Below are positions 1 through 64,000 of a stretch of DNA of 64,000 bases, piece after piece (position 1 is the first letter of the stretch; each line of letters opens with the position of its first letter). The position numbers and the translations under genes were made by a program. Source of the stretch: an uncultured Flavobacteriales bacterium. Lineage in GTDB: Bacteria > Bacteroidota > Bacteroidia > Flavobacteriales_D > Sanyastnellaceae. The notes under the pieces are model-generated. The model ran no database searches. It had not been told where the DNA came from and saw only the letters and a program-made list of their open reading frames with translations. The stretch covers positions 1 to 64,000 of the forward strand of contig CALGEI010000042.1 of the NCBI GenBank assembly GCA_937881575.1, in the 5' to 3' direction.

Positions 1-325
1 ATGGCATTCCGCAAAATTTGTAATTATTACCGTCGTATTGAATAAAAGCTTCAACATTCGTCCCAATCATTCTAACATGTGTAGCAGTTGGAAAATCATT
101 TGCAGAAGGCGATGATGATGCAGGTAGTAGATAAAAATTGGATTCTGGGGCAGTTACTTGAGTTGAGAAATCCCACACTCCATTGACTGAAGCGTTACTA
201 ACAGCAGTTGCCATGCCTTTAACAGTAAATTCCATTCCTGCTGGAGGAATTGTTGGTGCGTTAATCGTTTGTGAAAAACAGACATAAGATGAAGCTGTAA
301 TCAGTGTAAGTAATAGCTTTTTCAT
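1..325 (-). CDS. Secreted protein, N-terminal part only (cut by window start)
   Basis: Leftward reading frame open from an ATG at 323-325 to the edge of the window, about 108 codons. The protein begins with a clear signal peptide (MKKLLLTLITASSYVCFSQ, cleavage after the Ser-Gln region), followed by a soluble beta-rich segment with many Thr, Ser, Asn and Pro. I do not recognise a domain. The stretch is much poorer in GC than the genes after position 740, with Lys/Asn/Ile-rich codon use. It diverges from the gene fragment at 381-674. Because the 3' part is missing, a sorting domain at the C-terminus cannot be assessed. Confidence 0.6.
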   Translation of the reverse strand, partial: MKKLLLTLITASSYVCFSQTINAPTIPPAGMEFTVKGMATAVSNASVNGVWDFSTQVTAPESNFYLLPASSSPSANDFPTATHVRMIGTNVEAFIQYDGNNYKFCGMP

Positions 326-380
326 GTTTAAAATTTTTAAATAGTGTACAAATAACAGCTTTTTTTTAATAAAATTTTAA

Positions 381-674
381 CAAATTGTAAAAAATGGACT
401 TAAAGTAACATCTTGTTTTGGAGGGTATGTTGAGTTCTCAATGAACCTTTCAAGTATCACAAAGATGAGATTTTGGGCAAAAGGTAGTAGTCCAAAAGTT
501 ATTGTTGACGGGACATTAATAAATACCACAATGATTCAGGGGGCAAGTAATACTTGGATGCAACTTGAAACTCAAAGCATTGCTTCGGGTGCTCACACCA
601 TTAGAATCGATTTTCCTAGGTCGCCTGTGTATCGCACTTTGTATGTTGACGAGATCGAGTTTTACGCATACTAA
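381..674 (+). pseudogene. Orphan C-terminal fragment of a secreted carbohydrate-binding-like protein
   Basis: An ATG at 441 would give a 77-residue protein, but the coding pattern clearly continues upstream in the same frame through V-T-S-C-F-G-G-Y-V-E-F-S to the in-frame stop at 378-380. The segment reads like the end of a beta-sandwich domain (K-M-R-F-W-A-K-G, V-I-V-D-G-T, H-T-I-R-I-D-F and a final Y-V-D-E-I-E-F-Y). It has no signal peptide, and only 56 bases separate its open frame from the divergent gene at 1-325, so no room remains for the missing N-terminal part. I read it as a truncated remnant rather than a functional gene. GC content is low, like the preceding gene. A genuine small ORF starting at 441 remains possible. 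Confidence 0.45.
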
Positions 675-789
675 CAGCTGTAATTTTTTGCACTTAATAA
701 CATAAACTATACTCTTAAAGGTTAGATAAGAGGAGTATAGCCTCTACTTTGCCCTTCATTTTCGAGGCGCTGACTGCTCAGGGCTTGAA

Positions 790-803
790 GCGCCCGCGGG
801 CGC
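790..803. repeat. Perfect 14-bp GC-only palindrome
   Basis: GCGCCCGCGGGCGC is self-complementary over its full length. It lies at the point where base composition jumps from AT-rich to GC-rich, in the 221-base gap between the gene fragment and the TIGR03032-like gene. It could be an operator or part of a hairpin, but no T-tract follows, so it is not a standard terminator. No other feature is visible in the gap. Confidence 0.5.
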
Positions 804-895
804 CCGTAGGCTCACCTCAAATGACCGCATGCCGCGCCCATTCCGTGCCTTGATTTTTTCAGTTTGATAATGCGTAGTTTTAGGATCCACGGATC

Positions 896-1999
896 TTGAT
901 CAACCACATGCCACAGCCCATTCCGCCCTTCACTTGTACGTATTCACCGCAGGTGCCTGAGTTGCTTTACGATTTGGGTTGCAGCATTGCGTTATCGACG
1001 TACCAAGCAGGTAAATTGGTCATTATTTCGGCGAAAGATCGCCAGTCCTTGAGCCAGTTGCCACGCTCCTTCGAAAAAGCCATGGGGGTCGCCGAAGATC
1101 CCCATCAGGACAAGCTGGCGATCGCATTTCGGGATTCCGTCACCGTCTTTCGCAACTCATCGCAGTTGGCTGAATTTTATCCAAAATCGCCGGGAGTCTA
1201 TGATGCGATGTACATGCCGCGGTCTACGTATCACACCGGTCCGTTGGACATTCATGATGTGCATTTTGATGCGGACGGCGGATTGGTTGCTGTGAACACC
1301 CTGTTTTCGTGCATCATGCGGGTGGACGAGGCCTACAATTTTACACCGATTTGGACCCCGCCATTCATTGATAAAATGGCCCCAGAGGATCGCTGCCACC
1401 TCAATGGATTGGCCATGGAAAACGGAAAACCCCGATACGTAACGGCTTTTAATCAAGGCAATAGTGAACGAAGCTGGCGGGAACGCATCACCGAGACGGG
1501 CGTGGTCATGGACGTCGAAACGAACGAGGTGGTTTCGGAGGGATTGGCCATGCCGCACTCACCAATGATTGTGGATGGTGAGCTTTATGTGCTCATGTCC
1601 GCTACGGGTGAATTGGTGCGCATTGACCGTTCAACAGGGAAGCGGGAAGTGGTCGCAGCATTGGGTGGTTTTGTGCGCGGCATGTCGCGGTGTGGCGACT
1701 ACCTCTTCATTGGCGTTTCGAAAATTCGAGAAAAATCCAAGACGTTTGGAAAATTGGCTCATCAGTTTCCGCAAAATGAAGCCGGAATTGTCATCTTACA
1801 CTTGCCTACAGCGAGCAAAGTGGGGGCCATTCAGTATCGGGCCTCTGTGGAAGAGATTTATGATGTGCACATTCTCAATAACAAACGACGTCCCAACATC
1901 ATCAACCCGAAAGATGCCATACATTCGGATGGGATTACATTGCCTGGATCAACTTATTGGCGGCAAAACAAAAAAGACTCCGTGAACCATGAATCGTAA
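896..1999 (+). CDS. TIGR03032 (DUF4915)-like protein
   Basis: A 367-residue protein, length typical of the TIGR03032 family of conserved proteins of unknown function. Matching features are the N-terminal S-T-Y-Q-A-G-K-L motif, a central H-L-N-G-L-A with following P-R-Y-V-T-A-F-N, and repeated beta-propeller-like blades (V-V-A-A-L-G-G-F-V-R-G-M). No signal peptide or membrane segment is visible, so it is probably cytoplasmic. The frame opens with TTG at 896; an ATG at 908 (M-P-Q-P-I-P-P-F) is an equally good start. Its 3' end overlaps the next gene by 11 bases, implying translational coupling with an exported FG-GAP protein. In other bacteria the family sits in peptide or polysaccharide-related contexts, but its biochemical role is not known to me. 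Confidence 0.7.
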   Translation: MINHMPQPIPPFTCTYSPQVPELLYDLGCSIALSTYQAGKLVIISAKDRQSLSQLPRSFEKAMGVAEDPHQDKLAIAFRDSVTVFRNSSQLAEFYPKSPGVYDAMYMPRSTYHTGPLDIHDVHFDADGGLVAVNTLFSCIMRVDEAYNFTPIWTPPFIDKMAPEDRCHLNGLAMENGKPRYVTAFNQGNSERSWRERITETGVVMDVETNEVVSEGLAMPHSPMIVDGELYVLMSATGELVRIDRSTGKREVVAALGGFVRGMSRCGDYLFIGVSKIREKSKTFGKLAHQFPQNEAGIVILHLPTASKVGAIQYRASVEEIYDVHILNNKRRPNIINPKDAIHSDGITLPGSTYWRQNKKDSVNHES

Positions 2000-3533
2000 C
2001 ATCCAACACTTTGCTCGGAAAAGACGGCAGCTGGAACTCGCTGTGCAGCGCCTATCTGGGTGTATGGCAGAAACCAACGGTCAAGTAACAGCCGACATGC
2101 AGCGCCTCATTCAACAAGTCAAGGCGCTTGTAGCAGAGCTGAGTCATGTGTTTTCCAGGGCGTATTTGAGACGCGTGCTGGGAGGGGTGGCGCTTGTCAT
2201 CGGTTCGGCAACGAGCACGGAGTCCATGGCGCAGTCATTTGCTCCAGCCATCACAAATCCATTTGGTGCCGCAGAGCAAAACAACCAAATGGCATGGATC
2301 AATTTTGAATTGGTCGATATGGATGCGGATGGCGATTTGGACATGATGGCGGTGCAATTTCCAACGGATTATTCATATTATAACGCTGTCAATCTGGCCT
2401 TCCAAGAAAATACAGGCATACCGGAAGCCGCTGCATTTGGTCCGATCCAATCAGGCAATCCATTGGGGCTCAACCCCCTCATTGTGAACGGATGGGACGT
2501 CGTGTATTCCGCCGGAGGATTGGGCATTGATGTAGTGGATTTAGATGGCGATGGTGATTTCGACGTCATCATGGGTGCGCGCTATATTTACGGGTACAAC
2601 TATTCGCCCTATGCTTATCTCTATGAAAGCAATGCGTTGTTTTGGTTGGAAAATGTGGGGACACCTGCAGTTCCGCAGTTGTCAGCGCCATTGGAATTGA
2701 ATCCTTTTGGGTTTGACTTGGGGGCGCTTTCAGCAGAAGAGGAGACGTACAACTTCGACTATGAATTTGTGGACATCGATGGGGATGGAGATTTTGATTT
2801 GATTGGAACCACATTAGAATACATGGATGGTTCCTATGGGTACTTTCATCGATTTTTTTGGTGCGAAAACACGGGTTCTGCGACGAGCCCAGCGTTTGCG
2901 CCAATCGAAATGAACCCATTTGGTTTGGCTGCGGAGTCGGGGGCGATGTTGAATATGGGGCTCTCCTTTTCGGTGGAGTCTGCCGATCTCGATGGCGATG
3001 GGGACATGGACTTGATTCAAGCCGTGTATTTTGATGCTGAAACGCCCTATTCAGAAGTGCATTTCTTTGAGAACCTGGGGTCTTCAACAGAACCAAACTT
3101 TGAATCAGCAGTCGTGAATCCATTTGGTTTGCAAGCAGGCATGTCAACCGGCGTTCGTTCTGTGGCATTCGGCGACATTGACAACGACGGTGATTTGGAC
3201 TTCTTCGCCAACGACTTCCTGACGGCCACTTATTCCTACGGAGAATCCTACACGATGGAATTCCAGGAAAACGTCACTCCCGCATCCATTCGTCACAACA
3301 CCCAACCCCATTCGATTGGCGTATACCCCAACCCCACAGCGGAGTTCATCCGATTGGATATGGGCAACCTGAAGGTGCTGGATGTCCATGTTTTGGATGC
3401 CCAAGGCAAAGAGGTGCTGCACTGCAATCCGCAGGATCGCCAATTGCACGTTGGCCATTTGCCATCAGGCACCTACGTCCTTCGCGCACAAACATCCCAG
3501 GGGATGACCAGCAGCCGTTTTGTGATTTTGTGA
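1989..3533 (+). CDS. FG-GAP/VCBS-type repeat protein with T9SS sorting domain and extended N-region
   Basis: A 514-residue exported protein. Residues 1-58 are a charged, helix-prone region (K-R-R-Q-L-E-L, Q-R-L-I-Q-Q-V-K), followed by a hydrophobic core (about 62-77, V-L-G-G-V-A-L-V-I-G) and an A-Q-like cleavage site near 82. The mature part carries five Ca-binding-type loops (D-x-D-x-D-G-D-x-D), each preceded by an N-P-F-G-L/F-like phrase, as in FG-GAP/VCBS beta-propellers. The last ~75 residues are a T9SS type A domain beginning G-V-Y-P-N-P and ending S-S-R-F-V-I-L. The start at 1989 overlaps the upstream stop by 11 bases, supporting coupled expression and the long N-region. Likely surface-bound or released through T9SS; ligand unknown. 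Confidence 0.85.
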   Translation: MNRNIQHFARKRRQLELAVQRLSGCMAETNGQVTADMQRLIQQVKALVAELSHVFSRAYLRRVLGGVALVIGSATSTESMAQSFAPAITNPFGAAEQNNQMAWINFELVDMDADGDLDMMAVQFPTDYSYYNAVNLAFQENTGIPEAAAFGPIQSGNPLGLNPLIVNGWDVVYSAGGLGIDVVDLDGDGDFDVIMGARYIYGYNYSPYAYLYESNALFWLENVGTPAVPQLSAPLELNPFGFDLGALSAEEETYNFDYEFVDIDGDGDFDLIGTTLEYMDGSYGYFHRFFWCENTGSATSPAFAPIEMNPFGLAAESGAMLNMGLSFSVESADLDGDGDMDLIQAVYFDAETPYSEVHFFENLGSSTEPNFESAVVNPFGLQAGMSTGVRSVAFGDIDNDGDLDFFANDFLTATYSYGESYTMEFQENVTPASIRHNTQPHSIGVYPNPTAEFIRLDMGNLKVLDVHVLDAQGKEVLHCNPQDRQLHVGHLPSGTYVLRAQTSQGMTSSRFVIL

Positions 3534-3741
3534 CAACATCTCTTTCGTGTTGTGTGTTTTCTGTCTAGAGCGGAGCATGTGATGCGTTGGTGCGTTTTCG
3601 ATATCGACCCAACAAAACTCAAGAAATGCATAGGCCGTTCCAAGCTGCAGCAGCCATTCAACTCGCACAAATTCGTACCGAAGGAATTCACTTTTGCGCC
3701 CATGTCGTTCTCATGTCGACCGTCTGCGGTAACTTGAAACG

Positions 3742-4317
3742 GTGAACGCGCTACGAACGTATCTGGAGCAACATCTCACCATTTCGGACACGGATTGGCA
3801 GATTATCGCGCAGCGATTGACGCCATCGGAGTGCCCGAAGGGCACCAAGCTGACCACCGCTGGGCGGGTCGAAGACCGGTTGTATTTCATTCTCGACGGT
3901 GCCTTCAGACTCTATTTCGAAACAGAATCCAAGGAGACCACACTGGACATCGGCTTCGCCCATTCCTTGATTAGCAGCTATTCTTCCTACATCACCCGGC
4001 GCCCTTCTGACTTCAATTTGGAGGCACTCACCGCCTGTCGATTTATGAGCATTCGGCATGCTGATTTGTCGGAGATGTATGCGTTGACAGACTGCGGGCA
4101 CGAGCTGGGACGCATTCTTACGGAGCAGATCTACCTGTATTTTTCAAGCAGAGAGAACGCCTTTCTCCTGCGATCCCCCACCGAGCGTTACCTCGACCTC
4201 TTCAAACAGCAGCCACGACTCATCAAGGAGATTCCGCTCAAGCACCTCGCTTCCTACATCGGCGTGACGCCCCAGGCATTGAGTCGCATCCGCGCCAGAA
4301 TTGTCCAAACCGATTAG
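3742..4317 (+). CDS. Crp/Fnr-family transcriptional regulator
   Basis: 191 residues starting at GTG 3742. Residues ~15-115 form a cyclic-nucleotide-binding-like beta-roll (C-P-K-G-T-K-L, L-Y-F-I-L-D-G-A-F-R-L-Y), and residues ~150-190 form a winged helix-turn-helix ending I-P-L-K-H-L-A-S-Y-I-G-V-T-P-Q-A-L-S-R-I-R, the usual recognition helix pattern of short Bacteroidota Crp-like proteins. The glycine/glutamate/arginine signature for cAMP binding is not obvious, so the effector is unknown. It sits 67 bases upstream of the YiaA/B and sodium/solute symporter genes in the same direction and could control them; this is inferred from position only. Confidence 0.85.
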   Translation: MNALRTYLEQHLTISDTDWQIIAQRLTPSECPKGTKLTTAGRVEDRLYFILDGAFRLYFETESKETTLDIGFAHSLISSYSSYITRRPSDFNLEALTACRFMSIRHADLSEMYALTDCGHELGRILTEQIYLYFSSRENAFLLRSPTERYLDLFKQQPRLIKEIPLKHLASYIGVTPQALSRIRARIVQTD

Positions 4318-4384
4318 TTAACCGAGGTTCATTGTGAGGATTGGTGATCCGCCGAATCTTTGTCATTCAAATTAAAACAAACGA

Positions 4385-4852
4385 ATGATGGACGATTTCA
4401 ATGACAACCAACCAAGCAGCTGGGCCGACAACAAAGAGGTCACAACGGCCAATAGTAGCAAACCTACTTCGGCTTTTGTGGGCGCATCATGGTTCGCACT
4501 GCTGACGGGTATCGTGTCGTTTTGCGTAGGACTATGGAATGCCGACATGATGCTCAACGAGAAGGGCTATTACTTCACCATTTTACTTTTCGGACTCTTC
4601 AGCGTGATTTCCCTTCAAAAGGCAGTTCGCGACCGGATGGAAGGCATCCCCGTCACGGACATTTATTACGGCATTGCCTGGTTTGCGACGCTCGCGTCTA
4701 CGGTGTTGCTTGTGATCGGGCTGTTCAATGCCGAACTGTGGCTGAGTGAAAAAGGATTCTACGGCATGTCATTCACGCTGAGCTTGTTCGCGGGCATTGC
4801 GGTCCAGAAAAACGTCCGCGACTTGGCCATGTCAGATGAAAAGGAACTCTAA
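4385..4852 (+). CDS. YiaA/YiaB-type two-repeat inner-membrane protein
   Basis: 155 residues with two tandem copies of a two-helix unit. Each has a hydrophobic helix followed by N-A-[DE]-[ML]-x-L-[NS]-E-K-G-[YF]-Y/G, a second helix, and a terminal Q-K-[AN]-V-R-D. This matches the YiaAB two-helix domain (Pfam PF05360). The cytoplasmic N-terminus (about 35 residues) is polar. Its function is not established in any organism I know. It lies between the Crp-like regulator and the DUF4212/SSS symporter pair, which suggests common regulation. Two ATG codons at 4385 and 4388 are adjacent; the first is used here. Confidence 0.85.
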   Translation: MMDDFNDNQPSSWADNKEVTTANSSKPTSAFVGASWFALLTGIVSFCVGLWNADMMLNEKGYYFTILLFGLFSVISLQKAVRDRMEGIPVTDIYYGIAWFATLASTVLLVIGLFNAELWLSEKGFYGMSFTLSLFAGIAVQKNVRDLAMSDEKEL

Positions 4853-4934
4853 ACTGAGGGGGTCTTATTGGTGAAATTCTGACGGATTTCGGGAGAGGTG
4901 TCCGGCGTTGTTGTGTACCTTGAAAGTCAACACG

Positions 4935-5198
4935 ATGCCCATGAACGATCCCGAAAAGCAGCAGGCGTATTGGCGGGAAAACCTCCGCTACCTCGTCATT
5001 TTGCTGACCATCTGGTTCTTGGTTTCCTTTGGAGCCGGGATCCTATTCAAAGACGCACTGAATGCATTCACCATGGGCGGATTCAAGGTGGGGTTTTGGT
5101 TTGCCCAACAAGGCAGCATGGTGGTGTTTGTCGTCCTGATTTTTGCTTACGTTTTTCTGATGAATCGGCTGGATAAAAAATACCAGTACGATGAGTGA
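4935..5198 (+). CDS. DUF4212 small subunit of a sodium/solute symporter
   Basis: An 87-residue protein starting M-P-M-N-D-P-E-K-Q-Q-A-Y-W-R-E-N-L; a second ATG at 4941 is also usable. It has two membrane helices (about 18-40 and 53-78) separated by a short loop with F-K-V-G-F-W-F-A-Q-Q-G-S, the hallmark of the DUF4212/TIGR03647 family. This family is found next to, and believed to work with, the VC_2705-type large SSS subunit. Its stop lies inside the next gene (8-base overlap at 5191-5198), so the two are translationally coupled. Longer in-frame TTG starts exist upstream but add residues that do not fit the family. Confidence 0.9.
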   Translation: MPMNDPEKQQAYWRENLRYLVILLTIWFLVSFGAGILFKDALNAFTMGGFKVGFWFAQQGSMVVFVVLIFAYVFLMNRLDKKYQYDE

Positions 5199-6933
5199 GC
5201 TTTTCAGTCAGATGGACGTCCAAACCTGGACCTACCTCATCGTCGCCATCACGTTCGCGCTGTACATCGGGATCGCGATTTGGTTCAAAGCGAGTTCAAC
5301 AAAGGATTTTTATGTCGCCGGTGGCGGCGTGTCTCCGTGGGCCAACGGCATGGCTACAGCGGCCGATTGGATGAGCGCGGCATCGTTCATTTCCATGGCC
5401 GGAATCATCTCCTTTGCCGGGTATGACGGCGCGGTCTACCTGATGGGTTGGACGGGCGGTTATGTGTTGCTGGCCTTGTTGCTCGCACCGTACTTGCGCA
5501 AGTTTGGCAAGTTCACCGTCCCTGATTTCATTGGCGATCGGTACTATTCGAAAAATGCGCGAATGGTCGCCGTGGCGTGTGCACTCCTGGTGTCATTTAC
5601 TTACGTGGCCGGACAGATGCGCGGAGTGGGGATTGTGTTTTCACGTTTCCTCGAAGTGGACATCACCACCGGCGTGTTAATCGGCATGGCCATCGTCCTG
5701 TTTTATGCGGTGATCGGGGGAATGAAGGGCATCACCTACACCCAAGTGGCCCAATACTGTGTGTTGATTTTTGCGTTCATGGTTCCGGCTGTTTTCATCT
5801 CCATCCAGATGACAGGCCATGCGATCCCGCAGTTGGGTTTTGGAGGCCAAGTCAACGACGGTTCAGGCGTGTATTTGCTGGACAAGCTCGATGGCTTGAG
5901 CACGCAATTGGGCTTTGCTGCCTATACGGAAGGCTCGAAATCCTTGGTGGACATCTTCGCCATCACTCTGGCCTTGATGGCGGGGACGGCCGGATTGCCG
6001 CATGTGATTGTGCGGTTTTTCACAGTCAAACGCGTGCGCGACGCCCGCAAATCGGCCGGCATCGCCTTGTTGTTGATCGTGATCTTGTATTCCACCGCTC
6101 CAGCCGTGGCCGTATTTGCCCGCACCAACATGATCGAAACGGTGTCCAACGAGCCGTACAGCGAGATGCCAGAATGGTTCAGTAAGTGGGAACTCACCGG
6201 ACTGCTCACCTTCACCGATAAGAACCACGATGGGATCATCCAGTACGTGCAGGACGAAACGCAGAATGAGTTGGTGATCGACCGGGACATCATGGTCCTG
6301 GCCAATCCCGAAATCGCCCAATTGCCCAACTGGTTGATCGCGCTGGTCGCAGCGGGAGCATTGGCCGCAGCGTTGTCCACGGCCGCGGGATTGCTCATGG
6401 TGATCTCCGCATCGGTCTCACACGATTTGATCAAGACAATCATCAACCCCAACATCACGGAAAAAGGGGAGTTGTTGGCAGCGCGGTTATCCGCCACAGC
6501 TGCCGTCGCCGTTGCAGGCTACTTCGGCATCAATCCACCGGGCTTTGTGGCCGCGGTGGTGGCATTGGCCTTCGGCCTCGCAGCAGCCTCGTTTTTTCCG
6601 GCCATCATTTTGGGGATTTTCCACAAACGGATGAACAAGGAAGGCGCCATTGCGGGCATGGTCGTTGGCATGGTCACCATGATTTTCTACATCCTCAAGT
6701 TCAAATTTGGGGTGTTTGATGGCGGCAAGGAAGCGGTGAGCGCATTGAAGGATTCGTGGTGGTTTGGCATCTCACCCGAAGGGTTTGGGTCGATCGCGAT
6801 GCTGATCAATTTCGTTGTGTCCCTGGTCGTGATGCGCTTCACGCCACCGCCACCGAAAGACGTCCAAGAGCTGGTCGAGAACATCCGCATCCCAGGGGGT
6901 GAGAAGGACATCCCGGCACCGCAGGTGCATTGA
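5191..6933 (+). CDS. Sodium:solute symporter large subunit (VC_2705 type, possible carboxylate/acetate uptake)
   Basis: 580 residues with about 13 membrane helices, typical of the SSS family. Signature stretches are F-Y-V-A-G-G-G-V-S-P-W-A-N-G near the N-terminus, A-A-D-W-M-S-A-A-S-F, G-G-M-K-G-I-T-Y-T-Q and G-L-P-H-V-I-V-R-F-F. The extra loop between helices containing D-K-N-H-D-G-I-I-Q-Y-V-Q-D-E is characteristic of the TIGR03648 subfamily that partners with DUF4212. Related transporters carry acetate or other small carboxylates with Na+; the substrate here is not shown by sequence. It overlaps the small subunit by 8 bases. The gap after it to 7211 (278 bases) holds no gene or terminator I can see. 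Confidence 0.9.
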   Translation: MSELFSQMDVQTWTYLIVAITFALYIGIAIWFKASSTKDFYVAGGGVSPWANGMATAADWMSAASFISMAGIISFAGYDGAVYLMGWTGGYVLLALLLAPYLRKFGKFTVPDFIGDRYYSKNARMVAVACALLVSFTYVAGQMRGVGIVFSRFLEVDITTGVLIGMAIVLFYAVIGGMKGITYTQVAQYCVLIFAFMVPAVFISIQMTGHAIPQLGFGGQVNDGSGVYLLDKLDGLSTQLGFAAYTEGSKSLVDIFAITLALMAGTAGLPHVIVRFFTVKRVRDARKSAGIALLLIVILYSTAPAVAVFARTNMIETVSNEPYSEMPEWFSKWELTGLLTFTDKNHDGIIQYVQDETQNELVIDRDIMVLANPEIAQLPNWLIALVAAGALAAALSTAAGLLMVISASVSHDLIKTIINPNITEKGELLAARLSATAAVAVAGYFGINPPGFVAAVVALAFGLAAASFFPAIILGIFHKRMNKEGAIAGMVVGMVTMIFYILKFKFGVFDGGKEAVSALKDSWWFGISPEGFGSIAMLINFVVSLVVMRFTPPPPKDVQELVENIRIPGGEKDIPAPQVH

Positions 6934-7211
6934 ACTGAAACGGATTGAAGAAAAGCATGCCCGTTGGGTTTTCAAGCTTTCACTTCAAGGAGAGCGACTT
7001 TCCAACACTCCCTGCGTTTTTGTTAAAATGATGGCATAAAAGTCCTGTGAATGCCCGTATTTCGAAGTGATTACTTCATTCATACTTGTTGCTCTTCAAT
7101 CCTTTCGTTTTTTTGGAGTGCTTTTGACTGCAGTTGTCTCCTTGGAAACGAGATAAAGGCCCCATTGAAACAACGCGGTACCTCAATTATACTTTATAAA
7201 ACACCATCCTG

Positions 7212-7592
7212 ATGAAATCAAAAACAGCCCTCACCGTCATCCCATCCGTCCTCATGTTCGTGGGGCTGGTGTTTGCATTCTTCCCGGACTTGATCAACGA
7301 CAAGCTTTTCGTCGATCTGGATGGCCGTGCCAATGATATTGCCCGATTGCTGCGACGTGTGATCGGTTCTTCAGCAATCGGCATGGCGATCATCCTCCTA
7401 TCGTGCCGTGAATTGACGGGTGCAGATGCACAAAAGGTGTTGTACGGTTTTGTTGGTGCAGCAGCGTGTATCGTGGGGTCCATCATCGCGGTAGCCGTAA
7501 CAGGAACAGACCCATTTCCAACACCGCCCGTGGTCATGTTCTTCGTATTGATGGCCATTGCCTTGACCTCGGCTCGAAAAATCCAATCTTAA
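7212..7592 (+). CDS. Small four-helix membrane protein, unknown function
   Basis: 126 residues, four predicted membrane helices (about 7-28, 48-66, 78-97 and 104-119), with an N-terminal signal-anchor-like first helix and a polar loop D-G-R-A-N-D-I-A-R-L-L-R-R between helices 1 and 2. No family recognised. It ends 11 bases before the lipoprotein gene at 7604 and is probably co-transcribed with it. Confidence 0.7.
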   Translation: MKSKTALTVIPSVLMFVGLVFAFFPDLINDKLFVDLDGRANDIARLLRRVIGSSAIGMAIILLSCRELTGADAQKVLYGFVGAAACIVGSIIAVAVTGTDPFPTPPVVMFFVLMAIALTSARKIQS

Positions 7593-7603
7593 AATCCTCA
7601 ACC

Positions 7604-8119
7604 ATGAAAAACTCTCTTTACGGGTGCGCTGCTGCGGCCATCCTATTCGCGTTGGCAACCACCACGGGATGCCAACCAACTTCCAACGTGGAAGCAACCT
7701 TCAATGCCAATGCGATCACGGCGGGCAAGGTATTCGAAGATTTCGCTGCTGAAACGGAAAGCTTTTTCTCGCACTTTAGCGCGGATGCGCTGTGGAGTGG
7801 AAATGCCGTTGGGAGTCCCGATACGTTGTCGTTGTATACGGTGGCGGCTAGTTATGGCGATGCTTGGGCGAAATACGATTACCGCTTGGTGGAAGAACCT
7901 TATTTCTTGCCAGGGGTGAACCCTGACACCAAGAAGACGGACGGCTCCGTGCGTGGCTACTTCCGCTGGGAGATTTCCAAAGCGGCCACCGATTCCACGG
8001 AGGCGCTTTCAGTTGAAGTCAAGTTGTATGAATCCTTCGATTTCAACCCGGAAGGCAAAATCCGGTGGACCCAGGTCTACGGCGATTTGGGCGCGGCCTA
8101 TCGCCTACTCGAAGAGTAA
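7604..8119 (+). CDS. Lipoprotein, possibly SnoaL/NTF2-like
   Basis: 171 residues beginning at ATG 7604, with a lipoprotein signal (L-A-T-T-T-G-C as lipobox). The remaining ~150 residues look like one alpha+beta domain with many aromatic residues and the phrase S-V-R-G-Y-F-R-W-E-I-S, followed by strands ending Y-G-D-L-G-A-A-Y-R-L-L-E-E. The pattern of a helical N-terminal half and curved strands resembles SnoaL/NTF2-like proteins, but this is a guess. An in-frame extension upstream to 7466 overlaps the preceding gene and is rejected because it would bury the lipobox. A strong terminator follows at 8161. Confidence 0.75.
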   Translation: MKNSLYGCAAAAILFALATTTGCQPTSNVEATFNANAITAGKVFEDFAAETESFFSHFSADALWSGNAVGSPDTLSLYTVAASYGDAWAKYDYRLVEEPYFLPGVNPDTKKTDGSVRGYFRWEISKAATDSTEALSVEVKLYESFDFNPEGKIRWTQVYGDLGAAYRLLEE

Positions 8120-8160
8120 TGCCGTTGCGGTTTGGAAGGCTCAGAGCCCTCCGCTTAAGA

Positions 8161-8197
8161 AAGCCCTTTCGCTCAGCGCGAAGGGGCTTTTTTTTTG
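8161..8197 (+). terminator. Rho-independent terminator after the lipoprotein gene
   Basis: A 12-bp stem (AAGCCCTTTCGC / GCGAAGGGGCTT, one T-G pair) with a 5-base loop TCAGC, followed by a run of T. It lies 42 bases after the lipoprotein stop and 25 bases before the DoxX start. Confidence 0.9.
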
Positions 8198-8221
8198 TGC
8201 TGACGTCATTACATTCGTGGC

Positions 8222-8608
8222 ATGAAAACGCTGCACGATTGGGGCCTGCTTGTACTCCGCATTGGAACAGCCGGCCTGCTCATTCCACACGGTTGGGGCA
8301 AACTCAATAAGCTGATCAACGGACTTTCATCCGCCGAGGGCGTCAAGTTCTACAACTGGTTGGGGATTGGTGAAGCTCCGTCGTTGATGCTGACGGTCTT
8401 TGGTGAGTTCATTGCGCCTATTTTCATTTTAATCGGCTTCAAAACGCGTTGGGCCGCGGTGCCCGCTGCGATTACGATGGGCGTGGCGGCCTTCATGGTG
8501 CATGGGGGAGACGGCCTCTCAGAAATGGAACACGCTCTGCTCTTTTTCTTCCCGCTGGTGGCCATCTTGCTCATGGGACCGGGCCGTTGGAGTTTGGACC
8601 GCCGCTGA
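8222..8608 (+). CDS. DoxX-family membrane protein
   Basis: 128 residues, four membrane helices. The N-terminal L-L-V-L-R-I-G-T-A-G-L-L-I-P-H-G-W-G-K-L motif and the second-helix G-E-F-I-A-P-I-F-I-L-I-G-F-K-T-R-W-A-A are typical of DoxX/DoxD-like proteins. Members are linked to quinone or thiosulfate oxidation or redox balance in some bacteria; the role here is unknown. A direct 10-bp duplication (8597-8606 and 8607-8616) spans the stop codon, with the T of the first copy and GA of the second forming TGA. Converges on the T9SS protein gene at 8624. Confidence 0.85.
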   Translation: MKTLHDWGLLVLRIGTAGLLIPHGWGKLNKLINGLSSAEGVKFYNWLGIGEAPSLMLTVFGEFIAPIFILIGFKTRWAAVPAAITMGVAAFMVHGGDGLSEMEHALLFFFPLVAILLMGPGRWSLDRR

Positions 8609-8623
8609 CCGCCGCTGAGAATA

Positions 8624-10618
8624 TTACGCTTTGATCACGCGCACAAGGGGGAAACTCCGATCGCTCGGACGTCCACTTTCTTGCAGTTGCATGAGGTAAA
8701 TGCCTGAAGGCAATGCATCAAGTGACCACTGGAAAGGTGTTGTTATCATTTGCTTTAATAAAATCAAATTCCCCTGCAGGTCGTATAGGGAAACATCCCA
8801 CCATTGCCCTGCTTCAGGAGCCTCAATTGTGAGGGTGTGACGGAATGGATTGGGGTACGCGACAAAGGACTCAAGCCCTGTTGTTTCCAGCACATGGACA
8901 TAGGTCCATGGGGCGCTCAAAAACGAGGGGCATCCAGGAAAATCACTCACCTCTACCGCGTACAGGCCTGCGCCTGGATTCAGTAGAATGCTGTCATTTT
9001 GCGCGTTCAATACCAAATCGTTTTGGTACCACTGATACCACGTGTATGACCCGTAAGCAGTGAGGTGACCTTCAATCGTCTGGTTGATTTCGACGCCGTC
9101 GATCGGCCAGCAAACCAAGAGCGAATCACTGGCGATTGGACAGCCCAATGTGTCGATGCTTGCCACGCGATACCAGCTGCTTTCTGCAGGGAAAAACAGG
9201 GCGTTCTCTCCGCCGTAAAGCGTGTCAGTCGAGACGTCATTTTGACTCCAGACATAAAGAGCGAAACCGTCGTCGGTAGCCAGGTATTGCGGTAAGCCAT
9301 TTTGTGTTAGCAATTCCAGTGGTAGGGACGCGTCGGGATGGCAAAATAAGATGGAATCGCTCCAGGCGCTGCATCCAGATTCGGTCGTCCCTTCGACGGT
9401 GTACCAACCGGTGGCATCCGGCACGAATTCAGGCGTCATGCCCGATGATGCGACCTGCACGCCTTCGAAAAGCCAATTGTAGAGGCTGAGGTCGGGATTT
9501 GAACAGCTCAACGTGGTGGGGCTGGTCTGGAATACGCCGACCTCAGGTGCGCTGTAGACTTGGATGATCAGGGTGTCGGTTATGTCCACGAGGTCATTGA
9601 CGCCGATGTTGGCGATGGCATTGCTCGACCCGGCTACCAATGGGATGGCGCCGGCGCTCGTGGGATTGAAGGTGGTCGAACCAAGGTTGTCGTCCCCATC
9701 CAAGAGGTCCTCGTCATAAAATGAGATGGTGTAAGGCGGATTGCTCATGACCACGCTCAGCCCGCTCCAAGTATTCGAATTGGAATCGTCTGCCGTGCTG
9801 GACGTGTAGACGTTGGTTCCGCTCGCATCAGTCAAAACGAAGTAGGGATCCGGTGGTGTGAAGAAATCATCCCATCCACCCCCGCCGGTTGAATTCAGGA
9901 TGAGTTGCTCCAATATCCATTCGGAAATCAGTGTGTTGAGGGTCACCGTGTAGGTACCTGGTGTGGCATAGAAAACGCTATCAACTTGAGCCGAAGAGGC
10001 GGATTCACCATTGCCAAGATCCCAAGCATAGGTGGAAGTTTGCGATTCCGAACCAGTCAATGACGCGGCAAAATCCACCCACAAGGAATCGCAGCCTGCG
10101 GCAGCGGAGTAAGCAAAGGTGGATGTTCCCCCGGCTCCAGGATTGATGATCAACGTGTAGGAGAAACTCTCGTTGACCACTTGCTCGATACCAAAGGCCG
10201 ACGCTATGGCCGACACACTGATGAGCATCTCATAGACACCAGTAAGCAGGGGTTCACCGCAGATTGTTGCGCAACCGCTCGTTTGCCCGTTGGATGGGAA
10301 ATAGGTGCCGTCTGGATCGTCCAATTCCACCTCCATGCCGAGGGGGGTTCCCGTGATGCTGGTGACGGCAACGGACAGGAGCGAAGCGGTCACGCCGGAC
10401 CCTGGATCGACGATGTTTTCGGGCAGATAGAAAGTGAGGGTCTCTTCATACCATTCTCCCGTTGCGCCTTCTGGCAATGAAGCTGGGCAAATGGCGGGAA
10501 ATCCATCCGTTGATGTACACGCCGGATCGGCAACACAGTCCGCGCATTGAGCACGGGCTCCAAAAGGAATGAGCCAGAGAAGGCAAAGGAGCGCTGCGGC
10601 CGTCCGTTCGATATTCAC
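8624..10618 (-). CDS. T9SS-exported protein with PKD and C2-like domains
   Basis: About 664 residues from a GTG start at 10618, chosen because it places a signal peptide (A-A-A-L-L-C-L-L-W-L-I-P-F-G-A-R-A-Q) at the N-terminus and avoids overlap with the divergent gene at 10681. Residues ~170-227 form a PKD domain (T-Y-A-W-D-L-G-N-G-E, P-G-T-Y-T-V-T-L). Residues ~227-353 look like a C2 fold: D-P-Y-F-V-L, then N-T-W-S-G-L, then I-S-F-Y-D-E-D-L-L-D-G-D-D-N-L-G. Two or three Ig-like segments with Cys pairs follow, each phrased like a question-and-answer repeat (S-D-S-[IL]-L-[FV]-C). The C-terminus is a T9SS type A domain (V-A-Y-P-N-P-F). Probably a surface adhesion or matrix protein; target unknown. 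Confidence 0.85.
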   Translation of the reverse strand: MNIERTAAALLCLLWLIPFGARAQCADCVADPACTSTDGFPAICPASLPEGATGEWYEETLTFYLPENIVDPGSGVTASLLSVAVTSITGTPLGMEVELDDPDGTYFPSNGQTSGCATICGEPLLTGVYEMLISVSAIASAFGIEQVVNESFSYTLIINPGAGGTSTFAYSAAAGCDSLWVDFAASLTGSESQTSTYAWDLGNGESASSAQVDSVFYATPGTYTVTLNTLISEWILEQLILNSTGGGGWDDFFTPPDPYFVLTDASGTNVYTSSTADDSNSNTWSGLSVVMSNPPYTISFYDEDLLDGDDNLGSTTFNPTSAGAIPLVAGSSNAIANIGVNDLVDITDTLIIQVYSAPEVGVFQTSPTTLSCSNPDLSLYNWLFEGVQVASSGMTPEFVPDATGWYTVEGTTESGCSAWSDSILFCHPDASLPLELLTQNGLPQYLATDDGFALYVWSQNDVSTDTLYGGENALFFPAESSWYRVASIDTLGCPIASDSLLVCWPIDGVEINQTIEGHLTAYGSYTWYQWYQNDLVLNAQNDSILLNPGAGLYAVEVSDFPGCPSFLSAPWTYVHVLETTGLESFVAYPNPFRHTLTIEAPEAGQWWDVSLYDLQGNLILLKQMITTPFQWSLDALPSGIYLMQLQESGRPSDRSFPLVRVIKA

Positions 10619-10680
10619 ATTCCAAAGATGCGAAAATGTGATTGACTTTTGAATGTGCTCTTGGAGTGTACATTGCGTCC

Positions 10681-11616
10681 ATGAAATGTCCATCTACCCT
10701 ATTCTTAGCTTCAGCCCTTCTGTTCTCATGCTCTGCGGCGACATTCGCACAAACCACACCGATCATTGATGTGCAAGGTGAGGTTGAAACCTCGCCACTG
10801 GAAGGACAGCAAGTCACCGTTTCAGGCAAAGTCACAGAGTATTTTGGTGATACGTTTTACTTGCAAGATGATTATGGTGCCTGGAATGGGCTTTTCATCC
10901 ATGGCCAAGACATCGTGATCCCAGGCAACCCACCCTACTGGAGCGGTGAGCGTCAACCGGAAGTGGGCGATGTCCTGACACTTATAGGAACAGTCGCAGA
11001 GGTGGATGGCAATACGGAATTGTTGGATGTGTCACTCGTTGAATTCGTAGACTTTTGGAATGCCACGCCAGCAGGAGTTTGGCTCACAGCAGATGCTTTT
11101 CAAGATGAACAATACGAGGGAACTCGAGTTCGCATTGACGCGGCTACCATTTTGACCTCCCCCGACGCCAATGGTTTTTGGACGGTCACCGACGGCACGG
11201 CCGAACTCACTTGTTGGGGCGTTGACACCAGTGATGCGGGCAACGATGAAGATCCAGACGGCCCAACACCGGGTGATATCTACCAGATTTATGGAGCGCT
11301 GCATCAACGGACTGATGATTATGTGCTGCACGTCGGTGACATCGACGTTCTGGCATTGAGCGTGGAGCGCTTATCGGCAGTGCGCGCTGAAGTTTTCCCG
11401 AATCCGGCCTCCGATTTGATCACCTGGAATTTCCCTGACAGCAGGTTGCGCAATCTTCGGATTGCAGACGCCCGGGGCCGCTTGATCTATGAGGTAAAAT
11501 TCCATTCGTCCACATTTGTATGGGATGCAGCTCGCCTTTCGAGAGGAACGTATGCATGGACTTGCTCATCTCCAACGGAGGCAAATCACGACAGAGGCCA
11601 TGTGGTGTTGAACTGA
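10681..11616 (+). CDS. OB-fold (DUF5689-like) T9SS-exported protein
   Basis: 311 residues starting M-K-C-P-S-T-L-F-L-A-S-A-L-L-F-S, with a signal peptide cleaved around A-T-F-A-Q. Two OB-like segments follow (V-S-G-K-V-T-E-Y-F-G-D-T-F-Y-L-Q-D-D and G-T-R-V-R-I-D-A-A), similar to secreted nucleic-acid-binding-type OB domains fused to exonucleases in Bacteroidota, though no nuclease domain is present here. The C-terminal ~80 residues are a T9SS type A domain (V-F-P-N-P-A-S-D-L). It is divergent from the PKD/C2-like gene, with about 60 bases between start codons. The role could be DNA or ligand binding at the cell surface, which is inference. Confidence 0.8.
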   Translation: MKCPSTLFLASALLFSCSAATFAQTTPIIDVQGEVETSPLEGQQVTVSGKVTEYFGDTFYLQDDYGAWNGLFIHGQDIVIPGNPPYWSGERQPEVGDVLTLIGTVAEVDGNTELLDVSLVEFVDFWNATPAGVWLTADAFQDEQYEGTRVRIDAATILTSPDANGFWTVTDGTAELTCWGVDTSDAGNDEDPDGPTPGDIYQIYGALHQRTDDYVLHVGDIDVLALSVERLSAVRAEVFPNPASDLITWNFPDSRLRNLRIADARGRLIYEVKFHSSTFVWDAARLSRGTYAWTCSSPTEANHDRGHVVLN

Positions 11617-12131
11617 ATGCGCTGCTTTTCCTTCTAAGTCGTTCAGGATGGATTGATGACGGAAGACTTTTCCGCGCCTGCTTTTGATACATGCCCCTGT
11701 TGGTTCAAAATTACTTTGTTCGGAATAAGCCCATTGCATTCGAATGTCTCTTCGCGCTCTTCAGAATTTCTGGGGGTTCTTTTCTGCGAATAGTTTGAAG
11801 ATAACAGGTTCAATCTGATCGAAGAAAACACGGATAATTTCTGTCTAAAATGAGCATTCAAGAAAAAAACGCAGCTTGACCTTGTTTTTTAGCTTGACAA
11901 ATCAAGTTGTTTGAACAGTCAATTGTTTAAAACTATCCTGAGTTAATGGCGCTATAGCACTAGATTTTTCAGGTGTTTCGTGATTTTCAAGGCTTCGTGA
12001 TGCGTAGATATCAACAATCGTTAAGGCCTGTTGGTCTATGAAATTCGATGATTTACTTCTTAATTTGAAGGTTTTGTAGTAAATTTGAATACTTAACCTT
12101 CGGCTCTTCTGAGCGAGAATTATTATTTGTC
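11617..12131. other. 515-base AT-rich intergenic region, no gene seen
   Basis: No open frame with protein-like composition. It holds a short inverted repeat CTTGAcaaaTCAAG near 11893-11906 and a direct repeat AGCTTGAC close by. A TAAATTTG box at 12080-12087 matches the Bacteroidota -7 consensus, though no TTG lies at the right distance upstream. The region probably contains the promoter and a long leader for the 12132 gene. Confidence 0.5.
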
Positions 12132-14963
12132 ATGAAAGGACTGCGCTTCACCCCACTTCGTTCCGTTTTGAACGTTTTGCAATTCTTTGTACTTGTTAGC
12201 TTGTCGTTTGGAGCGTACGCTCAGGCAGGAACGGAGTATGTTACGAAGAATCTTGACGGTCTGGTTAATTGGACGGACGCAAGTACCTGGGTTGGCGACG
12301 TTGTTCCTCCAGATAGTTCGGATGTGACCATCACAGATTGCGATGTTACGTTAACGGGTGACATCAATGTAGGAAGTCTTACCTTGTCTAATGATGGTAC
12401 TTTGGTGACCGGCTCTCACACGATTACGGTGAATGATATCATCGGTGTGAATTTGGCCGCTTTTGAGTGCTCTGCCTGCACAGTCATCTTAAATTCGTCT
12501 GTTGCTCTTGCTGACAGTACTGGTGACCCCACAGTTGCAGGGTCTGCGGACATTCAGTTTTGGGATGTGATCATTCCCGCCGGTAAGTCCGTCGATTTTG
12601 GAGCAGGCGGTGTCAATGTGGCAGAGAGTTTTATCAAAAACTCTTTGAAACTAGAAGGGGGTGCTGTCGTCGTGAATCCGCCGTACTATGGTTACATTGG
12701 AGCTGGTGATGCTTATTTCACTGGAGGAACATTGATTTATGACGAAACGTACACGGTAGGAACGGAATGGTCGGCTGTTGGTTCTACGAATGCCCTGAAA
12801 ACAGATGTCCTCGCAACGGGCAAGGGCGTTCCTGTTAAAGTCGAAATTGTTGAAGGTGCGACGCTTTCATTTGGGGCAACTGCGGAAAGCTATTCTTGTC
12901 TTGATGATTTGACCGTGGATGGCAGTGGAGTGCTGAACATGTCGAGCATGACAGGAGATTTAACGGTCGGCGGTCACTTGAATGTTACTGGAGCCTCTGG
13001 GCAGTTGAACTTGGCCACCATGGAAGGTGATCTCATCGTGAATGGCAATGCCACGATTGGAGGGGTGTCCGGACAATCGGTCACATTGAATCTTCCAACA
13101 TCGGATGCAACGCAATATGGAGCTTTGGATGTTCAGGGTGATTTGACCCTGGGGCACAATGGCGGCAATGCTTTGACAATTAACGGTGACGAAGGCAATT
13201 TGCGGGTCGCTGGAGACTTCACTCTGAACACAACAAGTGGTTCTGAGTTCGGTATGGTAAAATTTGACGGCTCCATTGCACAGACCTTCTCTGGCAACAA
13301 GATGACGGTAGATTCATTGGTTGTTGCAAACACATTGAATGACGTTTTGACCGATTCAGATGTGATTTTCACGGACAGTGTTGACATTGCACCCGGAGGT
13401 GTTTTCAATCCAATTGAAGGTTCGGTTCATGTAGGCGGCTCCTTCGCTATGAGATCTGATGCCACCGGGACGGCGCGTATTGCGACTCTCGCAAACAGTG
13501 GCGCAACCTCGGATGTATCGGGTGGCGACATCACCTTTGAGCGTTTCATCTCAACTTTATCTGGCATGAGCTGGCTCAATATTGGGAATTATGTAACGGG
13601 CAGTCACACGGTGAATGATTTGAAGAGCCAGTTCACAGGGTTCAGCCTATTCTTCAAGTACATCGAGACGAATTTCTTCACGAACAATAATGCCAGTTCT
13701 GCCGGGACAGGGCCGTTCCAAATCCCATCGAATGGTGACGCGTTAGAGGAAAGTGATTTCGGCTATTTGGTCCTCCGAGCTCAGTCTGCAGACGAGACTT
13801 TATCCTTGAAAGGGGGTTACAACACGGCACAAGTGGATTTGACGTTGTCTCTTTCGACTCCGGTCTACGGTAGTGGCGGATATCACTTGTTGACGAACCC
13901 ATTTCCATCGCCGATTGACGGAAATGAATTCCTCGCAGACAATGGTCTCGCTTACTACTACATGGTGGATAACAGCACAGGCAATACGTTGGTTTCCGGA
14001 ACGGATGCACCTGCAACAATCGATATTGGTCAATCATTCTGGGTCCAGACGGATGCCAACAACAAGGCCGTATCGTTTCAATTGGACGATATAACACACG
14101 GGTCGAATTCATTTGTGCGCGACGCGGACATGTACGAAGAGGGCATGGTTGGAATTCGTGCATCACAGACCGATGGACGTTTTGGTCATTCATTCATTCA
14201 GTTCCATGAGTTGAGTACTCCCGAGCATGAATATGAATTTGATGCCATGCACCGAGCAGGTAGTTCTTTGAGTCCAGACGTATACACGCGCTCTGAAGGA
14301 AATGTAGCGGATTTGGCAATCAACTCGATCGGTTCAATGGAGAATACAGAATCCATCGCTTTGATTGTGCGAAGTGGGTCAGAAGGGACGGTGAGTCTCC
14401 AATTGGATGATCTTTTCGAAATGCCTGAAGGTTTGTGTGCGCTCATTGAGGATATGGAAACAGGTGATATTGCTGCTTTAGGTGGGGAGGCGATGGTGAT
14501 AGAATTGGAGCCGGCCACATTGTATGAAGACCGATTCCAACTGACATTTATGAGCACTCCGGTGTTCGAATCTTCTGTTTCTTACTGCGGCGGCGGTGTC
14601 ATCCACTTCAATGGCGAGAACAATGAATCTTGGAATATATCTTGGTCGGATGAATCAGGCGATCTGTCGGGAGAAGGTTGTGTTACAGGGTTGGATGTTG
14701 GAAATTATGTTGTAACAGGTGCTGACCCTGTATCGCAGTGTGTTGTGCATTCAAACGTTGCAATAGACGCGGTTTGTTTAGGCGATTTCAATATCAACGG
14801 AACCCGAGACATCGTTGATTTGTTAACCTTATTGGTTGAACTTCAACCGGCTGCGGGTGCGACGGATGGTGCATATTTGCAAACTGATTGTGATTGTGAC
14901 GGCGCCATGACGACTTCAGATTTGTTGTTGTTCTTGCCGTACTTTGGTGTTGCTTGTGAGTGA
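12132..14963 (+). CDS. Large secreted beta-repeat protein with C-terminal dockerin-like module
   Basis: 943 residues with a signal peptide (V-L-V-S-L-S-F-G-A-Y-A-Q-A). Residues ~30-110 resemble the G8-like opening of Bacteroidota surface proteins (N-W-T-D-A-S-T-W, then D-V-T-I-T-D-C-D-V-T-L). A long parallel-beta-type region with repeated G-D-L-T-V-G-G-H-L, G-D-L-I-V-N-G-N-A and G-D-F-T-L-N follows to ~450. A conserved segment with L-L-T-N-P-F-P-S-P-I-D-G-N-E-F is at ~585. Unlike neighbouring exported proteins it has no YPNP-type T9SS domain. It ends in two EF-hand-like loops (D-F-N-I-N-G-T-R-D-I-V-D and D-C-D-C-D-G-A-M-T-T-S-D), each followed by L-L-x-[LF]-L. The small Cys-rich gene 29 bases downstream is probably in the same transcript. 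Confidence 0.8.
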   Translation: MKGLRFTPLRSVLNVLQFFVLVSLSFGAYAQAGTEYVTKNLDGLVNWTDASTWVGDVVPPDSSDVTITDCDVTLTGDINVGSLTLSNDGTLVTGSHTITVNDIIGVNLAAFECSACTVILNSSVALADSTGDPTVAGSADIQFWDVIIPAGKSVDFGAGGVNVAESFIKNSLKLEGGAVVVNPPYYGYIGAGDAYFTGGTLIYDETYTVGTEWSAVGSTNALKTDVLATGKGVPVKVEIVEGATLSFGATAESYSCLDDLTVDGSGVLNMSSMTGDLTVGGHLNVTGASGQLNLATMEGDLIVNGNATIGGVSGQSVTLNLPTSDATQYGALDVQGDLTLGHNGGNALTINGDEGNLRVAGDFTLNTTSGSEFGMVKFDGSIAQTFSGNKMTVDSLVVANTLNDVLTDSDVIFTDSVDIAPGGVFNPIEGSVHVGGSFAMRSDATGTARIATLANSGATSDVSGGDITFERFISTLSGMSWLNIGNYVTGSHTVNDLKSQFTGFSLFFKYIETNFFTNNNASSAGTGPFQIPSNGDALEESDFGYLVLRAQSADETLSLKGGYNTAQVDLTLSLSTPVYGSGGYHLLTNPFPSPIDGNEFLADNGLAYYYMVDNSTGNTLVSGTDAPATIDIGQSFWVQTDANNKAVSFQLDDITHGSNSFVRDADMYEEGMVGIRASQTDGRFGHSFIQFHELSTPEHEYEFDAMHRAGSSLSPDVYTRSEGNVADLAINSIGSMENTESIALIVRSGSEGTVSLQLDDLFEMPEGLCALIEDMETGDIAALGGEAMVIELEPATLYEDRFQLTFMSTPVFESSVSYCGGGVIHFNGENNESWNISWSDESGDLSGEGCVTGLDVGNYVVTGADPVSQCVVHSNVAIDAVCLGDFNINGTRDIVDLLTLLVELQPAAGATDGAYLQTDCDCDGAMTTSDLLLFLPYFGVACE
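14781..14960 (+). other. Dockerin/F-hand-like module (coding segment)
   Basis: Encodes two calcium-loop-like motifs with the dockerin spacing D-x-N-x-N-G-x5-D and D-x-D-x-D-G-x5-D, each followed by a hydrophobic helix (D-L-L-T-L-L, D-L-L-L-F-L). It occupies the position where a T9SS domain would be expected. Confidence 0.6.
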
Positions 14964-14992
14964 TCTGATTCTTAGGATAAACTGTTGAAAGA

Positions 14993-15346
14993 ATGAAAGC
15001 GTATTTAAATTTTGTGGTTTTGGGGATTTTCTTGACTGTAGCATCCCAAGGTTTCACACAACCATGCCCAGGAGGGTATACACCATCGGGTAATGCAGTA
15101 ACAGATTGTGGTGGCGATCTCACTCCATGTTGTCACATTTATAATGCATGCAACGGTCCTTACTCAGGGTGCAATAACTTTGACACGGGGTGTGATGGTT
15201 GTGACCAAACAACAGGTTGTGCCCTGTCATGTACCCCCATTGACAGTGGTGTGATGTTCTTGCTGCTAGGCGGAGGATTGTTTGGAGCAGTGATGCTGCA
15301 ACGTCGCAAGGAGTTGGAGCTGGTGATGGAGAGAGCGAACAGCTAA
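14993..15346 (+). CDS. Small Cys-rich secreted protein with PID-type C-terminal sorting tail
   Basis: 117 residues: signal peptide (1-22), then a Cys-rich region with about 11 cysteines between residues 25 and 80 (C-C-H-I-Y-N-A-C, G-C-N-N-F-D-T-G-C-D-G-C). The tail has P-I-D-S-G at 82-86, one hydrophobic helix (87-102, with L-L-G-G-G-L-F-G) and a basic stop R-R-K at 104-106. A P-I-D-x-G / helix / Arg-rich tail resembles the PID-CTERM sorting tail seen in Bacteroidota, thought to be handled by exosortase-like enzymes. No such enzyme is encoded here. Alternatively it is a simple type I membrane protein. It follows the 943-residue protein by 29 bases and ends at a strong terminator. Confidence 0.75.
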   Translation: MKAYLNFVVLGIFLTVASQGFTQPCPGGYTPSGNAVTDCGGDLTPCCHIYNACNGPYSGCNNFDTGCDGCDQTTGCALSCTPIDSGVMFLLLGGGLFGAVMLQRRKELELVMERANS

Positions 15347-15362
15347 TCCGAAACATCCCAAG

Positions 15363-15392
15363 AAAAAAAGGACCTGCGAAGGTCCTTTTTTT
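15363..15392. terminator. Symmetric (bidirectional) intrinsic terminator
   Basis: A-tract plus GGACC, loop TGCGAA, then GGTCC plus T-tract: a perfect 12-bp stem when the A/T runs are included. It closes the 12132/14993 transcription unit and could also stop leftward transcription. Confidence 0.92.
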
Positions 15393-15746
15393 GTGCTCAT
15401 AATTTACGATGGTACTGGTTTGAGAATCGGTAGATCAACGAAGCCTGTATCCTGTGAATCCAGAGAGGAGCAGTGGTCTAGGGAGGTCATTGAAAGGAAG
15501 TTTGCGTGTGTCTAGGATCGGCCATGCGACGTGTAACACAAGAGACAGAGTCGAAACGACTGAGGGGAATGGCGTGAAGACCAACCGCTGGCCCAGGGGC
15601 AGGGCGGGTTGTATCAGAGCTCGTCGAGGCATAGGATGGTCTGGAAGTGAAAGTGACTCGGAGATTGAGCGGGTAGCGCTGAATTCCGAGAGGCATCCAC
15701 CCCTAGCGGTGTTCAACGTTCGTCTACCAACCGGCCACGCGCCCCA
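15393..15746. other. 354-base GC-rich region between convergent genes, no gene recognised
   Basis: Lies between the terminator and the stop of the M43 protease. Open frames exist on both strands, but their translations are Arg/Ser/Pro-rich with no recognisable motif. The sequence is purine-rich on the + strand, with GGGGCAGGGCGGG-like runs. It does not match the conserved cores of tmRNA, RNase P RNA, SRP RNA or 6S RNA that I can recall. It could be a long 3' UTR, an unrecognised RNA or decayed sequence. Confidence 0.4.
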
Positions 15747-17807
15747 TCAGCACTCATCTCCAAACATCGCCAAGAACATGAGGATGTCGGTAACGCCGAC
15801 AGAACCGTCGCCGTTGATGTCCGCGGCTGAGCAATTCGCGGTGCAACCAAAGTAACCGAGTAAGATCAACAGGTCTGAAATCTCAACGGTCCCGTTGTTG
15901 TTGACGTCTTCAGGACAGCTCAAGGCATTGCCATCGCAATCGAAGCCTTGCTCTTGATAGGTGCAATTGCCCTCGTCCGTAGCATCCGCGTTGTAATTGC
16001 AGGCCAAAGCGTCTTGGCAGCCTGTGACTTCGTCACCGTCGCACACCCCATCGCCGTCAGCGTCACCGTCGACGATGGAACCAGAGCCATCGGTCTCACC
16101 GGAACACGTTTCGCAGCCCGTAGCCAAGAAGCAGGAGTTGTCATCGTTTGTAGCAGCAACATTGAAGTTACAGGCCGTTGTATCCATGCAGCCCTCCACA
16201 TCTTCTCCAGGCAATCCGAGGCAGAAATTGGTCAAGCTGAGCGTGGCATCCCAGGTCCCGGAAGATGTTGTTGAGCTGTAACCATTGACGACTTCCAAAG
16301 TCCATACTCCCGCACCGGTCAAGCCGAATGAATTGAGGTTGACACTATGGGTATAGGTTCCTTCAGCACCCACGTTCCAGTCGCCAGGCCAATCACTCGC
16401 GATGGTGTAACCCAAGGTCAGGTCATACCCTCCGATTTCAATGCACGATCCGTTCGGATCACAGATTCCAATCAGAAGATCACCGGCCCAACTCGATCCC
16501 GCAGAGGCGGAATACGCCACGCTAACGTCCAATTGATCGAGTCCAGTGCTGCTCGTCGCCTCCATTGTAAACGTTTCACTGGAAGTGCCGGTGAGGTTGT
16601 TGACGGCAAAAGCCCAATCGCTGGTGCAACTGCACGGAACGCCGTCCTGCGGCATAATACAAGACCCATCGTCCTCCGTAGCATCGGCGTCGTAATTGCA
16701 CGCTTCCGAATCGGTACAGCCCTGACAACTGAAATCGCAGCTGCCGTCGTCCTCAGTGGCTGCGCTATCGTAATTGCAGGCGGTAGCATCTGTGCAGCCA
16801 CATCCTATCGTACACGCAGGAGCACATCCGTCTGAAGTCGTCAAGCTCGCCCGGAACCCGCCGGGAGCAAACAACGCTTGCATGCGCGTTTTCTGGCCCG
16901 CGGTGAACAGGTTCATGCACGCATCGTCCGAATAGTCCATGTAGTTCTGTACCATGTCCGTGCTGCTGCAACTCACGTGACCCGTAGCGCAACCGAAATT
17001 TGAAGCATCGGAATTCGGCGTGTCCGCTACCTGATCGTCCTGGTTGCAGTTTCCATCCCCCCAGATGTGATAGAGATTCAACCAGTGGCCCACTTCGTGC
17101 GTGGCCGTTCGACCGAGGTTAAACGGAGCGGTCGCGGTCCCGACGTCACCAACATACCGGTAGTCACAGACTACGCCATCGGTTGACGCGGGTCCCCCCG
17201 GAAATTGCGCATAGCCTAAAATTCCCCCTCCGACATTGCAAACCCAAAAATTCAAATACGACCCCGTTGGCCAAGCATCCGAGCCACCTGAACTCGAGAA
17301 CTTCACATTGTCGGATGTTCCGAACGAAGAGACAGAAGTAGAAACCCGCAGAATGCCGTCTGTTGGATTGCCTTGTGGGTCGTTGGTCGCCAAACAAAAC
17401 TCCACCTCTGAATCGGCTGCCTGCGACCATGTGTTGTCGGCGTCGCTGTTGAGGCGTCGGAAGTCGTCATTCAGAATTTGCAGTTGCGACAGAATTTGAG
17501 CATCGCTAATGTTTTGGGTAGCGTTGGCATAAACCACATGGAATACCACCGGAATGGTCACAACCGTGCTGGCTTGATTTGAACGTTGTTCGCCCGACTG
17601 AGATTCCCAATGCTGCGTTTGTTGCTCAATCCGCGAACGCATTTCTGAGAATTTCGTTCCTCCCATCATTTCGACATACTTGTCGTGCGAAGCACAGGTA
17701 CGGTGCGCTGGCACCCCCTGCGCATCGGCAGAATTTGGAGCCATATTCTGAGCAGAACAAATACCTGCAATCAAACAAAAAGCGAAAAGGAAATGGAAGT
17801 GGCGCAT
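15747..17807 (-). CDS. Secreted M43 (cytophagalysin/pappalysin) metalloprotease with ACN repeats, P-like domain and dockerin-like tail
   Basis: 686 residues from ATG 17807, which puts the signal peptide (F-H-F-L-F-A-F-C-L-I-A-G-I-C-S-A-Q) first; an ATG at 17834 adds nine residues. The protease domain (~80-325) has the zinc motif H-E-V-G-H-W-L-N-L-Y-H and a Met-turn (N-Y-M-D-Y-S). Two Cys repeats (T-A-C-N-Y-D...D-D-G-S-C) follow at ~336-383, then a proprotein-convertase-P-like beta domain (~396-529: G-D-L-L-I-G-I-C-D-P, G-V-W-T-L-E-V-V-N). Two more ACN repeats with a TSP3-like D-A-D-G-D-G-V-C-D-G come next. Two dockerin-type loops (D-V-N-N-N-G..., D-I-N-G-D-G...) end the protein. There is no T9SS YPNP domain. 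Probably an extracellular zinc protease. Confidence 0.88.
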   Translation of the reverse strand: MRHFHFLFAFCLIAGICSAQNMAPNSADAQGVPAHRTCASHDKYVEMMGGTKFSEMRSRIEQQTQHWESQSGEQRSNQASTVVTIPVVFHVVYANATQNISDAQILSQLQILNDDFRRLNSDADNTWSQAADSEVEFCLATNDPQGNPTDGILRVSTSVSSFGTSDNVKFSSSGGSDAWPTGSYLNFWVCNVGGGILGYAQFPGGPASTDGVVCDYRYVGDVGTATAPFNLGRTATHEVGHWLNLYHIWGDGNCNQDDQVADTPNSDASNFGCATGHVSCSSTDMVQNYMDYSDDACMNLFTAGQKTRMQALFAPGGFRASLTTSDGCAPACTIGCGCTDATACNYDSAATEDDGSCDFSCQGCTDSEACNYDADATEDDGSCIMPQDGVPCSCTSDWAFAVNNLTGTSSETFTMEATSSTGLDQLDVSVAYSASAGSSWAGDLLIGICDPNGSCIEIGGYDLTLGYTIASDWPGDWNVGAEGTYTHSVNLNSFGLTGAGVWTLEVVNGYSSTTSSGTWDATLSLTNFCLGLPGEDVEGCMDTTACNFNVAATNDDNSCFLATGCETCSGETDGSGSIVDGDADGDGVCDGDEVTGCQDALACNYNADATDEGNCTYQEQGFDCDGNALSCPEDVNNNGTVEISDLLILLGYFGCTANCSAADINGDGSVGVTDILMFLAMFGDEC

Positions 17808-17897
17808 GATGAAAGCAATTGGGTATGCTTTCAAGATATCAATAAATACGACGGAAACCCCTTCGATCGGGCTGAAAGTCGGGCGTGGTATTCAGAT

Positions 17898-18992
17898 TTA
17901 TGCCATTTGCTCCTTGCGACCGAGGTTCCACAACATTTTGGTGTGAAGCGCAAGGGCTCCCGCAAATGTGGTGGAGGAGCGATAGGGCAAGCCAAATTCC
18001 TCTGCAGTCTTCTTCACAATCGGGGCCAAGGCACTGAAGTGAATGTGTGAAATCTGAGGGAACAAATGGTGTTCTATTTGGTGATTCAACCCACCGCACA
18101 TCCAGGTGAACAACTTGGAACCTGTGCCGAAATTGGCAGTGGTCTTCAATTGGTGGGACAAAGGATCATCGTCCATTTTCGCGCCGGCCTCGGCTTCTGC
18201 AAATTGCAAATCTTGCACGTGTGCTGGCTGGAAGATAGAAGCAAGGATCAAGCCTGTCACCGCGTGCATGACCATCCATCCTAAAATTACTTGACCAATG
18301 GACAAGCCACTAAAGAATGCTGGAATCACGAGGATGTAGGTGAAGTACAACAGTTTCGAAAACAACAATTCAGTAAATAGTTTTCGGAATGTCGAGCCCG
18401 AGGACTTGATGAGATCATTGCTCTTGTAGCGATACAGCGCCAACCAATCTTTGGCCGTCATCCAAAACAGGGTCATGATGCAATAGAAAAACCAAGCGTA
18501 GATAAACTGAAGCTTGTGAATCTTCTTGAGCGGGCGATCGGGCGTGAAACGAAGGATTCCCGGTGTATCGATGTCTTCATCCAAACCACTAATGTTGGTG
18601 AAAGAGTGGTGCAAAACGTTGTGCTGGATTCTCCAAAGTGCCGCACTGCCTCCTACGAGATCCAGTACCCGACCTACGATGTTGTTGACCTTCTTGCTTT
18701 TGCTATACGAACCGTGATTGGCATCGTGCATGACGTTCAAACCAATACCGGCCAATCCAAGTCCCATAGCCACTTCGGCGACCCAAAACCAGGGACCTCC
18801 ACCGATGGTTCCAAAAGCAAACAGGGCCCAAGGAACAAAGAATAGAGCGATCATCGAAACACTCTTCACATGCAAACGCCAATCGCCGGTGCGTGGTCGT
18901 CCCGATTCCTCGAAATAAGCATCGACACGGGCCTTCAAAGTCTTGCTAAAAGCTGTGGAGTCTCGGTTGAATCGAACAATAGGAATTTGCAT
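17898..18992 (-). CDS. Membrane fatty acid desaturase (acyl-CoA/acyl-lipid type)
   Basis: 364 residues from ATG 18992. The three histidine boxes of front-end/acyl desaturases are present: H-D-A-N-H-G, H-N-V-L-H-H and the C-terminal N-H-Q-I-E-H-H-L-F-P (QxxHH), with four hydrophobic segments between them. The enzyme would insert a double bond into acyl chains using di-iron chemistry, adjusting membrane fluidity. An in-frame extension to 19130 would reach the tRNA gene and is rejected; M-Q-I-P-I-V-R-F fits the usual N-terminus. No fused cytochrome b5 is present. No neighbouring electron donor gene is seen. Confidence 0.9.
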   Translation of the reverse strand: MQIPIVRFNRDSTAFSKTLKARVDAYFEESGRPRTGDWRLHVKSVSMIALFFVPWALFAFGTIGGGPWFWVAEVAMGLGLAGIGLNVMHDANHGSYSKSKKVNNIVGRVLDLVGGSAALWRIQHNVLHHSFTNISGLDEDIDTPGILRFTPDRPLKKIHKLQFIYAWFFYCIMTLFWMTAKDWLALYRYKSNDLIKSSGSTFRKLFTELLFSKLLYFTYILVIPAFFSGLSIGQVILGWMVMHAVTGLILASIFQPAHVQDLQFAEAEAGAKMDDDPLSHQLKTTANFGTGSKLFTWMCGGLNHQIEHHLFPQISHIHFSALAPIVKKTAEEFGLPYRSSTTFAGALALHTKMLWNLGRKEQMA

Positions 18993-19071
18993 AGAATCGG
19001 TATTAACTGAAGACGAAGGTACGATGAGAATGAATAGTAGTATGACGTGGATAGGAACGAGGAAGTTTTTG

Positions 19072-19079
19072 TATCTTCG
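19072..19079 (+). promoter_or_regulatory. Possible -7 box of tRNA-Val promoter
   Basis: TATCTTCG differs from the Bacteroidota -7 consensus TAnnTTTG at one position and lies 45 bases upstream of tRNA-Val. No good TTG -33 element is visible. Confidence 0.35.
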
Positions 19080-19124
19080 CCGTCCGTTGGGTGCATCGGA
19101 TATTGGTGCAGACAGCAGGATTGA

Positions 19125-19198
19125 GGGCATTTAGCTCAGTTGGTTAGAGCGCTACATTGACATTGTAGAGGTCACAGATTCGAATTCTGTATTGCCCA
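19125..19198 (+). tRNA. tRNA-Val (GAC anticodon)
   Basis: Cloverleaf: acceptor GGGCATT/ATTGCCC (one T-T mismatch at the sixth pair), D-arm GCTC...GAGC, anticodon arm CTACA-TTGACAT-TGTAG with anticodon GAC at 19159-19161, and T-arm ACAGA-TTCGAAT-TCTGT. Discriminator base A at 19198; CCA is not fully encoded. GAC reads the Val codon GUC (and GUU by wobble). Confidence 0.93.
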
Positions 19199-19207
19199 CA
19201 CATTCAG

Positions 19208-19245
19208 ACCCCTCGTCTACCGAACACGGTTGACGAGGGGTTTTG
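19208..19245 (+). terminator. Terminator after tRNA-Val
   Basis: A 10-bp perfect stem ACCCCTCGTC / GACGAGGGGT with a 14-base loop, followed by TTTT. It ends the tRNA transcript before the symporter gene. Confidence 0.85.
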
Positions 19246-19378
19246 CATTGTATCGCAGAAAGGAGGGGATACGGCTCAAAACTTTCACTGGACTGTGGAC
19301 AAAGGTTGGCTGCGGTGGAGCTCGAAGAAAGGGTGGATTTCAATTATAAGTGTACTTTAGACACTCAATGAAATTGTT

Positions 19379-21031
19379 ATGACAGGAACATTTGCCAGAG
19401 CAGACTACGCAGTCTTTATCATTTATGCATTGCTCATCTTGGGCGTCGGATTGTGGGTTTCTCGCAACAAAGACGGAAAGGAAAAGAGTGCAGAGGACTA
19501 CTTTTTAGCGAGTAAATCCCTTCCATGGTGGGCGATCGGCGCGTCGTTGATCGCAGCGAACATATCAGCTGAGCAGTTCATCGGCATGTCGGGTTCCGGG
19601 TTTACCCTCGGTTTGGCCATTGCTTCCTACGAGTGGATGGCGGCCTTGACCTTGATCATTGTCGGCAAGTATTTCTTGCCCATCTTCATTGAAAAGGGCT
19701 TGTACACCATTCCCGAATTCGTGGAAAAGCGGTACTCCACGAATCTCAAAACCATCTTGGCGGTTTTCTGGATTGCGTTGTACGTCTTTGTGAACCTCGC
19801 TTCGGTGTTGTACTTGGGTTCTTTGGCGCTTGAGACCATCATGGGGGTGCCCATGGTGTATGGCGTGATGGGTTTGGCGTTGTTTGCGGTGGCATACTCA
19901 CTGTACGGTGGGCTTTCTGCTGTTTCCTGGACCGATGTGATTCAAGTGGTTTTCTTGATTATCGGGGGAATGGTCACGACGTATTTGGCGCTGGACACGG
20001 TATCAGGAGGAGAGGGAATGTGGGCAGGACTTTCCGCGATCATGGATGCTGCACCCGACAAGTTTGCGATGATTCTGGACAAATCCAATCCGGAATATGA
20101 TAACCTACCGGGCATTGGTGTACTGGTCGGTGGCATGTGGGTAGCGAACCTCTATTACTGGGGTTTCAACCAATACATCATCCAACGGACGTTGGCGGCC
20201 AAGTCGCTGAAGGAAGCGCAAAATGGAATTTTGTTCGCAGCTATTCTCAAGCTCTTCCTCCCTTTAATTGTTGTCATTCCTGGCATTGCCGCGTATGTCA
20301 TGATCAATGATCCAGCCATCATGGCGGGTTTAGGCGAGGCTGGGCAGCTCAACATCCCGACCTCTGAGCAAGCCGACAAGGCGTACCCGTGGTTGTTGCA
20401 GTTTCTGCCAACCGGTTTGAAAGGATTGGCCTTCGCTGCTTTGGCTGCGGCCATTGTATCGTCGTTGGCGTCCATGCTCAACTCGACCGCAACGATTTTC
20501 ACCATGGACATCTACAAGCAATACATCAACCCGAACGCGGATGACCGGGCGACGGTGCGCATGGGTCGGATCAGCGCGGTGGTCGCCTTGGCCATTGCCA
20601 GTGTGATGGCGCCGCTATTGGGAGGAATCGACCAGGCATTCCAATTTATACAAGAGTACACGGGCGTGGTGAGTCCGGGTATTCTCGCGGTGTTCATCTT
20701 GGGGTTGTTCTGGAAGAAAACGACCAACCAAGGAGCCATTACGGGTGCTTTGGCTTCCATTCCGATTGCGATGTATTTCAAAGTCGCGCCCAAAGGCTGG
20801 TCGGACAGCGTCTTGTTTGCAGACCTGCCGTTCTTGCACCAGATGGGGTACACCACGCTGTTGACCATGCTGGTCATTGCCGTTGTGAGTTGGTCACAAA
20901 ACAAAGGGGCTGACGACGAGAAAGGCATTGCCATTTCCTCGGAAACATTCAAGACGGGAAGTATTTACAACGTCGGAGCCTTCGCTGTCATGATCGTGCT
21001 TGTGGCGCTCTATGGATTGTTCTGGAGCTAA
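19379..21031 (+). CDS. Sodium/sugar-type SSS symporter (SglT-like)
   Basis: 550 residues with about 14 membrane helices. Subfamily markers are E-D-Y-F-L-A-S-K-S-L-P-W-W-A-I-G, I-S-A-E-Q-F-I-G-M-S-G-S-G-F in the second helix, Y-S-L-Y-G-G-L-S-A-V-S-W-T-D and N-Q-Y-I-I-Q-R-T-L-A-A-K-S. These match Na+/glucose-galactose-type SSS transporters, and differ from the VC_2705-type transporter at 5191. It probably couples sugar or sugar-derivative uptake to Na+; the exact substrate is unknown. It converges on the beta-propeller gene at 21047 (15-base gap, no terminator seen). Confidence 0.88.
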   Translation: MTGTFARADYAVFIIYALLILGVGLWVSRNKDGKEKSAEDYFLASKSLPWWAIGASLIAANISAEQFIGMSGSGFTLGLAIASYEWMAALTLIIVGKYFLPIFIEKGLYTIPEFVEKRYSTNLKTILAVFWIALYVFVNLASVLYLGSLALETIMGVPMVYGVMGLALFAVAYSLYGGLSAVSWTDVIQVVFLIIGGMVTTYLALDTVSGGEGMWAGLSAIMDAAPDKFAMILDKSNPEYDNLPGIGVLVGGMWVANLYYWGFNQYIIQRTLAAKSLKEAQNGILFAAILKLFLPLIVVIPGIAAYVMINDPAIMAGLGEAGQLNIPTSEQADKAYPWLLQFLPTGLKGLAFAALAAAIVSSLASMLNSTATIFTMDIYKQYINPNADDRATVRMGRISAVVALAIASVMAPLLGGIDQAFQFIQEYTGVVSPGILAVFILGLFWKKTTNQGAITGALASIPIAMYFKVAPKGWSDSVLFADLPFLHQMGYTTLLTMLVIAVVSWSQNKGADDEKGIAISSETFKTGSIYNVGAFAVMIVLVALYGLFWS

Positions 21032-21046
21032 GCGGGCAGCGTAGGA

Positions 21047-22561
21047 TTAAGGCGTGACGATCTGATGCGACCAGCGGTTGCCGTTGGAATTGACCACGGA
21101 CACGATCCAATTTCCTGATGAGGGGACATCGATGAAAACCTGACGTTGCTGGCTGCATGCGCCTTGCGCTGCGAGCCGGCCCTGGACATCCCAAAGCGCC
21201 CACTCTCCGGTAGACCACGATTCGGGAAATTGCAGGGCGATACCGGCTGAGGTCGCCGTGCAGACCGGTAAAACGAAGTCGCTTGGATGGTCCACATCGA
21301 AGGGTGTTTCAATGCTGCCTTTGAGGTACTTGACCGTCCCGTCACTGCTGTTTTGCCAAACAAGGTGGAGGGTCGGCGTGTAGTCCGTTCCTGTGAACAC
21401 CAATTGAGGGCGGCGATGTTGTCCGGACCATTCTGACGTCAAGTTGACAGCGATGTCCGTCAAAGTCATTCCGTTGCTCACGGCCAATTGCACATCGTAC
21501 CCACCGGAATTTTGTTCCCAGGCCAGTGCGATGATGGGATCTCCATTGATGGGGCTCCACACATCCAGAGTCGGATTGTTTTGGGTGGCATTTTCAAATT
21601 GATTGACGGTCACAGGCACCGTACCGAGCAAAGCACCTGCGCCATCGTTCGCATCCAAGTTCATGGAACTAACATAGACCCTGCTTTGTCCCGTCACGCC
21701 ACCACCGTTCATGAAGGCCGCACGCCATGATCCGTCCGGAAGCGGTCCACAAACTGCCGGTCCAGCGGCGGGGCAACTGTTGATTTCCCAGTCGATCGGA
21801 TCCATGTCAACTGCCGTGTTCCAATTGATTCCGTCGTCGGAACCGAGAAGCCAGAAGTCCCGCACATTGTTGTTGTTATTTCGCACCAAATCATAGTACC
21901 GACCGTTGCCCCAAAAAGGAAGCGAAGGACAGCATTCGCAGACCGCATCGCCATCCGCTGCTTCGCTGGCATTGACCGCAGACAGCCAAGACGCCCCCCC
22001 ATCATTCGACTTCAAAATCCCTTCATACACTTGACTGGTTCCGACCTTGACTCCGGCAAAGGGGTTGCCCTCTGGATCCATCCCTACGCAAGGCATGAAG
22101 TGGTCTGTGGTCGCCTCAGGCACCATGGATACGGGTGCTTCCCAAGTGATTCCACCGTCATGAGAGCTCACAGAACGCGCACCCGTGTCCCAATCACCAC
22201 TGAGCATATAGGTGAGCGTAATGTCGTCTCCATGTGCGGCCATTTGCGGTCCTTCCGAGTCAGACATGAAGATGTTCTCCTCGGGATCAATGGCCGTAGG
22301 CTCGGTAAAAGCTTGACTGCCGTTGTCCCACTTGCAAACGTACAAATGGCCGCTGCTGCCAAAGCAAAGCACCAACTCATCGGAGTTGTTCGTGACGAGC
22401 CCAATGGACTTGTTGCCGAAATCACTTGAGGCCACATCCATCGGTTCCCCTTCTGGAATGAAGACAAGTGAGCCTTGTGTCAAGAGCGCTTGGGATGGTA
22501 AAGAGACGAGGCAGCTGGCAAGAGCGAAGCCAAGATAGAAGAAGGTTTTATTTGAATTCAT
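21047..22561 (-). CDS. Secreted sialidase-like (BNR/Asp-box) beta-propeller protein
   Basis: 504 residues from ATG 22561 (an ATG at 22573 adds four), with a signal peptide (F-Y-L-G-F-A-L-A-S-C-L-V-S-L-P-S-Q-A). Asp-box-like motifs S-H-D-G-G-I-T-W and S-N-D-G-G-A-S-W and a S-D-D-G-I-N-W copy mark a six-bladed propeller. An unusual C-E-C-C-P cluster lies mid-protein. The C-terminus (W-A-L-W-D-V-Q-G-R-L ... N-W-I-V-S-V-V-N) resembles a T9SS type A domain without the YPNP start. Catalytic sialidase arginines are not evident, so enzymatic activity is uncertain. Longer in-frame sequence upstream overlaps feoA on the other strand and is rejected. Confidence 0.78.
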   Translation of the reverse strand: MNSNKTFFYLGFALASCLVSLPSQALLTQGSLVFIPEGEPMDVASSDFGNKSIGLVTNNSDELVLCFGSSGHLYVCKWDNGSQAFTEPTAIDPEENIFMSDSEGPQMAAHGDDITLTYMLSGDWDTGARSVSSHDGGITWEAPVSMVPEATTDHFMPCVGMDPEGNPFAGVKVGTSQVYEGILKSNDGGASWLSAVNASEAADGDAVCECCPSLPFWGNGRYYDLVRNNNNNVRDFWLLGSDDGINWNTAVDMDPIDWEINSCPAAGPAVCGPLPDGSWRAAFMNGGGVTGQSRVYVSSMNLDANDGAGALLGTVPVTVNQFENATQNNPTLDVWSPINGDPIIALAWEQNSGGYDVQLAVSNGMTLTDIAVNLTSEWSGQHRRPQLVFTGTDYTPTLHLVWQNSSDGTVKYLKGSIETPFDVDHPSDFVLPVCTATSAGIALQFPESWSTGEWALWDVQGRLAAQGACSQQRQVFIDVPSSGNWIVSVVNSNGNRWSHQIVTP

Positions 22562-22619
22562 TCTAAATACCATAAATGAGTGAGGTGTGGACAAGGTACA
22601 GCGACTTAATTTTGCCAAT

Positions 22620-22895
22620 ATGCAAGGAAAACGTTTGTCTGAAATGAAGCCATTTGAAAAGGGAATCATCGATCGCATTGATTGCGAAGATGGAGCTTTG
22701 GCTTTGATTGAGATGGGATGTTGTCCCGGAGAAGAGGTGGAGGTAGCGCATGTAGCCCCTCGTCGAGGCCCTATGGCCATTGTGTCGGGCGGCCGAAAAG
22801 TGGCGTTGCGCCGATCTGCAGCAGCGTTGTTGTGGGTCCGACCGCTGGTCGCCGCGACAGAAGCGGTGCTTTCTACGGAGCGCGCTTGGGCCTGA
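22620..22895 (+). CDS. feoA: Ferrous iron transport protein A (FeoA)
   Basis: 91 residues beginning M-Q-G-K-R-L-S-E-M-K-P-F-E-K-G-I-I-D-R-I, with the SH3-like FeoA core (G-C-C-P-G-E-E-V-E-V, A-P-R-R-G-P-M-A-I-V-S-G-G-R-K-V-A-L-R). A GTG at 22587 could extend it by 11 residues. FeoA helps FeoB-mediated Fe2+ uptake. Unusually it is not in an operon with feoB: the two converge, with stop codons only about 35 bases apart. Confidence 0.9.
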   Translation: MQGKRLSEMKPFEKGIIDRIDCEDGALALIEMGCCPGEEVEVAHVAPRRGPMAIVSGGRKVALRRSAAALLWVRPLVAATEAVLSTERAWA

Positions 22896-22929
22896 TACGT
22901 CGTCAACGCGAAGCACTTTCAACGTCTCT

Positions 22930-25008
22930 TTAGCGCATCACCTGGTAAACGAGCAGCGCCATGCCATAGGCGAGCAACGTGAATCCAATCGCTTGACCCA
23001 GAGCCCACGGCCAACTGTTCAGCTCTTTTCGCACGATCACGACGGTACTCATGCATTGCATGGCAAACATGTAAAACACGAGCAAGGAAGCCGCTGAAGC
23101 GGGATTTAGCAGCGGTTTGCCGGTGGTCGGATGCACTTCTGTTCCCAATCGTTTTTGCAAGGATCGGATGCTGCCTTCCTCGAGTTGCTCGCCTGGAAAT
23201 AGTGTCGACATGGTGCCAACAAACACTTCTCGTGCGGCAAAAGAACTCAGAATCGCGATGCCGATGCGGCCATCGTATCCCAATGGACGCACAGCAGGCT
23301 CAATGAAATGCCCCAGTTGTCCCAACCAAGAGGCCTCCATGATGGCCGATTCTCCAGCGGCTACATCTTCCGCCGTAATCGCTTGGGCATGCTGAGCTTT
23401 GGCTGCGTCCATGGCTCCGGAAGGACCGACTTTCCCCAGCCCCCACAAAACCAATGAAACGATGAGAATGACCTGTCCAGCGCTGCGAACAAAGTCCCAT
23501 CCTTTGGAGGTCATCTCTTGAAGCACTTCCCACACCTTGGGCCAACGATAAGCCGGCCACTCCATGGTAAAAGAGCCTTCTTGACGTTGGGGCAAAGCGC
23601 GGTGCATTACCCAGGCCAACGCCAAAGCAGCGAACGTACTGACCGCATAGAGTCCGAATAAAAAGAGCCCTTGTTGGTTGAAGAGTCCGCCGATCACTTG
23701 CTTGTCCGGAACCAAGAATCCAATCAAGAAGGCATAGACCGGAAGACGAGCGCTGCAGGTCATGAGCGGCGTCACCAAAATGGTCAGCAAGCGTTCCCGT
23801 TTTCCCGTAATGGAGCGAGCGGCCATGACGGCAGGAACGGCACATGCCAATCCTCCGACCAACGGCACAATCGAGCGACCATTCAGCCCAATTCGTTGCA
23901 GGAATTGATCGCCCAAGAATCCAACACGTGCCATATAGCCGGTGGCTTCCATTGCGCTAATCAAGCCAAACAAAATCATAATTTGAGGGACGAAAACGAT
24001 GATGCCTCCCAATCCGTTGAGCAATCCGTCCAGAATCAAACTACGCCACCATGTTTCCGGCAAAGAGTCAAGGGCCATCCTGTGTACCCCACTGAATGCG
24101 GCATCGACCAAATCCATGGGATAGGCTGACCACGCATAGACGGCTTGAAAAAGTGCGAAGAATACCCCGGCCAAGATCACATGCCCCCAAATCGGGTGCG
24201 TAAAGATGCGGTCCAGCTGCGTGGTGCGTTTGCTCGATTCCTTCCAATCGTCCGCTTTCGAATTCTTGGGCCAACGCTCCGTCCATTTTCGAATCCGTTC
24301 CATCCGCCACCCGGTTTCCTCCAATTGCAGCGCTGCACTGGATTGCGGAATTTCATCCTTGGCCAGCGAAAGCGCAGCTTGTTGAGAGGGCGTGAGCCAC
24401 GTTGGAATTTCCTTGAGCCGCAAATACCAGGAAAGTCGTTCTGGTGACTCTTCCGGGAACGCTCCCTTCAAGAGGGTGAATGCGGCCTCCCATTCGGAGG
24501 GTGTGAGGCGCGGCTCTTTAAGCGTGCTTTCCCGCGGCACCGTGGAGAGCAGGGCTTGTTTCAATGCAGCGGTGGAATCTTCCACCGCATTGATGGTCAC
24601 CACGTCAATTCCAGTGAGCAGGACCCATTCCGGGACATCAATGGGAGAATCATCCGTTTGATTGATCACAATGGAGGCGTTGAACTGAAGCTCCAATGCC
24701 TGCAATACGAGGAACAAACTGCTCCGCAATTGAGAGCTATCCACCACGAGCCAAATGGCATCAGGCCGCGAGTCTGGATTCGGGTTAAACAACACAGCTT
24801 GGGTAATGCGTTCATCTTCTGATTGGGCATACAGACTGTATGTCCCTGGCAAATCCACCAGCGTCAAATGCTCTTCGTCGCGCATTTTCGCTTCCATGGC
24901 ATCGACCGTTACCCCCGGCATGTTGCCCACCTTTCCGCGCCCAAAAGTCAACCGGTTGAAGACGGTTGTTTTGCCACAATTGGGATTGCCGATGAGCGCA
25001 ATTTTCAC
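22930..25008 (-). CDS. feoB: Ferrous iron transporter FeoB
   Basis: 692 residues. The N-terminal GTPase has G1 G-N-P-N-C-G-K-T, a G2/Switch I region (G-N-M-P-G-V-T-V), G3 D-L-P-G-T-Y-S-L and G4 N-Q-T-D. It is followed by a helical linker and a C-terminal membrane channel with two Gate-like segments (P-L-V-G-G-L-A-C-A-V-P-A-V-M-A-A-R and M-T-C-S-A-R-L-P-V-Y). Length and order fit FeoB. The G4 motif carries Q where NKxD is canonical, as in some Bacteroidota. It sits at the end of the long leftward gene run (70 bases after the EnvC-like gene) and faces feoA. Confidence 0.93.
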   Translation of the reverse strand: MKIALIGNPNCGKTTVFNRLTFGRGKVGNMPGVTVDAMEAKMRDEEHLTLVDLPGTYSLYAQSEDERITQAVLFNPNPDSRPDAIWLVVDSSQLRSSLFLVLQALELQFNASIVINQTDDSPIDVPEWVLLTGIDVVTINAVEDSTAALKQALLSTVPRESTLKEPRLTPSEWEAAFTLLKGAFPEESPERLSWYLRLKEIPTWLTPSQQAALSLAKDEIPQSSAALQLEETGWRMERIRKWTERWPKNSKADDWKESSKRTTQLDRIFTHPIWGHVILAGVFFALFQAVYAWSAYPMDLVDAAFSGVHRMALDSLPETWWRSLILDGLLNGLGGIIVFVPQIMILFGLISAMEATGYMARVGFLGDQFLQRIGLNGRSIVPLVGGLACAVPAVMAARSITGKRERLLTILVTPLMTCSARLPVYAFLIGFLVPDKQVIGGLFNQQGLFLFGLYAVSTFAALALAWVMHRALPQRQEGSFTMEWPAYRWPKVWEVLQEMTSKGWDFVRSAGQVILIVSLVLWGLGKVGPSGAMDAAKAQHAQAITAEDVAAGESAIMEASWLGQLGHFIEPAVRPLGYDGRIGIAILSSFAAREVFVGTMSTLFPGEQLEEGSIRSLQKRLGTEVHPTTGKPLLNPASAASLLVFYMFAMQCMSTVVIVRKELNSWPWALGQAIGFTLLAYGMALLVYQVMR

Positions 25009-25078
25009 GAGATGAAATTCGATGTTGCAATGCCCGTATCCAATCCCTCGAACAAGTGAGTTTTGGCCGAGAGAAGAG

Positions 25079-26293
25079 TCAATTTTTGACCAACCACGAT
25101 CCGGGATTTTGTGGAGTTTGTGTCTTGCCTTGTACGGCCCATACTTCGAAGTGGAGCGCTGAACGATTGGCGGAAGATGTCACCTGACCAATGCGCTCGC
25201 CGACCTCAATGCGGTCGCCTTTCTTCATGGATACATTTTCCAAATTGCTGTACACTGTGCGGAAGGCTCCGTGTGAAAGGATGAGGGTCTGGCCAGCACC
25301 TGGAATGGTGAACAAGCTGCTGACGGTGCCGCTGAACACGGCGACAACAGAACTGCCGGCATCGGTTGAGATGTCGATTCCATTGTTTTCGATGGTAATT
25401 CCGGGGATGGTCGGGTGGGGTTGCCGACCGAATTTCCCGGTGATCACTCCCCGCAAGACGGGCCATCGGAGGGAGTTTTTATTCCGTTCGAATTCAGCTG
25501 ACACAAGTTTTCCTTCGGGTGTTAAGGCGAATTCCCCTTTGGATGAAGCGCGCTCTGCGGCCAATTCTTCCTCGATGATCCGACGAATGGCATCGTTGAG
25601 TCGCTGCTGCTCTGCCTGAGCTTTCTTGACTTGTTCGCGCAAACGGGATTCTTCTCCGCGCAAACTGGCGACAAGTTGAGCGCGCTCAGCCCGGTCGCTT
25701 TTCAGTCGATCGCGCTCCTGCTCAATGTCTGTCAGTACGGCTTGCAAGGATGTCCGTTCTTCCTCCATCGACAGTTGGTTGGTGTGCAATTTTTTTTCAG
25801 CATTCTCAATCTCAATGACCTGTTCTTTCCGAAGGGTGGTGTAGGATTGAAGAAGCTGAAAACGCAAGGCGGCTTGAGAGAAATCGGAGGCAGAAAAAAG
25901 ATAGAGCCAGGGGTTTTGGGAAAGTGAAATGCGGTAAGCGCTCTGGATCATCCGGGCATACTCGTCTTTCATGGCGCCTATATGTCCCTGCAATGCACGG
26001 ATTTCTCCGTCTGTGCTGCGCATGGAGCGTTCAGTGGCGCGAATCTCAGATTGGTGGTGACGGACTAGTTTTTCACGTAAAGTGACCCGTTTTTCAATGA
26101 GTCTGAGCGACCCCACGGCGTCGTTCCGATTCGCTGATGCATCTTGGAGCAAGCGCTCTGTCGTTGCGATTTGATCGTTGATGGCATCCCGTTGGCGCTG
26201 CAAGCTGGCCTTGTCTTGAGACCAGGAACCGAAGCTGACGCACCAGAAGCTGAGCAGCAGAAAGATGGATTTAAAATCCCGTGCGACGCTCAT
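25079..26293 (-). CDS. EnvC-like murein hydrolase activator (degenerate M23/LytM domain)
   Basis: 404 residues from ATG 26293, with a signal peptide (I-F-L-L-L-S-F-W-C-V-S-F-G-S-W-S-Q). Residues ~27-255 are long coiled coil (E-K-R-V-T-L-R-E-K-L, E-E-E-R-T-S-L-Q-A-V). The C-terminal ~115 residues are a LytM/M23 fold, but the zinc site is broken: the HxxxD motif reads N-N-G-I-D and the final HxH reads A-L-H-F-E. This matches EnvC/NlpD-type regulators that activate amidases rather than cutting peptidoglycan themselves. It overlaps the DUF4292 gene by 23 bases. A longer in-frame start at 26335 lies deeper inside that gene and is less likely. Confidence 0.88.
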   Translation of the reverse strand: MSVARDFKSIFLLLSFWCVSFGSWSQDKASLQRQRDAINDQIATTERLLQDASANRNDAVGSLRLIEKRVTLREKLVRHHQSEIRATERSMRSTDGEIRALQGHIGAMKDEYARMIQSAYRISLSQNPWLYLFSASDFSQAALRFQLLQSYTTLRKEQVIEIENAEKKLHTNQLSMEEERTSLQAVLTDIEQERDRLKSDRAERAQLVASLRGEESRLREQVKKAQAEQQRLNDAIRRIIEEELAAERASSKGEFALTPEGKLVSAEFERNKNSLRWPVLRGVITGKFGRQPHPTIPGITIENNGIDISTDAGSSVVAVFSGTVSSLFTIPGAGQTLILSHGAFRTVYSNLENVSMKKGDRIEVGERIGQVTSSANRSALHFEVWAVQGKTQTPQNPGSWLVKN

Positions 26294-27182
26294 AATTGTC
26301 CGGAATTTCAAAGGGGAAGTCGTACGCTCTTCCAAAGCGGAGGCGCATGATCTCCCACTCCATGTTCAAATCACCGTCAGGAGTGGTGACCTTAAGTCGA
26401 ATTTCATTCGGCCAGCGACCTTGTTCCCGATCGATGAAGTCTTGTCGCTCAATGGTCATCGAACGTTGGTAGTACAAATCGTCAAAACGATCTTGAAGCG
26501 GGTCGAAGGTCAATCCATCAAACCAATGTCGCTTGACCAAGAGTTCACTGTCATCGGTGCGGTTTTTCACCCGTTCATATCGCCGATCGGTAGCCTGAAT
26601 TCCCAAAGAGTCTTGCGGTTCAAGTGCATTGTTGTCTACGCCAACCAAACGCTTAATGCGGCGTTTGTACTTGCTGATCAGGGCATAAGAATACCCGTCA
26701 ATGCGGCTGTGAAACTTATCGAATTCAGGGTCGATCCCCATGGGACGCCCCGTGAGGATGTCTTGGATGTCTCGAAAAGAAAGCGGTGTGTCGGCCCACG
26801 CACTGAGCACGTCGTAGTCACCTGAGAAATGGAACCGATTGCCAGGAATCTTACTAATGAGTCGCACGGAATCGGGCTGCAACAACATGCGCGCGACTTC
26901 AACTCCCAACGCCGGAGAAATACTCACCCAAATCGCACTGTCCTTCGCCATCCGGATCGAGGCCTTGAAGGAATCGACTCCATTGTCTGTTTCTACCGAC
27001 GCATCGATTTTCATCCCGAGCCATTGCCAAGGAATTTGCTGAACTTCGAAGGATTCCAAGACTTGATTGGGGTTCAAATTGCGCAACGGTTTGCCTCTGG
27101 CAATGCGTTGTTCATTCGAGCAACCGGTCAAAAGCCCCAGGAGGCAAGCGAATAAGACGAGGATATGTCGACGGCGCTGCAT
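26271..27182 (-). CDS. DUF4292 lipoprotein
   Basis: 303 residues with a lipoprotein signal ending L-L-G-L-L-T-G-C. The body has the DUF4292 pattern: an N-terminal segment (I-D-A-S-V-E-T-D), I-R-M-A-K-D-S-A-I-W-V-S-I-S-P-A-L-G-V-E, then D-S-V-R-L-I and a C-terminal beta-rich region resembling the LolA/LppX/YdeI beta-barrel (D-L-N-M-E-W-E-I-M-R-L-R-F). Conserved in Bacteroidota between a TPR lipoprotein and the EnvC-like gene, as here; its start (ATGA) overlaps the TPR stop. The role is probably envelope assembly or lipid/lipoprotein transfer, by analogy only. Confidence 0.85.
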   Translation of the reverse strand: MQRRRHILVLFACLLGLLTGCSNEQRIARGKPLRNLNPNQVLESFEVQQIPWQWLGMKIDASVETDNGVDSFKASIRMAKDSAIWVSISPALGVEVARMLLQPDSVRLISKIPGNRFHFSGDYDVLSAWADTPLSFRDIQDILTGRPMGIDPEFDKFHSRIDGYSYALISKYKRRIKRLVGVDNNALEPQDSLGIQATDRRYERVKNRTDDSELLVKRHWFDGLTFDPLQDRFDDLYYQRSMTIERQDFIDREQGRWPNEIRLKVTTPDGDLNMEWEIMRLRFGRAYDFPFEIPDNYERRTGF

Positions 27183-28909
27183 CAGGATCCGGCTTCAATT
27201 TTACGCTTCAAAGAAGCGGCATTCCCGCCACGTTCTAACGCGACATTCCAGGAATGCAGAGCGCCTTCTGCGTCCCCCATGGCAGATCGAATGTCTCCGT
27301 CATGTTCCCAAAATGTGCCATCGTTTCCCGTTGAAAGAAAGAGCGCTTGTGTGATGTAGTCCTGTGCTTCTGCATAGCGCTCGAGTTGGAAAAGCACCCA
27401 GGCATGGGTGTCGAGAAAATTGGCCTCATCGGGCACCAACTCGATTGCCAAACTGCTGCATTCTAATGCGCGTTGGAGGCTGCGCTTGTTTTGGGCTAAG
27501 CGATAAGCGTGGTTGTTCAGGACCAAGGGGTCACGGGGTGATTGAGACAAACTCCGTTCATAGGCAGCCTCAGCGGCTTCGTTGTCATCGGTTTGATAGA
27601 GAGCATCACCTAGCAATCCGGCTAAACGCGCTTCCAGCAGAGGAGCATCGAGCACCACGGCAAGGCCTGCCTTGAAGAACCGAATGGACTCCTGAATGTC
27701 TCCCAACTCGAGCGCTCCGAGTCCAGCCATGAGCCCAAATTCGGCCTCCAAAGGGAATCGATCCAGGGCGTCTTGAGCATGCTGAAACATCGCTGCGATT
27801 TCTCCTTGTTCAGCATCCAAGGCGATGAGGTTGGACCATGCGGAGGGAATGTGCGGGATGACACGGACGGCCACTTGCATGTGCTCTCTGGCCAATTCGG
27901 GGTTTCCCAACATCTGAGCGAGATCCGCTGCGAGCATGCGAATGCTCCCATTTTCACCATGAAGACCGATAGCGCGATCCATGAGGAGCGAGAGGGGAGG
28001 CAATAAGCTCGGGTTGACAGATGCGATGCGCAGATATTGAAGCAAAATATCGTGCTTCTCTTCAACGAGAATATCTTCGGATTCGAAGGCCCGCAAAAGA
28101 GCGTCTTGCGCTGCTTCAATTTCTTCTTGACCGGTCCAGATTTCAGCCAACTCCAATTGGACGAGCCCGTTGGAAGGGTCAGCCTGTTCAAGCTGAAGGA
28201 GGACGTCCAATGCGGCATCTTCTTGCTCTGTAGCCAAGAGCATTTGCGCCCATTGCAGCTTGAATTCGAAATGATCGGGATAGAGAACCACGGCATTTTC
28301 AAGTGCGCGGTAAATCCCCAAATAATCCTGCTCCAGCTCCATCAAGTAAAGGCGTTGGAGCAGCACATCGGGGTCGTTGGGAACGGCTTCTTCATACGCA
28401 GCGCATAGCGTGATGGCCTGTGCAGAGCCTCCAGCATTGGCGAGCTGAATGGTCCAATCCATGGCCCATTCAAAATCACCGGTCCGCCGGTCTAGAATCC
28501 ACAGGAGGTCGTCAAGCGCCTCGTCAAAATGGTCCAATTTGAGGTGAGCCTGAGCGCGATATTCACGATACCACCGATTTTCCGGTTGAAGCGATTGCGC
28601 CGCATCAAAATGAATCATTGCTGCATCCCAACGCTGGAGTTCCAGATCGATTTTCCCCAAGTCAAAATGCAAGGCACTTTCGTTGGGCTCCAAATCCAGA
28701 CATTGCATCAACCCTGAATAGGCCGAAGCCGGATCGCCTTTTGCCAAATGATTTTGTGCGTCGAAATACGTCCGTTGAAATTCTTCTGAATAAACCGGAA
28801 GTTGGGACAAATCGCTCGGCCCTTTGCAACTCGATACCCAGAGCAATCCTGCGAAAGCAAAGAACTGGCTGATTGGGAAATGGGAGCGGAAGAGGCGAGG
28901 ATGCGGCAT
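27182..28909 (-). CDS. TPR-repeat lipoprotein
   Basis: About 575 residues from ATG 28909 (chosen since the upstream gene stops at 28914). Lipobox L-L-W-V-S-S-C at the N-terminus, then roughly a dozen tetratricopeptide-like helix pairs (S-A-L-H-F-D-L-G-K-I, N-R-W-Y-R-E-Y-R-A-Q, D-P-L-V-L-N-N-H-A-Y-R-L-A-Q). Probably an envelope scaffold. Part of the conserved dUTPase / nucleotidyltransferase / TPR / DUF4292 / EnvC-like order of the phylum. An in-frame start at 28975 would overlap the previous gene and destroy the lipoprotein signal. Confidence 0.85.
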   Translation of the reverse strand: MPHPRLFRSHFPISQFFAFAGLLWVSSCKGPSDLSQLPVYSEEFQRTYFDAQNHLAKGDPASAYSGLMQCLDLEPNESALHFDLGKIDLELQRWDAAMIHFDAAQSLQPENRWYREYRAQAHLKLDHFDEALDDLLWILDRRTGDFEWAMDWTIQLANAGGSAQAITLCAAYEEAVPNDPDVLLQRLYLMELEQDYLGIYRALENAVVLYPDHFEFKLQWAQMLLATEQEDAALDVLLQLEQADPSNGLVQLELAEIWTGQEEIEAAQDALLRAFESEDILVEEKHDILLQYLRIASVNPSLLPPLSLLMDRAIGLHGENGSIRMLAADLAQMLGNPELAREHMQVAVRVIPHIPSAWSNLIALDAEQGEIAAMFQHAQDALDRFPLEAEFGLMAGLGALELGDIQESIRFFKAGLAVVLDAPLLEARLAGLLGDALYQTDDNEAAEAAYERSLSQSPRDPLVLNNHAYRLAQNKRSLQRALECSSLAIELVPDEANFLDTHAWVLFQLERYAEAQDYITQALFLSTGNDGTFWEHDGDIRSAMGDAEGALHSWNVALERGGNAASLKRKIEAGS

Positions 28910-28913
28910 GGCT

Positions 28914-29915
28914 TCAGTCGATAACGTTGTAATCGCCGAGGCTGATGTCCTGCGAGCGTCCTTTGAGTTGGGCATGATTTCCGATCATGGAGTCGGAAAT
29001 GACCTTATTTTCAATGGTCGCGTGATTCTGAATCAAGGAATTCTGAACGCGGCTATCGGCAATGGTCGTGCCTCCGCCAATGCTGACATGCGGGCCAATG
29101 ATGCTGCGCTCAATGCGGACGTTTTCGCCGATGTAACACGGAGGCAATATGACGCTGTCGATGAGTTGGACTGAATCGGGCACGTGGATTTGGTCAGACG
29201 TCAAGTCCAAGATGCGTTGATTCGTATCCACAGTCGCGACCTTGTTGCCGCAATCCATCCACTCTGAAACCCGACCCGGTTCAAATTGCATGCCTGATTG
29301 CGTCATGTTGCGCAAGGCATCAGGCAGTTGGTACTCTCCTCCTTTGATGACGTTGTGATCAATCAATTTTTGCAATTCATCTTTTAAACGCGCACCGTCC
29401 TTGAAAGCGTATATGCCAATCATGGCGAGATCACTCACAAAGTCTGCGGGCTTCTCGATATAATCTTCGATCGCGCCTTGGGCATCAGTAACCACAACGC
29501 CAAATGCACTCGGGTCTTCGACTTGCTTGACGAAGAGCACACCGTCTGCATCGGGATTGATGGTGAAATCCGCACGAAACAACGTGTCCGCAAAGGCCAC
29601 CACCACCGGTCCCGTGAGACAGGCGGATCCACATAAAATTGCATGTGCCGTACCGAGAGGTTCATCTTGGTGGCAAATGTGACCCTTGGCTCCCAAGCGT
29701 TCCGCCATGGCGAGCAATTGGGCCTCGGTTTCAGCGCCGAAATCACCAATGACAAAGGCAATTTCTTCGACCGGCTCAGCGCTCATTGCTACGATGTCTT
29801 CGACGAGACGTTCTACAATGGGTTTGCCGCCAACGGGAAGGAGTGGTTTAGGGACGGTCAACGTATGCGGGCGCAATCGGCTTCCTCTGCCGGCCATAGG
29901 GACAATGATGTTCAT
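28914..29915 (-). CDS. Sugar-phosphate nucleotidyltransferase with left-handed beta-helix tail
   Basis: 333 residues. The N-terminal ~230 residues are a nucleotidyltransferase: P-M-A-G-R-G-S-R-L-R-P-H-T, V-P-K-P-L-L-P-V-G-G-K-P, D-E-P-L-G-T-A-H-A-I, F-A-D-T-L-F, and G-E-Y-Q-L-P-D-A. The C-terminal ~80 residues have hexapeptide-like repeats (I-G-E-N-V-R-I, I-G-P-H-V-S-I-G-G-G-T-T-I). It would make an NDP-sugar (glucose-1-phosphate thymidylyl- or similar), feeding polysaccharide or glycan synthesis; the nucleotide and sugar are not determined. It sits 12 bases after dut and 4 bases before the TPR gene. Confidence 0.88.
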   Translation of the reverse strand: MNIIVPMAGRGSRLRPHTLTVPKPLLPVGGKPIVERLVEDIVAMSAEPVEEIAFVIGDFGAETEAQLLAMAERLGAKGHICHQDEPLGTAHAILCGSACLTGPVVVAFADTLFRADFTINPDADGVLFVKQVEDPSAFGVVVTDAQGAIEDYIEKPADFVSDLAMIGIYAFKDGARLKDELQKLIDHNVIKGGEYQLPDALRNMTQSGMQFEPGRVSEWMDCGNKVATVDTNQRILDLTSDQIHVPDSVQLIDSVILPPCYIGENVRIERSIIGPHVSIGGGTTIADSRVQNSLIQNHATIENKVISDSMIGNHAQLKGRSQDISLGDYNVID

Positions 29916-29927
29916 CTTCTCTTTCGT

Positions 29928-30374
29928 TTAATGCGTTCCCGTGCTTCCAAATCCTCCTGCTCCTCGTTGGGTGTCCGGCAGTGCATCGGCTTCGTCCCAT
30001 TCAATGCGCAGATACCGAGCCAAAACCAATTGGGCGACGCGTTCTCCATTTTCAATGGTGAAGGCTTTCTTTCCGTGATTGACCAATAAGACGCCAATTT
30101 CACCCCGGTAATCTGCATCAATGGTGCCGGGCGCATTGAGCACGGTGATGCCATGCTTGAAGGCCAATCCGCTTCGCGGTCGGACTTGCAATTCTGTTCC
30201 TTCTGGCAGCGCCACAAAAAGGCCTGTTGGGATGAGTTGAAAAGCTCCAGGCTCGAGGACAATGGATTGAGGCAGATGCGCACGAACGTCCAAGCCTGCG
30301 CTCAGGGCTGTGGCATAGTCCGGCAAAGCATGGCCACTTTCATTGCGAACGATGACGGTTGACAGGGCACTCAT
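29928..30374 (-). CDS. dut: dUTP diphosphatase
   Basis: 148 residues from ATG 30374. Canonical trimeric dUTPase motifs appear in order: A-G-L-D-V-R-A (I), R-P-R-S-G-L-A (II), [10 protein letters not shown] (III), R-V-A-Q-L-V-L (IV) and the flexible C-terminal [10 protein letters not shown] (V). Hydrolyses dUTP to dUMP and PPi, keeping uracil out of DNA. ATGA overlap with the crotonase stop, so the two are translationally coupled. Confidence 0.97.
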
Positions 30375-31153
30375 TTTCCTGGGAAATTGGGTTTTCTTTT
30401 GTTGATGAAGGCCTGTGTGCCTTCCTGGAAATCTTCTGTTTCGAAGGATGCGCCAAAGCATTCAATTTCGGCTTCGAATCCATTGACTCCATCCTCATAA
30501 CCGGCCAAAATCGCCTGAATAGAGGTTTCAACGGCTGTGGGAGAATTTTTCAAAATCCGCTGGGCCATTTTCTCCGTTGCGGCGTGAAGCTCGCTGAGGG
30601 GAACGACTTGATTGACCAGGCCGCATTGCAAGGCTTCTTCTGCCCCGACCATCCGAGCAGTGAGGATCATTTCCATGGCTTTGCCTTTCCCAACCACTTG
30701 GGGCAAGCGTTGTGTTCCACCATAACCAGGAATGACGCCCAACGAAACTTCAGGAAAACCCATGCGTGCGGTATCCGACGCCACGCGCATGTGACATGCC
30801 AAAGCAAGTTCCAGGCCACCACCCAAGGCAAATCCATTGATCGCAGCAATGATGGGTTTTCCGCTGCGTTCGATTCGATTGAACAACAATTCCTGACCGT
30901 GGTCGGCCAAATGCCTTCCTTGTTCTGCGTCGAAGTCCGCGAACTCTTTGATGTCTGCTCCCGCTACAAAGGCTTTTTCTCCGCTTCCCGTGAGTACAAT
31001 AACGCCCACTTCAGCATCCGATTGGGCCGATTGAATGGCTTCGGCCAAAGCGCGTATGACCGCCGCATTGAGGGCGTTCAGGGCTTCGGGCCGCTGGATG
31101 GTAAGCGTGCAAATACCCGCGAGTTTTGTTTGATGGATCAAAGTGGAGGACAT
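30371..31153 (-). CDS. Enoyl-CoA hydratase/isomerase (crotonase) family
   Basis: 260 residues from ATG 31153. Crotonase motifs: the oxyanion-hole segment [10 protein letters not shown], the [14 protein letters not shown] turn with its catalytic Glu, and [19 protein letters not shown] with the second catalytic Glu. Both active-site glutamates present means a true hydratase is likely, with a role in fatty or amino acid degradation. It lies 50 bases after the ABC ATPase gene and overlaps dut. An ATG at 31183 adds 10 residues. Confidence 0.9.
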
Positions 31154-31204
31154 GGGCAAGAGTCGATTGTGTTCAATGGGCAAATTACGAAATGAGGAGG
31201 ACGG

Positions 31205-32836
31205 TCAAGCGTGGATTTCGAGTGCTTCCAAAGAACGTTTTCCAGCGCGACTTGAAAGCAATTGTTGTGTGTACGGATGTTGCGGGGATTCCATGATTTC
31301 CGAAGTTTTTCCTGTTTCAACCAATTGACCATGTTGCATGACCAACAGGCGATTGCAGAAGGACTCCATCACCCCGAGATCATGAGAAATAAACAGGAAG
31401 GTCAACTGGCGCGCATCACCAATTTTGGCCAGTAAATCCAAGATGGCCCGTTGAATTTGGACATCCAAGGCGGCGACGCTTTCGTCAAGAACCAGAAATT
31501 CGGGTTCCATGGCCAAGGCGCGCGCAATCACGATGCGTTGACGTTGACCTCCGCTAAAACTTCGGGGATAACGCAGGGCATCTTCGGCCTGTAGACCGAC
31601 TTCTTCGAGGAGTGCAATGGCGCGATTTTCGGCTTGAGACGTGCTGCATCCCAAGTGTTTCAGCACTTCTTCCAATGCGCGACCGACGCGCATCTGAGGG
31701 TTCAACGCACTGTAAGGGTCTTGAAAAACGAGTTGTGCGAACTTCCGGGTCCGCTTCATGGACTTCCGGTTGTGCGTTTGGACGGGGTGGCCATCCATGA
31801 CAATCGTGCCCGACGAAGAATCTGTCAATCCCAATAGAAGTCTTCCCAAAGTCGATTTTCCGCTGCCGCTTTCGCCGACCAGGCCAATGCGTTCCCCGCG
31901 GTGAATGGTCAAACTGACATTCCGCACAGCGGTGAATTCAGCGGTGACGCGCCCCAAAAGGTTGCGATGAGTTGGAAAGGACTTCGAGAGTTGATTCACC
32001 TCAATGAAGGGTGTTTTTTTCGCCGAGTCAAACAGGCGTCGTGGTCGCTCTTTTGCTTTGAGCAACGCCGCTGTGTACGGATGTTCTGGATGCAAAAACA
32101 CATTCCAGGTAGGGCCTTGCTCCACGATGACACCATCTTTCAAGACCAAAACGTGATCGGCGATATCGCGAACGACATCGAGATCGTGGGTAATGAAGAG
32201 CACGGCCAATCCGCGCAGCTTTTGCACCTTTTTGAGCAAGGCGAGGATGGATTGTTGCACCGTGACATCCAATGCCGTCGTAGGTTCGTCGGCGATGAGC
32301 ACCTCGGGTTCTGCTGCCAACGCGATGGCGAGCATGATGCGTTGTTTTTGCCCCCCGCTCAGTTCGTGAGGGTACTTGCGGAACGTGATTTCTGGATCGG
32401 GTAATTCAACTTCTTTGAACAACTGTTGCACCCGCATTCGTGCAGCACTTTGTGAGCATTTCTGATGCAAAGTCAAGACTTCAGCAACTTGCAAGCCAAC
32501 GCGCATTGAAGGATTGAGGGATGACATGGGGTCTTGAAAGACCATGCTCAATCCGCGGCCCAATGGAGCGCGATTGACTCCTTGAGGCTCCACCCACAGC
32601 GTTTCGGAGGGCACATGTTGAACGCTTCCATCAACAACGACTCCTCCGGGAGGAAGCAAGCCCATGATGGCCGATGAGGTGATGCTTTTTCCAGAACCGC
32701 TTTCACCAAGCAAAGCGGTCGTGCAGCCTGCGAACAAATCGAATGTAACGCCGCTCGTGACCGGTTTTTCTCCATAAAACGCAACGGATAGGTCGCGAAT
32801 TTGGAGAAGGGGCGCAGCGGCAGTCAATTCTCCCAT
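31205..32836 (-). CDS. Double-ATPase ABC transporter protein (peptide/nickel type)
   Basis: 543 residues with two complete nucleotide-binding domains. Walker A is G-E-S-G-S-G-K-S in both; signatures are L-S-G-G-Q-K-Q-R (first) and F-S-G-G-Q-R-Q-R (second); Walker B is A-D-E-P-T-T-A-L-D and L-D-E-S-V-A-A-L-D (E-S instead of E-P in the second). The layout matches fused DppD-DppF proteins (GsiA, YejF type) powering di/oligopeptide uptake or export. No permease or binding protein gene lies next to it. Its start overlaps the hppD stop. Confidence 0.92.
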   Translation of the reverse strand: MGELTAAAPLLQIRDLSVAFYGEKPVTSGVTFDLFAGCTTALLGESGSGKSITSSAIMGLLPPGGVVVDGSVQHVPSETLWVEPQGVNRAPLGRGLSMVFQDPMSSLNPSMRVGLQVAEVLTLHQKCSQSAARMRVQQLFKEVELPDPEITFRKYPHELSGGQKQRIMLAIALAAEPEVLIADEPTTALDVTVQQSILALLKKVQKLRGLAVLFITHDLDVVRDIADHVLVLKDGVIVEQGPTWNVFLHPEHPYTAALLKAKERPRRLFDSAKKTPFIEVNQLSKSFPTHRNLLGRVTAEFTAVRNVSLTIHRGERIGLVGESGSGKSTLGRLLLGLTDSSSGTIVMDGHPVQTHNRKSMKRTRKFAQLVFQDPYSALNPQMRVGRALEEVLKHLGCSTSQAENRAIALLEEVGLQAEDALRYPRSFSGGQRQRIVIARALAMEPEFLVLDESVAALDVQIQRAILDLLAKIGDARQLTFLFISHDLGVMESFCNRLLVMQHGQLVETGKTSEIMESPQHPYTQQLLSSRAGKRSLEALEIHA

Positions 32837-33969
32837 CAGAGAGTTCCGCGGGTTTCTTGTTCGCGCTCTATGGCTTCGAAAAGTGCTTTGAAATTTCCTT
32901 TCCCAAAGGACTTGGCACCTTTGCGCTGTATAATTTCAAAAAACATGGTCGGACGATCTACCACTGGTTTGGTGAAAATCTGAAGCAAATAACCTTCATC
33001 ATCCCGATCGATGAGGATTCCAAGCTCCCGCAAAGGCGCAAGGTCTTCATCGATGCTTCCAACACGGTCAAGAACCGTATCGTAATATGAATTGGGGACT
33101 TGGAGGAATTCGATTCCCCGATCGCGCAAAGCGGTGACCGTTTCGATGATGTTCGATGTGGCGACGGCGATGTGTTGCACGCCTGCTCCCTGATAGAAAT
33201 CAATGTATTCTTCAATCTGGGATTTTTTGCGTCCTTCGGCAGGCTCATTGATGGGGAATTTGATTCGACCATTGCCATTGGACATCACCTTGGACATCAA
33301 CGCAGTGTATTCGGTGGAGATGTCCTTGTCATCAAAGGAAATCAACTGAGCAAATCCCATGACACGCGCATAAAACTCGGTCCACGTGTTCATTTCGCCC
33401 CACCCGACATTCCCAACCATGTGGTCGACAAACTGCAGCCCAACGGGTTGGCTAACTTGGATCGGATTCCACGCTTGGTAGCCCGGCATGAAAATGCCGT
33501 TGTAATTTCTGCGCTCCACAAAGGTGTGCACGGTGTCACCGTAGGTCTTGATGCCGCTCAGGACCACGTGACCCGCATCGTCCTTTCGTTCGGTGGGTTC
33601 GAGGACACTTTCCGCTCCTCGTGAAGTGGTTTCTTCCCAGCTCTTTTTGGCGTCGTCTACCCACAACGCAATGGCCTTAACTCCGTCTCCGTGCCGATTG
33701 ATGTGGTCGTTGATCGGACCGTCAGCGACCAAAGGGGACGTCAACACCAAGATGATTTTGTCTTGACGCAGAACATAGGACACCCGATCGCGAACACCGG
33801 TCTCCAGACCACAAAACGCGAGGGGTTGAAAGCCCCAAGCCGCCATGTAGTAATACGCACTTTGTTTGGCATTTCCGCAATACAATTCAATGTGATCGGT
33901 GCCGAGCAATGGCAAGAAGTCGTCCGCTTCTGCTACGACTTTTTTCAATTCAGGGGAGGACGTGTTCAT
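32836..33969 (-). CDS. hppD: 4-Hydroxyphenylpyruvate dioxygenase
   Basis: 377 residues, two glyoxalase-like halves. Fe(II) ligands appear as V-D-H-M-V-G-N in the second domain start, G-V-Q-H-I-A-V-A-T and P-T-M-F-F-E-I-I-Q-R-K-G; the C-terminal helix F-K-A-L-F-E-A-I-E-R-E-Q is typical. It converts 4-hydroxyphenylpyruvate to homogentisate in tyrosine degradation (and sometimes pigment or tocopherol-like synthesis). The next enzyme, homogentisate dioxygenase, is encoded just upstream with 3 bases between. Confidence 0.97.
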   Translation of the reverse strand: MNTSSPELKKVVAEADDFLPLLGTDHIELYCGNAKQSAYYYMAAWGFQPLAFCGLETGVRDRVSYVLRQDKIILVLTSPLVADGPINDHINRHGDGVKAIALWVDDAKKSWEETTSRGAESVLEPTERKDDAGHVVLSGIKTYGDTVHTFVERRNYNGIFMPGYQAWNPIQVSQPVGLQFVDHMVGNVGWGEMNTWTEFYARVMGFAQLISFDDKDISTEYTALMSKVMSNGNGRIKFPINEPAEGRKKSQIEEYIDFYQGAGVQHIAVATSNIIETVTALRDRGIEFLQVPNSYYDTVLDRVGSIDEDLAPLRELGILIDRDDEGYLLQIFTKPVVDRPTMFFEIIQRKGAKSFGKGNFKALFEAIEREQETRGTL

Positions 33970-33972
33970 GGG

Positions 33973-35154
33973 TTAATCTTCGGGGTTCATTCCAGGCTCA
34001 AGCCAGGACTGGTGGTAGTCTGGATGTTCAATGGCCAGGGCTTGCGCGGTAACCTGCAAGGGTCTGAAGGTATCCACCATCACGGCCAACTCCTCCGTCT
34101 TGGTTTTGCCAATGCTTCCTTCATAGGTCCCGGGATGTGGACCGTGCGGAATGCCTGCTGGATGCAGTGAGATATACCCTCGGTCGATGCCGGTTCGGCT
34201 CATGAAATCACCTTCGACATAGTACAAGACTTCGTCAGAATCGATGTTGGAATGGTTGTAAGGCGCTGGAATGGATTGTGGATGATAATCGTACAAACGG
34301 GGCACAAAACTGCAAATCACAAAGGCATCCGTTTCGAAGGTTTGATGCACAGGTGGTGGTTGGTGCACACGACCGGTGATCGGTTCGAAATCATGAATGG
34401 AGAGGGCATAAGGAAAGTGGTACCCGTCCCAACCGACCACGTCAAACGGGTGCGATGCGTAAACATAGTCGTGCAATTGACCCTGCTTTTTAATGCGAAT
34501 GGTGAAAGAGCCTAGAGCGTCGTGTGTTTCCAATTTCGAAGGAGGTCGCAAGTCCCGCTCGCAATAAGGGCTGTGCTCCAACAACTGACCGAAATGATTG
34601 CGGTAGCGCTTTGGAGAATACACCGGGTGGGCCGATTCGGTAATGAACAACCGGTTGGAGCTCGTCTCGAATGCAAAACGATGGATGATGCCTCTTGGAA
34701 TCACCAGGTAGTCACCTGCACCAAAGGGGATTTGTCCCAACATGGTATGCAAGACTCCAGACCCTTCATGCACAAAAACCACTTCGTCGCCATCTGAATT
34801 CTTATAGAAAGCGTCCTCTGCCATGCTTTGGCTTGGAGCCGAAAGCAAAATGGTCACATCGCTATTGAAGAGCACAGGAATGCGACTTGTCAAATAATCC
34901 GCATCGGGCTTCACCTGAAATCCCTCGAGCTTTCGGCTCAACAAGTTATTTTCAATTGCAGCTTGAGGACGAACATCGACGGATTTCCCGACCCGCTTGA
35001 CCATGGTGGGTCGATGCAGGTGATAGAGCAGCGAACTCATCCCAACGAAGCCGATGGTTCCAAACAGCTGTTCGTAATGAAGTGTGCCGTCCTCCTTGCG
35101 GAACTGTGTGTGCCGCTTGGGGGGAATCTTTCCGAGTTGATGGTAAAAAGGCAT
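33973..35154 (-). CDS. hmgA: Homogentisate 1,2-dioxygenase
   Basis: 393 residues, cupin fold. The C-terminal metal site shows N-H-S-N-I-D-S-D-E-V-L-Y-Y and H-P-A-G-I-P-H-G-P-H-P-G, and the conserved V-V-G-W-D-G-Y-H-F-P-Y precedes it. It opens the homogentisate ring to maleylacetoacetate. Shorter than the human enzyme, as in the Bacteroidota clade. First gene of the leftward run; no isomerase or fumarylacetoacetase gene is in the window, so the pathway is completed elsewhere. Confidence 0.95.
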   Translation of the reverse strand: MPFYHQLGKIPPKRHTQFRKEDGTLHYEQLFGTIGFVGMSSLLYHLHRPTMVKRVGKSVDVRPQAAIENNLLSRKLEGFQVKPDADYLTSRIPVLFNSDVTILLSAPSQSMAEDAFYKNSDGDEVVFVHEGSGVLHTMLGQIPFGAGDYLVIPRGIIHRFAFETSSNRLFITESAHPVYSPKRYRNHFGQLLEHSPYCERDLRPPSKLETHDALGSFTIRIKKQGQLHDYVYASHPFDVVGWDGYHFPYALSIHDFEPITGRVHQPPPVHQTFETDAFVICSFVPRLYDYHPQSIPAPYNHSNIDSDEVLYYVEGDFMSRTGIDRGYISLHPAGIPHGPHPGTYEGSIGKTKTEELAVMVDTFRPLQVTAQALAIEHPDYHQSWLEPGMNPED

Positions 35155-35281
35155 ATCGATGGTTTTGCACGACCCAAAAACCCATGTGGGCTCCTAGCGG
35201 TTTGCGCTAAGTTAGGACGGAGGGGCTCCTTTTGAAAAGTGGGAATGGCATTTTCAAAACAAAACGAACGAAGAAAATCGG

Positions 35282-36367
35282 CTACCCCGAGGATACACGC
35301 CACATGCGAACGAATCCGGGAAGTTTGCCGTCTTCAGCGATGCGCCATTGCAAGGAAAGTTTCTGTCCGGATTCCAGTGGACTGTCGGGGGACAGTCGGT
35401 TTTTCCTGACCAAGGATGAGACCTTTACGCCGCATCGCTGTGAGACGGCCCACAAGGTCTCGTCTTTTTGGGATTCGAACCACAAGGTGCTGCCTCGGAA
35501 ACGTTTGGGTTGCAGGTAAATGATTTCGCCGACTTGGGGAGCGTATTCTTCGCCTCGTCGATCGCGTTTCACTTCATTGTACCGGTACAACTGCCAGGGC
35601 ATCATGTCCAACTCAGAGGCTAAAAGGTCATAACGGTCACCCGCACCTGCAATGATGAATTGAATGTGATTTTCACTCAGTTGCATCGACCGGTCCCCTG
35701 TTATTACAATAGGATTTTTCGGATTCAATCGATTCCCTTTATCTGCGGCGTCTGCGAGATTGTCTGCGAAGTCATCACGCTCTGAGATGAGCTTCAATCC
35801 CTCCTCGTCATACGCGGCCAAATCATGCCGTTCAATGAGTTCAATGAGCAAGCGGTCGTACTTGGGATTGGTTGCGTAGCCACATTTTTTCAACCCTTTT
35901 GCCCAGCCCTTATAATTGGTGATGTCAAGATCGAATAGAGATTCGTATCGGGGTTTCTTCAGAAAGTCACTGTGGTCTTCGAAGCTCTGAGCAGCATCGT
36001 CATAAGCCCGGAAGCACTCATCTTTGCGGTCATCATCATGTTCGACTGTGGCGCCTTTCCAGTTGCCGTGGCATTTGATGCCAAAATGGTTGTTCGATCG
36101 TGATGCAAGGGAACTCTTCCCATCGCCACTTTCCAAAATACCTTGAGCGAGGGTAATGCTCGCAGGTATTCCATGAATGGCCATTTGATAGATGGCTTCA
36201 TCCTTCCACTTTTCGAGGTAGGCACCTCGGCTGCCCTCTGGTTCAACTTGTGCAACAAGAGAAAAGGAACACCCGAGAACCATCCAAATGACCATCCACA
36301 CGAATACAAGCGGAAACAGCAAAGACTTGCAATGCGAAGGGATGTCGATGGAATGGTGAGAGTGCAC
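35282..36367 (-). CDS. Glucosaminidase (GH73) with two LysM domains
   Basis: 361 residues with an N-terminal membrane/signal segment (F-V-W-M-V-I-W-M-V-L-G-C-S-F-S-L-V). Residues ~50-195 are a GH73 domain: A-I-H-G-I-P-A-S-I-T-L-A-Q-G-I-L-E-S-G-D-G with the catalytic Glu, N-H-F-G-I-K-C and the Y-A-T-N-P-K-Y-D-R turn. Two LysM-like modules (~235-285 and ~300-350, the second starting K-D-E-T-L-W-A-V-S-Q) bind peptidoglycan. Cleaves N-acetylglucosamine linkages in the wall, for remodelling or daughter-cell separation. Divergent minus-strand box TAATTTTG lies 17 bases upstream. Confidence 0.92.
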   Translation of the reverse strand: MHSHHSIDIPSHCKSLLFPLVFVWMVIWMVLGCSFSLVAQVEPEGSRGAYLEKWKDEAIYQMAIHGIPASITLAQGILESGDGKSSLASRSNNHFGIKCHGNWKGATVEHDDDRKDECFRAYDDAAQSFEDHSDFLKKPRYESLFDLDITNYKGWAKGLKKCGYATNPKYDRLLIELIERHDLAAYDEEGLKLISERDDFADNLADAADKGNRLNPKNPIVITGDRSMQLSENHIQFIIAGAGDRYDLLASELDMMPWQLYRYNEVKRDRRGEEYAPQVGEIIYLQPKRFRGSTLWFESQKDETLWAVSQRCGVKVSSLVRKNRLSPDSPLESGQKLSLQWRIAEDGKLPGFVRMWRVSSG

Positions 36368-36383
36368 GGTATAAGAATGGAGA

Positions 36384-36391
36384 CAAAATTA
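36384..36391 (-). promoter_or_regulatory. Possible -7 box for the glucosaminidase gene
   Basis: On the minus strand TAATTTTG matches TAnnTTTG and is 17 bases upstream of the start at 36367. No clear TTG is found at the -33 spacing. Confidence 0.4.
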
Positions 36392-36463
36392 GATGGATAT
36401 CTCGCTTCTCTGAGGAATCGCTACGGGACTATTCACCAAAACGGTGTGCATAGTTGTATCCGT

Positions 36464-36883
36464 TCAAGGTGTCATTGAATCGGCTTCAACCGTGCGCAGG
36501 ATGTTTCCTTCCTTGTCCGTGATGACCCAGGTTCCGCTGGGCTTTCCTAACGCATTGTATTCGCCCTCGATGTAAGGGGCCCCGTTGGGGTGCCACGTTC
36601 GATAAGCTCCGACTTGGACGCCTTCAGAATAATGGTGTTCCGACCACAATGTGCCGTCGTCATAATAGGCATTCCAATCACCCGACTGTTTTCCCGCTTC
36701 ATAGAAACGGATCTTTTCTAGAGCTCCATTCTGATAAAACGTTTGCACAGTGCTGTCTCCATCGAGGAGAATCACTTCTCGTTTTGTTTTGCCGTCAGTC
36801 CATGTATCGGTGATGACATGTTCCGGTTGTGGGGAGCACTGAACCAAAAGAATCAGTGTCAAAGGAATCAAAATGCATCTCAT
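36464..36883 (-). CDS. MORN-repeat lipoprotein (YwqK-like)
   Basis: 139 residues from ATG 36883, which gives a lipoprotein signal ending I-L-L-V-Q-C. The body has four or five MORN-type strands: F-Y-Q-N-G-A-L-E-K-I-R-F-Y, G-D-W-N-A-Y-Y-D-D-G-T-L-W-S-E-H-H-Y, G-A-Y-R-T-W-H-P-N-G-A-P-Y. Such proteins have been called YwqK family, with little experimental support; no toxin gene is adjacent. It is 10 bases after the polyprenyl synthase stop and likely co-transcribed. Confidence 0.85.
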   Translation of the reverse strand: MRCILIPLTLILLVQCSPQPEHVITDTWTDGKTKREVILLDGDSTVQTFYQNGALEKIRFYEAGKQSGDWNAYYDDGTLWSEHHYSEGVQVGAYRTWHPNGAPYIEGEYNALGKPSGTWVITDKEGNILRTVEADSMTP

Positions 36884-36893
36884 GCTGTGAAAT

Positions 36894-37895
36894 TTATTTC
36901 TTGCGTTCAATGGTGTAATCCACCAAACCAATTAATGCTGCCTTGCTGGGACTCTCCGGTATGCCAGCGAGCAATGCCACTGCCTGGTCTCTTAAAGATG
37001 TCATTTTTTGACTGGCATAGGCCATGCCAGGCCCCTCGATGATGGCCTGCATGACTTCAGTTACAGCCTCGGGCTTGTTATGGTGTCTTTTGACCAAGTT
37101 GATCAAGCGCCTCCGCTCTTTTGGAGAGGCCTCATTCAATGTGTGAATCAACGGGAGGGTCATCTTGCGCTCTCGGATGTCCCCTCCTGTGGGCTTTCCA
37201 GTCCGTTCACCAACGCCCAAGTCCAAGAGGTCGTCTTTGATTTGGAAGGCCAATCCGACGAGTTCCCCAAAGGACCGCATGCGCTCCACCGTTTCCGCGT
37301 CTCCGCCAGTCGAAGCCGTTCCGCAGGCACAACAGGCTGCAATCAGCGAAGCTGTTTTTCTTCGAATGATATCGAAATAGACCTCCTCCGTGATGTCCAG
37401 TCTGCGTGCTTTTTCAAGTTGCAGCAATTCGCCTTCGCTCATTTGCCGGACAGCCTCAGAAGTGATTTTGAGCAAGTCAAAGGCTTCCTGATCCACAGCC
37501 ATTAACAATCCCCGGGACAGCAAGTAGTCCCCTACGAGCACAGCGACTTTCTTTTTCCAAAGGGCTTGGATGGAGAAAAAGCCACGTCGCATGGGACTTT
37601 CGTCGACAACATCATCGTGCACCAGCGTCGCTGTATGAAGCAATTCGATCAAGGAAGCTGCTACGAGCGCGCGTTCATTCAAAGGCTCCCCATTGATTTG
37701 TCCGCTTTCCAATCGTGCACAGAGGAAGACAAACAATGGTCTCATTTGCTTCCCCTTGCGGCGAATGATGTAACGCAGGACGGTGTCAAGCAATGCGACA
37801 TCGGTGCGCATGGCCGACTTAAAATGACCAGCGAAAGTGGCCATGTCATCAGAGACCGGAGCTTGAATTTGCTTGAGGGACATCATGGAATGCAA
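36894..37895 (-). CDS. Trans-polyprenyl diphosphate synthase
   Basis: 333 residues. First Asp-rich motif in L-V-H-D-D-V-V-D-E-S, chain-length region F-F-S-I-Q-A-L-W, second Asp motif in F-Q-I-K-D-D-L-L-D-L-G, plus G-K-Q-M-R-P and G-D-I-R-E-R-K-M-T-L-P. Makes long-chain (C35-C45-type) isoprenoid diphosphate from IPP and an allylic starter, probably the side chain of menaquinone. Start at 37895 or at ATG 37883. It diverges from yicC. Confidence 0.93.
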   Translation of the reverse strand: MHSMMSLKQIQAPVSDDMATFAGHFKSAMRTDVALLDTVLRYIIRRKGKQMRPLFVFLCARLESGQINGEPLNERALVAASLIELLHTATLVHDDVVDESPMRRGFFSIQALWKKKVAVLVGDYLLSRGLLMAVDQEAFDLLKITSEAVRQMSEGELLQLEKARRLDITEEVYFDIIRRKTASLIAACCACGTASTGGDAETVERMRSFGELVGLAFQIKDDLLDLGVGERTGKPTGGDIRERKMTLPLIHTLNEASPKERRRLINLVKRHHNKPEAVTEVMQAIIEGPGMAYASQKMTSLRDQAVALLAGIPESPSKAALIGLVDYTIERKK

Positions 37896-37927
37896 AGGTA
37901 CGTTCGACTGACCTCGTCCGGGAAACC

Positions 37928-37935
37928 TATCTTTG
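37928..37935 (+). promoter_or_regulatory. -7 box of the yicC/gmk/nadD promoter
   Basis: TATCTTTG matches TAnnTTTG. With transcription expected to begin a few bases downstream, the ATG at 37951 is preferred over an in-frame ATG at 37933 that overlaps this box. The -33 region shows only TTC. Confidence 0.55.
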
Positions 37936-37950
37936 TCGAAAATTCCCCCA

Positions 37951-38823
37951 ATGATTCAATCCATGACAGGATACGGCAAAGCAACGGCGACCATTGGGTC
38001 AAGACGTTATGTTGCCGAATTGCGCTCCCTCAACGGAAAGCAACTGGACTTGAACATTCGGATGCCGCAGGCTTTTCGTGAGAATGAAATGAAATTGCGA
38101 AAATCACTGGCAACATCGATTGTTCGTGGTAAGAGTGATATGACGCTGCATTATGAGTCAGATTCTGCCGATCAACGTGAATTGAACGGTCCGCTGATTC
38201 GACATTATTTGGACCAATTGGAGACAATATCGGAAGAGCGAGGCTTCGAAATAGACGCGAGCTTGCTGGGAACGGTCATGCGCATGCCGGATACGATTCA
38301 GCAATCGAAGGAGGAATACGAGGAAGCAGAGTGGAAGGCCTTGGTTGAATTGATTGAATCGGCCACGGCACAATTCATCGCTTACCGAAACCACGAGGGC
38401 ACGACCATGGAGATGGATTTTCGGGAACGTGTCGAGCGCATTTTGTCCCTGGAGTCTGATTTGGACCCTCTATTGACTGCGCGTATAGAACGCGTTCGGA
38501 GTCGCATTCAGTCAAATTTTGATGAGATCAAGGATCGAGGTCGCTTGGATGAAAATCGGTTCGAGCAAGAGGTGCTGTTCTACATTGAGAAAATGGACGT
38601 TTCTGAAGAACGCGTTCGACTAAAAGCGCACTGTCAGTATTTCTTGGACATGTTGGATACTGAAGTTGGACAAGGAAAGAAGCTGGGTTTTATTGCCCAA
38701 GAAATGGGCCGTGAAATCAACACACTCGGAAGCAAGGCCAACGATGCTGAAATCCAGCGGTTTGTGGTTCAAATGAAGGATGAGTTGGAGAAGATCAAAG
38801 AACAGGTGCTCAACGTATTATAA
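37951..38823 (+). CDS. yicC: YicC-family endoribonuclease
   Basis: 290 residues from ATG 37951 (M-I-Q-S-M-T-G-Y-G-K-A). Family hallmarks: the N-terminal M-T-G-Y-G motif, E-L-R-S-L-N-G-K-Q-L-D-L, and the C-terminal G-K-K-L-G-F-I-A-Q-E-M-G-R-E-I-N-T-L-G-S-K. YicC homologues have endoribonuclease activity linked to sRNA turnover in E. coli. Followed by gmk after 4 bases; the yicC-gmk pairing is widespread. Confidence 0.95.
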   Translation: MIQSMTGYGKATATIGSRRYVAELRSLNGKQLDLNIRMPQAFRENEMKLRKSLATSIVRGKSDMTLHYESDSADQRELNGPLIRHYLDQLETISEERGFEIDASLLGTVMRMPDTIQQSKEEYEEAEWKALVELIESATAQFIAYRNHEGTTMEMDFRERVERILSLESDLDPLLTARIERVRSRIQSNFDEIKDRGRLDENRFEQEVLFYIEKMDVSEERVRLKAHCQYFLDMLDTEVGQGKKLGFIAQEMGREINTLGSKANDAEIQRFVVQMKDELEKIKEQVLNVL

Positions 38824-38827
38824 AGGA

Positions 38828-39427
38828 ATGAGTGGCAAGGCCGTTATATTTTCAGCACCATCTGGCTCAGGTAAAACTACCATTGTGCGACACCTGCTTG
38901 AAAACTCAGGGCTGCCATTGGGTTTTTCAATTAGCGCTACAACCCGCTCTGCTCGTGGGAAAGAGCTAAATGGTGAAGATTATTTCTTTATGACTGTGCC
39001 CGATTTTAAAAAGCGAATTGCCAACGGAGATTTGGTGGAGTGGGAGGAGGTGTATGAAGGGGTTTACTATGGCACGTTAAAATCAGAACTTGAACGTCTC
39101 TGGTCTGCTGGAAAAACAGTTTTGTTCGACGTGGATGTGGTCGGTGGGCTGAAACTGCGCGAAACCTTGGGCGATAATGCGTTGGCGATTTTTGTTCAAC
39201 CCCCCTCTCTGAAAGAGTTGCGCGCACGGCTGGAAAAGCGTGGAACGGATTCAAAAGAACGGATAGACGAGCGCATGGAAAAGGCAGAGTGGGAATGGAA
39301 AAAAAGCGCACAGTTCGACCACATCGTGGTCAACAAGGAACTGAAAGTAGCCTGCGAGGAAGCGGCCAGCTTGGTCAAAGGTCATCTAGAGAGTAGACTG
39401 GATGCCCCGAATGTGTTTAAAGGATAA
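38828..39427 (+). CDS. gmk: Guanylate kinase
   Basis: 199 residues from ATG 38828. P-loop A-P-S-G-S-G-K-T-T, GMP-binding S-I-S-A-T-T-R-S-A-R-G-K-E-L-N-G-E-D-Y, and the L-E-K-R-G-T-D-S-K-E-R-I lid. Phosphorylates GMP to GDP with ATP. An in-frame extension from 38780 overlaps yicC and is not used. Middle gene of the yicC-gmk-nadD unit. Confidence 0.97.
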   Translation: MSGKAVIFSAPSGSGKTTIVRHLLENSGLPLGFSISATTRSARGKELNGEDYFFMTVPDFKKRIANGDLVEWEEVYEGVYYGTLKSELERLWSAGKTVLFDVDVVGGLKLRETLGDNALAIFVQPPSLKELRARLEKRGTDSKERIDERMEKAEWEWKKSAQFDHIVVNKELKVACEEAASLVKGHLESRLDAPNVFKG

Positions 39428-39432
39428 ACTTC

Positions 39433-40083
39433 ATGCTCGAATCACAGGATAGACGTCCCAAAATCGGGCTTTACTTCGGAACATTCAATCCGATTCATAT
39501 GGGTCATTTGGTGATTGCCAATCACATGGCGACGCATCAGGATTTGGATGAAGTATGGTTGGTTGTCACGCCGCTGAATCCTCAAAAGGATGCGGTGGAG
39601 TTGATGGCACAGGAGCACAGATTGCAAATGGTTCACTTGGCAACAGCAGAGAACGAACTGCTACAAGGAAGTGACGTAGAATTCTTGCTACCTTCTCCGA
39701 ATTACACGGCAGCGACCATGCGGATTTTGCGGGAACAACATGAGCATGTTGATTTTAGCATCATCATTGGTGAAGACAACTTCCATCAACTGCATACTTG
39801 GAAGGATCATTGGGAGTTGGTAAAGCACCATCGCATTTTGGTTTACCCAAGACGAAGCATTGAGGCCGATCAGGCACCCCAAGACATCCAAAACGAAAAA
39901 ATGGACCGAATTCCGGTTCACCACCCCCACGTTGTTTGGTGTGACGCCCCGATGATCAGTATTTCATCTACTTATCTGCGAAAAGCAATCCTTGAGCACA
40001 AGGACATTCGGTACTTGCTTCCAGACACGGTACTGAATTACATCAGCAATAACATGCTGTATGAAGATTCCAGTGAGGCTTAA
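39433..40083 (+). CDS. nadD: Nicotinate-nucleotide adenylyltransferase
   Basis: 216 residues. Nucleotidyltransferase motif [11 protein letters not shown] near the start and the C-terminal S-I-S-S-T-Y-L-R-K motif, with [10 protein letters not shown] in between. Converts NaMN plus ATP to NaAD in NAD biosynthesis. Starts 5 bases after gmk. Its stop overlaps the stop of pth on the other strand. Confidence 0.96.
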
Positions 40084-40643
40084 GTGTTGTTGAAGGCGTT
40101 CATGGTACGGTCAAGCCCGGCCGTTGCAAAGCTGCAAATCAGCTCGTCGCACCGTTTGAAACGTTCCGAAAGAGTCGAGGCCTCTGTTTCACCCCATTGA
40201 CCTAACACATAGTCGACTTGCTGGCCTTTCGGAAATTCTGACCCGATGCCAAAACGCAGTCGCGCATATCCTGACGTTTTCAACACGGTCTCAATATCGC
40301 CGAGTCCATTGTGTCCGCCAGCTCCCCCTTTTCCGCGAAGACGCAGTGAACCGAAGGGCATAGCCAAGTCGTCGGTTACGATCAAAACCCGTTCCAGAGG
40401 AATCTTCTCAGCGTCCATCCAATACCGAACAGCTTTGCCGCTGAGGTTCATGAAAGTTGAAGGTTTCAGGAGCACCATTGTACGCCCTTTAAAACGTACG
40501 GATGCCACATCGCCCAGCCGTGAAACCTCAAAAGAAGTTTCTCGATTCTGGGCGATGGCATCCAAAACATTGAATCCGATGTTGTGTCGGGTGTCCTCAT
40601 ATTCTTTTCCAGGATTTCCCAGGCCGACAATGAGGTACTTCAT
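40080..40643 (-). CDS. pth: Peptidyl-tRNA hydrolase
   Basis: 187 residues. [14 protein letters not shown] at the N-terminus, R-H-N-I-G-F with catalytic His, [10 protein letters not shown] and G-G-A-G-G-H-N-G-L. Recycles tRNA from drop-off peptidyl-tRNA. Downstream of rplY and prs; it shares a four-base stop overlap with nadD, so the two mRNAs are complementary at their 3' ends. Confidence 0.97.
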
Positions 40644-40686
40644 GCTTTAGTCTTCTGGGACAAAGGTATTGTCCAAGAAGTAAGTA

Positions 40687-41298
40687 TTAATTTGCTGATT
40701 CAGCGCTTGCAGAATCTTCTGAATCATCTTCAGTGAGAGAATCAGCAGACATAGCAGCACGGGTGCGTTTGACAGCAACTAAAAGTGTTGCTTCATTCAA
40801 AAGCACTTCGCAATTGGGAACGTCAATGTCTCGGACACGAGCACTGTCACCAATATTCAATTCGCTGACATCAATGACAATTTCTTCAGGCAGAGCAGAG
40901 GCGATGCCACGGACTGCGACTCGTCGGAAAAGCATCTGCAGACGACCACCGTTGATAACGCCGGGCGCAGTGCCTGTTGTGCGCAATGGCAGTTCGACAC
41001 GCACAGGCTTGCCATCAACGATTTGGAGGAGATCCAAATGGACAATGCGATCTGTGACGGGGTGGAATTGAACGTCTTGGACCACACAGTCGTGGGTTTT
41101 TCCGTTCAATTCGAGTTGGATTTGGAAGACATCAGGATTGACAATCAATTTGGTGATTTCCAATTCTGATACGGAAAAATGCTCTTGCGAACCACCGCCG
41201 TACATCACACCGGGAACCCGGTAGCTGTTACGAAGTTGGGTCGCATCTTTTTTTCCTACGCTCTCTCTTGGAGAGCCGCTCAATGATGCAATTTTCAT
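40687..41298 (-). CDS. rplY: 50S ribosomal protein L25 (Ctc form)
   Basis: 203 residues. The 5S-rRNA-binding N-terminal domain (V-P-G-V-M-Y-G-G-G) and Ctc-type C-terminal beta domain (I-D-V-S-E-L-N-I-G-D-S) are present, followed by an acidic, Ser-rich tail. Between prs (2 bases) and pth, a widespread prs-rplY-pth arrangement. Confidence 0.95.
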   Translation of the reverse strand: MKIASLSGSPRESVGKKDATQLRNSYRVPGVMYGGGSQEHFSVSELEITKLIVNPDVFQIQLELNGKTHDCVVQDVQFHPVTDRIVHLDLLQIVDGKPVRVELPLRTTGTAPGVINGGRLQMLFRRVAVRGIASALPEEIVIDVSELNIGDSARVRDIDVPNCEVLLNEATLLVAVKRTRAAMSADSLTEDDSEDSASAESAN

Positions 41299-41300
41299 AA

Positions 41301-42242
41301 TTAATGAATAAGTAAAGAAGAGCTGATGGAACGATTTTCCATCAGACAGGTTAACGTTTGAGCAAACATATCTTGGGCCGAAAGGACCTTGATTTTGTTT
41401 GTTTGTTTTTCGGTGTTCAACGGGATACTGTCAGAAACGACAAGTTCCGTGAGGACACTGTTTTCAATGCGCTCGTAAGCGGGGCCACTCAAAACAGCAT
41501 GGGTGCACATGGCGCGAACAGATTGAGCTCCGTGCTCGATCATCAACTCAGCAGCTTTGGTTAAGGTGCCTGCGGTGTCGCACATGTCATCAATCAAAAC
41601 AACGTCCTTTCCAGCAACGTCTCCAATGACCGTCATGCTATCAACTTGGTTGGCGACCTTCCGTTGTTTGTAACAAATGGCCATGTCTACTCCGAGGAGC
41701 TTCGCATACGAGTTCGCGCGCTTGGTGCCGCCCGTATCGGGGGTCGCAATGCACAAATTGTCTTGATCCAACGCCCGTAAGTAAGGAACAAAGAGTGTGC
41801 TTGCGAATAAATGGTCCACCGGAATCTCGAAAAAACCTTGGATTTGATCTGCATGAAGGTCCATCGTAATGAGACGGTCAATCCCTGCAGCGGTTAACAA
41901 GTTGGCAACAAGCTTCGCTCCGATGGCGACCCGAGGTTTGTCTTTTCGGTCTTGACGTGCAAAACCAAAATATGGCATGACGGCAATGATCCGCTTGGCG
42001 CTTGCTCTTTTCGCAGCGTCAATGAGGAGGAGAAGCTCCATCAAATTGTCGGTCGGTGGATACGTGGATTGTACGATTGCCACTTCTTGACCCCGGACGG
42101 TTTCTTCAATGCTCACGGTGAACTCGCCATCGCTAAATCGCGTGGTTTTCACAGGGACCAATTCGGTTCCTAATGATTTTGCAACCAGTTCACCAAAAAC
42201 TTGGGAAGTAGAACCGGCGAGTATTTTGAGCATATTGGCCAC
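41301..42242 (-). CDS. prs: Ribose-phosphate pyrophosphokinase
   Basis: 313 residues. F-S-D-G-E-F-T-V-S-I near the N-terminus, the ATP site Y-F-G-F-A-R-Q-D-R-K, the catalytic D-L-H-A-D-Q-I-Q-G-F-F and PRPP loop D-D-M-C-D-T-A-G-T-L. Makes PRPP for purine, pyrimidine, NAD, His and Trp synthesis. An ATG three codons in (42233) is an alternative start. Confidence 0.97.
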   Translation of the reverse strand: MANMLKILAGSTSQVFGELVAKSLGTELVPVKTTRFSDGEFTVSIEETVRGQEVAIVQSTYPPTDNLMELLLLIDAAKRASAKRIIAVMPYFGFARQDRKDKPRVAIGAKLVANLLTAAGIDRLITMDLHADQIQGFFEIPVDHLFASTLFVPYLRALDQDNLCIATPDTGGTKRANSYAKLLGVDMAICYKQRKVANQVDSMTVIGDVAGKDVVLIDDMCDTAGTLTKAAELMIEHGAQSVRAMCTHAVLSGPAYERIENSVLTELVVSDSIPLNTEKQTNKIKVLSAQDMFAQTLTCLMENRSISSSLLIH

Positions 42243-42323
42243 GAATGCACTGCTTTAAAAGGCTCGCAAAGGTAGCGAATTCATGCGGCAAACCCAACGT
42301 GATTTATGGTTGGCTCATTTGAC

Positions 42324-43022
42324 TCAACGGACGGTAAACCGAACCGGAATCGTGTAGGTGACACGGACGGGTTTTCCTTGTTGTGTTCCTGCGATCATTT
42401 GAGGGACGCAGTCAAGGGCATCAAGGGCAGATTTATCCAGAGCAGGGTGGGCGCTTTTGAGGATGGAAGCCTCCTCAATGTCTCCGTATTCATTGACGTT
42501 GAACTGTATGAAAACGACACCACCTGCCCCTGCGTCGACCAGACGTCGCGGGAATTTGGCGCAGGACTGAATGATGCGAATCATTTCGGATTCTGTGCAC
42601 ATGCGCTCCTGCTGGGAGTCTAGGACATTGGTGCACGAGTTGAATCGTGGCATGTGTTCAGCGATCATGACTGTTTCAATGTCCCAATCGTCTGTTTCAT
42701 TTCCATTGTGATCTCCGTAATCACTGAAGTCATGCAACCTTCCGAGCAGCGGGTCAAGATCTGGATTGGGCGCAGGAAGCGAAATCGTGGGCTCAATGGG
42801 TTCGTCAACAATGAAGGGGTGAACGAAAGGCCGAGGAGGTGGGACAGGCTTGGATGGAACGGAGACGGGTGCGATTTCAACATCCAACAAACTTTGCGAT
42901 TGGTAACTCCAACCTGCGGGCTCGCCCCATTCCATGACGGTCCATTCAAATGAAGCCAATGTGATGGCAAGCGCAGCAATCAATCCGAGTGGAAACAACC
43001 GGGGAGTTTTGGGCTCATTCAT
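42324..43022 (-). CDS. TonB-like energy transducer
   Basis: 232 residues from ATG 43022. One N-terminal membrane helix (G-L-I-A-A-L-A-I-T-L-A-S-F-E-W), a Pro-rich periplasmic stretch (V-P-S-K-P-V-P-P-P-R-P), and a C-terminal TonB domain (G-A-G-G-V-V-F-I-Q-F-N-V-N-E, S-A-H-P-A-L-D-K-S-A-L-D-A). Ends V-R-V-T-Y-T-I-P-V-R-F. Would transmit proton-motive force to outer-membrane receptors; ExbB/ExbD are not adjacent. It lies 65 bases after the response regulator. Confidence 0.88.
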   Translation of the reverse strand: MNEPKTPRLFPLGLIAALAITLASFEWTVMEWGEPAGWSYQSQSLLDVEIAPVSVPSKPVPPPRPFVHPFIVDEPIEPTISLPAPNPDLDPLLGRLHDFSDYGDHNGNETDDWDIETVMIAEHMPRFNSCTNVLDSQQERMCTESEMIRIIQSCAKFPRRLVDAGAGGVVFIQFNVNEYGDIEEASILKSAHPALDKSALDALDCVPQMIAGTQQGKPVRVTYTIPVRFTVR

Positions 43023-43087
43023 GGAAGGGATATTGAAAGGTTTACCCCTCAGAATATTCCAATACCGTGCCAATTAATGAAGGCGAC

Positions 43088-43792
43088 TCACTCGGGGCAA
43101 ATCATTTTGAATCCCTTGCCGTGGACATTGATGATTTGGATTGATTCATCGGGTTTGAGGTGTCTGCGCAGCTTGGCAATGTACACATCCATGGAGCGCC
43201 CATTGAAGTAATTGGGATCGCCCCAAATGCTCTTCAAAGCAAACGTCCGTTCAAGCAATTTATTTTTGTGCTTTGCTAAGAGAAAAAGCAACTCATTCTC
43301 TTTTGTCGTCAATCGTTGCTCTCCGCCATTCCTTCGAAGAATTTGTGTGTTATAATCAAATTCGAATGACCCGACAGTCAGGGCTCCAACGGACTCATCA
43401 TTTTCAGGAAGTGCAGCTGAACGGCGCAAGATGGCGTGAATTCGAACCAACAGTTCTTCCATGCTAAATGGTTTGGTCATGTAATCATCCGCGCCCACCT
43501 TGAAACCTTCCAGCGTGTCTTCTTTTGTTGAACGAGCTGTCAGAAAAAGAATCGGCAAATGACGACTTTCTCTCCGGATTTCTTCAGCAACCTCAAAGCC
43601 ATCTTTGCGCGGCATCATCACATCGAGAATGACAAAATCAAAAGCAGATCGATGGAACTCTTTCAATCCTTCTACCCCGTCTTTGGCCCAAATTGCATCA
43701 AAGCCTTTGGCTTTCAAATAATCGTGAAGCAATCTTCCGAGATTTGGGTCGTCCTCGCATAGCAGAATGCTGGGGTTGGGTTTTTGACTCAT
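43088..43792 (-). CDS. OmpR/PhoB-type response regulator
   Basis: 234 residues. Receiver domain with acidic pair E-D-D, phospho-acceptor F-V-I-L-D-V-M-M-P and K in M-T-K-P-F; C-terminal winged helix (L-T-T-K-E-N-E-L-L-F-L-L and M-D-V-Y-I-A-K-L-R-R-H-L). Downstream partner of the histidine kinase (100 bases apart), together a two-component system. Signal unknown. Confidence 0.94.
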   Translation of the reverse strand: MSQKPNPSILLCEDDPNLGRLLHDYLKAKGFDAIWAKDGVEGLKEFHRSAFDFVILDVMMPRKDGFEVAEEIRRESRHLPILFLTARSTKEDTLEGFKVGADDYMTKPFSMEELLVRIHAILRRSAALPENDESVGALTVGSFEFDYNTQILRRNGGEQRLTTKENELLFLLAKHKNKLLERTFALKSIWGDPNYFNGRSMDVYIAKLRRHLKPDESIQIINVHGKGFKMICPE

Positions 43793-43892
43793 GGTGGGGG
43801 TGGATTTGCAGGTTTAAAACAATTCGAAAAACGACAGTCCATTTACAATACACACAGGCTCATGTTTTGGTTGCATCCGAAAAGTCAAGATG

Positions 43893-45215
43893 TTACTGAG
43901 GCAAGAAGAGCACGAATGTGCTTCCCTGTCCGAGTTCACTTTCCACATGGATGCGGCCGTTGTGCCGCTCCACAACGGTTTGCACATAGCTAAGACCAAG
44001 ACCAAACCCTTTGACATCATGAACATTTCCGGTAGGTACACGATACAATCTATCAAAGACCTTGCCTAAATGTTCTTTTGCAATGCCAATGCCATTGTCT
44101 TGAAAACGCAATTCCAAGCCATCTGTTGCCTGAACCGTGCTGATCGTGAGATGGGGGTTGCCCATTGAATACTTCAACGCATTGTCAATCAGATTGAAAA
44201 CAACATTGGTGAAATGAATGCGGTCTGCTTCCATAATGGGATTGGGGGCTTCCAACCGTAACTCGACTTTACCGCCTCGCTTGCGTATTTGGATGGCCAG
44301 GTTCCTCAAAACCTCTTTGATGAGGTCATGCGCATTCAGTGACTGCATGTAAAGCTGCATGTTCCCTGAGTCTGCAAGGCTCGCCTGAAGCACATTTTCG
44401 ACCAATACTGCGAGTCGTTTGTTCTCTTCCTTGATCAGAGCGATGTAGTGCTTTGTTCCATCTGTGTCCTTGATCATATCCGGGTCGCCAAGTGCTTCAG
44501 AGGCCAGTCCAATCGTGCTGATCGGGGTTTTCAACTCATGGGTTAAGTTGTTCATGAGATCGCGACGAATGCGGTCGATTCGCTTGTTCTTGGCGGCACC
44601 AATAACGGCTGAGAAAAAGCCCCAGGCGATGATGGAAAGCATCAAGCCTGTCAAGGCGAATTGCCCCAAAAGAGTGTACAATAAGTGACGCGGCAAAGAG
44701 GGGAAGTGCAGCCGAAGACTGAGTGTTTCAATGGCGGTTTGGAAAAGAGTAATCTCCAAATCGGATCGATAGGAATCGTCCTTTTCCGACAGTCGTATGG
44801 GTTGTCCGTATCGATCAAAAACGGCCATGACCCAAGGGATCTCAATGCCGTGTTTTTGAAGGCTGAGTTCGATTAGACTATCCAACTGAAACGCATCGAA
44901 TCGACGCAACATGCGCACCTCGGCTTCGTCCAATCCTTCTCCAATTGAGGGTCTTCCCGGTTGCACCAAGGAAGCTTTTGCCTGCGCCTGTTCTTCTGAT
45001 ATGGCTTCGAGTTCTAGTTGCAACGTTCCGGTCGTAGGACGGGAAATCATTTCCGCTACTTGACTCAAGCTGTGAAACACGTTGTCTGTAAAAATCTGTT
45101 TTTTCATCTCAATGGACGAGCGCAGCCAAATAATTTGGATTGTACTCATGGAGATAAAGGCCAAAATCATAGCCAATACGAACCAAGGAATGGGGTGTTT
45201 GCGAGCGCGTGCCAT
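43893..45215 (-). CDS. Membrane sensor histidine kinase
   Basis: 440 residues from ATG 45215 (supported by a promoter-like site just upstream). Two membrane helices flank a ~170-residue periplasmic sensor. HisKA motif N-N-L-T-H-E-L-K-T-P with phospho-acceptor His, N box F-N-L-I-D-N-A-L-K-Y, G1 D-N-G-I-G-I and G2 G-F-G-L-G-L. Phosphorylates the neighbouring OmpR-type regulator. Divergent from dnaG. Confidence 0.94.
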   Translation of the reverse strand: MARARKHPIPWFVLAMILAFISMSTIQIIWLRSSIEMKKQIFTDNVFHSLSQVAEMISRPTTGTLQLELEAISEEQAQAKASLVQPGRPSIGEGLDEAEVRMLRRFDAFQLDSLIELSLQKHGIEIPWVMAVFDRYGQPIRLSEKDDSYRSDLEITLFQTAIETLSLRLHFPSLPRHLLYTLLGQFALTGLMLSIIAWGFFSAVIGAAKNKRIDRIRRDLMNNLTHELKTPISTIGLASEALGDPDMIKDTDGTKHYIALIKEENKRLAVLVENVLQASLADSGNMQLYMQSLNAHDLIKEVLRNLAIQIRKRGGKVELRLEAPNPIMEADRIHFTNVVFNLIDNALKYSMGNPHLTISTVQATDGLELRFQDNGIGIAKEHLGKVFDRLYRVPTGNVHDVKGFGLGLSYVQTVVERHNGRIHVESELGQGSTFVLFLPQ

Positions 45216-45226
45216 TGAAGTTGCAG

Positions 45227-45255
45227 TAAAGATAACCCCCAGTGCGGCGGGCCAA
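45227..45255 (-). promoter_or_regulatory. Promoter-like site for the histidine kinase/response regulator unit
   Basis: Minus strand: TTG at 45255-45253, an 18-base spacer, then TATCTTTA (45234-45227), one mismatch from TAnnTTTG. Transcription would begin just before the ATG at 45215, which favours that start over an in-frame ATG at 45269. Confidence 0.45.
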
Positions 45256-45297
45256 GATGTCTTCAACAACCATTAACATCTCATTGAATTTTAAGTA

Positions 45298-45324
45298 AAA
45301 ACGAACGCTAAAACCGTTCGTTTT
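45298..45324. repeat. Perfect 10-bp inverted repeat between divergent dnaG and kinase promoters
   Basis: AAAACGAACG and CGTTCGTTTT separated by CTAAAAC. It lies between the two divergent promoter-like sites, so it is better placed as an operator than as a terminator, though a T-tract on one arm could also form a hairpin. Confidence 0.6.
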
Positions 45325-45367
45325 CACCTGAATTGAGCCATTGAATATTGCAGATGGTCCGGCTTTC

Positions 45368-45394
45368 TTGCTACCTGCGCTATTCTTACATTTG
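45368..45394 (+). promoter_or_regulatory. Promoter-like site for dnaG
   Basis: TTG at 45368-45370, a 16-base spacer and TACATTTG at 45387-45394 (matches TAnnTTTG). The expected transcription start precedes the ATG at 45416, supporting that start over an in-frame ATG at 45341. Confidence 0.5.
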
Positions 45395-45415
45395 AAGTTC
45401 ACTTGTCGAAAAGCC

Positions 45416-47527
45416 ATGATTCCCCCCCACCTCGTAGACCAGGTTATCCAAGCCGTCGTCATTGAAGACGTGGTGGGCGATTATGTGGAACTCAAAAAGT
45501 CGGGCAGTTCGTTTCGTGGGTTGAGTCCATTCACAAATGAAAAGACTCCCTCGTTTTATGTGCTACCCGAAAAGGGCATCTTCAAGTGTTTCTCGAGTGG
45601 AAAAGGGGGGAGTGCAGTGAATTTTTTGATGGAGCTGGAGAAGTATTCCTTCCCCGAAGCCATCAAACAACTGGCCCAGCGCTATGGCATTGAAATTGAG
45701 GAGGAAGAGGTGTCGCCCGAACAGCGCGCTGCGCTGACGGAACGTGAAAGCCTTATTGCACTCAATGCCTGGGCTCAGCAGTGGTTTACCAAGCAGCTGA
45801 ACGAATCAGAGGAGGGACAAGCCATTGCTCTGACCTATTTTCAAAGCCGGGGATTTCGCCCTGACATCCTCAAGAAATTCAATGTGGGCTATTGCCCAGA
45901 TCAATGGGAATCCATGAGTTTGGCCGCTCAAGATGCGGGTTATACGAAGGAACGTTTGCTCGCACTCGGGTTATCCAAAGACAAGGACGGACGGTTGTGG
46001 GATTTTTTCAAAGGTCGGGTCATGTTCCCCATTCGGGATGTGACGGGTCGATTCATCGCCTTTGGCGGGCGAACCCTTCGCAACGACAAACAATCAGCCA
46101 AATATTTTAACAGTCCTGAGAGCATCCTTTATCACAAAAGCGATGTGTTGTTTGGTATTCACCTGGCGAAGCCTGCGATAGCCAAAGAGGACCGGGTGTT
46201 GCTGGTGGAAGGGTACACGGATGTCATGGCCATGCACCAGGCGGGCATTGAGCACGTAGTTTCATCTAGCGGAACGGCTTTGACGGACGGCCAGATAAAA
46301 TTGGTCCGGCGTTACACGAAGAACGTTACGGTGCTTTTCGACGGGGATGCGGCCGGCATTCGAGCCTCCTTGCGCGGGGTGGATTTGCTTTTGGCCGAGG
46401 GAATGAATGTGCAGGTGGTCCTGTTTCCTGATGGCGACGACCCGGATAGTTTCAGTAAGAAAGTGAGTTCCGAGGAGCTAAAGCGTCACATTACCTCAGA
46501 GGCGAAGGATTTTGTTGCGTTCAAAATGGAGCTTCTTTCCCAGGAAGCGGGAGATGATCCTGTGAAGCGGGCCGAAATGATCCACAGTGTGATGGAATCC
46601 ATAGCGGCCATTCCGGATGGGATTCAGCAAGGCGTGTATCTGAAATTAGCCGCTGAAGATTTGGGAATGCCGGAGGCTACGCTGCAACTGGAAATCAATA
46701 AAATCCAGCGACTCAAGCTGGTTCAAGAGCAAAAGGCTGCGAAGCGGGATGCTTTTCGTCAGCGTCAAGCGGGAATCCAAACGGCCCCTCCATCAGGTGT
46801 TCAAATCCCTTCCACTTGGACTGATGACCGGGCGCCAATACCTGCAGATCTCGAGTCGTCCCCTGCGGCCAATGCCGATCAGAGGATGGCCTTGGACCAC
46901 CGCACGGTATTAGAACACGATCTGATTCGCCTTTTGATTCTTTACGGCACAGAAACGTTGTTTGTCGACATTGAATCAGAAGACCAGGAGAACGAAAACC
47001 AGGTGGAAAGCGATGCTGCTGAGCATCCAAAAAAACCAGAGCAGCTGGAGGTGTCTTTTGCAGAATTGATGCTGCATCATTTGGAAGAAACGGAGGTGCC
47101 TATGCAAGATGCGCATTGCCAGAAGATTCTCGCAATTTTTCAGTCGTCCATTGCCGCAGGTCGCGTGCCTTCAAGTTTGGATTTGTTGTCGCAGCCAGAC
47201 ACGTCGGTTCATCAGTTGGTGACAGACTTGAGCTTCATTAAAGACATTGTGAGTGAAAGGTGGGGAGAGGTGCATCAAATTTATCCAGCTCGCGAGGCGG
47301 ACCAACTGCACAAAGCCATGATGGATTCCATGCATCAGCTCAAATTGAACGTCAACAGGCAGGAAATTCAACGCATTCAAGAAGGGCTGATTGCGCTATC
47401 AAAAGAGGTGGATGCAGGGGATGACACGGCGATTCACGGCATGAGGGATTTGCTAGAAAAACGGAAGCAATTGGATGCCCAAAAGCGCGAAATAGCGCGT
47501 TACTTTGGCTCGACAATCCTTCCTTGA
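45416..47527 (+). CDS. dnaG: DNA primase, zinc ligands mostly lost
   Basis: 703 residues from ATG 45416. N-terminal zinc-ribbon-like region (G-L-S-P-F-T-N-E-K-T-P-S-F) where the CxxH pair is S37/T40 and the CxxC pair is C58/S61; only one of four ligands remains. Then the catalytic core: a TOPRIM with V-E-G-Y-T-D-V-M-A-M and F-D-G-D-A-A-G. The C-terminal ~200 residues are a helicase-binding-type domain. Synthesises RNA primers for replication. The rest of the enzyme is intact. Confidence 0.95.
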   Translation: MIPPHLVDQVIQAVVIEDVVGDYVELKKSGSSFRGLSPFTNEKTPSFYVLPEKGIFKCFSSGKGGSAVNFLMELEKYSFPEAIKQLAQRYGIEIEEEEVSPEQRAALTERESLIALNAWAQQWFTKQLNESEEGQAIALTYFQSRGFRPDILKKFNVGYCPDQWESMSLAAQDAGYTKERLLALGLSKDKDGRLWDFFKGRVMFPIRDVTGRFIAFGGRTLRNDKQSAKYFNSPESILYHKSDVLFGIHLAKPAIAKEDRVLLVEGYTDVMAMHQAGIEHVVSSSGTALTDGQIKLVRRYTKNVTVLFDGDAAGIRASLRGVDLLLAEGMNVQVVLFPDGDDPDSFSKKVSSEELKRHITSEAKDFVAFKMELLSQEAGDDPVKRAEMIHSVMESIAAIPDGIQQGVYLKLAAEDLGMPEATLQLEINKIQRLKLVQEQKAAKRDAFRQRQAGIQTAPPSGVQIPSTWTDDRAPIPADLESSPAANADQRMALDHRTVLEHDLIRLLILYGTETLFVDIESEDQENENQVESDAAEHPKKPEQLEVSFAELMLHHLEETEVPMQDAHCQKILAIFQSSIAAGRVPSSLDLLSQPDTSVHQLVTDLSFIKDIVSERWGEVHQIYPAREADQLHKAMMDSMHQLKLNVNRQEIQRIQEGLIALSKEVDAGDDTAIHGMRDLLEKRKQLDAQKREIARYFGSTILP

Positions 47528-47555
47528 ACTTGTGACGGAGCGTTAAGAGAAAACA

Positions 47556-48383
47556 ATGAAAGACTTTATTCAATCGGGCATCCATTGGGGTGATTTTAAC
47601 TTCACACTTGTGGATGTGATGATCATCGTTTTAATTGTGATAGCTGCTCAGTCGCTTATTTGGTTTCTTCGGGTTGTTTTGGGTCGGGTTTTCCGAAAAA
47701 CAAGCATTGAGGAAGGGAAGCAATTCATGATTTTGCGGTTGTTGCGCACCCTCATTTATGCCATTTCTGTGGCCATAGCGTTGGAAACAATCGGAGCGGA
47801 TCTGACCCTGTTGTGGGCGAGTTCGGCAGCCTTGTTGGTGGGCGTCGGTATTGGACTGCAGAACTTCTTCAATGATGTAATTTCAGGATTTGTCTTGTTG
47901 TTTGAGGGAGGTGTTCGGGTCGGCGACGAACTGGAAGTGGATGGGATGCTGGTCAAGGTGGAGCGGATTGATTTGAGGTCAACACGAGTGGTCACGCGTT
48001 ATGGCAACCTGATCGTGATGCCCAACGGACTGATTTCAGGCCAGACCGTTCGAAATTTCAGCCAAGGTGACACGGCGTCCATGCTCGAATTGAAAGTGGG
48101 TGTGGCGTACGGATCTGACGTCAAATCTGTTGAACGCATCCTAGTTGAGTGCGCCAATGCAGAGTCGCTCGTTATTCGCAAGAAGGAAACGGCTGCATTG
48201 TTCCAGGACTTTGGAGCCTCTTCGCTGGACTTCAGTGTCTTCTTTTGGGTCAATCAACCGTGGTCTCGTAGCGTTATCTCGAGCAACATTCGTTTCCGGG
48301 TGGATGAAGCTTTTCGTCGAGAAGGCATTCGCATTCCTTTCCCGCAGCGCGATGTGCACATGATTCCACCAGAGGTAGAATAA
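47556..48383 (+). CDS. Small-conductance mechanosensitive channel (MscS family)
   Basis: 275 residues. Helices at ~20-42 and ~60-85, then the pore helix V-G-V-G-I-G-L-Q-N-F-F-N-D-V-I-S-G-F and the beta domain (V-G-D-E-L-E-V-D-G, V-T-R-Y-G-N-L-I-V-M-P-N-G) of MscS. Releases solutes on hypo-osmotic shock. 28 bases after dnaG. Confidence 0.93.
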   Translation: MKDFIQSGIHWGDFNFTLVDVMIIVLIVIAAQSLIWFLRVVLGRVFRKTSIEEGKQFMILRLLRTLIYAISVAIALETIGADLTLLWASSAALLVGVGIGLQNFFNDVISGFVLLFEGGVRVGDELEVDGMLVKVERIDLRSTRVVTRYGNLIVMPNGLISGQTVRNFSQGDTASMLELKVGVAYGSDVKSVERILVECANAESLVIRKKETAALFQDFGASSLDFSVFFWVNQPWSRSVISSNIRFRVDEAFRREGIRIPFPQRDVHMIPPEVE

Positions 48384-48412
48384 ACACATGAGGCTGGTTT
48401 CGAAAGCGTGAA

Positions 48413-50146
48413 TCAGGCTTCAGATTCGCGCGCGGACCGCAGGTGTAAATTCAACTCGGTCCGGTTTTCCCACCCTCGTGGTTTCCAGGTGTTCTTCACG
48501 AGTGTAAAAGCCAAATCCAAGCGATTCCACTTCTTAAGATTGGAAGCGATATGTCCCATGTTCCATCCAATGGCGTCGATGGATATCGTGCTATTTTCGG
48601 GTTGTCCAATGGTGATCTTCAAATGCTTGCCTTGGCTGCCAATTGTGCGCGGAGCGCGCGTGCATTGTACGTTTTTCAGAATAAAAACCGGCGTGGGGTT
48701 GCCGGGCCCAAACGGTTCCAATTGCTGAAGTTGCCTGAAAGCTTCCAAAGTCAAGTCTTCGAGCAGGACCTCTTGATCACAATGGACCTTGGGCTGAGGA
48801 GGTTCCTGATTCAATTGTTCTTTCACCGCAATTTCCAAGCGGGATTTGAAGGCCTCAAGATTGGCTGTTGGCAAACTCAAGCCAGCCGCCATGGTATGCC
48901 CGCCGAATTGTGTCAGTAAATCAGAGCACTGCTTCAATGCATTGTGAATATCAACCCCATCCACAGAACGTGCGCTTCCAATGAGTTGACCATTCTCCTC
49001 TGACAATACGAAGCTGGGACGGAAGCGCTTCTCAATTAAACGACTGGCAACAATGCCGACGACGCCTCGATGCCAGTTCTCCCCGGAAACAACGGTACAG
49101 AAAGCATGCGGGTCTGACATCTCCAATTGAGCAAAGGCTTGTTCCGTAGTGGCCTCATCCACTTCGCGACGTTTCAAGTTCATTTCCTCAATCTCACGGG
49201 CGACCTCTGTGGCACGTGTTTCACTCTTCTCCATCAACAAATCGACAACGCGCTGAGCGTGATCCATGCGTCCGGCGGCATTGATTCTTGGACCGAGTGT
49301 GAAACTAATGTCCCGTATGCTTTGAGGGGCTTGTTGGATCCCCGCAGCGCGCATCAACGCGAATATGCCTGGCCGTTGACGCTTTTTTAATTGCTTGAGA
49401 CCCTGAGAGGCCATGATTCTATTTTCATCTCTCAGTTCGACCAAATCGGCTCCAATGCTGATAGCGACTAAGTCCAACTCCTCCAAAACACCCCCTTCTG
49501 GAAGGTCCATGGTATGCGCTAAAGCCTGCAGCAACTTGAACGCCACGCCACAGCCTGAAAGCTCCTTAAAAGGATATCCGCAATCGGATCGCTTGGGATT
49601 CAGGACGGCGAATGCCTCAGGCAATTTCGATTCGGGGAGGTGGTGGTCACAAATGATAACATCAATCCCGTTTGATTTGGCTTGTTGCAAGGATTCAAAA
49701 TCCTTGGTCCCACAGTCGAGCGTGATCATCAAGGTAAATCCATTGTCTGAAGCCCACTGCACACCTTCTGAGCTGACACCGTATCCTTCCTCGTAGCGAT
49801 GCGGAATGTACGTTTTGATTTGGGCTCCAACGCCTTCCAAATAACTTGCCATCATGGCCACAGCCGTCGTGCCATCGACATCGTAATCGCCATAAATCAA
49901 AATGCGCTCCTCGTCTTCTATGGCTTCATGCAAGCGATCTACGGCTTTCCGCATGTCCTTCATGAGCAAGGGATGGTGCAGCGCGGTGAACCCAGGATTC
50001 AAAAAGTCAATCACATCTTTTAATTGGCTCAATCCACGTTGTAACAGCAGCGACGCAACCAATCGAGTCAAGCCAGCGTCTTGCATCAGGCGTTCAATTT
50101 CACTCTGTTCAGGTTTGACTTTGACAATCCACTTGCTGTTTTCCAT
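48413..50146 (-). CDS. recJ: Single-stranded-DNA exonuclease RecJ
   Basis: 577 residues from ATG 50146. DHH motifs: Y-G-D-Y-D-V-D-G-T-T, L-D-C-G-T-K, C-D-H-H-L-P-E, and the DHHA1 motif Q-F-G-G-H-T-M-A-A-G-L, followed by an OB-like C-terminal domain. A 5'-3' exonuclease in repair and recombination. Convergent with the MscS gene, divergent from the Cys-repeat lipoprotein gene. Confidence 0.95.
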   Translation of the reverse strand: MENSKWIVKVKPEQSEIERLMQDAGLTRLVASLLLQRGLSQLKDVIDFLNPGFTALHHPLLMKDMRKAVDRLHEAIEDEERILIYGDYDVDGTTAVAMMASYLEGVGAQIKTYIPHRYEEGYGVSSEGVQWASDNGFTLMITLDCGTKDFESLQQAKSNGIDVIICDHHLPESKLPEAFAVLNPKRSDCGYPFKELSGCGVAFKLLQALAHTMDLPEGGVLEELDLVAISIGADLVELRDENRIMASQGLKQLKKRQRPGIFALMRAAGIQQAPQSIRDISFTLGPRINAAGRMDHAQRVVDLLMEKSETRATEVAREIEEMNLKRREVDEATTEQAFAQLEMSDPHAFCTVVSGENWHRGVVGIVASRLIEKRFRPSFVLSEENGQLIGSARSVDGVDIHNALKQCSDLLTQFGGHTMAAGLSLPTANLEAFKSRLEIAVKEQLNQEPPQPKVHCDQEVLLEDLTLEAFRQLQQLEPFGPGNPTPVFILKNVQCTRAPRTIGSQGKHLKITIGQPENSTISIDAIGWNMGHIASNLKKWNRLDLAFTLVKNTWKPRGWENRTELNLHLRSARESEA

Positions 50147-50226
50147 TGATTTGTAGAGCCAAGTTGGATGAAAAGGATGCGGAGTTGACGCCTTCAACTT
50201 ATCTTGGCCATGCCTAATTTAGGACA

Positions 50227-51261
50227 ATGAAATTGCAAACGCCTTCATTCAATCGATTCCTGATGCCACAACTTCGTTCCATCACCCTGCTTTTCTCCCT
50301 GTTTTTCTTGACCGCAGTGTTGAGCTCTTGCTTAAACGATGACAATAAAATACCAGAAAACTGCTATGATGGCATTTTGAATAATGGTGAAGAATTGGTG
50401 GATTGTGGGGGCTCTATTTGCCCTCCATGTGATCCATGCGAAAATGGACAGTACGACGTTTTGCTCGGAGAGCAGTGGGTCGATTGTGGTGGTGGATGTG
50501 ATCCATGTGACCCGAGTTTCAATGGTCAACTGGATCCAGGAGAGGATGGAATAGACTGCGGTGGTTCAACGGGCGTTGCCTGTGGCGAGCTATGTGATGA
50601 TGGTCTGCTCAATGGCTATGAGGCAGCAGTTGATTGTGGCGACGGCTGTGAAGACGCCTGCCCAACCTGTTGCGATGGCATTATGAATGGGGATGAGGTG
50701 GCTGTGGACTGCGGAGGCAATTACCTCAACGGTCTCTTTGTTGCTTGCAATGACGGGACTCCGCTTGATCAATGTCCGACCTGCCCTCCAGGGGTGAATT
50801 GTGGAAATGGACTCTTGGATGGCGATGAGCAATACATCGACTGCGGTGGAGATTTTTGCCCTGAATGCATGGCCATGATGACATGGAAAGTCAATGGAAC
50901 GACCATGTTGGCAGAAGGCCCACTAGTTGTAGGAACCCTGACAGGAGGATCCATCGTGATTTTGGCAACACCACTGTCAGGTGGAGAGATGGGCTTGTTC
51001 TTGGACGAGCCAGCACTTGGATGGCAAAACGGAATTACCATACAGTGCAATCCGACTTCCATGCCAACAGCCGCAGCTTACACGGATTTGGCCGGGAGCT
51101 CTTACGCCACCTCATTTGGAGGTGGGGTCACGGTGGACATCACTTACGTTGATACCAATCCGGGAGGAATCGTCGTGGGAACCTTTATGGGAACCGTGGT
51201 CGATGGAACAGGTGCCAGTGTGAACTTGGCCCAAGGAACCTTCCTGGTTCCATTGCCATAA
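50227..51261 (+). CDS. Lipoprotein with six Cys-rich N-G-x-E-x-x-V-D-C-G-G repeats
   Basis: 344 residues. Lipobox A-V-L-S-S-C after a hydrophobic signal; ATG at 50263 is an alternative start. Residues ~45-220 are six ~25-residue repeats with the pattern C-x-[DN]-G-x2-x-[ND]-G-x-E-x2-V-D-C-G-G-x-C-x2-C, the third and fifth less regular. Such repeats occur in secreted proteins of several phyla, including Myxococcota. The C-terminal ~120 residues are a beta-rich domain (M-T-W-K-V-N-G-T-T-M, ending G-T-F-L-V-P-L-P). Disulfide-rich surface lipoprotein; ligand unknown. Confidence 0.88.
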   Translation: MKLQTPSFNRFLMPQLRSITLLFSLFFLTAVLSSCLNDDNKIPENCYDGILNNGEELVDCGGSICPPCDPCENGQYDVLLGEQWVDCGGGCDPCDPSFNGQLDPGEDGIDCGGSTGVACGELCDDGLLNGYEAAVDCGDGCEDACPTCCDGIMNGDEVAVDCGGNYLNGLFVACNDGTPLDQCPTCPPGVNCGNGLLDGDEQYIDCGGDFCPECMAMMTWKVNGTTMLAEGPLVVGTLTGGSIVILATPLSGGEMGLFLDEPALGWQNGITIQCNPTSMPTAAAYTDLAGSSYATSFGGGVTVDITYVDTNPGGIVVGTFMGTVVDGTGASVNLAQGTFLVPLP

Positions 51262-51316
51262 AGCTTGGTTTGCGCCTTGAGGTGCAACCGAACAGATTAT
51301 TCCTTCAGACTCATTT

Positions 51317-52291
51317 TTATTCCGGCAATCGGATGAGGTCAAACAACGGATCCAAATTTGGAGCGATGATGATTTCAATGCGACGATTCCGGGCCTTATC
51401 CTCGTCATCCACAGGGTGGTATTCACTTCGTCCTGAAGCGGCCAATGCGGTTGGGCTGACTCCTGATTGCGTCAAGATGTCGATTACGGCCGTGGAACGC
51501 AATACACTCAATTCCCAGTTGTTTCTTGGTATGGAAGGTGACGTGAGTTGATCGGTGTCTGTATGGCCCTCTACAATGATCTCCAGTTGGTTTTGGGTAC
51601 TGATAACGGCTGCCAAGTCGCGCAGCGCTTGTTGGCCATCTGGATTGATCCGTGTGCTGCCAGAAGGGAAGAGGAGTTGAGCTTCCAGGCTCACGTACAC
51701 TTTACCATTGCGCTGTTCTACACTCAGCCCTCGATTGGTAAATCCCAGGAGTGCCTCGGCCAATTGACTACGAAGAGCCTCTGCAGCGGCGTCTCGTGCA
51801 GCAAGCAAACCCTCCAGTTCTCCCACGCGCTTTGAACGATCAGCCAACTCTAGTTGTCGTTGCTCCAAATCTCGGCTGAGCGCGTTGAGCGCATCTTCTT
51901 GGCTTTGAAGCTCTTGTCGTACACGACTTAAATCCTCAAGTAGTTTCCTGTTTTCCCCATTAATGGCCGCCATTTTCGAAGAGCTTTCCGAGGTCATGAC
52001 ATCATTCAATTCTTGCAAGCGATCAATGTCTTTGAGCAATCGTGAAATCTGCCGACCCAATTTCGTGGTATCTGCAGCCAGTTCTCGCTGTGCCGCGGCC
52101 ATCACCTCCAATTGACCACTCAGCTCGCGGCGTTCAATTTCGTTGTCTTGTCCCGATAACGTAAGCTGTTGATTCTGGCGTTCAATCGCATCAAAATCTG
52201 ACTGCAATGCGTCAAATTGTTTCATGGAAACGCATCCTGTGAAAGCGCACAGGATGACAACAACAAGAAGGGGCAGGTAAAAAGGGCGCAT
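51317..52291 (-). CDS. OmpA-family lipoprotein with coiled coil
   Basis: 324 residues. Lipobox A-F-T-G-C; coiled coil (~30-180, heptads with R-Q-N-Q-Q-L, S-R-L-L-K-D-I-D-R-L); C-terminal OmpA-like peptidoglycan-binding domain (L-L-F-P-S-G-S-T-R-I-N, V-E-G-H-T-D-T-D, R-N-R-R-I-E-I-I). Tethers the outer membrane to the wall, like Pal. No pal/tol neighbours. Confidence 0.92.
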   Translation of the reverse strand: MRPFYLPLLVVVILCAFTGCVSMKQFDALQSDFDAIERQNQQLTLSGQDNEIERRELSGQLEVMAAAQRELAADTTKLGRQISRLLKDIDRLQELNDVMTSESSSKMAAINGENRKLLEDLSRVRQELQSQEDALNALSRDLEQRQLELADRSKRVGELEGLLAARDAAAEALRSQLAEALLGFTNRGLSVEQRNGKVYVSLEAQLLFPSGSTRINPDGQQALRDLAAVISTQNQLEIIVEGHTDTDQLTSPSIPRNNWELSVLRSTAVIDILTQSGVSPTALAASGRSEYHPVDDEDKARNRRIEIIIAPNLDPLFDLIRLPE

Positions 52292-52380
52292 GACGGGGTA
52301 TAGAAAGGTAGAACCCCCGAATTTCAGGTCGCAGTGAATAAGTTTCTTGCGGAATGAACAATTTTCTTAAGATCAAGTTG

Positions 52381-52411
52381 TTGATATTGTGTAATTCTTA
52401 CACTAGATTTG
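52381..52411 (+). promoter_or_regulatory. Bacteroidota-type promoter ahead of a small ORF
   Basis: TTG at 52381-52383, 20-base spacer, TAGATTTG at 52404-52411 (full match to TAnnTTTG). Places transcription a few bases before the ATG at 52428. Confidence 0.6.
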
Positions 52412-52427
52412 AAAATATCATCACGAT

Positions 52428-52541
52428 ATGATTCACACAACATTGCATTCACTTATAAGTTGGTTTGACCGTTCCTTGGGATGGTTCTTTACCAACGGCC
52501 ACAAAACAAGAGTGGAAAATGAGGGTGAGGTGTTTTGGTGA
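52428..52541 (+). CDS. Candidate 37-residue small protein
   Basis: ATG 52428 to TGA 52539-52541. The peptide starts M-I-H-T-T-L-H-S-L-I-S-W-F-D-R-S-L-G-W-F and has an amphipathic helix rich in Trp/Phe, then a basic-acidic tail (H-K-T-R-V-E-N-E-G-E-V-F-W). It sits directly behind a well-formed promoter and converges on an aldehyde dehydrogenase gene (45 bases from its stop). Not recognised. Confidence 0.5.
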   Translation: MIHTTLHSLISWFDRSLGWFFTNGHKTRVENEGEVFW

Positions 52542-52586
52542 GAGATCTGGATTTATTCAGGTTTAGAGCGGGCTTGAGTTCTCCAA

Positions 52587-54038
52587 CTAAGTGAGCGAAA
52601 CACAAACGTTTTGTGGCTCTGTGAAGAATTGAAGAGCACTCCAACCGCCTTCTCGTCCAACACCTGACGCTTTCACCCCTCCGAACGGTGTCCTCAGGTC
52701 TCGTACGAGCCAGCAGTTGACCCAAGCGATTCCGCTTTCGACTCCCGCAGCGACCCGATGGGCTTTCCCGAGATCTTGTGTCCAGATGGTACACGCTAAT
52801 CCATAGTTGCTCGAATTGGCCAACTGCAGAGCTTCACTTTCCGAATGGAAACGCTGCAGCGTGATGACGGGACCAAACACCTCTTCTTGGTTGATGGCGC
52901 AATCGGGACCAGCATTTTCGAAAACGGTCGGCTGCACGAAATACCCTTTTTCACAGCGATCATTGGGTGCTTCGGCAAGGTGACCGCCGCACAACAGCGT
53001 GGCACCCTCCAATTGGGCGGCTTGAATGTGACCTAAAATTTTATCTCGATGGGAGGCTGACACGACGGCCCCCATTTTTGTATCTGAGAGCATGGGGTCA
53101 CCAGGTATCATGCGCTTTACCTTGGATACTAGGGCGTCTCTGAATTGTTCGTAAATGGCATCCTCGATGAGAATCCTAGATGAGCATAGGCAAATCTGGC
53201 CTTGGTTTGCAAACGATGATCGAATGGTTGTTTGCAATGCCTTTTCGAAATCGCAATCTGCGAATAGGATGGCCGGGTTCTTTCCTCCAAGCTCGAGGCT
53301 CATCTTTTTGAACATAGGTCCCGCTGTCCTTGCAATGTGCGCTCCGGTCGCGGTGCCCCCAGTGAACGAAATGGCTTTGATAGCAGGGTGTTCAACAATG
53401 GCTTGGCCGACTTCCGGTCCAAGTCCATGCACTATGTTGAGGACGCCCGGAGGGAATCCAGCTTCAAGCACCCATTGTGAAAGCATCCATGCAGTCACAG
53501 GCGTTATTTCAGAGGGCTTGGCAATGACGCAATTGCCTGCAGCCAATGCCGGGGCAATTTTCCAGGTAAATAAATACAAAGGAAGATTCCAGGGCGAAAT
53601 GCAGCCAACCACTCCAATGGGCTTCCGATGGGTGTAGTTGATGTGTGATGGACCGGCGGGAATGTGCGCTTCCGATGAAAATTGTTCAATGGCACTGGCG
53701 AAATAGGCGAGATTTTGTTCAGCTCGCGGTATATCAACACTTTTCGCAAGTGAAATCGGCTTGCCGTTGTCCTGTGATTCGGCGTGTGCAAGGACGTCGC
53801 TGTGCTGCTTTATGAGAGCGGCTAAGTTTCGTAAACAAGCAGCACGATGTTCTATCGGCGTGACGCTCCAGATCGGAAATGCCTCATTGGCAGCTGAATA
53901 GGCTTCGTCGACATCGGCCTTTTTCGAACGAGGCAATCGTCCTGTGACCCGTCCTGTGGCAGGTTCAATTTGATCCAACCAATGCCCATCTTGAGCGGGT
54001 TTCAGCTCCGCTCCAATCAAGTTCAATAATTCCAGCAT
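52587..54038 (-). CDS. Aldehyde dehydrogenase (2-aminomuconate/hydroxymuconate semialdehyde-like)
   Basis: 483 residues from ATG 54038. Catalytic Cys in N-Q-G-Q-I-C-L-C-S-S-R, catalytic Glu in S-L-E-L-G-G-K-N-P-A-I, and NAD site F-T-G-G-T-A-T-G. C-L-C-S-S-R is typical of the ALDH8/muconic semialdehyde group. An in-frame extension to 54158 would run through the tRNA-Gln gene. Oxidises an aldehyde to an acid in amino acid or aromatic breakdown; substrate not determined. Confidence 0.92.
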   Translation of the reverse strand: MLELLNLIGAELKPAQDGHWLDQIEPATGRVTGRLPRSKKADVDEAYSAANEAFPIWSVTPIEHRAACLRNLAALIKQHSDVLAHAESQDNGKPISLAKSVDIPRAEQNLAYFASAIEQFSSEAHIPAGPSHINYTHRKPIGVVGCISPWNLPLYLFTWKIAPALAAGNCVIAKPSEITPVTAWMLSQWVLEAGFPPGVLNIVHGLGPEVGQAIVEHPAIKAISFTGGTATGAHIARTAGPMFKKMSLELGGKNPAILFADCDFEKALQTTIRSSFANQGQICLCSSRILIEDAIYEQFRDALVSKVKRMIPGDPMLSDTKMGAVVSASHRDKILGHIQAAQLEGATLLCGGHLAEAPNDRCEKGYFVQPTVFENAGPDCAINQEEVFGPVITLQRFHSESEALQLANSSNYGLACTIWTQDLGKAHRVAAGVESGIAWVNCWLVRDLRTPFGGVKASGVGREGGWSALQFFTEPQNVCVSLT

Positions 54039-54065
54039 GCTACCAAGATAAACGAAGTGCAACGT

Positions 54066-54099
54066 TTGCTTTTTCTTAAGGGAAACCTTTTTATCTTTG
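54066..54099 (+). promoter_or_regulatory. Promoter-like site for tRNA-Gln
   Basis: TTG at 54066-54068 and TATCTTTG at 54092-54099 (full TAnnTTTG match), spacer 23. The tRNA begins 36 bases downstream. Confidence 0.6.
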
Positions 54100-54134
54100 C
54101 CGTCGCTTTTGACCCTTGATGAGTCAAAGTGCAT

Positions 54135-54205
54135 TCCCCGATGGTGTAATGGTAACACACCGGTTTTTGGTGCCGTTATTCCAGGTTCGAGTCCTGGTCG
54201 GGGAA
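54135..54205 (+). tRNA. tRNA-Gln (TTG anticodon)
   Basis: Acceptor TCCCCGA/TCGGGGA, D-arm GTGT...ACAC, anticodon arm CCGGT-TTTTGGT-GCCGT with anticodon TTG at 54167-54169 (first pair C-T mismatched), T-arm CCAGG-TTCGAGT-CCTGG, discriminator A at 54205. CCA not encoded. Confidence 0.94.
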
Positions 54206-54212
54206 CGCGAAG

Positions 54213-54245
54213 AAATCCTCAGCCTTTGGTTGGGGATTTTTTTTA
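54213..54245 (+). terminator. Terminator after tRNA-Gln
   Basis: 12-bp stem AAATCCTCAGCC / GGTTGGGGATTT (two G-T pairs) with loop TTT, followed by T's. Confidence 0.85.
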
Positions 54246-54280
54246 CCCACAGCCACCCACAATAAAAAGACTTAATCGTC

Positions 54281-55504
54281 TTATTCTCCGGAGGTTAGGG
54301 TGTCAATTTGTTGCTGAAGGGACAGGATGGTTTGCTGCATGAGAACGACAGTGTTCAATAAGGAATCAAGGGTGCTGCCAATTGGCATCTCACCAATGAA
54401 GACTTCACCTCCAATTTCTGCAGCTCCTTGAAGGCGCAGAGTACCGTTTGATTGAACGTCAAGGGCATTGGAGCGCATGGCGTCGTTTGAGCCATTTCCA
54501 ACAGCGAAAACAACGTTGGCTTGCTGCGTTAAGTTGAATTGGCCGACAACAAGTGAATTCTCTTGATCAGCAATGGTCTCGTTTCCGAATGCCGAGGAAG
54601 CGGTTGCTGTGGCCACAGTGGATCGACCAGAAGTACGGCTATAAAGGCCTGCTGCGATCGTTCCATACCCGCTAGCATGACTCGCATAACCACCCGCGAT
54701 CGTTTCGAACCCTTCAGCGTGAGCTAAGTCACCTGAGGCAATGGTGAGCTGGCCTTCGCTATGTGCAGCGGTTCCGCTCGCTTCTGTTTGACGGCCTTCG
54801 GTATGACTATACAGACCCAAGGCATTGGTTTGAAACCCTTCAGCATGCGCTGCAGTTGAACCGGATACCGTCCCATAGCCTTCAGAGTGGGCATAGTTTG
54901 ATGTAGCGTTCGTATTGTAGCCTTCAGCGTGAGCAGCAAGGGCTCCCGCTTGGGAAAGCATCCCTTCGGCGTGGGAAGCGGTTCCGCTGGCCGTGGTGCC
55001 TTCACCTTCGGCACTTGAACAAGTGGCACTGGCGAGCGTTTGTCGATTCTGAGCGTTGGAAAAAGCTCCCGTTGCGCTCGTGTTGGTGCCTGAGGCGTGA
55101 GCATAGGTTCCTGTAGCTGTGATATTGTTGCCCTGAGCGAAACGTTGCATGACGCGCATGGACCCGTTGCTCCAGGTCCAAGTGCTGGATGGATTTCCCC
55201 AAATAGAATCTTGGATGGAAGCCAGACCCAAAGAGTCCCTTGCAGCAACTGCAGTTGTAGCTCCCGTTCCACCGGAACCAATCGGAATGATTCCCTGAGG
55301 ATCAAAGGATTCTCCGTAAATGGGTAAGAATTCAAGCAGGTCGCCCACCTCAATCAAACCGTCATTGTTGCTGTCTGGGTTGTAAGGAAGCCCACCGTAG
55401 TCAGTGTCTTGTCCGATTCCTTCTGCAGCTAGGAAGCAAAAGAGGAAAGTACCGAGAACACGAATGTTTAGATGCTGAAGGCAGGTTGAGGAGAGGGAGC
55501 GCAT
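54281..55504 (-). CDS. Secreted YadA-head-like beta-roll protein with EF-hand-like N-region
   Basis: 407 residues from ATG 55504 (ATG 55528 also possible). Signal peptide (V-L-G-T-F-L-F-C-F-L-A-A-E-G-I-G-Q), then a single dockerin-type loop (D-S-N-N-D-G-L-I-E-V-G-D-L-L-E-F-L) at ~44-62. A G-I-I-P-I-G-S-G-G-T-G-A segment leads to thirteen in-register 14-residue repeats (~130-311) with A-H-A-E-G or variants, then a fibre-like region and a coiled coil (L-N-T-V-V-L-M-Q-Q-T-I-L-S-L-Q-Q-Q-I). No T9SS domain, YadA barrel or lipobox is present. Likely a trimeric fibre. Confidence 0.82.
   Translation of the reverse strand: MRSLSSTCLQHLNIRVLGTFLFCFLAAEGIGQDTDYGGLPYNPDSNNDGLIEVGDLLEFLPIYGESFDPQGIIPIGSGGTGATTAVAARDSLGLASIQDSIWGNPSSTWTWSNGSMRVMQRFAQGNNITATGTYAHASGTNTSATGAFSNAQNRQTLASATCSSAEGEGTTASGTASHAEGMLSQAGALAAHAEGYNTNATSNYAHSEGYGTVSGSTAAHAEGFQTNALGLYSHTEGRQTEASGTAAHSEGQLTIASGDLAHAEGFETIAGGYASHASGYGTIAAGLYSRTSGRSTVATATASSAFGNETIADQENSLVVGQFNLTQQANVVFAVGNGSNDAMRSNALDVQSNGTLRLQGAAEIGGEVFIGEMPIGSTLDSLLNTVVLMQQTILSLQQQIDTLTSGE
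54533..55117 (-). repeat. Thirteen 14-residue (42-bp) YadA-head-like repeats
   Basis: Each repeat encodes about A-[ST]-G-x-x-[AS]-H-[AST]-E-G-x-x-T-x without insertion or gap; DNA copies have drifted, so the periodicity is protein-level. In trimeric autotransporters each repeat adds one turn of a left-handed beta-roll. Confidence 0.8.
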
Positions 55505-55594
55505 GTCATGGGTTTTACAGAATGACAAGGTACAAAAGGAGCCGCTGAAGAGAGCTTGAGCTTTGTCCCCTTCAATCGGAGCAAAAGCCAGGGG

Positions 55595-57526
55595 TCAGCG
55601 AATGATGACCCAAGGAATGACTTGAAATTCCAGGTTCGAACGAATCCGCACGAAATAAGTGCCTGCATTGAGGACACCCCCATTGAGTTGTACCCGCTGC
55701 TTTTGATGGGAATTCATTTGGCAAATGATGGGTTCCAAGGCGAATGTACCGTCAGCATGAAAGACTTCTATGGTCACAGGTCCTGTGTTTTGGCTTGTCC
55801 AGTCCAAGAAAGCCCATCCATTCCCGGGGTTGGGATGGAGCGTCAAGTCAGGGTCATTGTGAGTGCGCTCGTCCGAGACATCCACCGCAGAGCGTTGCTG
55901 AAACCGCGATGCATGGTGAACATCATCTGATTCGAAGGCGGTCAATTCTGATTGTTCAGGACATTGTTCGCCCAAATAAGTGATGGTTTGGATGAAGACG
56001 CCCGTATTGCCTGAACAGTCTTGAGCGGAATGTGTCCGTTCAAGGACGAAGGCATTGCCATTCAAGGTGTCACCAGAGATCAGTGCCTCTGAAAAAGACA
56101 AACTCAAGGGATCCTCGCAAGCATCTTCGAAAGCCGCCGTACAAGGCAATGGAATTTCCGGTTCCTCCCCATCCAAAGCACAAAGAGTGATTTCCGCGGC
56201 GCAATTACCAGTCCAAATTGGAGATGATTCGTCCATGCGATAGAAGGTCTGAACTGCTTCAGTCAAGAGTCCACAAGCGGGATTCAGTGTAGAAAAGAAG
56301 TGGGCTGTTGATTCGGACCCGCATGGGACAGTGTTGACACCGTCGGAACTTAAATCAATGACGACATCTCCTGTCATGCCCAATACCGGAACTCCGAGAA
56401 CCCTTCCTTCCCAGGCAAACCAGCCGCCGAACCCATAGCTACACGTGCTGCTATTCGCTCCGACTCCCAGTTGAAAGCGCTTGTTTTCGTTGAGTGGCAT
56501 GTGGCTTAACTGCAAATAGGAATCAGCATATCCACCTTGACCAATTAAGAAGCTTTGGTCTGCTTTCAAGCGGTAAACCGACACCTGCTCAGGATTGAGC
56601 TCACATCCGTTTGCAATGACCAGGCCATGCGCTTCATCTGCATCGAGCCACTCACTCGCAATCTGAGCATCTTCAAAGGTTAAATGAACCGACCATTTGA
56701 GATTGGGATTCAACTCATTCGTGACTTCTCCTGTTAAGGTGGCCAAACCATTGGTGAACCGCGTGAGAATCAAAGGGTAGGATTCTATGAAAAAATCACT
56801 TTCAGATAAACCAAGCGCCGTCAAGCCGAAGATGCGGATTGCTCCATCCGTGCCGGCGCCATCCCCCGTAAAACCAGCATTGACGATCACAGAATCTCGG
56901 ATGTCGGCTGTGAACACTGCAACCGAAAGTTGCTCTTCTGAACAGCTTGAAATAGCCTCCATGGATTCCGAAAAGATCAAAGGCAATTCATCTGTACATT
57001 CTACGAATTGATCTGATGCATCCGAAATAAGAATCGGCTCACAACCGTCACAACCCGTTGGATTGCCCTCGCAATCAAAATTGGGAATGGCGTAAACACA
57101 GTTTGTCAAACTGGAGAAATCAGCATTGGGATCAAAATTGCAAGCGGTGAAATCGGAACATCCAAAACAAGTGTAAACACAGGCAGCTTCCACTGCGATA
57201 GAGGCGTCTTCATCAAAATTGCAAGCAGTGGCATCCATGCACCCCGCGCAAGTCGTAAAGTTGCAAGTGCCGTTGTTGGGATACAGGGCGTCCGGATTGA
57301 AATTGCACGCATCCTCATCCATGCACCCCACTAGGCAAGAGAGGTATTCACAAGATCCGTCATCTGTTGTTGCAGAAGCGACATAGTTACAAGCCGTGAC
57401 GTCAGTGCATCCATCAAGTAAAACAAGGGGACACAATTCCGCATCGACATCAAATCCAGAGGAATTGAAGGCCAAGATTAGACCAAAGGTTAGCAACAGA
57501 AAACTGCGCAACGAAACTATCATCAA
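55595..57526 (-). CDS. T9SS-exported protein with four ACN-type Cys repeats
   Basis: 643 residues. Signal peptide (F-L-L-L-T-F-G-L-I-L-A-F), four Cys repeats at ~39-160 (G-C-[TMS]-D-x-x-A-C-N-[YF]), then several hundred residues of beta-rich unknown sequence with acidic Cys pairs. The C-terminal ~80 residues are a T9SS type A domain (T-L-H-P-N-P-G-N-G-W). The same ACN repeat occurs in the M43 protease at 15747-17807. Confidence 0.87.
   Translation of the reverse strand: MMIVSLRSFLLLTFGLILAFNSSGFDVDAELCPLVLLDGCTDVTACNYVASATTDDGSCEYLSCLVGCMDEDACNFNPDALYPNNGTCNFTTCAGCMDATACNFDEDASIAVEAACVYTCFGCSDFTACNFDPNADFSSLTNCVYAIPNFDCEGNPTGCDGCEPILISDASDQFVECTDELPLIFSESMEAISSCSEEQLSVAVFTADIRDSVIVNAGFTGDGAGTDGAIRIFGLTALGLSESDFFIESYPLILTRFTNGLATLTGEVTNELNPNLKWSVHLTFEDAQIASEWLDADEAHGLVIANGCELNPEQVSVYRLKADQSFLIGQGGYADSYLQLSHMPLNENKRFQLGVGANSSTCSYGFGGWFAWEGRVLGVPVLGMTGDVVIDLSSDGVNTVPCGSESTAHFFSTLNPACGLLTEAVQTFYRMDESSPIWTGNCAAEITLCALDGEEPEIPLPCTAAFEDACEDPLSLSFSEALISGDTLNGNAFVLERTHSAQDCSGNTGVFIQTITYLGEQCPEQSELTAFESDDVHHASRFQQRSAVDVSDERTHNDPDLTLHPNPGNGWAFLDWTSQNTGPVTIEVFHADGTFALEPIICQMNSHQKQRVQLNGGVLNAGTYFVRIRSNLEFQVIPWVIIR
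57047..57412 (-). repeat. ACN-type Cys repeats (four copies)
   Basis: Four ~30-residue units with G-C-x-D-x-x-A-C-N-[YF] and a second Cys pair; only the first retains the full D-D-G-S-C ending. Confidence 0.75.
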
Positions 57527-57610
57527 GCGAAATTTGGTTCAGACAGAGCCTGAATACTCAATATCCGATTTTTCTACGCAAAAATCAAGATAAAGAAGAC
57601 AAATTAACTT

Positions 57611-57626
57611 CTTAAAGCGCTTTAAG
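57611..57626. repeat. Perfect 16-bp palindrome
   Basis: CTTAAAGCGCTTTAAG, located 15 bases after the leuS stop and 85 bases upstream of the T9SS gene start at 57526. Position suits an operator of the downstream secreted-protein gene; no T-run makes a terminator unlikely. Confidence 0.6.
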
Positions 57627-57641
57627 TATCGTTCAATCGGG

Positions 57642-60452
57642 TTAGTTGGCCACAATGTTGATGATACGACCGGGCACAACAATGATTTTTCGGACGGTGT
57701 TGTCGCCCAGTTGTTTTGCCGTTCGTTCATCCGCTAAGACCATCGACTCGACGTTATCTTTCGAGGCTGAAGTGGCCGCTTCCATCTGAAAACGGACTTT
57801 ACCATTGAACGAAACGGGGTATATGATCTGATTGCTGGTCAGCCATTTCTCATCCCATCCCGGCCATTCTGAAGAGACAGCTAGTCCCGATCCGCCGGCG
57901 ATTTGATGCAATTCTTCCGCCAAGTGAGGAGCTACAGGACTAACGAGAAGGGTCAGTGGCTTGAGAATGGAGACAGACCGACATCCGAGATCCGTCAGTT
58001 CATTGACACCAATCATCAAAGCACTGATCACCGTGTTGAAAGCGTGGCGATCGAGATCTTCAGTCACCTTTTTGACGGTCTTGTGGTATGCTCGCAAAGC
58101 CTCTTCTGAAGGAGCCTCCTCGGTAACCTGATCGTACAGGCGAGTGAGCTTGCGCAGAAAGTTGTGAACTCCACTGATGCCTTGGGTGTCCCAAGGCTTA
58201 TGTTGGGTCAATGGCCCCAAAAACATCTCATAGCAGCGCAGGGTGTCCGCACCATAACGCTCGACCAGTTCATCAGGCGTTTGGACGTTGAATTTGGACT
58301 TGGACATCTTCTCTACCTCGAAGCCGCAGGAATAGGTGCCGTCTTCGTTCAATAGGAATTCAGCATGGGCATATTCGCTGCGCCAATTTCGGAAGCCCTC
58401 AAGGTCGAGCTTGTCGGCTTGAACGAGGTTGATGTCGACATGAAGACGCTGTGTCTTGTGTTCTTTTCGCTGCTCTGCAGTCACGAATGTTTGCGTGCCT
58501 TGTATCCGATAAACAAAACTTGAACGCCCCAAGATCATCCCCTGGTTGATCATCTGCTTGAACGGTTCATGGAAGCCGATGTATCCCAAATCATAGAGGA
58601 ATTTCGTCCAAAATCGGGAATACAAAAGGTGGCCTGTGGTGTGTTCAGCGCCACCAACGTACAAATCAACTTGTCCCCAATAGTCCGATTTTTCTCGACT
58701 GCAAAACGCCTCGTGGTTCTGTGGATCCATGTAACGTAAGAAGTACCAGCTGGAGCCGGCCCAACCGGGCATGGTGTTGTATTCCATGCGATCTCCTTGG
58801 AAGACATTCCAATCGCTTTTCTGCGCTCGAGCCAATGGAGGTTCCCCTTCGGTCGTCGGCAAGTAGGCATCGACAGGAGGCAGCGTGACTTGCTTATCTT
58901 CAATGAGCTTGGGAACGTCGTTTTCGTAGTAGATCGGAAAGGGCTCTCCCCAATAACGTTGGCGGCTGAAAACAGCATCACGAATCCTGAAGTTGACCTC
59001 ACCTTTCCCTTTGCCTTGCTTTTCTAGCAAGGCGATGGCCTCTGGAATGGCTTCACTCGCATTCAATCCATTCAATGCATCTGAATTGCAGAGGATGGCT
59101 TTTTTATCAGTGCAAACGGCCTCTTGCTCCTGGTGACCTTCGAAAATGGAAGGAATGGGCAAGTTAAAATGTTGTGCAAACTTCCAGTCCCGTTCATCTC
59201 CTGCAGGGACGGCCATGACGGCTCCCGTGCCATATCCGGCGAGTACGTAATCGGCTATCCATATGGGAACTTGCGCCCCGGTGATTGGGTGGAGGGCGAA
59301 TGCGCCCGTGTCGCATCCGGAAATGTCCTTGTCTCCTCCGGCTTGACGGTCACGTTCTGATTTGCGTGAGGCGGCTTCTTGGTATGCTTTGATGGATGCG
59401 GACTGATCTGCTGTAGTGATTGTTTCTACGAGGGGATGTTCTGGAGCGAGGACCATGAAACTGGCGCCGTAAATCGTGTCAGGACGTGTTGTGAAAACGT
59501 CGATGGAACTCTCATGATGCCCTTGCACACCAAAAGAAACAGAGGCGCCTTCGCTTCGTCCAATCCAGTTGCGTTGAGCTTCTTTGATGCTATCAGTCCA
59601 GTCCAAGCCATCCAAATCTGCCACCAAGCGGTCTGCATAAGCGGTGATCCGCATGATCCATTGGCGCATGCGTTTGCGAATAACCGGGTGGCCACCTCGT
59701 TCACTCAAACCCTCCTTCACCTCGTCATTGGCCAAAACTGTTCCCAACTCGGGGCACCAGTTTACTTCGCTATCGGCGAGATAAGCCAGTCGAAATTGCA
59801 TCAGGATCGCAGCTTGATCCTGTTGACTGCAGGCATTCCACAATTCGGATGTTAGCAAGCCCGCAAAGTCGGCTCCCCAACGGTCCAATAGGACTGCGGG
59901 AAGGGCTTCCCACCAATTTGCGGAGCAAGCGGGCGCAAGCGCATTCCATTGATCGGTCTCGATGGATTCAATCAACTCACTGATCGGACGAGCGTTCCCT
60001 TTTTCTACGTCATACCAAGACGCGAAGAGCTGGCCAAAAATCCACTGCGTCCAACGATAATAAGTTGGGTCACTGGTCCGAACCTCGCGCTCCCAATCGT
60101 AACAGAAGCCCAACTGACCCAATTGTTCTCGGTAACGGGCGATGTTGGTTTCGGTTGTAATAGCGGGATGTTGTCCCGTTTGGATGGCGTATTGCTCGGC
60201 GGGCAATCCGAAGCTGTCGTACCCCATCGGATGGAGGACATTGAATCCGCGTAGTCGCTTGTATCGGGCAAAAATATCACTTGCGATGTATCCCAATGGG
60301 TGCCCCACGTGGAGTCCGGCTCCCGAAGGATATGGAAACATATCCAACACATAGTATTTGGGTCGGTCGCTAGTTTCTGTAACACGATAGGCCGCTTCGC
60401 GGTTCCATGTTTCTTGCCAGCGTTTCTCGATTGAGCGAAAGTCGTAATCCAT
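57642..60452 (-). CDS. leuS: Leucyl-tRNA synthetase
   Basis: 936 residues from ATG 60452. HIGH motif as H-V-G-H in P-S-G-A-G-L-H-V-G-H-P-L-G, editing domain with T-T-R-P-D-T-I-Y-G-A, and K-M-S-K-S-K-F-N. Charges tRNA-Leu and edits mischarged products. An in-frame start at 60506 overlaps the divergent deacetylase region. Confidence 0.97.
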   Translation of the reverse strand: MDYDFRSIEKRWQETWNREAAYRVTETSDRPKYYVLDMFPYPSGAGLHVGHPLGYIASDIFARYKRLRGFNVLHPMGYDSFGLPAEQYAIQTGQHPAITTETNIARYREQLGQLGFCYDWEREVRTSDPTYYRWTQWIFGQLFASWYDVEKGNARPISELIESIETDQWNALAPACSANWWEALPAVLLDRWGADFAGLLTSELWNACSQQDQAAILMQFRLAYLADSEVNWCPELGTVLANDEVKEGLSERGGHPVIRKRMRQWIMRITAYADRLVADLDGLDWTDSIKEAQRNWIGRSEGASVSFGVQGHHESSIDVFTTRPDTIYGASFMVLAPEHPLVETITTADQSASIKAYQEAASRKSERDRQAGGDKDISGCDTGAFALHPITGAQVPIWIADYVLAGYGTGAVMAVPAGDERDWKFAQHFNLPIPSIFEGHQEQEAVCTDKKAILCNSDALNGLNASEAIPEAIALLEKQGKGKGEVNFRIRDAVFSRQRYWGEPFPIYYENDVPKLIEDKQVTLPPVDAYLPTTEGEPPLARAQKSDWNVFQGDRMEYNTMPGWAGSSWYFLRYMDPQNHEAFCSREKSDYWGQVDLYVGGAEHTTGHLLYSRFWTKFLYDLGYIGFHEPFKQMINQGMILGRSSFVYRIQGTQTFVTAEQRKEHKTQRLHVDINLVQADKLDLEGFRNWRSEYAHAEFLLNEDGTYSCGFEVEKMSKSKFNVQTPDELVERYGADTLRCYEMFLGPLTQHKPWDTQGISGVHNFLRKLTRLYDQVTEEAPSEEALRAYHKTVKKVTEDLDRHAFNTVISALMIGVNELTDLGCRSVSILKPLTLLVSPVAPHLAEELHQIAGGSGLAVSSEWPGWDEKWLTSNQIIYPVSFNGKVRFQMEAATSASKDNVESMVLADERTAKQLGDNTVRKIIVVPGRIINIVAN

Positions 60453-60470
60453 CTTCGTAAACTGAATGGA

Positions 60471-60478
60471 CAAAGGTA
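60471..60478 (-). promoter_or_regulatory. -7 box for leuS
   Basis: On the minus strand TACCTTTG matches TAnnTTTG, 19 bases upstream of the ATG at 60452. The -33 element is not clear. Confidence 0.45.
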
Positions 60479-60513
60479 GTTGGATGCGACAAGGTGAAAG
60501 CCCCATGCATGGA

Positions 60514-60521
60514 TATCTTTG
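60514..60521 (+). promoter_or_regulatory. -7 box for the deacetylase gene
   Basis: TATCTTTG, full TAnnTTTG match, just before a GTG at 60526. It argues against the in-frame ATG starts at 60466, 60484 and 60505, which would lie upstream of transcription. Confidence 0.45.
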
Positions 60522-60525
60522 TGCA

Positions 60526-61170
60526 GTGTATTTGCGTCAAACTCCACCACTATTGAAGGCGTTAGCCTCCCAACTCACCTGGAATGGTCCTGCGCAGGTG
60601 CAAGGTGTGCCGGCCGTTTACCTGACCTTTGATGACGGACCGCATCCCGAGATTACCCGTGGAGTGATGCAGATTCTATCTGAATTCAATGCGCCAGCCA
60701 CGTTTTTTTGTGTGGGTGAAAATGTGGATCGGTATCCAGAAGTCTTGGACGAGTTGAGATCGGCAGGACATGAGATTGGCAATCACACCCAACGGCATGA
60801 GTCGGGATGGGGCACAGATCAGAAGGCCTATTTGAGGAGTTATTTGGAGTGTCAGAAGCGGGTGAACAGCCCCTGGTTTCGCCCGCCCTATGGTCGTATC
60901 ACAAGAGCGCAAGCGGAGGCTCTACAACCCCATACAGAAATTGTTATGTGGGATGTATTGAGCGCAGATTTCGATGAGAAAAACACCCCTGAGTCATGTC
61001 TTGATCGGCTTCTGGTCAATACGCGACCCGGGGCGATTGTCGTTTTTCACGATTCACCACGCGCATCCCAGCGGCTTTTGCCCATTCTCAGACCCTATCT
61101 CAGCTGGCTGAAGGAGCAGGGCTACTGCTGTGCTTTATTGCCAACTCAAACACTTGAAAAAAGAAATTAG
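60526..61170 (+). CDS. Polysaccharide deacetylase (NodB-type)
   Basis: 214 residues from GTG 60526 (M-Y-L-R-Q-T-P-P-L-L-K), a start resembling short Bacteroidota deacetylases. NodB motifs: T-F-D-D-G-P-H-P, N-H-T-Q-R-H, and R-P-P-Y-G-R. Removes acetyl groups from a polysaccharide such as peptidoglycan or chitin-like glycan. No signal peptide at this start. Stop overlaps the DUF349 gene stop. Confidence 0.88.
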   Translation: MYLRQTPPLLKALASQLTWNGPAQVQGVPAVYLTFDDGPHPEITRGVMQILSEFNAPATFFCVGENVDRYPEVLDELRSAGHEIGNHTQRHESGWGTDQKAYLRSYLECQKRVNSPWFRPPYGRITRAQAEALQPHTEIVMWDVLSADFDEKNTPESCLDRLLVNTRPGAIVVFHDSPRASQRLLPILRPYLSWLKEQGYCCALLPTQTLEKRN

Positions 61171-62894
61171 GAAGGCTTGTCTTCAGATTTTGTCTCCTGC
61201 TGAGACGCCTGCCGCAACAAGACCAATTTCGTTTTGATTTCCTCCATTTCATGCTTGTCGGCTTCCATGGATTTCTCGTATTGATCCCGAATCGCCTCAG
61301 CACCTTTCCCTGTAAAGCGCTCAAGGTTCTCTTCTGTTTTCGTCACCCGAGACTTCAACCGGTCCATTTTTTCGCGCAAAATATTTTGCTCTCTGCGAAC
61401 TTCTTGGGGGCTAGAGCTCACCAAATGATCGGCACGTTGCTTGTAGGTCTCCACTGCGCGCTCAGAGCGCTGGGCGCTCAGGGAATCATAAGAAGCATCC
61501 ATCGCCGTGCGGTATCGATCCATCACGCCGTCCATCGCTTTTCTTGGGATAAAACCAATCTTGTTCCAACGAGAGGAAAATTCCTTTAAAGAGTCTAAAT
61601 CTTCTTTCCGTTTGCCACTCAATTTGAATGACTCAATTTCCTTGAGCAGCGCTTCCTTGGCCTCGAGGTTTGTTTTTTCTTCTGCGTCTCGGTCGGCGAA
61701 TTCAGCTTTACGTGCTGTGAAGAACTGATCTTGAACCTTTCGGAACCGACGAAATAGCCGCTGTTCTTCACTAGGAGGGCAAGGGCCGACTTCTTTCCAA
61801 GCTTTTTGCAGCGTCATCATCTTTGGCACAGCTGTTTTCCAATCCGTGCTCTTTGCTGTTTCCTCGGCTTGCTCAAGGAGACTTTGTTTTTCTTGCTTGT
61901 TTTGCTTTCCTACACTCTTCTGGGCGTCGTAGAAGAGCTGTTTCTTTTGGAAAAACACATCGGCCAATTCTCGGAATTTACCCCAAAGGACTTCATTCTG
62001 GTCTTTCCCAGCGAAACCGGTCGATTTCCAGGCTGTTTGCAGCGCAATAATCTTGGTCGTGGCAGCCTGCCATCCGGCATGACTCGCCTCAACCTCTTCC
62101 GCGACCACTTCCCTCAACTGTTCAATCAGAACCCCTTTGGCTTCCGCATGGATTGTGAAAGAAGCGCGAAGTTCATCGAAATGTGATTTAACTTCTTCAA
62201 AAATCGGTCGGATGATGCCGAAAAACTGATCAGCCAACTGTTGGTAATTCTCACGAGGCGAGGGACCAACATCGAGCCATTGCTTTTGAATGGCCCGCGC
62301 CTGCTTTTCTCGTTCACGGATGCCCTCGATGCCCGTCAAAGCCTGTGCCTCGACCAACAGGGCTTCTTTTTTCTTCAAGTTGACCTTCAGGTCATGCTCC
62401 TTCAGTTCCTTGTAAATGTTGATGTTGTAGAAGAACTCATCCCGAAGTCGATAGTATTGATCGTGAACGATTTTAAACTGATCTCCAGGAACATCACCAA
62501 CAGCATCCCATTCGACACGGACCTCATTGAAAACGGAAAAAGCTGCGCCAATGTTTTCCTCCTCCTGAATGGTATTGCGCAAGCGCTCCAGCATGGCCAA
62601 CTTCGTTTCAAGATTCGCTTTCTGTGATTCAGCAATCTGCTTGCGCCAAAGTTTTTCGCGGTCTTTAAAGGCGGCAATAGCCTCTTCGAAAACGGTTTCT
62701 TCAGGACTGGGCTCGTATTCAAAAACAGCCTCAGGCTCTTTTTCAATGGTCGCCCATGCTTCTCGTTGCTTTCGCACTTCATCGTTCGTCAGCGCACGGA
62801 ATTCATCCATGGCAGAACGAACATCTTGACGAATGGCTTCCAAGTCATCTTGCAGAAGCAAGGCTTGAATACGGGTAAGGATCTCGGACCGCAT
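61167..62894 (-). CDS. DUF349-repeat protein
   Basis: 575 residues, highly charged, almost all helical, with about five DUF349 units (each W-K-x-[VI]-G-x-x-P and W-x-x-x-G-[FP]). N-terminal ~100 residues are acidic coiled coil. Cytoplasmic; function not known, perhaps RNA- or ribosome-related in other bacteria. Divergent from recX. Confidence 0.88.
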   Translation of the reverse strand: MRSEILTRIQALLLQDDLEAIRQDVRSAMDEFRALTNDEVRKQREAWATIEKEPEAVFEYEPSPEETVFEEAIAAFKDREKLWRKQIAESQKANLETKLAMLERLRNTIQEEENIGAAFSVFNEVRVEWDAVGDVPGDQFKIVHDQYYRLRDEFFYNINIYKELKEHDLKVNLKKKEALLVEAQALTGIEGIREREKQARAIQKQWLDVGPSPRENYQQLADQFFGIIRPIFEEVKSHFDELRASFTIHAEAKGVLIEQLREVVAEEVEASHAGWQAATTKIIALQTAWKSTGFAGKDQNEVLWGKFRELADVFFQKKQLFYDAQKSVGKQNKQEKQSLLEQAEETAKSTDWKTAVPKMMTLQKAWKEVGPCPPSEEQRLFRRFRKVQDQFFTARKAEFADRDAEEKTNLEAKEALLKEIESFKLSGKRKEDLDSLKEFSSRWNKIGFIPRKAMDGVMDRYRTAMDASYDSLSAQRSERAVETYKQRADHLVSSSPQEVRREQNILREKMDRLKSRVTKTEENLERFTGKGAEAIRDQYEKSMEADKHEMEEIKTKLVLLRQASQQETKSEDKPS

Positions 62895-62979
62895 CGGTCA
62901 GGGTTTAAAATTTCTAAATGCAAATATCGTTCAAAGCCTTGCTTTCAAGCTATTTTCGGGCAAATAGAAACCGCGGGAG

Positions 62980-63417
62980 ATGGAGGAATGGCTAGATCGA
63001 TTGAGAAAATGGTGTTCAATGCAAGAGCGGTGTGCCTTGGATGCACGGAAGAAAATTATGCAATGGGGAGGGTCTGAATCGCAGGTAGAACAGGCCGTTG
63101 AGCGGATGAAGGAGGAGAATTTCCTATCTGAGGAGCGCTTCATTGAAGCCTATGTCAGAGGGCACGTTGAACACAAGAAATGGGGTCCTCTGCGGGTCAT
63201 TGCAGGTCTACGTTCCAAAGGGATTTCGGCATCTAAGGCCCAAAGAGCAATGGAGGAAGTGCCTCGCAAGGTGATTCTGAATGGGCTGAACCATCTCGCA
63301 CAGCGGCGTGCTGCTGAATTGACGACTCACCGCGATCGGGTGATCCGATATTTAATGAACAAGGGATACAATCTTCAGGACATCTTGGATTCCCTCGCGG
63401 CATTGACCCCGCGCTGA
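62980..63417 (+). CDS. recX: Regulatory protein RecX
   Basis: 145 residues, three-helix RecX-type repeats: C-A-L-D-A-R-K-K-I-M-Q-W-G, N-F-L-S-E-E-R-F-I-E-A-Y-V-R-G and K-W-G-P-L-R-V-I-A-G-L-R-S-K-G-I-S. Modulates RecA filaments. 15 bases before prfB. RecA is not in this window. Confidence 0.85.
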   Translation: MEEWLDRLRKWCSMQERCALDARKKIMQWGGSESQVEQAVERMKEENFLSEERFIEAYVRGHVEHKKWGPLRVIAGLRSKGISASKAQRAMEEVPRKVILNGLNHLAQRRAAELTTHRDRVIRYLMNKGYNLQDILDSLAALTPR

Positions 63418-63432
63418 TTACTTTTGTCGTGC

Positions 63433-64000
63433 ATGATATCACCAGATCAATTAAACAGGTTGCGCAAACGCGTAGAAGATTTGCGGGTCTATTTGGAGAT
63501 TGATTCCAAATTACTTGAAATCGCGGAAGAGGAAAAACGCACTCAGGATCCGGAGTTCTGGACCAATTCGAAAGAGGCAGAGGTTGTGATGAGGCGATTG
63601 CGCTCTCTCAAGACCTGGACAGAAAGCCATGCGGCCTGTTCATCATCCGTGGAGGATGTTGTTGTGCTGTATGAATTTGTGAAGGCAGGCGAAGCGGAGG
63701 CCTCCGAAGTGGATGAAGCTTGGAAGATAGCGGTTGATTCGATTGAAGATTTGGAGTTTAAGAACATGCTGAGCGCAGAAGAGGACAACCTCAATGCTGT
63801 GATGCAAATTACCTCAGGAGCCGGAGGTACGGAAAGTTGCGACTGGGCCTCCATGCTGATGCGCATGTATCGGATGTACGGAGAAAAAGCCGGTTTCAAA
63901 GTGAAGGAATTGGACTTTCAGGAAGGGGATGTTGCTGGCATCAAGCAAGTAACCTTGGAATTTGAAGGGCCGTTTGCTTTTGGCATGTTGAAAGGAGAAA
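63433..64000 (+). CDS. prfB: Peptide chain release factor 2, N-terminal part, no programmed frameshift
   Basis: ATG 63433, continuous to the window edge (189 codons). N-terminal helices (L-N-R-L-R-K-R-V-E-D-L-R-V-Y-L), then Q-I-T-S-G-A-G-G-T-E-S-C-D-W-A-S-M-L characteristic of RF2. The GGQ motif lies beyond the window. At the usual frameshift place (codons ~18-24) the frame continues in-frame with L-E-I-D, without TGA. Releases chains at UGA/UAA. Confidence 0.95.
   Translation, partial: MISPDQLNRLRKRVEDLRVYLEIDSKLLEIAEEEKRTQDPEFWTNSKEAEVVMRRLRSLKTWTESHAACSSSVEDVVVLYEFVKAGEAEASEVDEAWKIAVDSIEDLEFKNMLSAEEDNLNAVMQITSGAGGTESCDWASMLMRMYRMYGEKAGFKVKELDFQEGDVAGIKQVTLEFEGPFAFGMLKGE

Follow-up and report, generated by a model that had tools for sequence, protein, structure and literature searches.

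Surface proteins of Bacteroidota are as a rule identified by a T9SS tail or a lipoprotein signal, and this locus raises the question of what a dockerin-like module does on secreted proteins that have no T9SS tail. Three such proteins are encoded in the window, the 64 kb stretch analysed here, which lies on contig C42 of the host genome (2.59 Mb, 99% complete). The original prediction held that the module is an alternative export, retention or assembly tag. A six-frame regular-expression scan of the whole window for the motif D-x-[ND]-x-[NDS]-G-x(3,7)-D followed by a hydrophobic helix returned exactly five matches, all in frame and all corresponding to units of these three proteins, which bears out the predicted arrangement of two C-terminal pairs and one N-terminal single unit.

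The first protein (943 amino acids; 12132..14963, plus strand) ends in a paired module at 14775..14960 on the same strand, comprising a first clasp Cys (14775-14777), unit 1 (14784-14834), unit 2 (14886-14936) and, one residue short of the stop, a last Cys (14955-14957). This module is a two-Cys form without linker cysteines, and the Pfam scan gave no domain above cut-off for the protein. The second protein, encoded on the minus strand (15747..17834), is a secreted M43 (pappalysin-like) metalloprotease (PF05572, E=2.4e-16). Its paired module (15750..15917, minus strand) is a four-Cys form, with C1 at 15915-15917, unit 1 at 15858-15908, unit 2 at 15771-15821 and C4 (15750-15752) as the last residue of the protein. 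The distance from the final unit to the stop is 1 residue in the 12132 protein and 0 in the M43 protease. The protease also carries Cys-rich GCTDxxACNYDxxAxxDDGSC repeats, which in this genome are often found ahead of a dockerin tail and may belong to the same surface architecture. The third protein (54281..55528, minus strand) is secreted, contains YadA-head-like repeats and has an N-terminal single half-dockerin, the F-hand unit of which lies within NPDSNNDGLIEVGDLLEFLPIYGESF (55325..55375, minus strand; E=7.6e-8 with a family profile). Pfam and NCBIfam scans detected no T9SS tail on any of the three proteins, the NCBIfam scan of these three also covering the type B CTD (other proteins were checked for the type A CTD). 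Conversely, the motif scan found no dockerin module in the four T9SS-tailed proteins of the window (1989-3533, 8624-10693, 10642-11616 and 55595-57526), in agreement with the prediction.

Between the two genes with C-terminal modules lies a small protein (14993-15346, plus strand) with the C-terminal sequence CTPIDSGVMFLLLGGGLFGAVMLQRRKEL. It matches NCBIfam PID_CTERM NF046080 (E=3.2e-5, 23.6 bits, cut-off 26), and its tail probably represents another kind of sorting signal (exosortase-type) alongside the dockerin and T9SS tags.

To what family does the module belong? An AlphaFold2 model of the paired module had a mean pLDDT of 85.6, and its top Foldseek match was the type II dockerin 2y3n_B (E=1.9e-4, TM 0.83/0.83), with other dockerins in the next ranks. 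A sequence profile search again placed 2y3n_B first (E=4.5e-8). As modelled, the C-terminal module has a true dockerin fold. It shares with the type I/II cellulosome dockerins of PF00404 the two F-hands, each a DxNxDG loop plus helix, but differs from them in its terminal Cys clasp and its many single-unit forms. The M43 protease alone of the three window proteins passed PF00404 (E=8.8e-7). The scores of the 12132 and 54281 proteins, like those of most single-unit copies, lay below the PF00404 gathering threshold (22.9 bits); these two proteins were missed by both Pfam and NCBIfam and were picked up by the family-specific profile. A TSP3 repeat was rejected as the identity of the module, as the only such match was weak, sub-threshold and on another stretch of the M43 protease.

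By sequence comparison, the nearest named family is NCBIfam dockerin_GC (NF041540), with the module just under its cut-off. Paired modules of the host genome matched it over the full length (1-67/67, E 4.6e-6 to 2.8e-5) with scores of 24-27 bits (best 26.9), 2-5 bits under the 29-bit cut-off, single-unit modules matched half of it or not at all, and the NCBIfam scan reported neither the 12132 nor the 15747 protein against it at E<=1. The two families are alike in having a paired dockerin-like domain, which in NF041540 is named as an anchor ("GC-type dockerin domain-anchored protein"). NF041540 is presumably also characterised by an extreme C-terminal position, and 36 of 41 proteins here end 0-4 amino acids after the module. 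In the literature searched, we found no paper using the name dockerin_GC and none describing the present tag.

These 41 proteins come from a survey of the host genome with a family profile (A2) built from 20 C-terminal units. The profile gave 62 matches at E<=1, of which 46 were at E<=1e-6, compared with 83 T9SS tail matches. The module lies 0-4 residues from the stop in at least 36 proteins and elsewhere in at least 5, both numbers being lower bounds because DNA was retrieved for only part of the profile matches. Inspection of the module-ended proteins of the host genome revealed no T9SS motif near the end. This distribution bears on the possibility that the module is a structural calcium-binding cap, a TSP3-like spacer that stabilises the C-terminus and has no sorting role. 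Extracellular proteins gain stability from calcium-type loops and disulfides, and N-terminal and internal examples of the module exist. However, a TSP3-like repeat found anywhere, which the original prediction named as its refutation, does not describe a module at the extreme C-terminus of 36 of 41 proteins. Moreover, on orthologous proteins the module replaces a sorting domain instead of accompanying one, as described below, and with a neutral cap those orthologues would have no known signal for export across the outer membrane. We consider a purely structural role quite unlikely.

The cysteines of the paired module were numbered in order: C1 precedes loop 1, C2 follows helix 1, C3 precedes loop 2 and C4 lies at the end. 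Among 66 paired modules, two of which had C1 assigned by eye owing to a register shift of the regular expression, all four cysteines are present in 56, C1 and C4 only in 8, and C2 and C3 only in 2 (L312 and L317); a lone member of a pair was not seen in any of the 66. One further paired module outside this set (L021), filed by the script among the single units, is without the last cysteine. Both end cysteines, before the loop and at the end, occur in 77 of the 83 single-unit candidates. The joint loss of cysteines as pairs points to a disulfide between C1 and C4, which would tie the module's ends together, and to a second one between C2 and C3.

The N-terminal unit of the 54281 protein is a real module that belongs to another class than the C-terminal tag: it is a Cys-free subtype located directly after the signal peptide, and it is not to be pooled with the C-terminal form. 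The consensus of this subtype, NPDxxxDxxIxxxDLLxxLxxFG, is found in the 54281-55528 protein (minus strand), L331 and L213, and in the first two of these it precedes YadA-head-like repeats. A protein on another contig (L337, G000:C166:1071-1913) combines a T9SS tail with an internal, ordinary dockerin-like stretch unlike the clasped C-terminal type; this stretch was not reported by the family profile at E<=1.

The original prediction drew on the mutual exclusion of module and T9SS tail. The exclusion holds, since none of 67 dockerin-tailed proteins has a type A T9SS CTD and no protein with a clasped C-terminal module was found to carry both, where many such proteins would have spoken against the prediction. 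It proves little by itself, however, since the two tags occupy the same place, the extreme C-terminus, and could hardly coexist. Mutual exclusion in one genome was therefore rejected as standalone evidence; the informative test is the exchange of tails between orthologues. Protein ends were classified with dockerin and T9SS tail profiles for complete proteins of three unrelated cargo families, which were picked as widespread and dockerin-tailed in the host genome and hence give no measure of exchange frequency. Dockerin-tailed and T9SS-tailed members numbered 26 and 39 for the M43 peptidase, 25 and 34 for endonuclease I, and 16 and 27 for ASPIC/UnbV, for a pooled count of 67 dockerin tails, 100 T9SS tails and none with both. 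Another 20 proteins were left unclassified, some being truncated, frame-shifted or masked and some clearly of one type by eye. The M43 relatives with a T9SS tail belong to Saprospiraceae, Chitinophagales and other Flavobacteriales, and the public ones with a dockerin tail are uncultured Flavobacteriales MAGs, among them Crocinitomicaceae bacterium TMED114.

Quick trees, which included rows classified by eye, contained at least 4 tail changes for ASPIC (strongly supported branches require at least 3 of these) and 3 for endonuclease I (supported branches require only 1). One pair of orthologues in a single fully supported clade aligns end to end until the tail, where L297 continues into a T9SS tail and L299 into a Cys-rich repeat and a dockerin. 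As judged from these trees and alignments, the tails have been exchanged repeatedly on orthologous proteins.

In a set of 150 genomes from the order, expansion of the module is limited to the window's family. A profile search gave about 26 to at least 54 scored matches per dockerin-rich genome of this family (genera g1, g2, g3, g5, g8, g11-g15 and g17), 0-7 in its dockerin-poor genera (g4, g6, g7, g9, g10 and g16) and 0-2 per genome in other families of the order. Across 296 genomes of the phylum, many paired modules were present in just two, both members of the same family, and a single weak match was found in one other genome. Module density and T9SS tail density are inversely related, with a Spearman coefficient of -0.57 for 37 genomes of the family and -0.84 for the 24 genomes under 3 Mb, where candidate counts serve as proxies and the genomes are not independent, phylogeny being uncorrected. 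In one relative (G042), giant proteins (1000-3100 amino acids; L261-L266, G042:C2 728000-800000 and 2746000-2780000) are encoded in runs, and many of them end in near-identical dockerins; they carry glycine-rich stretches and GCTDxxACNYDP repeats.

What might recognise the tail? A true dockerin fold closest to type II dockerins would fit a cellulosome-like assembly in which enzymes attach to a scaffold through their tails by cohesin-dockerin pairing. A search for a cohesin-like partner, as suggested with the original prediction, gave no PF00963 match at E<=1 in the host genome and no cohesin tracking the module in 45 relatives, in which cohesins are few, weak and uncorrelated with it: they are present in dockerin-poor G037 and G069 and absent from dockerin-rich G019, G042, G078 and G009. 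A cohesin too divergent for Pfam may exist. The three tested cargo families are not polysaccharide-degrading and, in contrast to the cellulosome systems, the cargo tested here is not carbohydrate-active. Such an assembly is very unlikely. The neighbourhoods of dockerin clusters C54, C178, C58, C92, C118 and C25 and of the giant G042 clusters, judged by eye as ORFs only, have no shared receptor-like neighbour; dockerin genes are scattered, as are T9SS or PEP-CTERM cargo.

Each of the 46 family genomes searched contains T9SS tails together with PorV-family proteins and C25 peptidases, so that the system as a whole was not displaced by the module. Outside the window, a PorU-type C25 peptidase adjoins a PorV-family gene near the contig end (G000:C42:279912-283037). 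The dockerin tail could accordingly represent a T9SS signal of a new class, with the cargo passing through the same T9SS translocon and the module being read, in place of the Ig-like CTD, by T9SS components or an adaptor. The module shares with the type A CTD (TIGR04183 / PF18962) its position, its protein families and its Sec-exported cargo, and a PorU-type C25 peptidase, the PorV family and many T9SS tails persist in all dockerin-rich genomes. Yet the dockerin is unrelated to the Ig-like CTD in fold and sequence and is without the YPNP motif, and extra PorV-family or C25/PorU paralogues are absent from the dockerin-rich genomes (2-5 PorV-family matches, versus 3-6 in dockerin-poor genomes). 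We therefore regard a new T9SS signal as unlikely.

The reading that we favour, with a probability of a little under 60%, is that the C-terminal disulfide-clasped dockerin is a lineage-specific alternative sorting or anchoring tag of Sec-exported surface proteins, which replaces the T9SS CTD. Its basis is the dockerin sequence and modelled fold, the strict C-terminal position, the paired cysteines, the lineage-restricted expansion and the repeated exchange. The predicted tag role is well supported for the C-terminal form, with at least 36 strictly C-terminal proteins and repeated tail replacement on orthologues; the N-terminal unit of the 54281 protein falls in another class. The proteins would be exported by Sec and cleaved by signal peptidase I, after which the two F-hands would bind calcium. 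The C1-C4 disulfide would pin the module's two termini to each other, and a C2-C3 bond would form in the linker of paired modules. A dedicated putative receptor outside PF00963 could then dock the rigid end-module, placing or holding the protein at the outer membrane surface. A role of the clasped dockerin equivalent to that of the T9SS CTD is the most economical reading, with the route and the receptor as we infer them. Counting against a tag are the proteins that bear the module internally or N-terminally. In addition, the T9SS machinery is kept in every genome, and the route may therefore be the T9SS itself. The dockerin-tailed proteins may also stay periplasmic. A stronger version of the alternative tag, in which a second, T9SS-independent surface-display route with its own clasped-dockerin receptor arose in one Flavobacteriales family and took cargo from the T9SS protein by protein, is possible as a whole but doubtful.

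Here standard profiles, which miss most copies, would overlook dozens of exported proteins in each genome. The repeated swap of unrelated C-terminal tags on orthologous cargo is a natural experiment, which makes a common role of both tags, whether export, anchoring or both, directly testable, and the dockerin tail would offer a bait for finding the receptor.

Follow-up and report, generated by a model that had tools for sequence, protein, structure and literature searches.

What role does a small cysteine-rich protein with an exosortase-type tail play directly behind the gene of a giant dockerin-like protein, and does the genome hold an enzyme that could act on such a tail? This question is raised by a stretch of 64,000 nucleotides from an uncultured Flavobacteriales bacterium (hereafter the window), which belongs to contig C42 of a 2.6-Mb genome. 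An open reading frame of 117 residues was read there, with the C-terminal sequence ...CTPIDSGVMFLLLGGGLFGAVMLQRRKELELVMERANS. The proline of its PIDSG is encoded by codon 82, the stop codon ends at 15346, and the tail runs in the order CTPIDSG, hydrophobic helix and RRK. The two most hydrophobic 19-residue regions of the protein are a signal-peptide-like N-terminus and residues 83-103, so that, judged from hydropathy, an N-terminal export signal is probable. The small gene and its surroundings are laid out as follows.

12132-14963, forward strand: giant gene, 943 residues, with a hydrophobic start, a beta-helix-like N-terminal region and a dockerin-like end
14775-14957, forward strand: C-terminal, dockerin-like end of the giant, one among 38 such matches genome-wide
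14964-14992, forward strand: gap of 29 bases between the giant and the small gene
14993-15346, forward strand: small Cys-rich protein gene, 117 residues, with exosortase-type tail
15059-15235, forward strand: Cys-rich core, residues 23-81, the probable mature part between two putative cleavage sites
15236-15250, forward strand: P-I-D-S-G motif, residues 82-86
15251-15301, forward strand: hydrophobic helix, residues 87-103
15302-15310, forward strand: basic cluster R-R-K, residues 104-106
15363-15392, forward strand: terminator-like hairpin, 13 pairs and a T run

The earlier note had described a small Cys-rich protein with P-I-D-S-G, a single hydrophobic helix and RRK, whose gene follows the 943-residue gene by 29 bases and ends with it at one terminator. 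The reading frame and its hydropathy agree with the description and its coordinates, and the spacing and the hairpin with the arrangement. The hairpin just past the small gene is strong (-18 kcal/mol, z -4.8) and was absent from the list of a generic scan; based on the spacing and this terminator, the two genes are probably co-transcribed, with both ending at the one hairpin. A claim about the fold of the small protein was dropped, since its structure model was poor (mean pLDDT 57.8). Its Cys-rich core recurs with 46% identity at G000:C68:2970-3182 (L005), at the start of a long reading frame that has no PID tail.

An exosortase-like enzyme, on which the earlier note had made its reading depend, was found in the same genome. 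One protein (P0003, contig C12) exceeds the cut-off of the Pfam family Exosortase_EpsH, with a second, weak match under the cut-off on contig C101, and P0003 also passes the NCBIfam model of exosortase X (NF046081, curated cut-off 170 bits) with 171.3 bits as a protein and 171 bits in the genome search. Its residues C97, R138 and H157, which we take to be catalytic from work on related enzymes, are invariant in nine aligned XrtX proteins. The neighbours of xrtX presumably correspond to ahcY and tsaB, which they resemble; the gene next to xrtX has a weak match of 19.8 bits to the XrtX-associated model (cut-off 75).

The tail itself matches the corresponding substrate model, PID_CTERM (NF046080, curated cut-off 26 bits), at 25.6 bits and E 4.6e-5 in the genome search, just under the cut-off, and the small protein alone scores 23.6 bits with E 3.2e-5; the match supports the exosortase-type tail that had been proposed. 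Orthologues score above 26 bits in G088 (29.3), G092 (28.6), G057 (28.5) and L042 (26.6), and below it in L039 (18.2), while none of 14 control genomes has a match above the cut-off and nine have weaker ones at E <= 10. The C-terminal P-I-D motif, hydrophobic helix and basic end that define PID_CTERM are all present in the small protein, and the tail is conserved throughout the genus, with P-I-D-[S/N]-G before the helix in most of its members. Other PID tails, for which the earlier note had proposed to search the genome, were found neither with NF046080 at E <= 10 nor with a tail profile built for the genus: the only further NF046080 match is weak and lies at the start rather than the end of another reading frame, and the genus profile added a single weak match (C42:51348, E 0.45). 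Since one tail per genome is the rule in this family, as described below, the missing second tail is no argument against the first.

The rule emerges from 101 genomes drawn from the family. XrtX and PID occur together in 61 of them, XrtX only in 17, PID only in one and neither in 22 (Fisher p 1e-10, uncorrected for descent), and some of the XrtX-only genomes (G071, G083, G098, G094) do carry a PID-like gene below the threshold. Exactly one PID match was found in 60 of the 62 genomes with any. The xrtX gene lies directly downstream on the same strand of 55 of the 64 PID matches, with 30-195 bases between the matched parts; the nine others comprise seven in the window's genus, one in G087, shortly before the end of its contig, and a second, weak match in G082. 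Genome G053 carries XrtX and PID twice each (C10, C19), with each PID gene directly before an xrtX. XrtX and PID therefore resemble a one-enzyme, one-substrate system. A survey of XrtX loci, covering the 80 best of 128 and drawn entirely from metagenome-assembled Flavobacteriales and their relatives, gave the same picture: a PID-type tail upstream of xrtX was recognized at 50 loci by script and at six more by eye (L199, L219, L221, L224, L235, L246), including variants such as PIEDG and PISDG, which makes 56 of the 59 usable loci outside the window's genus and none of 20 within it. The exceptions outside the genus are L201, L204 and L207, and L239 is cut off.

Since the PID gene directly precedes xrtX in 55 of 64 cases and the exceptions are mostly from the window's genus, the small gene is most likely a displaced XrtX substrate. 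We hold with good confidence that its tail is an XrtX substrate tail, and it is very probable that the small gene is the displaced and only detectable substrate of the genome's XrtX, now standing second in a two-gene unit with the giant. In the window's genome the small gene lies on contig C42 and xrtX on C12, so the adjacency usual outside the genus, which is not part of the model definition, is not seen, and the link between the two leans on the family-wide association. The substrate has also changed in size. In many other genera the PID protein is tiny, with a signal peptide, about 25 Pro/Gly/Cys residues such as QPGPPSGPPCGGPFGPACPIDGG, and then the helix; a longer core with more Cys is found in the window's genus and in some genera close to it.

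As a displaced XrtX substrate, the small protein would be exported by Sec through its N-terminal signal, which would be cleaved, while its C-terminal helix and RRK would keep it in the inner membrane. XrtX would then cut near P-I-D-S-G, and the Cys-rich domain of about 60 residues would be transferred to an acceptor and left at the cell surface. On this view, the substrate gene of the window's genus parted from xrtX and became the second gene behind that of a large beta-helix, dockerin-like protein.

How stable this arrangement is was followed in 22 genomes of this marine genus, 17 of which have the small gene. The pairing that the earlier note expected in relatives is real and confined to the genus, and it is only partly kept there: the giant lies directly upstream in ten of the 17 (G000, G024, G057, G077, G083, G088, G092, G101, G105 and G108, with contig ends cutting the giant in G077 and the small gene in G105), is reduced to upstream remnants in three (G102, G103, G107), and is absent in four (G049, G071, G098, G104), of which G098 has giant-like paralogues elsewhere. 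The ten junctions that were read range from an overlap of a few bases to a spacing of 29 bases. A full giant orthologue was missing from all five genomes that lack the small gene (G004, G039, G064, G095, G106), where at best proteins or fragments with some portion of it in common were found. The genes on either side are separated by 79, 76 and 466 bases in G039, G064 and G095, respectively, so the absence of the small gene there is real; in G004 the contig breaks off, and a search for the anchor gene in G106 was negative. On a tree of four neighbouring genes, which leaves out G106 and pieces with little sequence and has some weak nodes, the losses are scattered over several lineages.

Two further observations come from the same genomes. 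G101, which was counted once as a genome, has a second pair of giant and small gene on contig C66, whose giant and metalloprotease best match another clade of the genus, so C66 may be a stray contig, or the pair may have been transferred. G039, G064 and G095 retain XrtX without the small gene, and no other tail was detected in them, so XrtX may have targets missed by these profiles; the enzyme in these three genomes either has an unrecognized target or is close to being lost.

The N-terminal region of the giant is predicted to be a beta-helix, and G8 matches occur in four of seven homologues. Its structure model has a mean pLDDT of 60.8, with a low-confidence C-terminal third that was folded only within the whole protein. 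With this model, Foldseek returned nothing at E <= 0.001 and VIA-align returned beta-helix proteins (best Z 13.6), a likeness of shape only; by sequence, no solved relative was found (best E 0.39). The label dockerin-like, given by the earlier note, is fair in that profile A4, which includes the ends of neighbouring metalloproteases as well as those of the giants, finds solved dockerins, but the end is degenerate and the giant alone (P0002) has no match to Pfam dockerin type I (PF00404) at E <= 10. Weak Dockerin_1 matches occur in three of seven giants (best E 0.029). Like cellulosomal dockerins, the end has two dockerin-like repeats; unlike them, its second loop is degenerate, its Pfam match is weak or missing, and 38 such C-terminal ends (E <= 0.01) occur in one genome, so it is no special mark of partnership. 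Within the window, dockerin-like ends lie at 14775-14957 on the forward strand and at 15750-15917 on the reverse strand, and that of the neighbouring M43 metalloprotease exceeds the Pfam cut-off. A T9SS type A sorting tail (TIGR04183) was not found in P0002 at E <= 10, while the neighbour gene at 8627-10693 matches this model with 42.9 bits.

Whether the giant matters to the small protein at all can be weighed from these data. It is possible, though rather doubtful, that the XrtX-anchored small protein is in addition a dedicated surface partner of the giant, as tether, chaperone or processing cofactor, and forms one unit with it. This is favoured by the close pairing in ten of the 17 genomes and by the lack of a full giant orthologue in the five that have no small gene, and further by correlated divergence: across eight taxa of 11 pairs (one per genome, both parts whole), distances of the small and giant proteins correlate with r 0.82, and with partial r 0.77 once the neighbour with the T9SS tail is taken into account (partial Mantel p 0.0036), although linkage by itself can yield such a correlation. 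Between G000 and G024 the small protein is 51% and the giant 52% identical, compared with 87-93% for the metalloprotease, a DoxX-like protein and a desaturase and 68-69% for two other neighbours; the two genes evolve faster than most of their neighbours. Furthermore, C-[T/A]-P-I-D-[S/N]-G is kept in all 13 visible tails beside a giant or its remnant and altered in all four without (Fisher p 0.0004, a post hoc contrast of related rows, in which the 13 tails come from 12 genomes with G101 entered twice and the G105 tail is not visible). The joint divergence and the tail change suggest a coupling of the two proteins; as the small gene usually lies behind the giant, both may be displayed together, and the small protein might possibly hold or process the giant, as the earlier note had proposed. 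Against a dedicated partner, the small gene persists without an intact giant in seven of the 17 genomes, the PID proteins of other genera adjoin xrtX instead of a giant of this kind, and dockerin-like ends such as that of the giant occur at 38 places in the genome.

Quite plausible, if still short of probable, is a role of the small protein in the envelope or in exopolysaccharide common to all XrtX genomes, with the giant as a neighbour without direct link. In all five stretches of other genera that were compared (L154-L158), a gene for 809-846 residues and, behind it, one for 212-214 residues run divergently from the xrtX unit; in L154, the one that was checked, the first encodes a Wzc-like polysaccharide tyrosine autokinase and the second a GT2 glycosyltransferase. 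The frequent loss of the giant while the small gene is kept fits such a role as well, but in the window's genus xrtX adjoins an ahcY-like and not a Wzc-like gene, and the correlated divergence and tail change also speak against it. A conserved gene of about 160 residues also follows the XrtX-associated gene in L154-L158 (L154:9102-9575), and that of L154 has no Pfam or NCBIfam family match. That the C-terminal helix is a plain, unprocessed membrane anchor is improbable: the score just under the NF046080 cut-off would allow it, and a literature search turned up no experimental work on XrtX, but P-I-D-[S/N]-G is conserved before the helix in most tails of the genus, and the family-wide linkage to xrtX would be unneeded for a mere anchor.

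The displaced XrtX substrate can be compared with known systems. The XrtX and PID_CTERM families are already in NCBIfam (NF046081, NF046080, NF046082), and the small gene and its XrtX share the tail type and enzyme family of this set; the window's genus differs in having the substrate gene apart from xrtX, with a longer Cys-rich core, and usually behind a giant gene. In the literature searched, no paper was found under the names XrtX or PID-CTERM. The PEP-CTERM/EpsH system, according to the passages of PMC1569441 that concern it, is alike in the signal peptide, short motif, helix and basic end, the multi-spanning enzyme and the link to exopolysaccharide genes, and differs in that PEP-CTERM proteins are usually many per genome, with a median of eight, whereas here there is one tail per genome and the motif is P-I-D. 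XrtF of Flavobacterium johnsoniae is likewise a Bacteroidota exosortase with a linked associated protein, and deletions in that system lowered colonisation and biofilm; in the relevant passages of that study, exosortase substrates are deferred to future work (PMC10936215). P0003 matches the XrtF model at 68.3 bits, below its cut-off of 90, and lies above that of XrtX.

The substrates of Bacteroidota exosortases have so far been predictions, and a pair of one enzyme and one tiny substrate comes close to the simplest case for locating the acceptor and the point of cleavage. The genus also offers a natural series, in which the substrate stands with the giant, the giant has decayed, the giant is gone, or the substrate is gone, and it can be set against genera whose substrate adjoins xrtX; a role in the display of a partner in trans is thereby open to testing. 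An unlikely idea is that the genus rewired a one-substrate exosortase: its only substrate would have moved out of the xrtX operon, would bear about 60 residues of Cys-rich domain where many other genera have a Pro/Gly/Cys peptide of roughly 25, and would now tether a specific giant beta-helix protein without an exosortase tail of its own. If both the rewiring and the tethering were true, exosortase sorting would display a second protein in trans.
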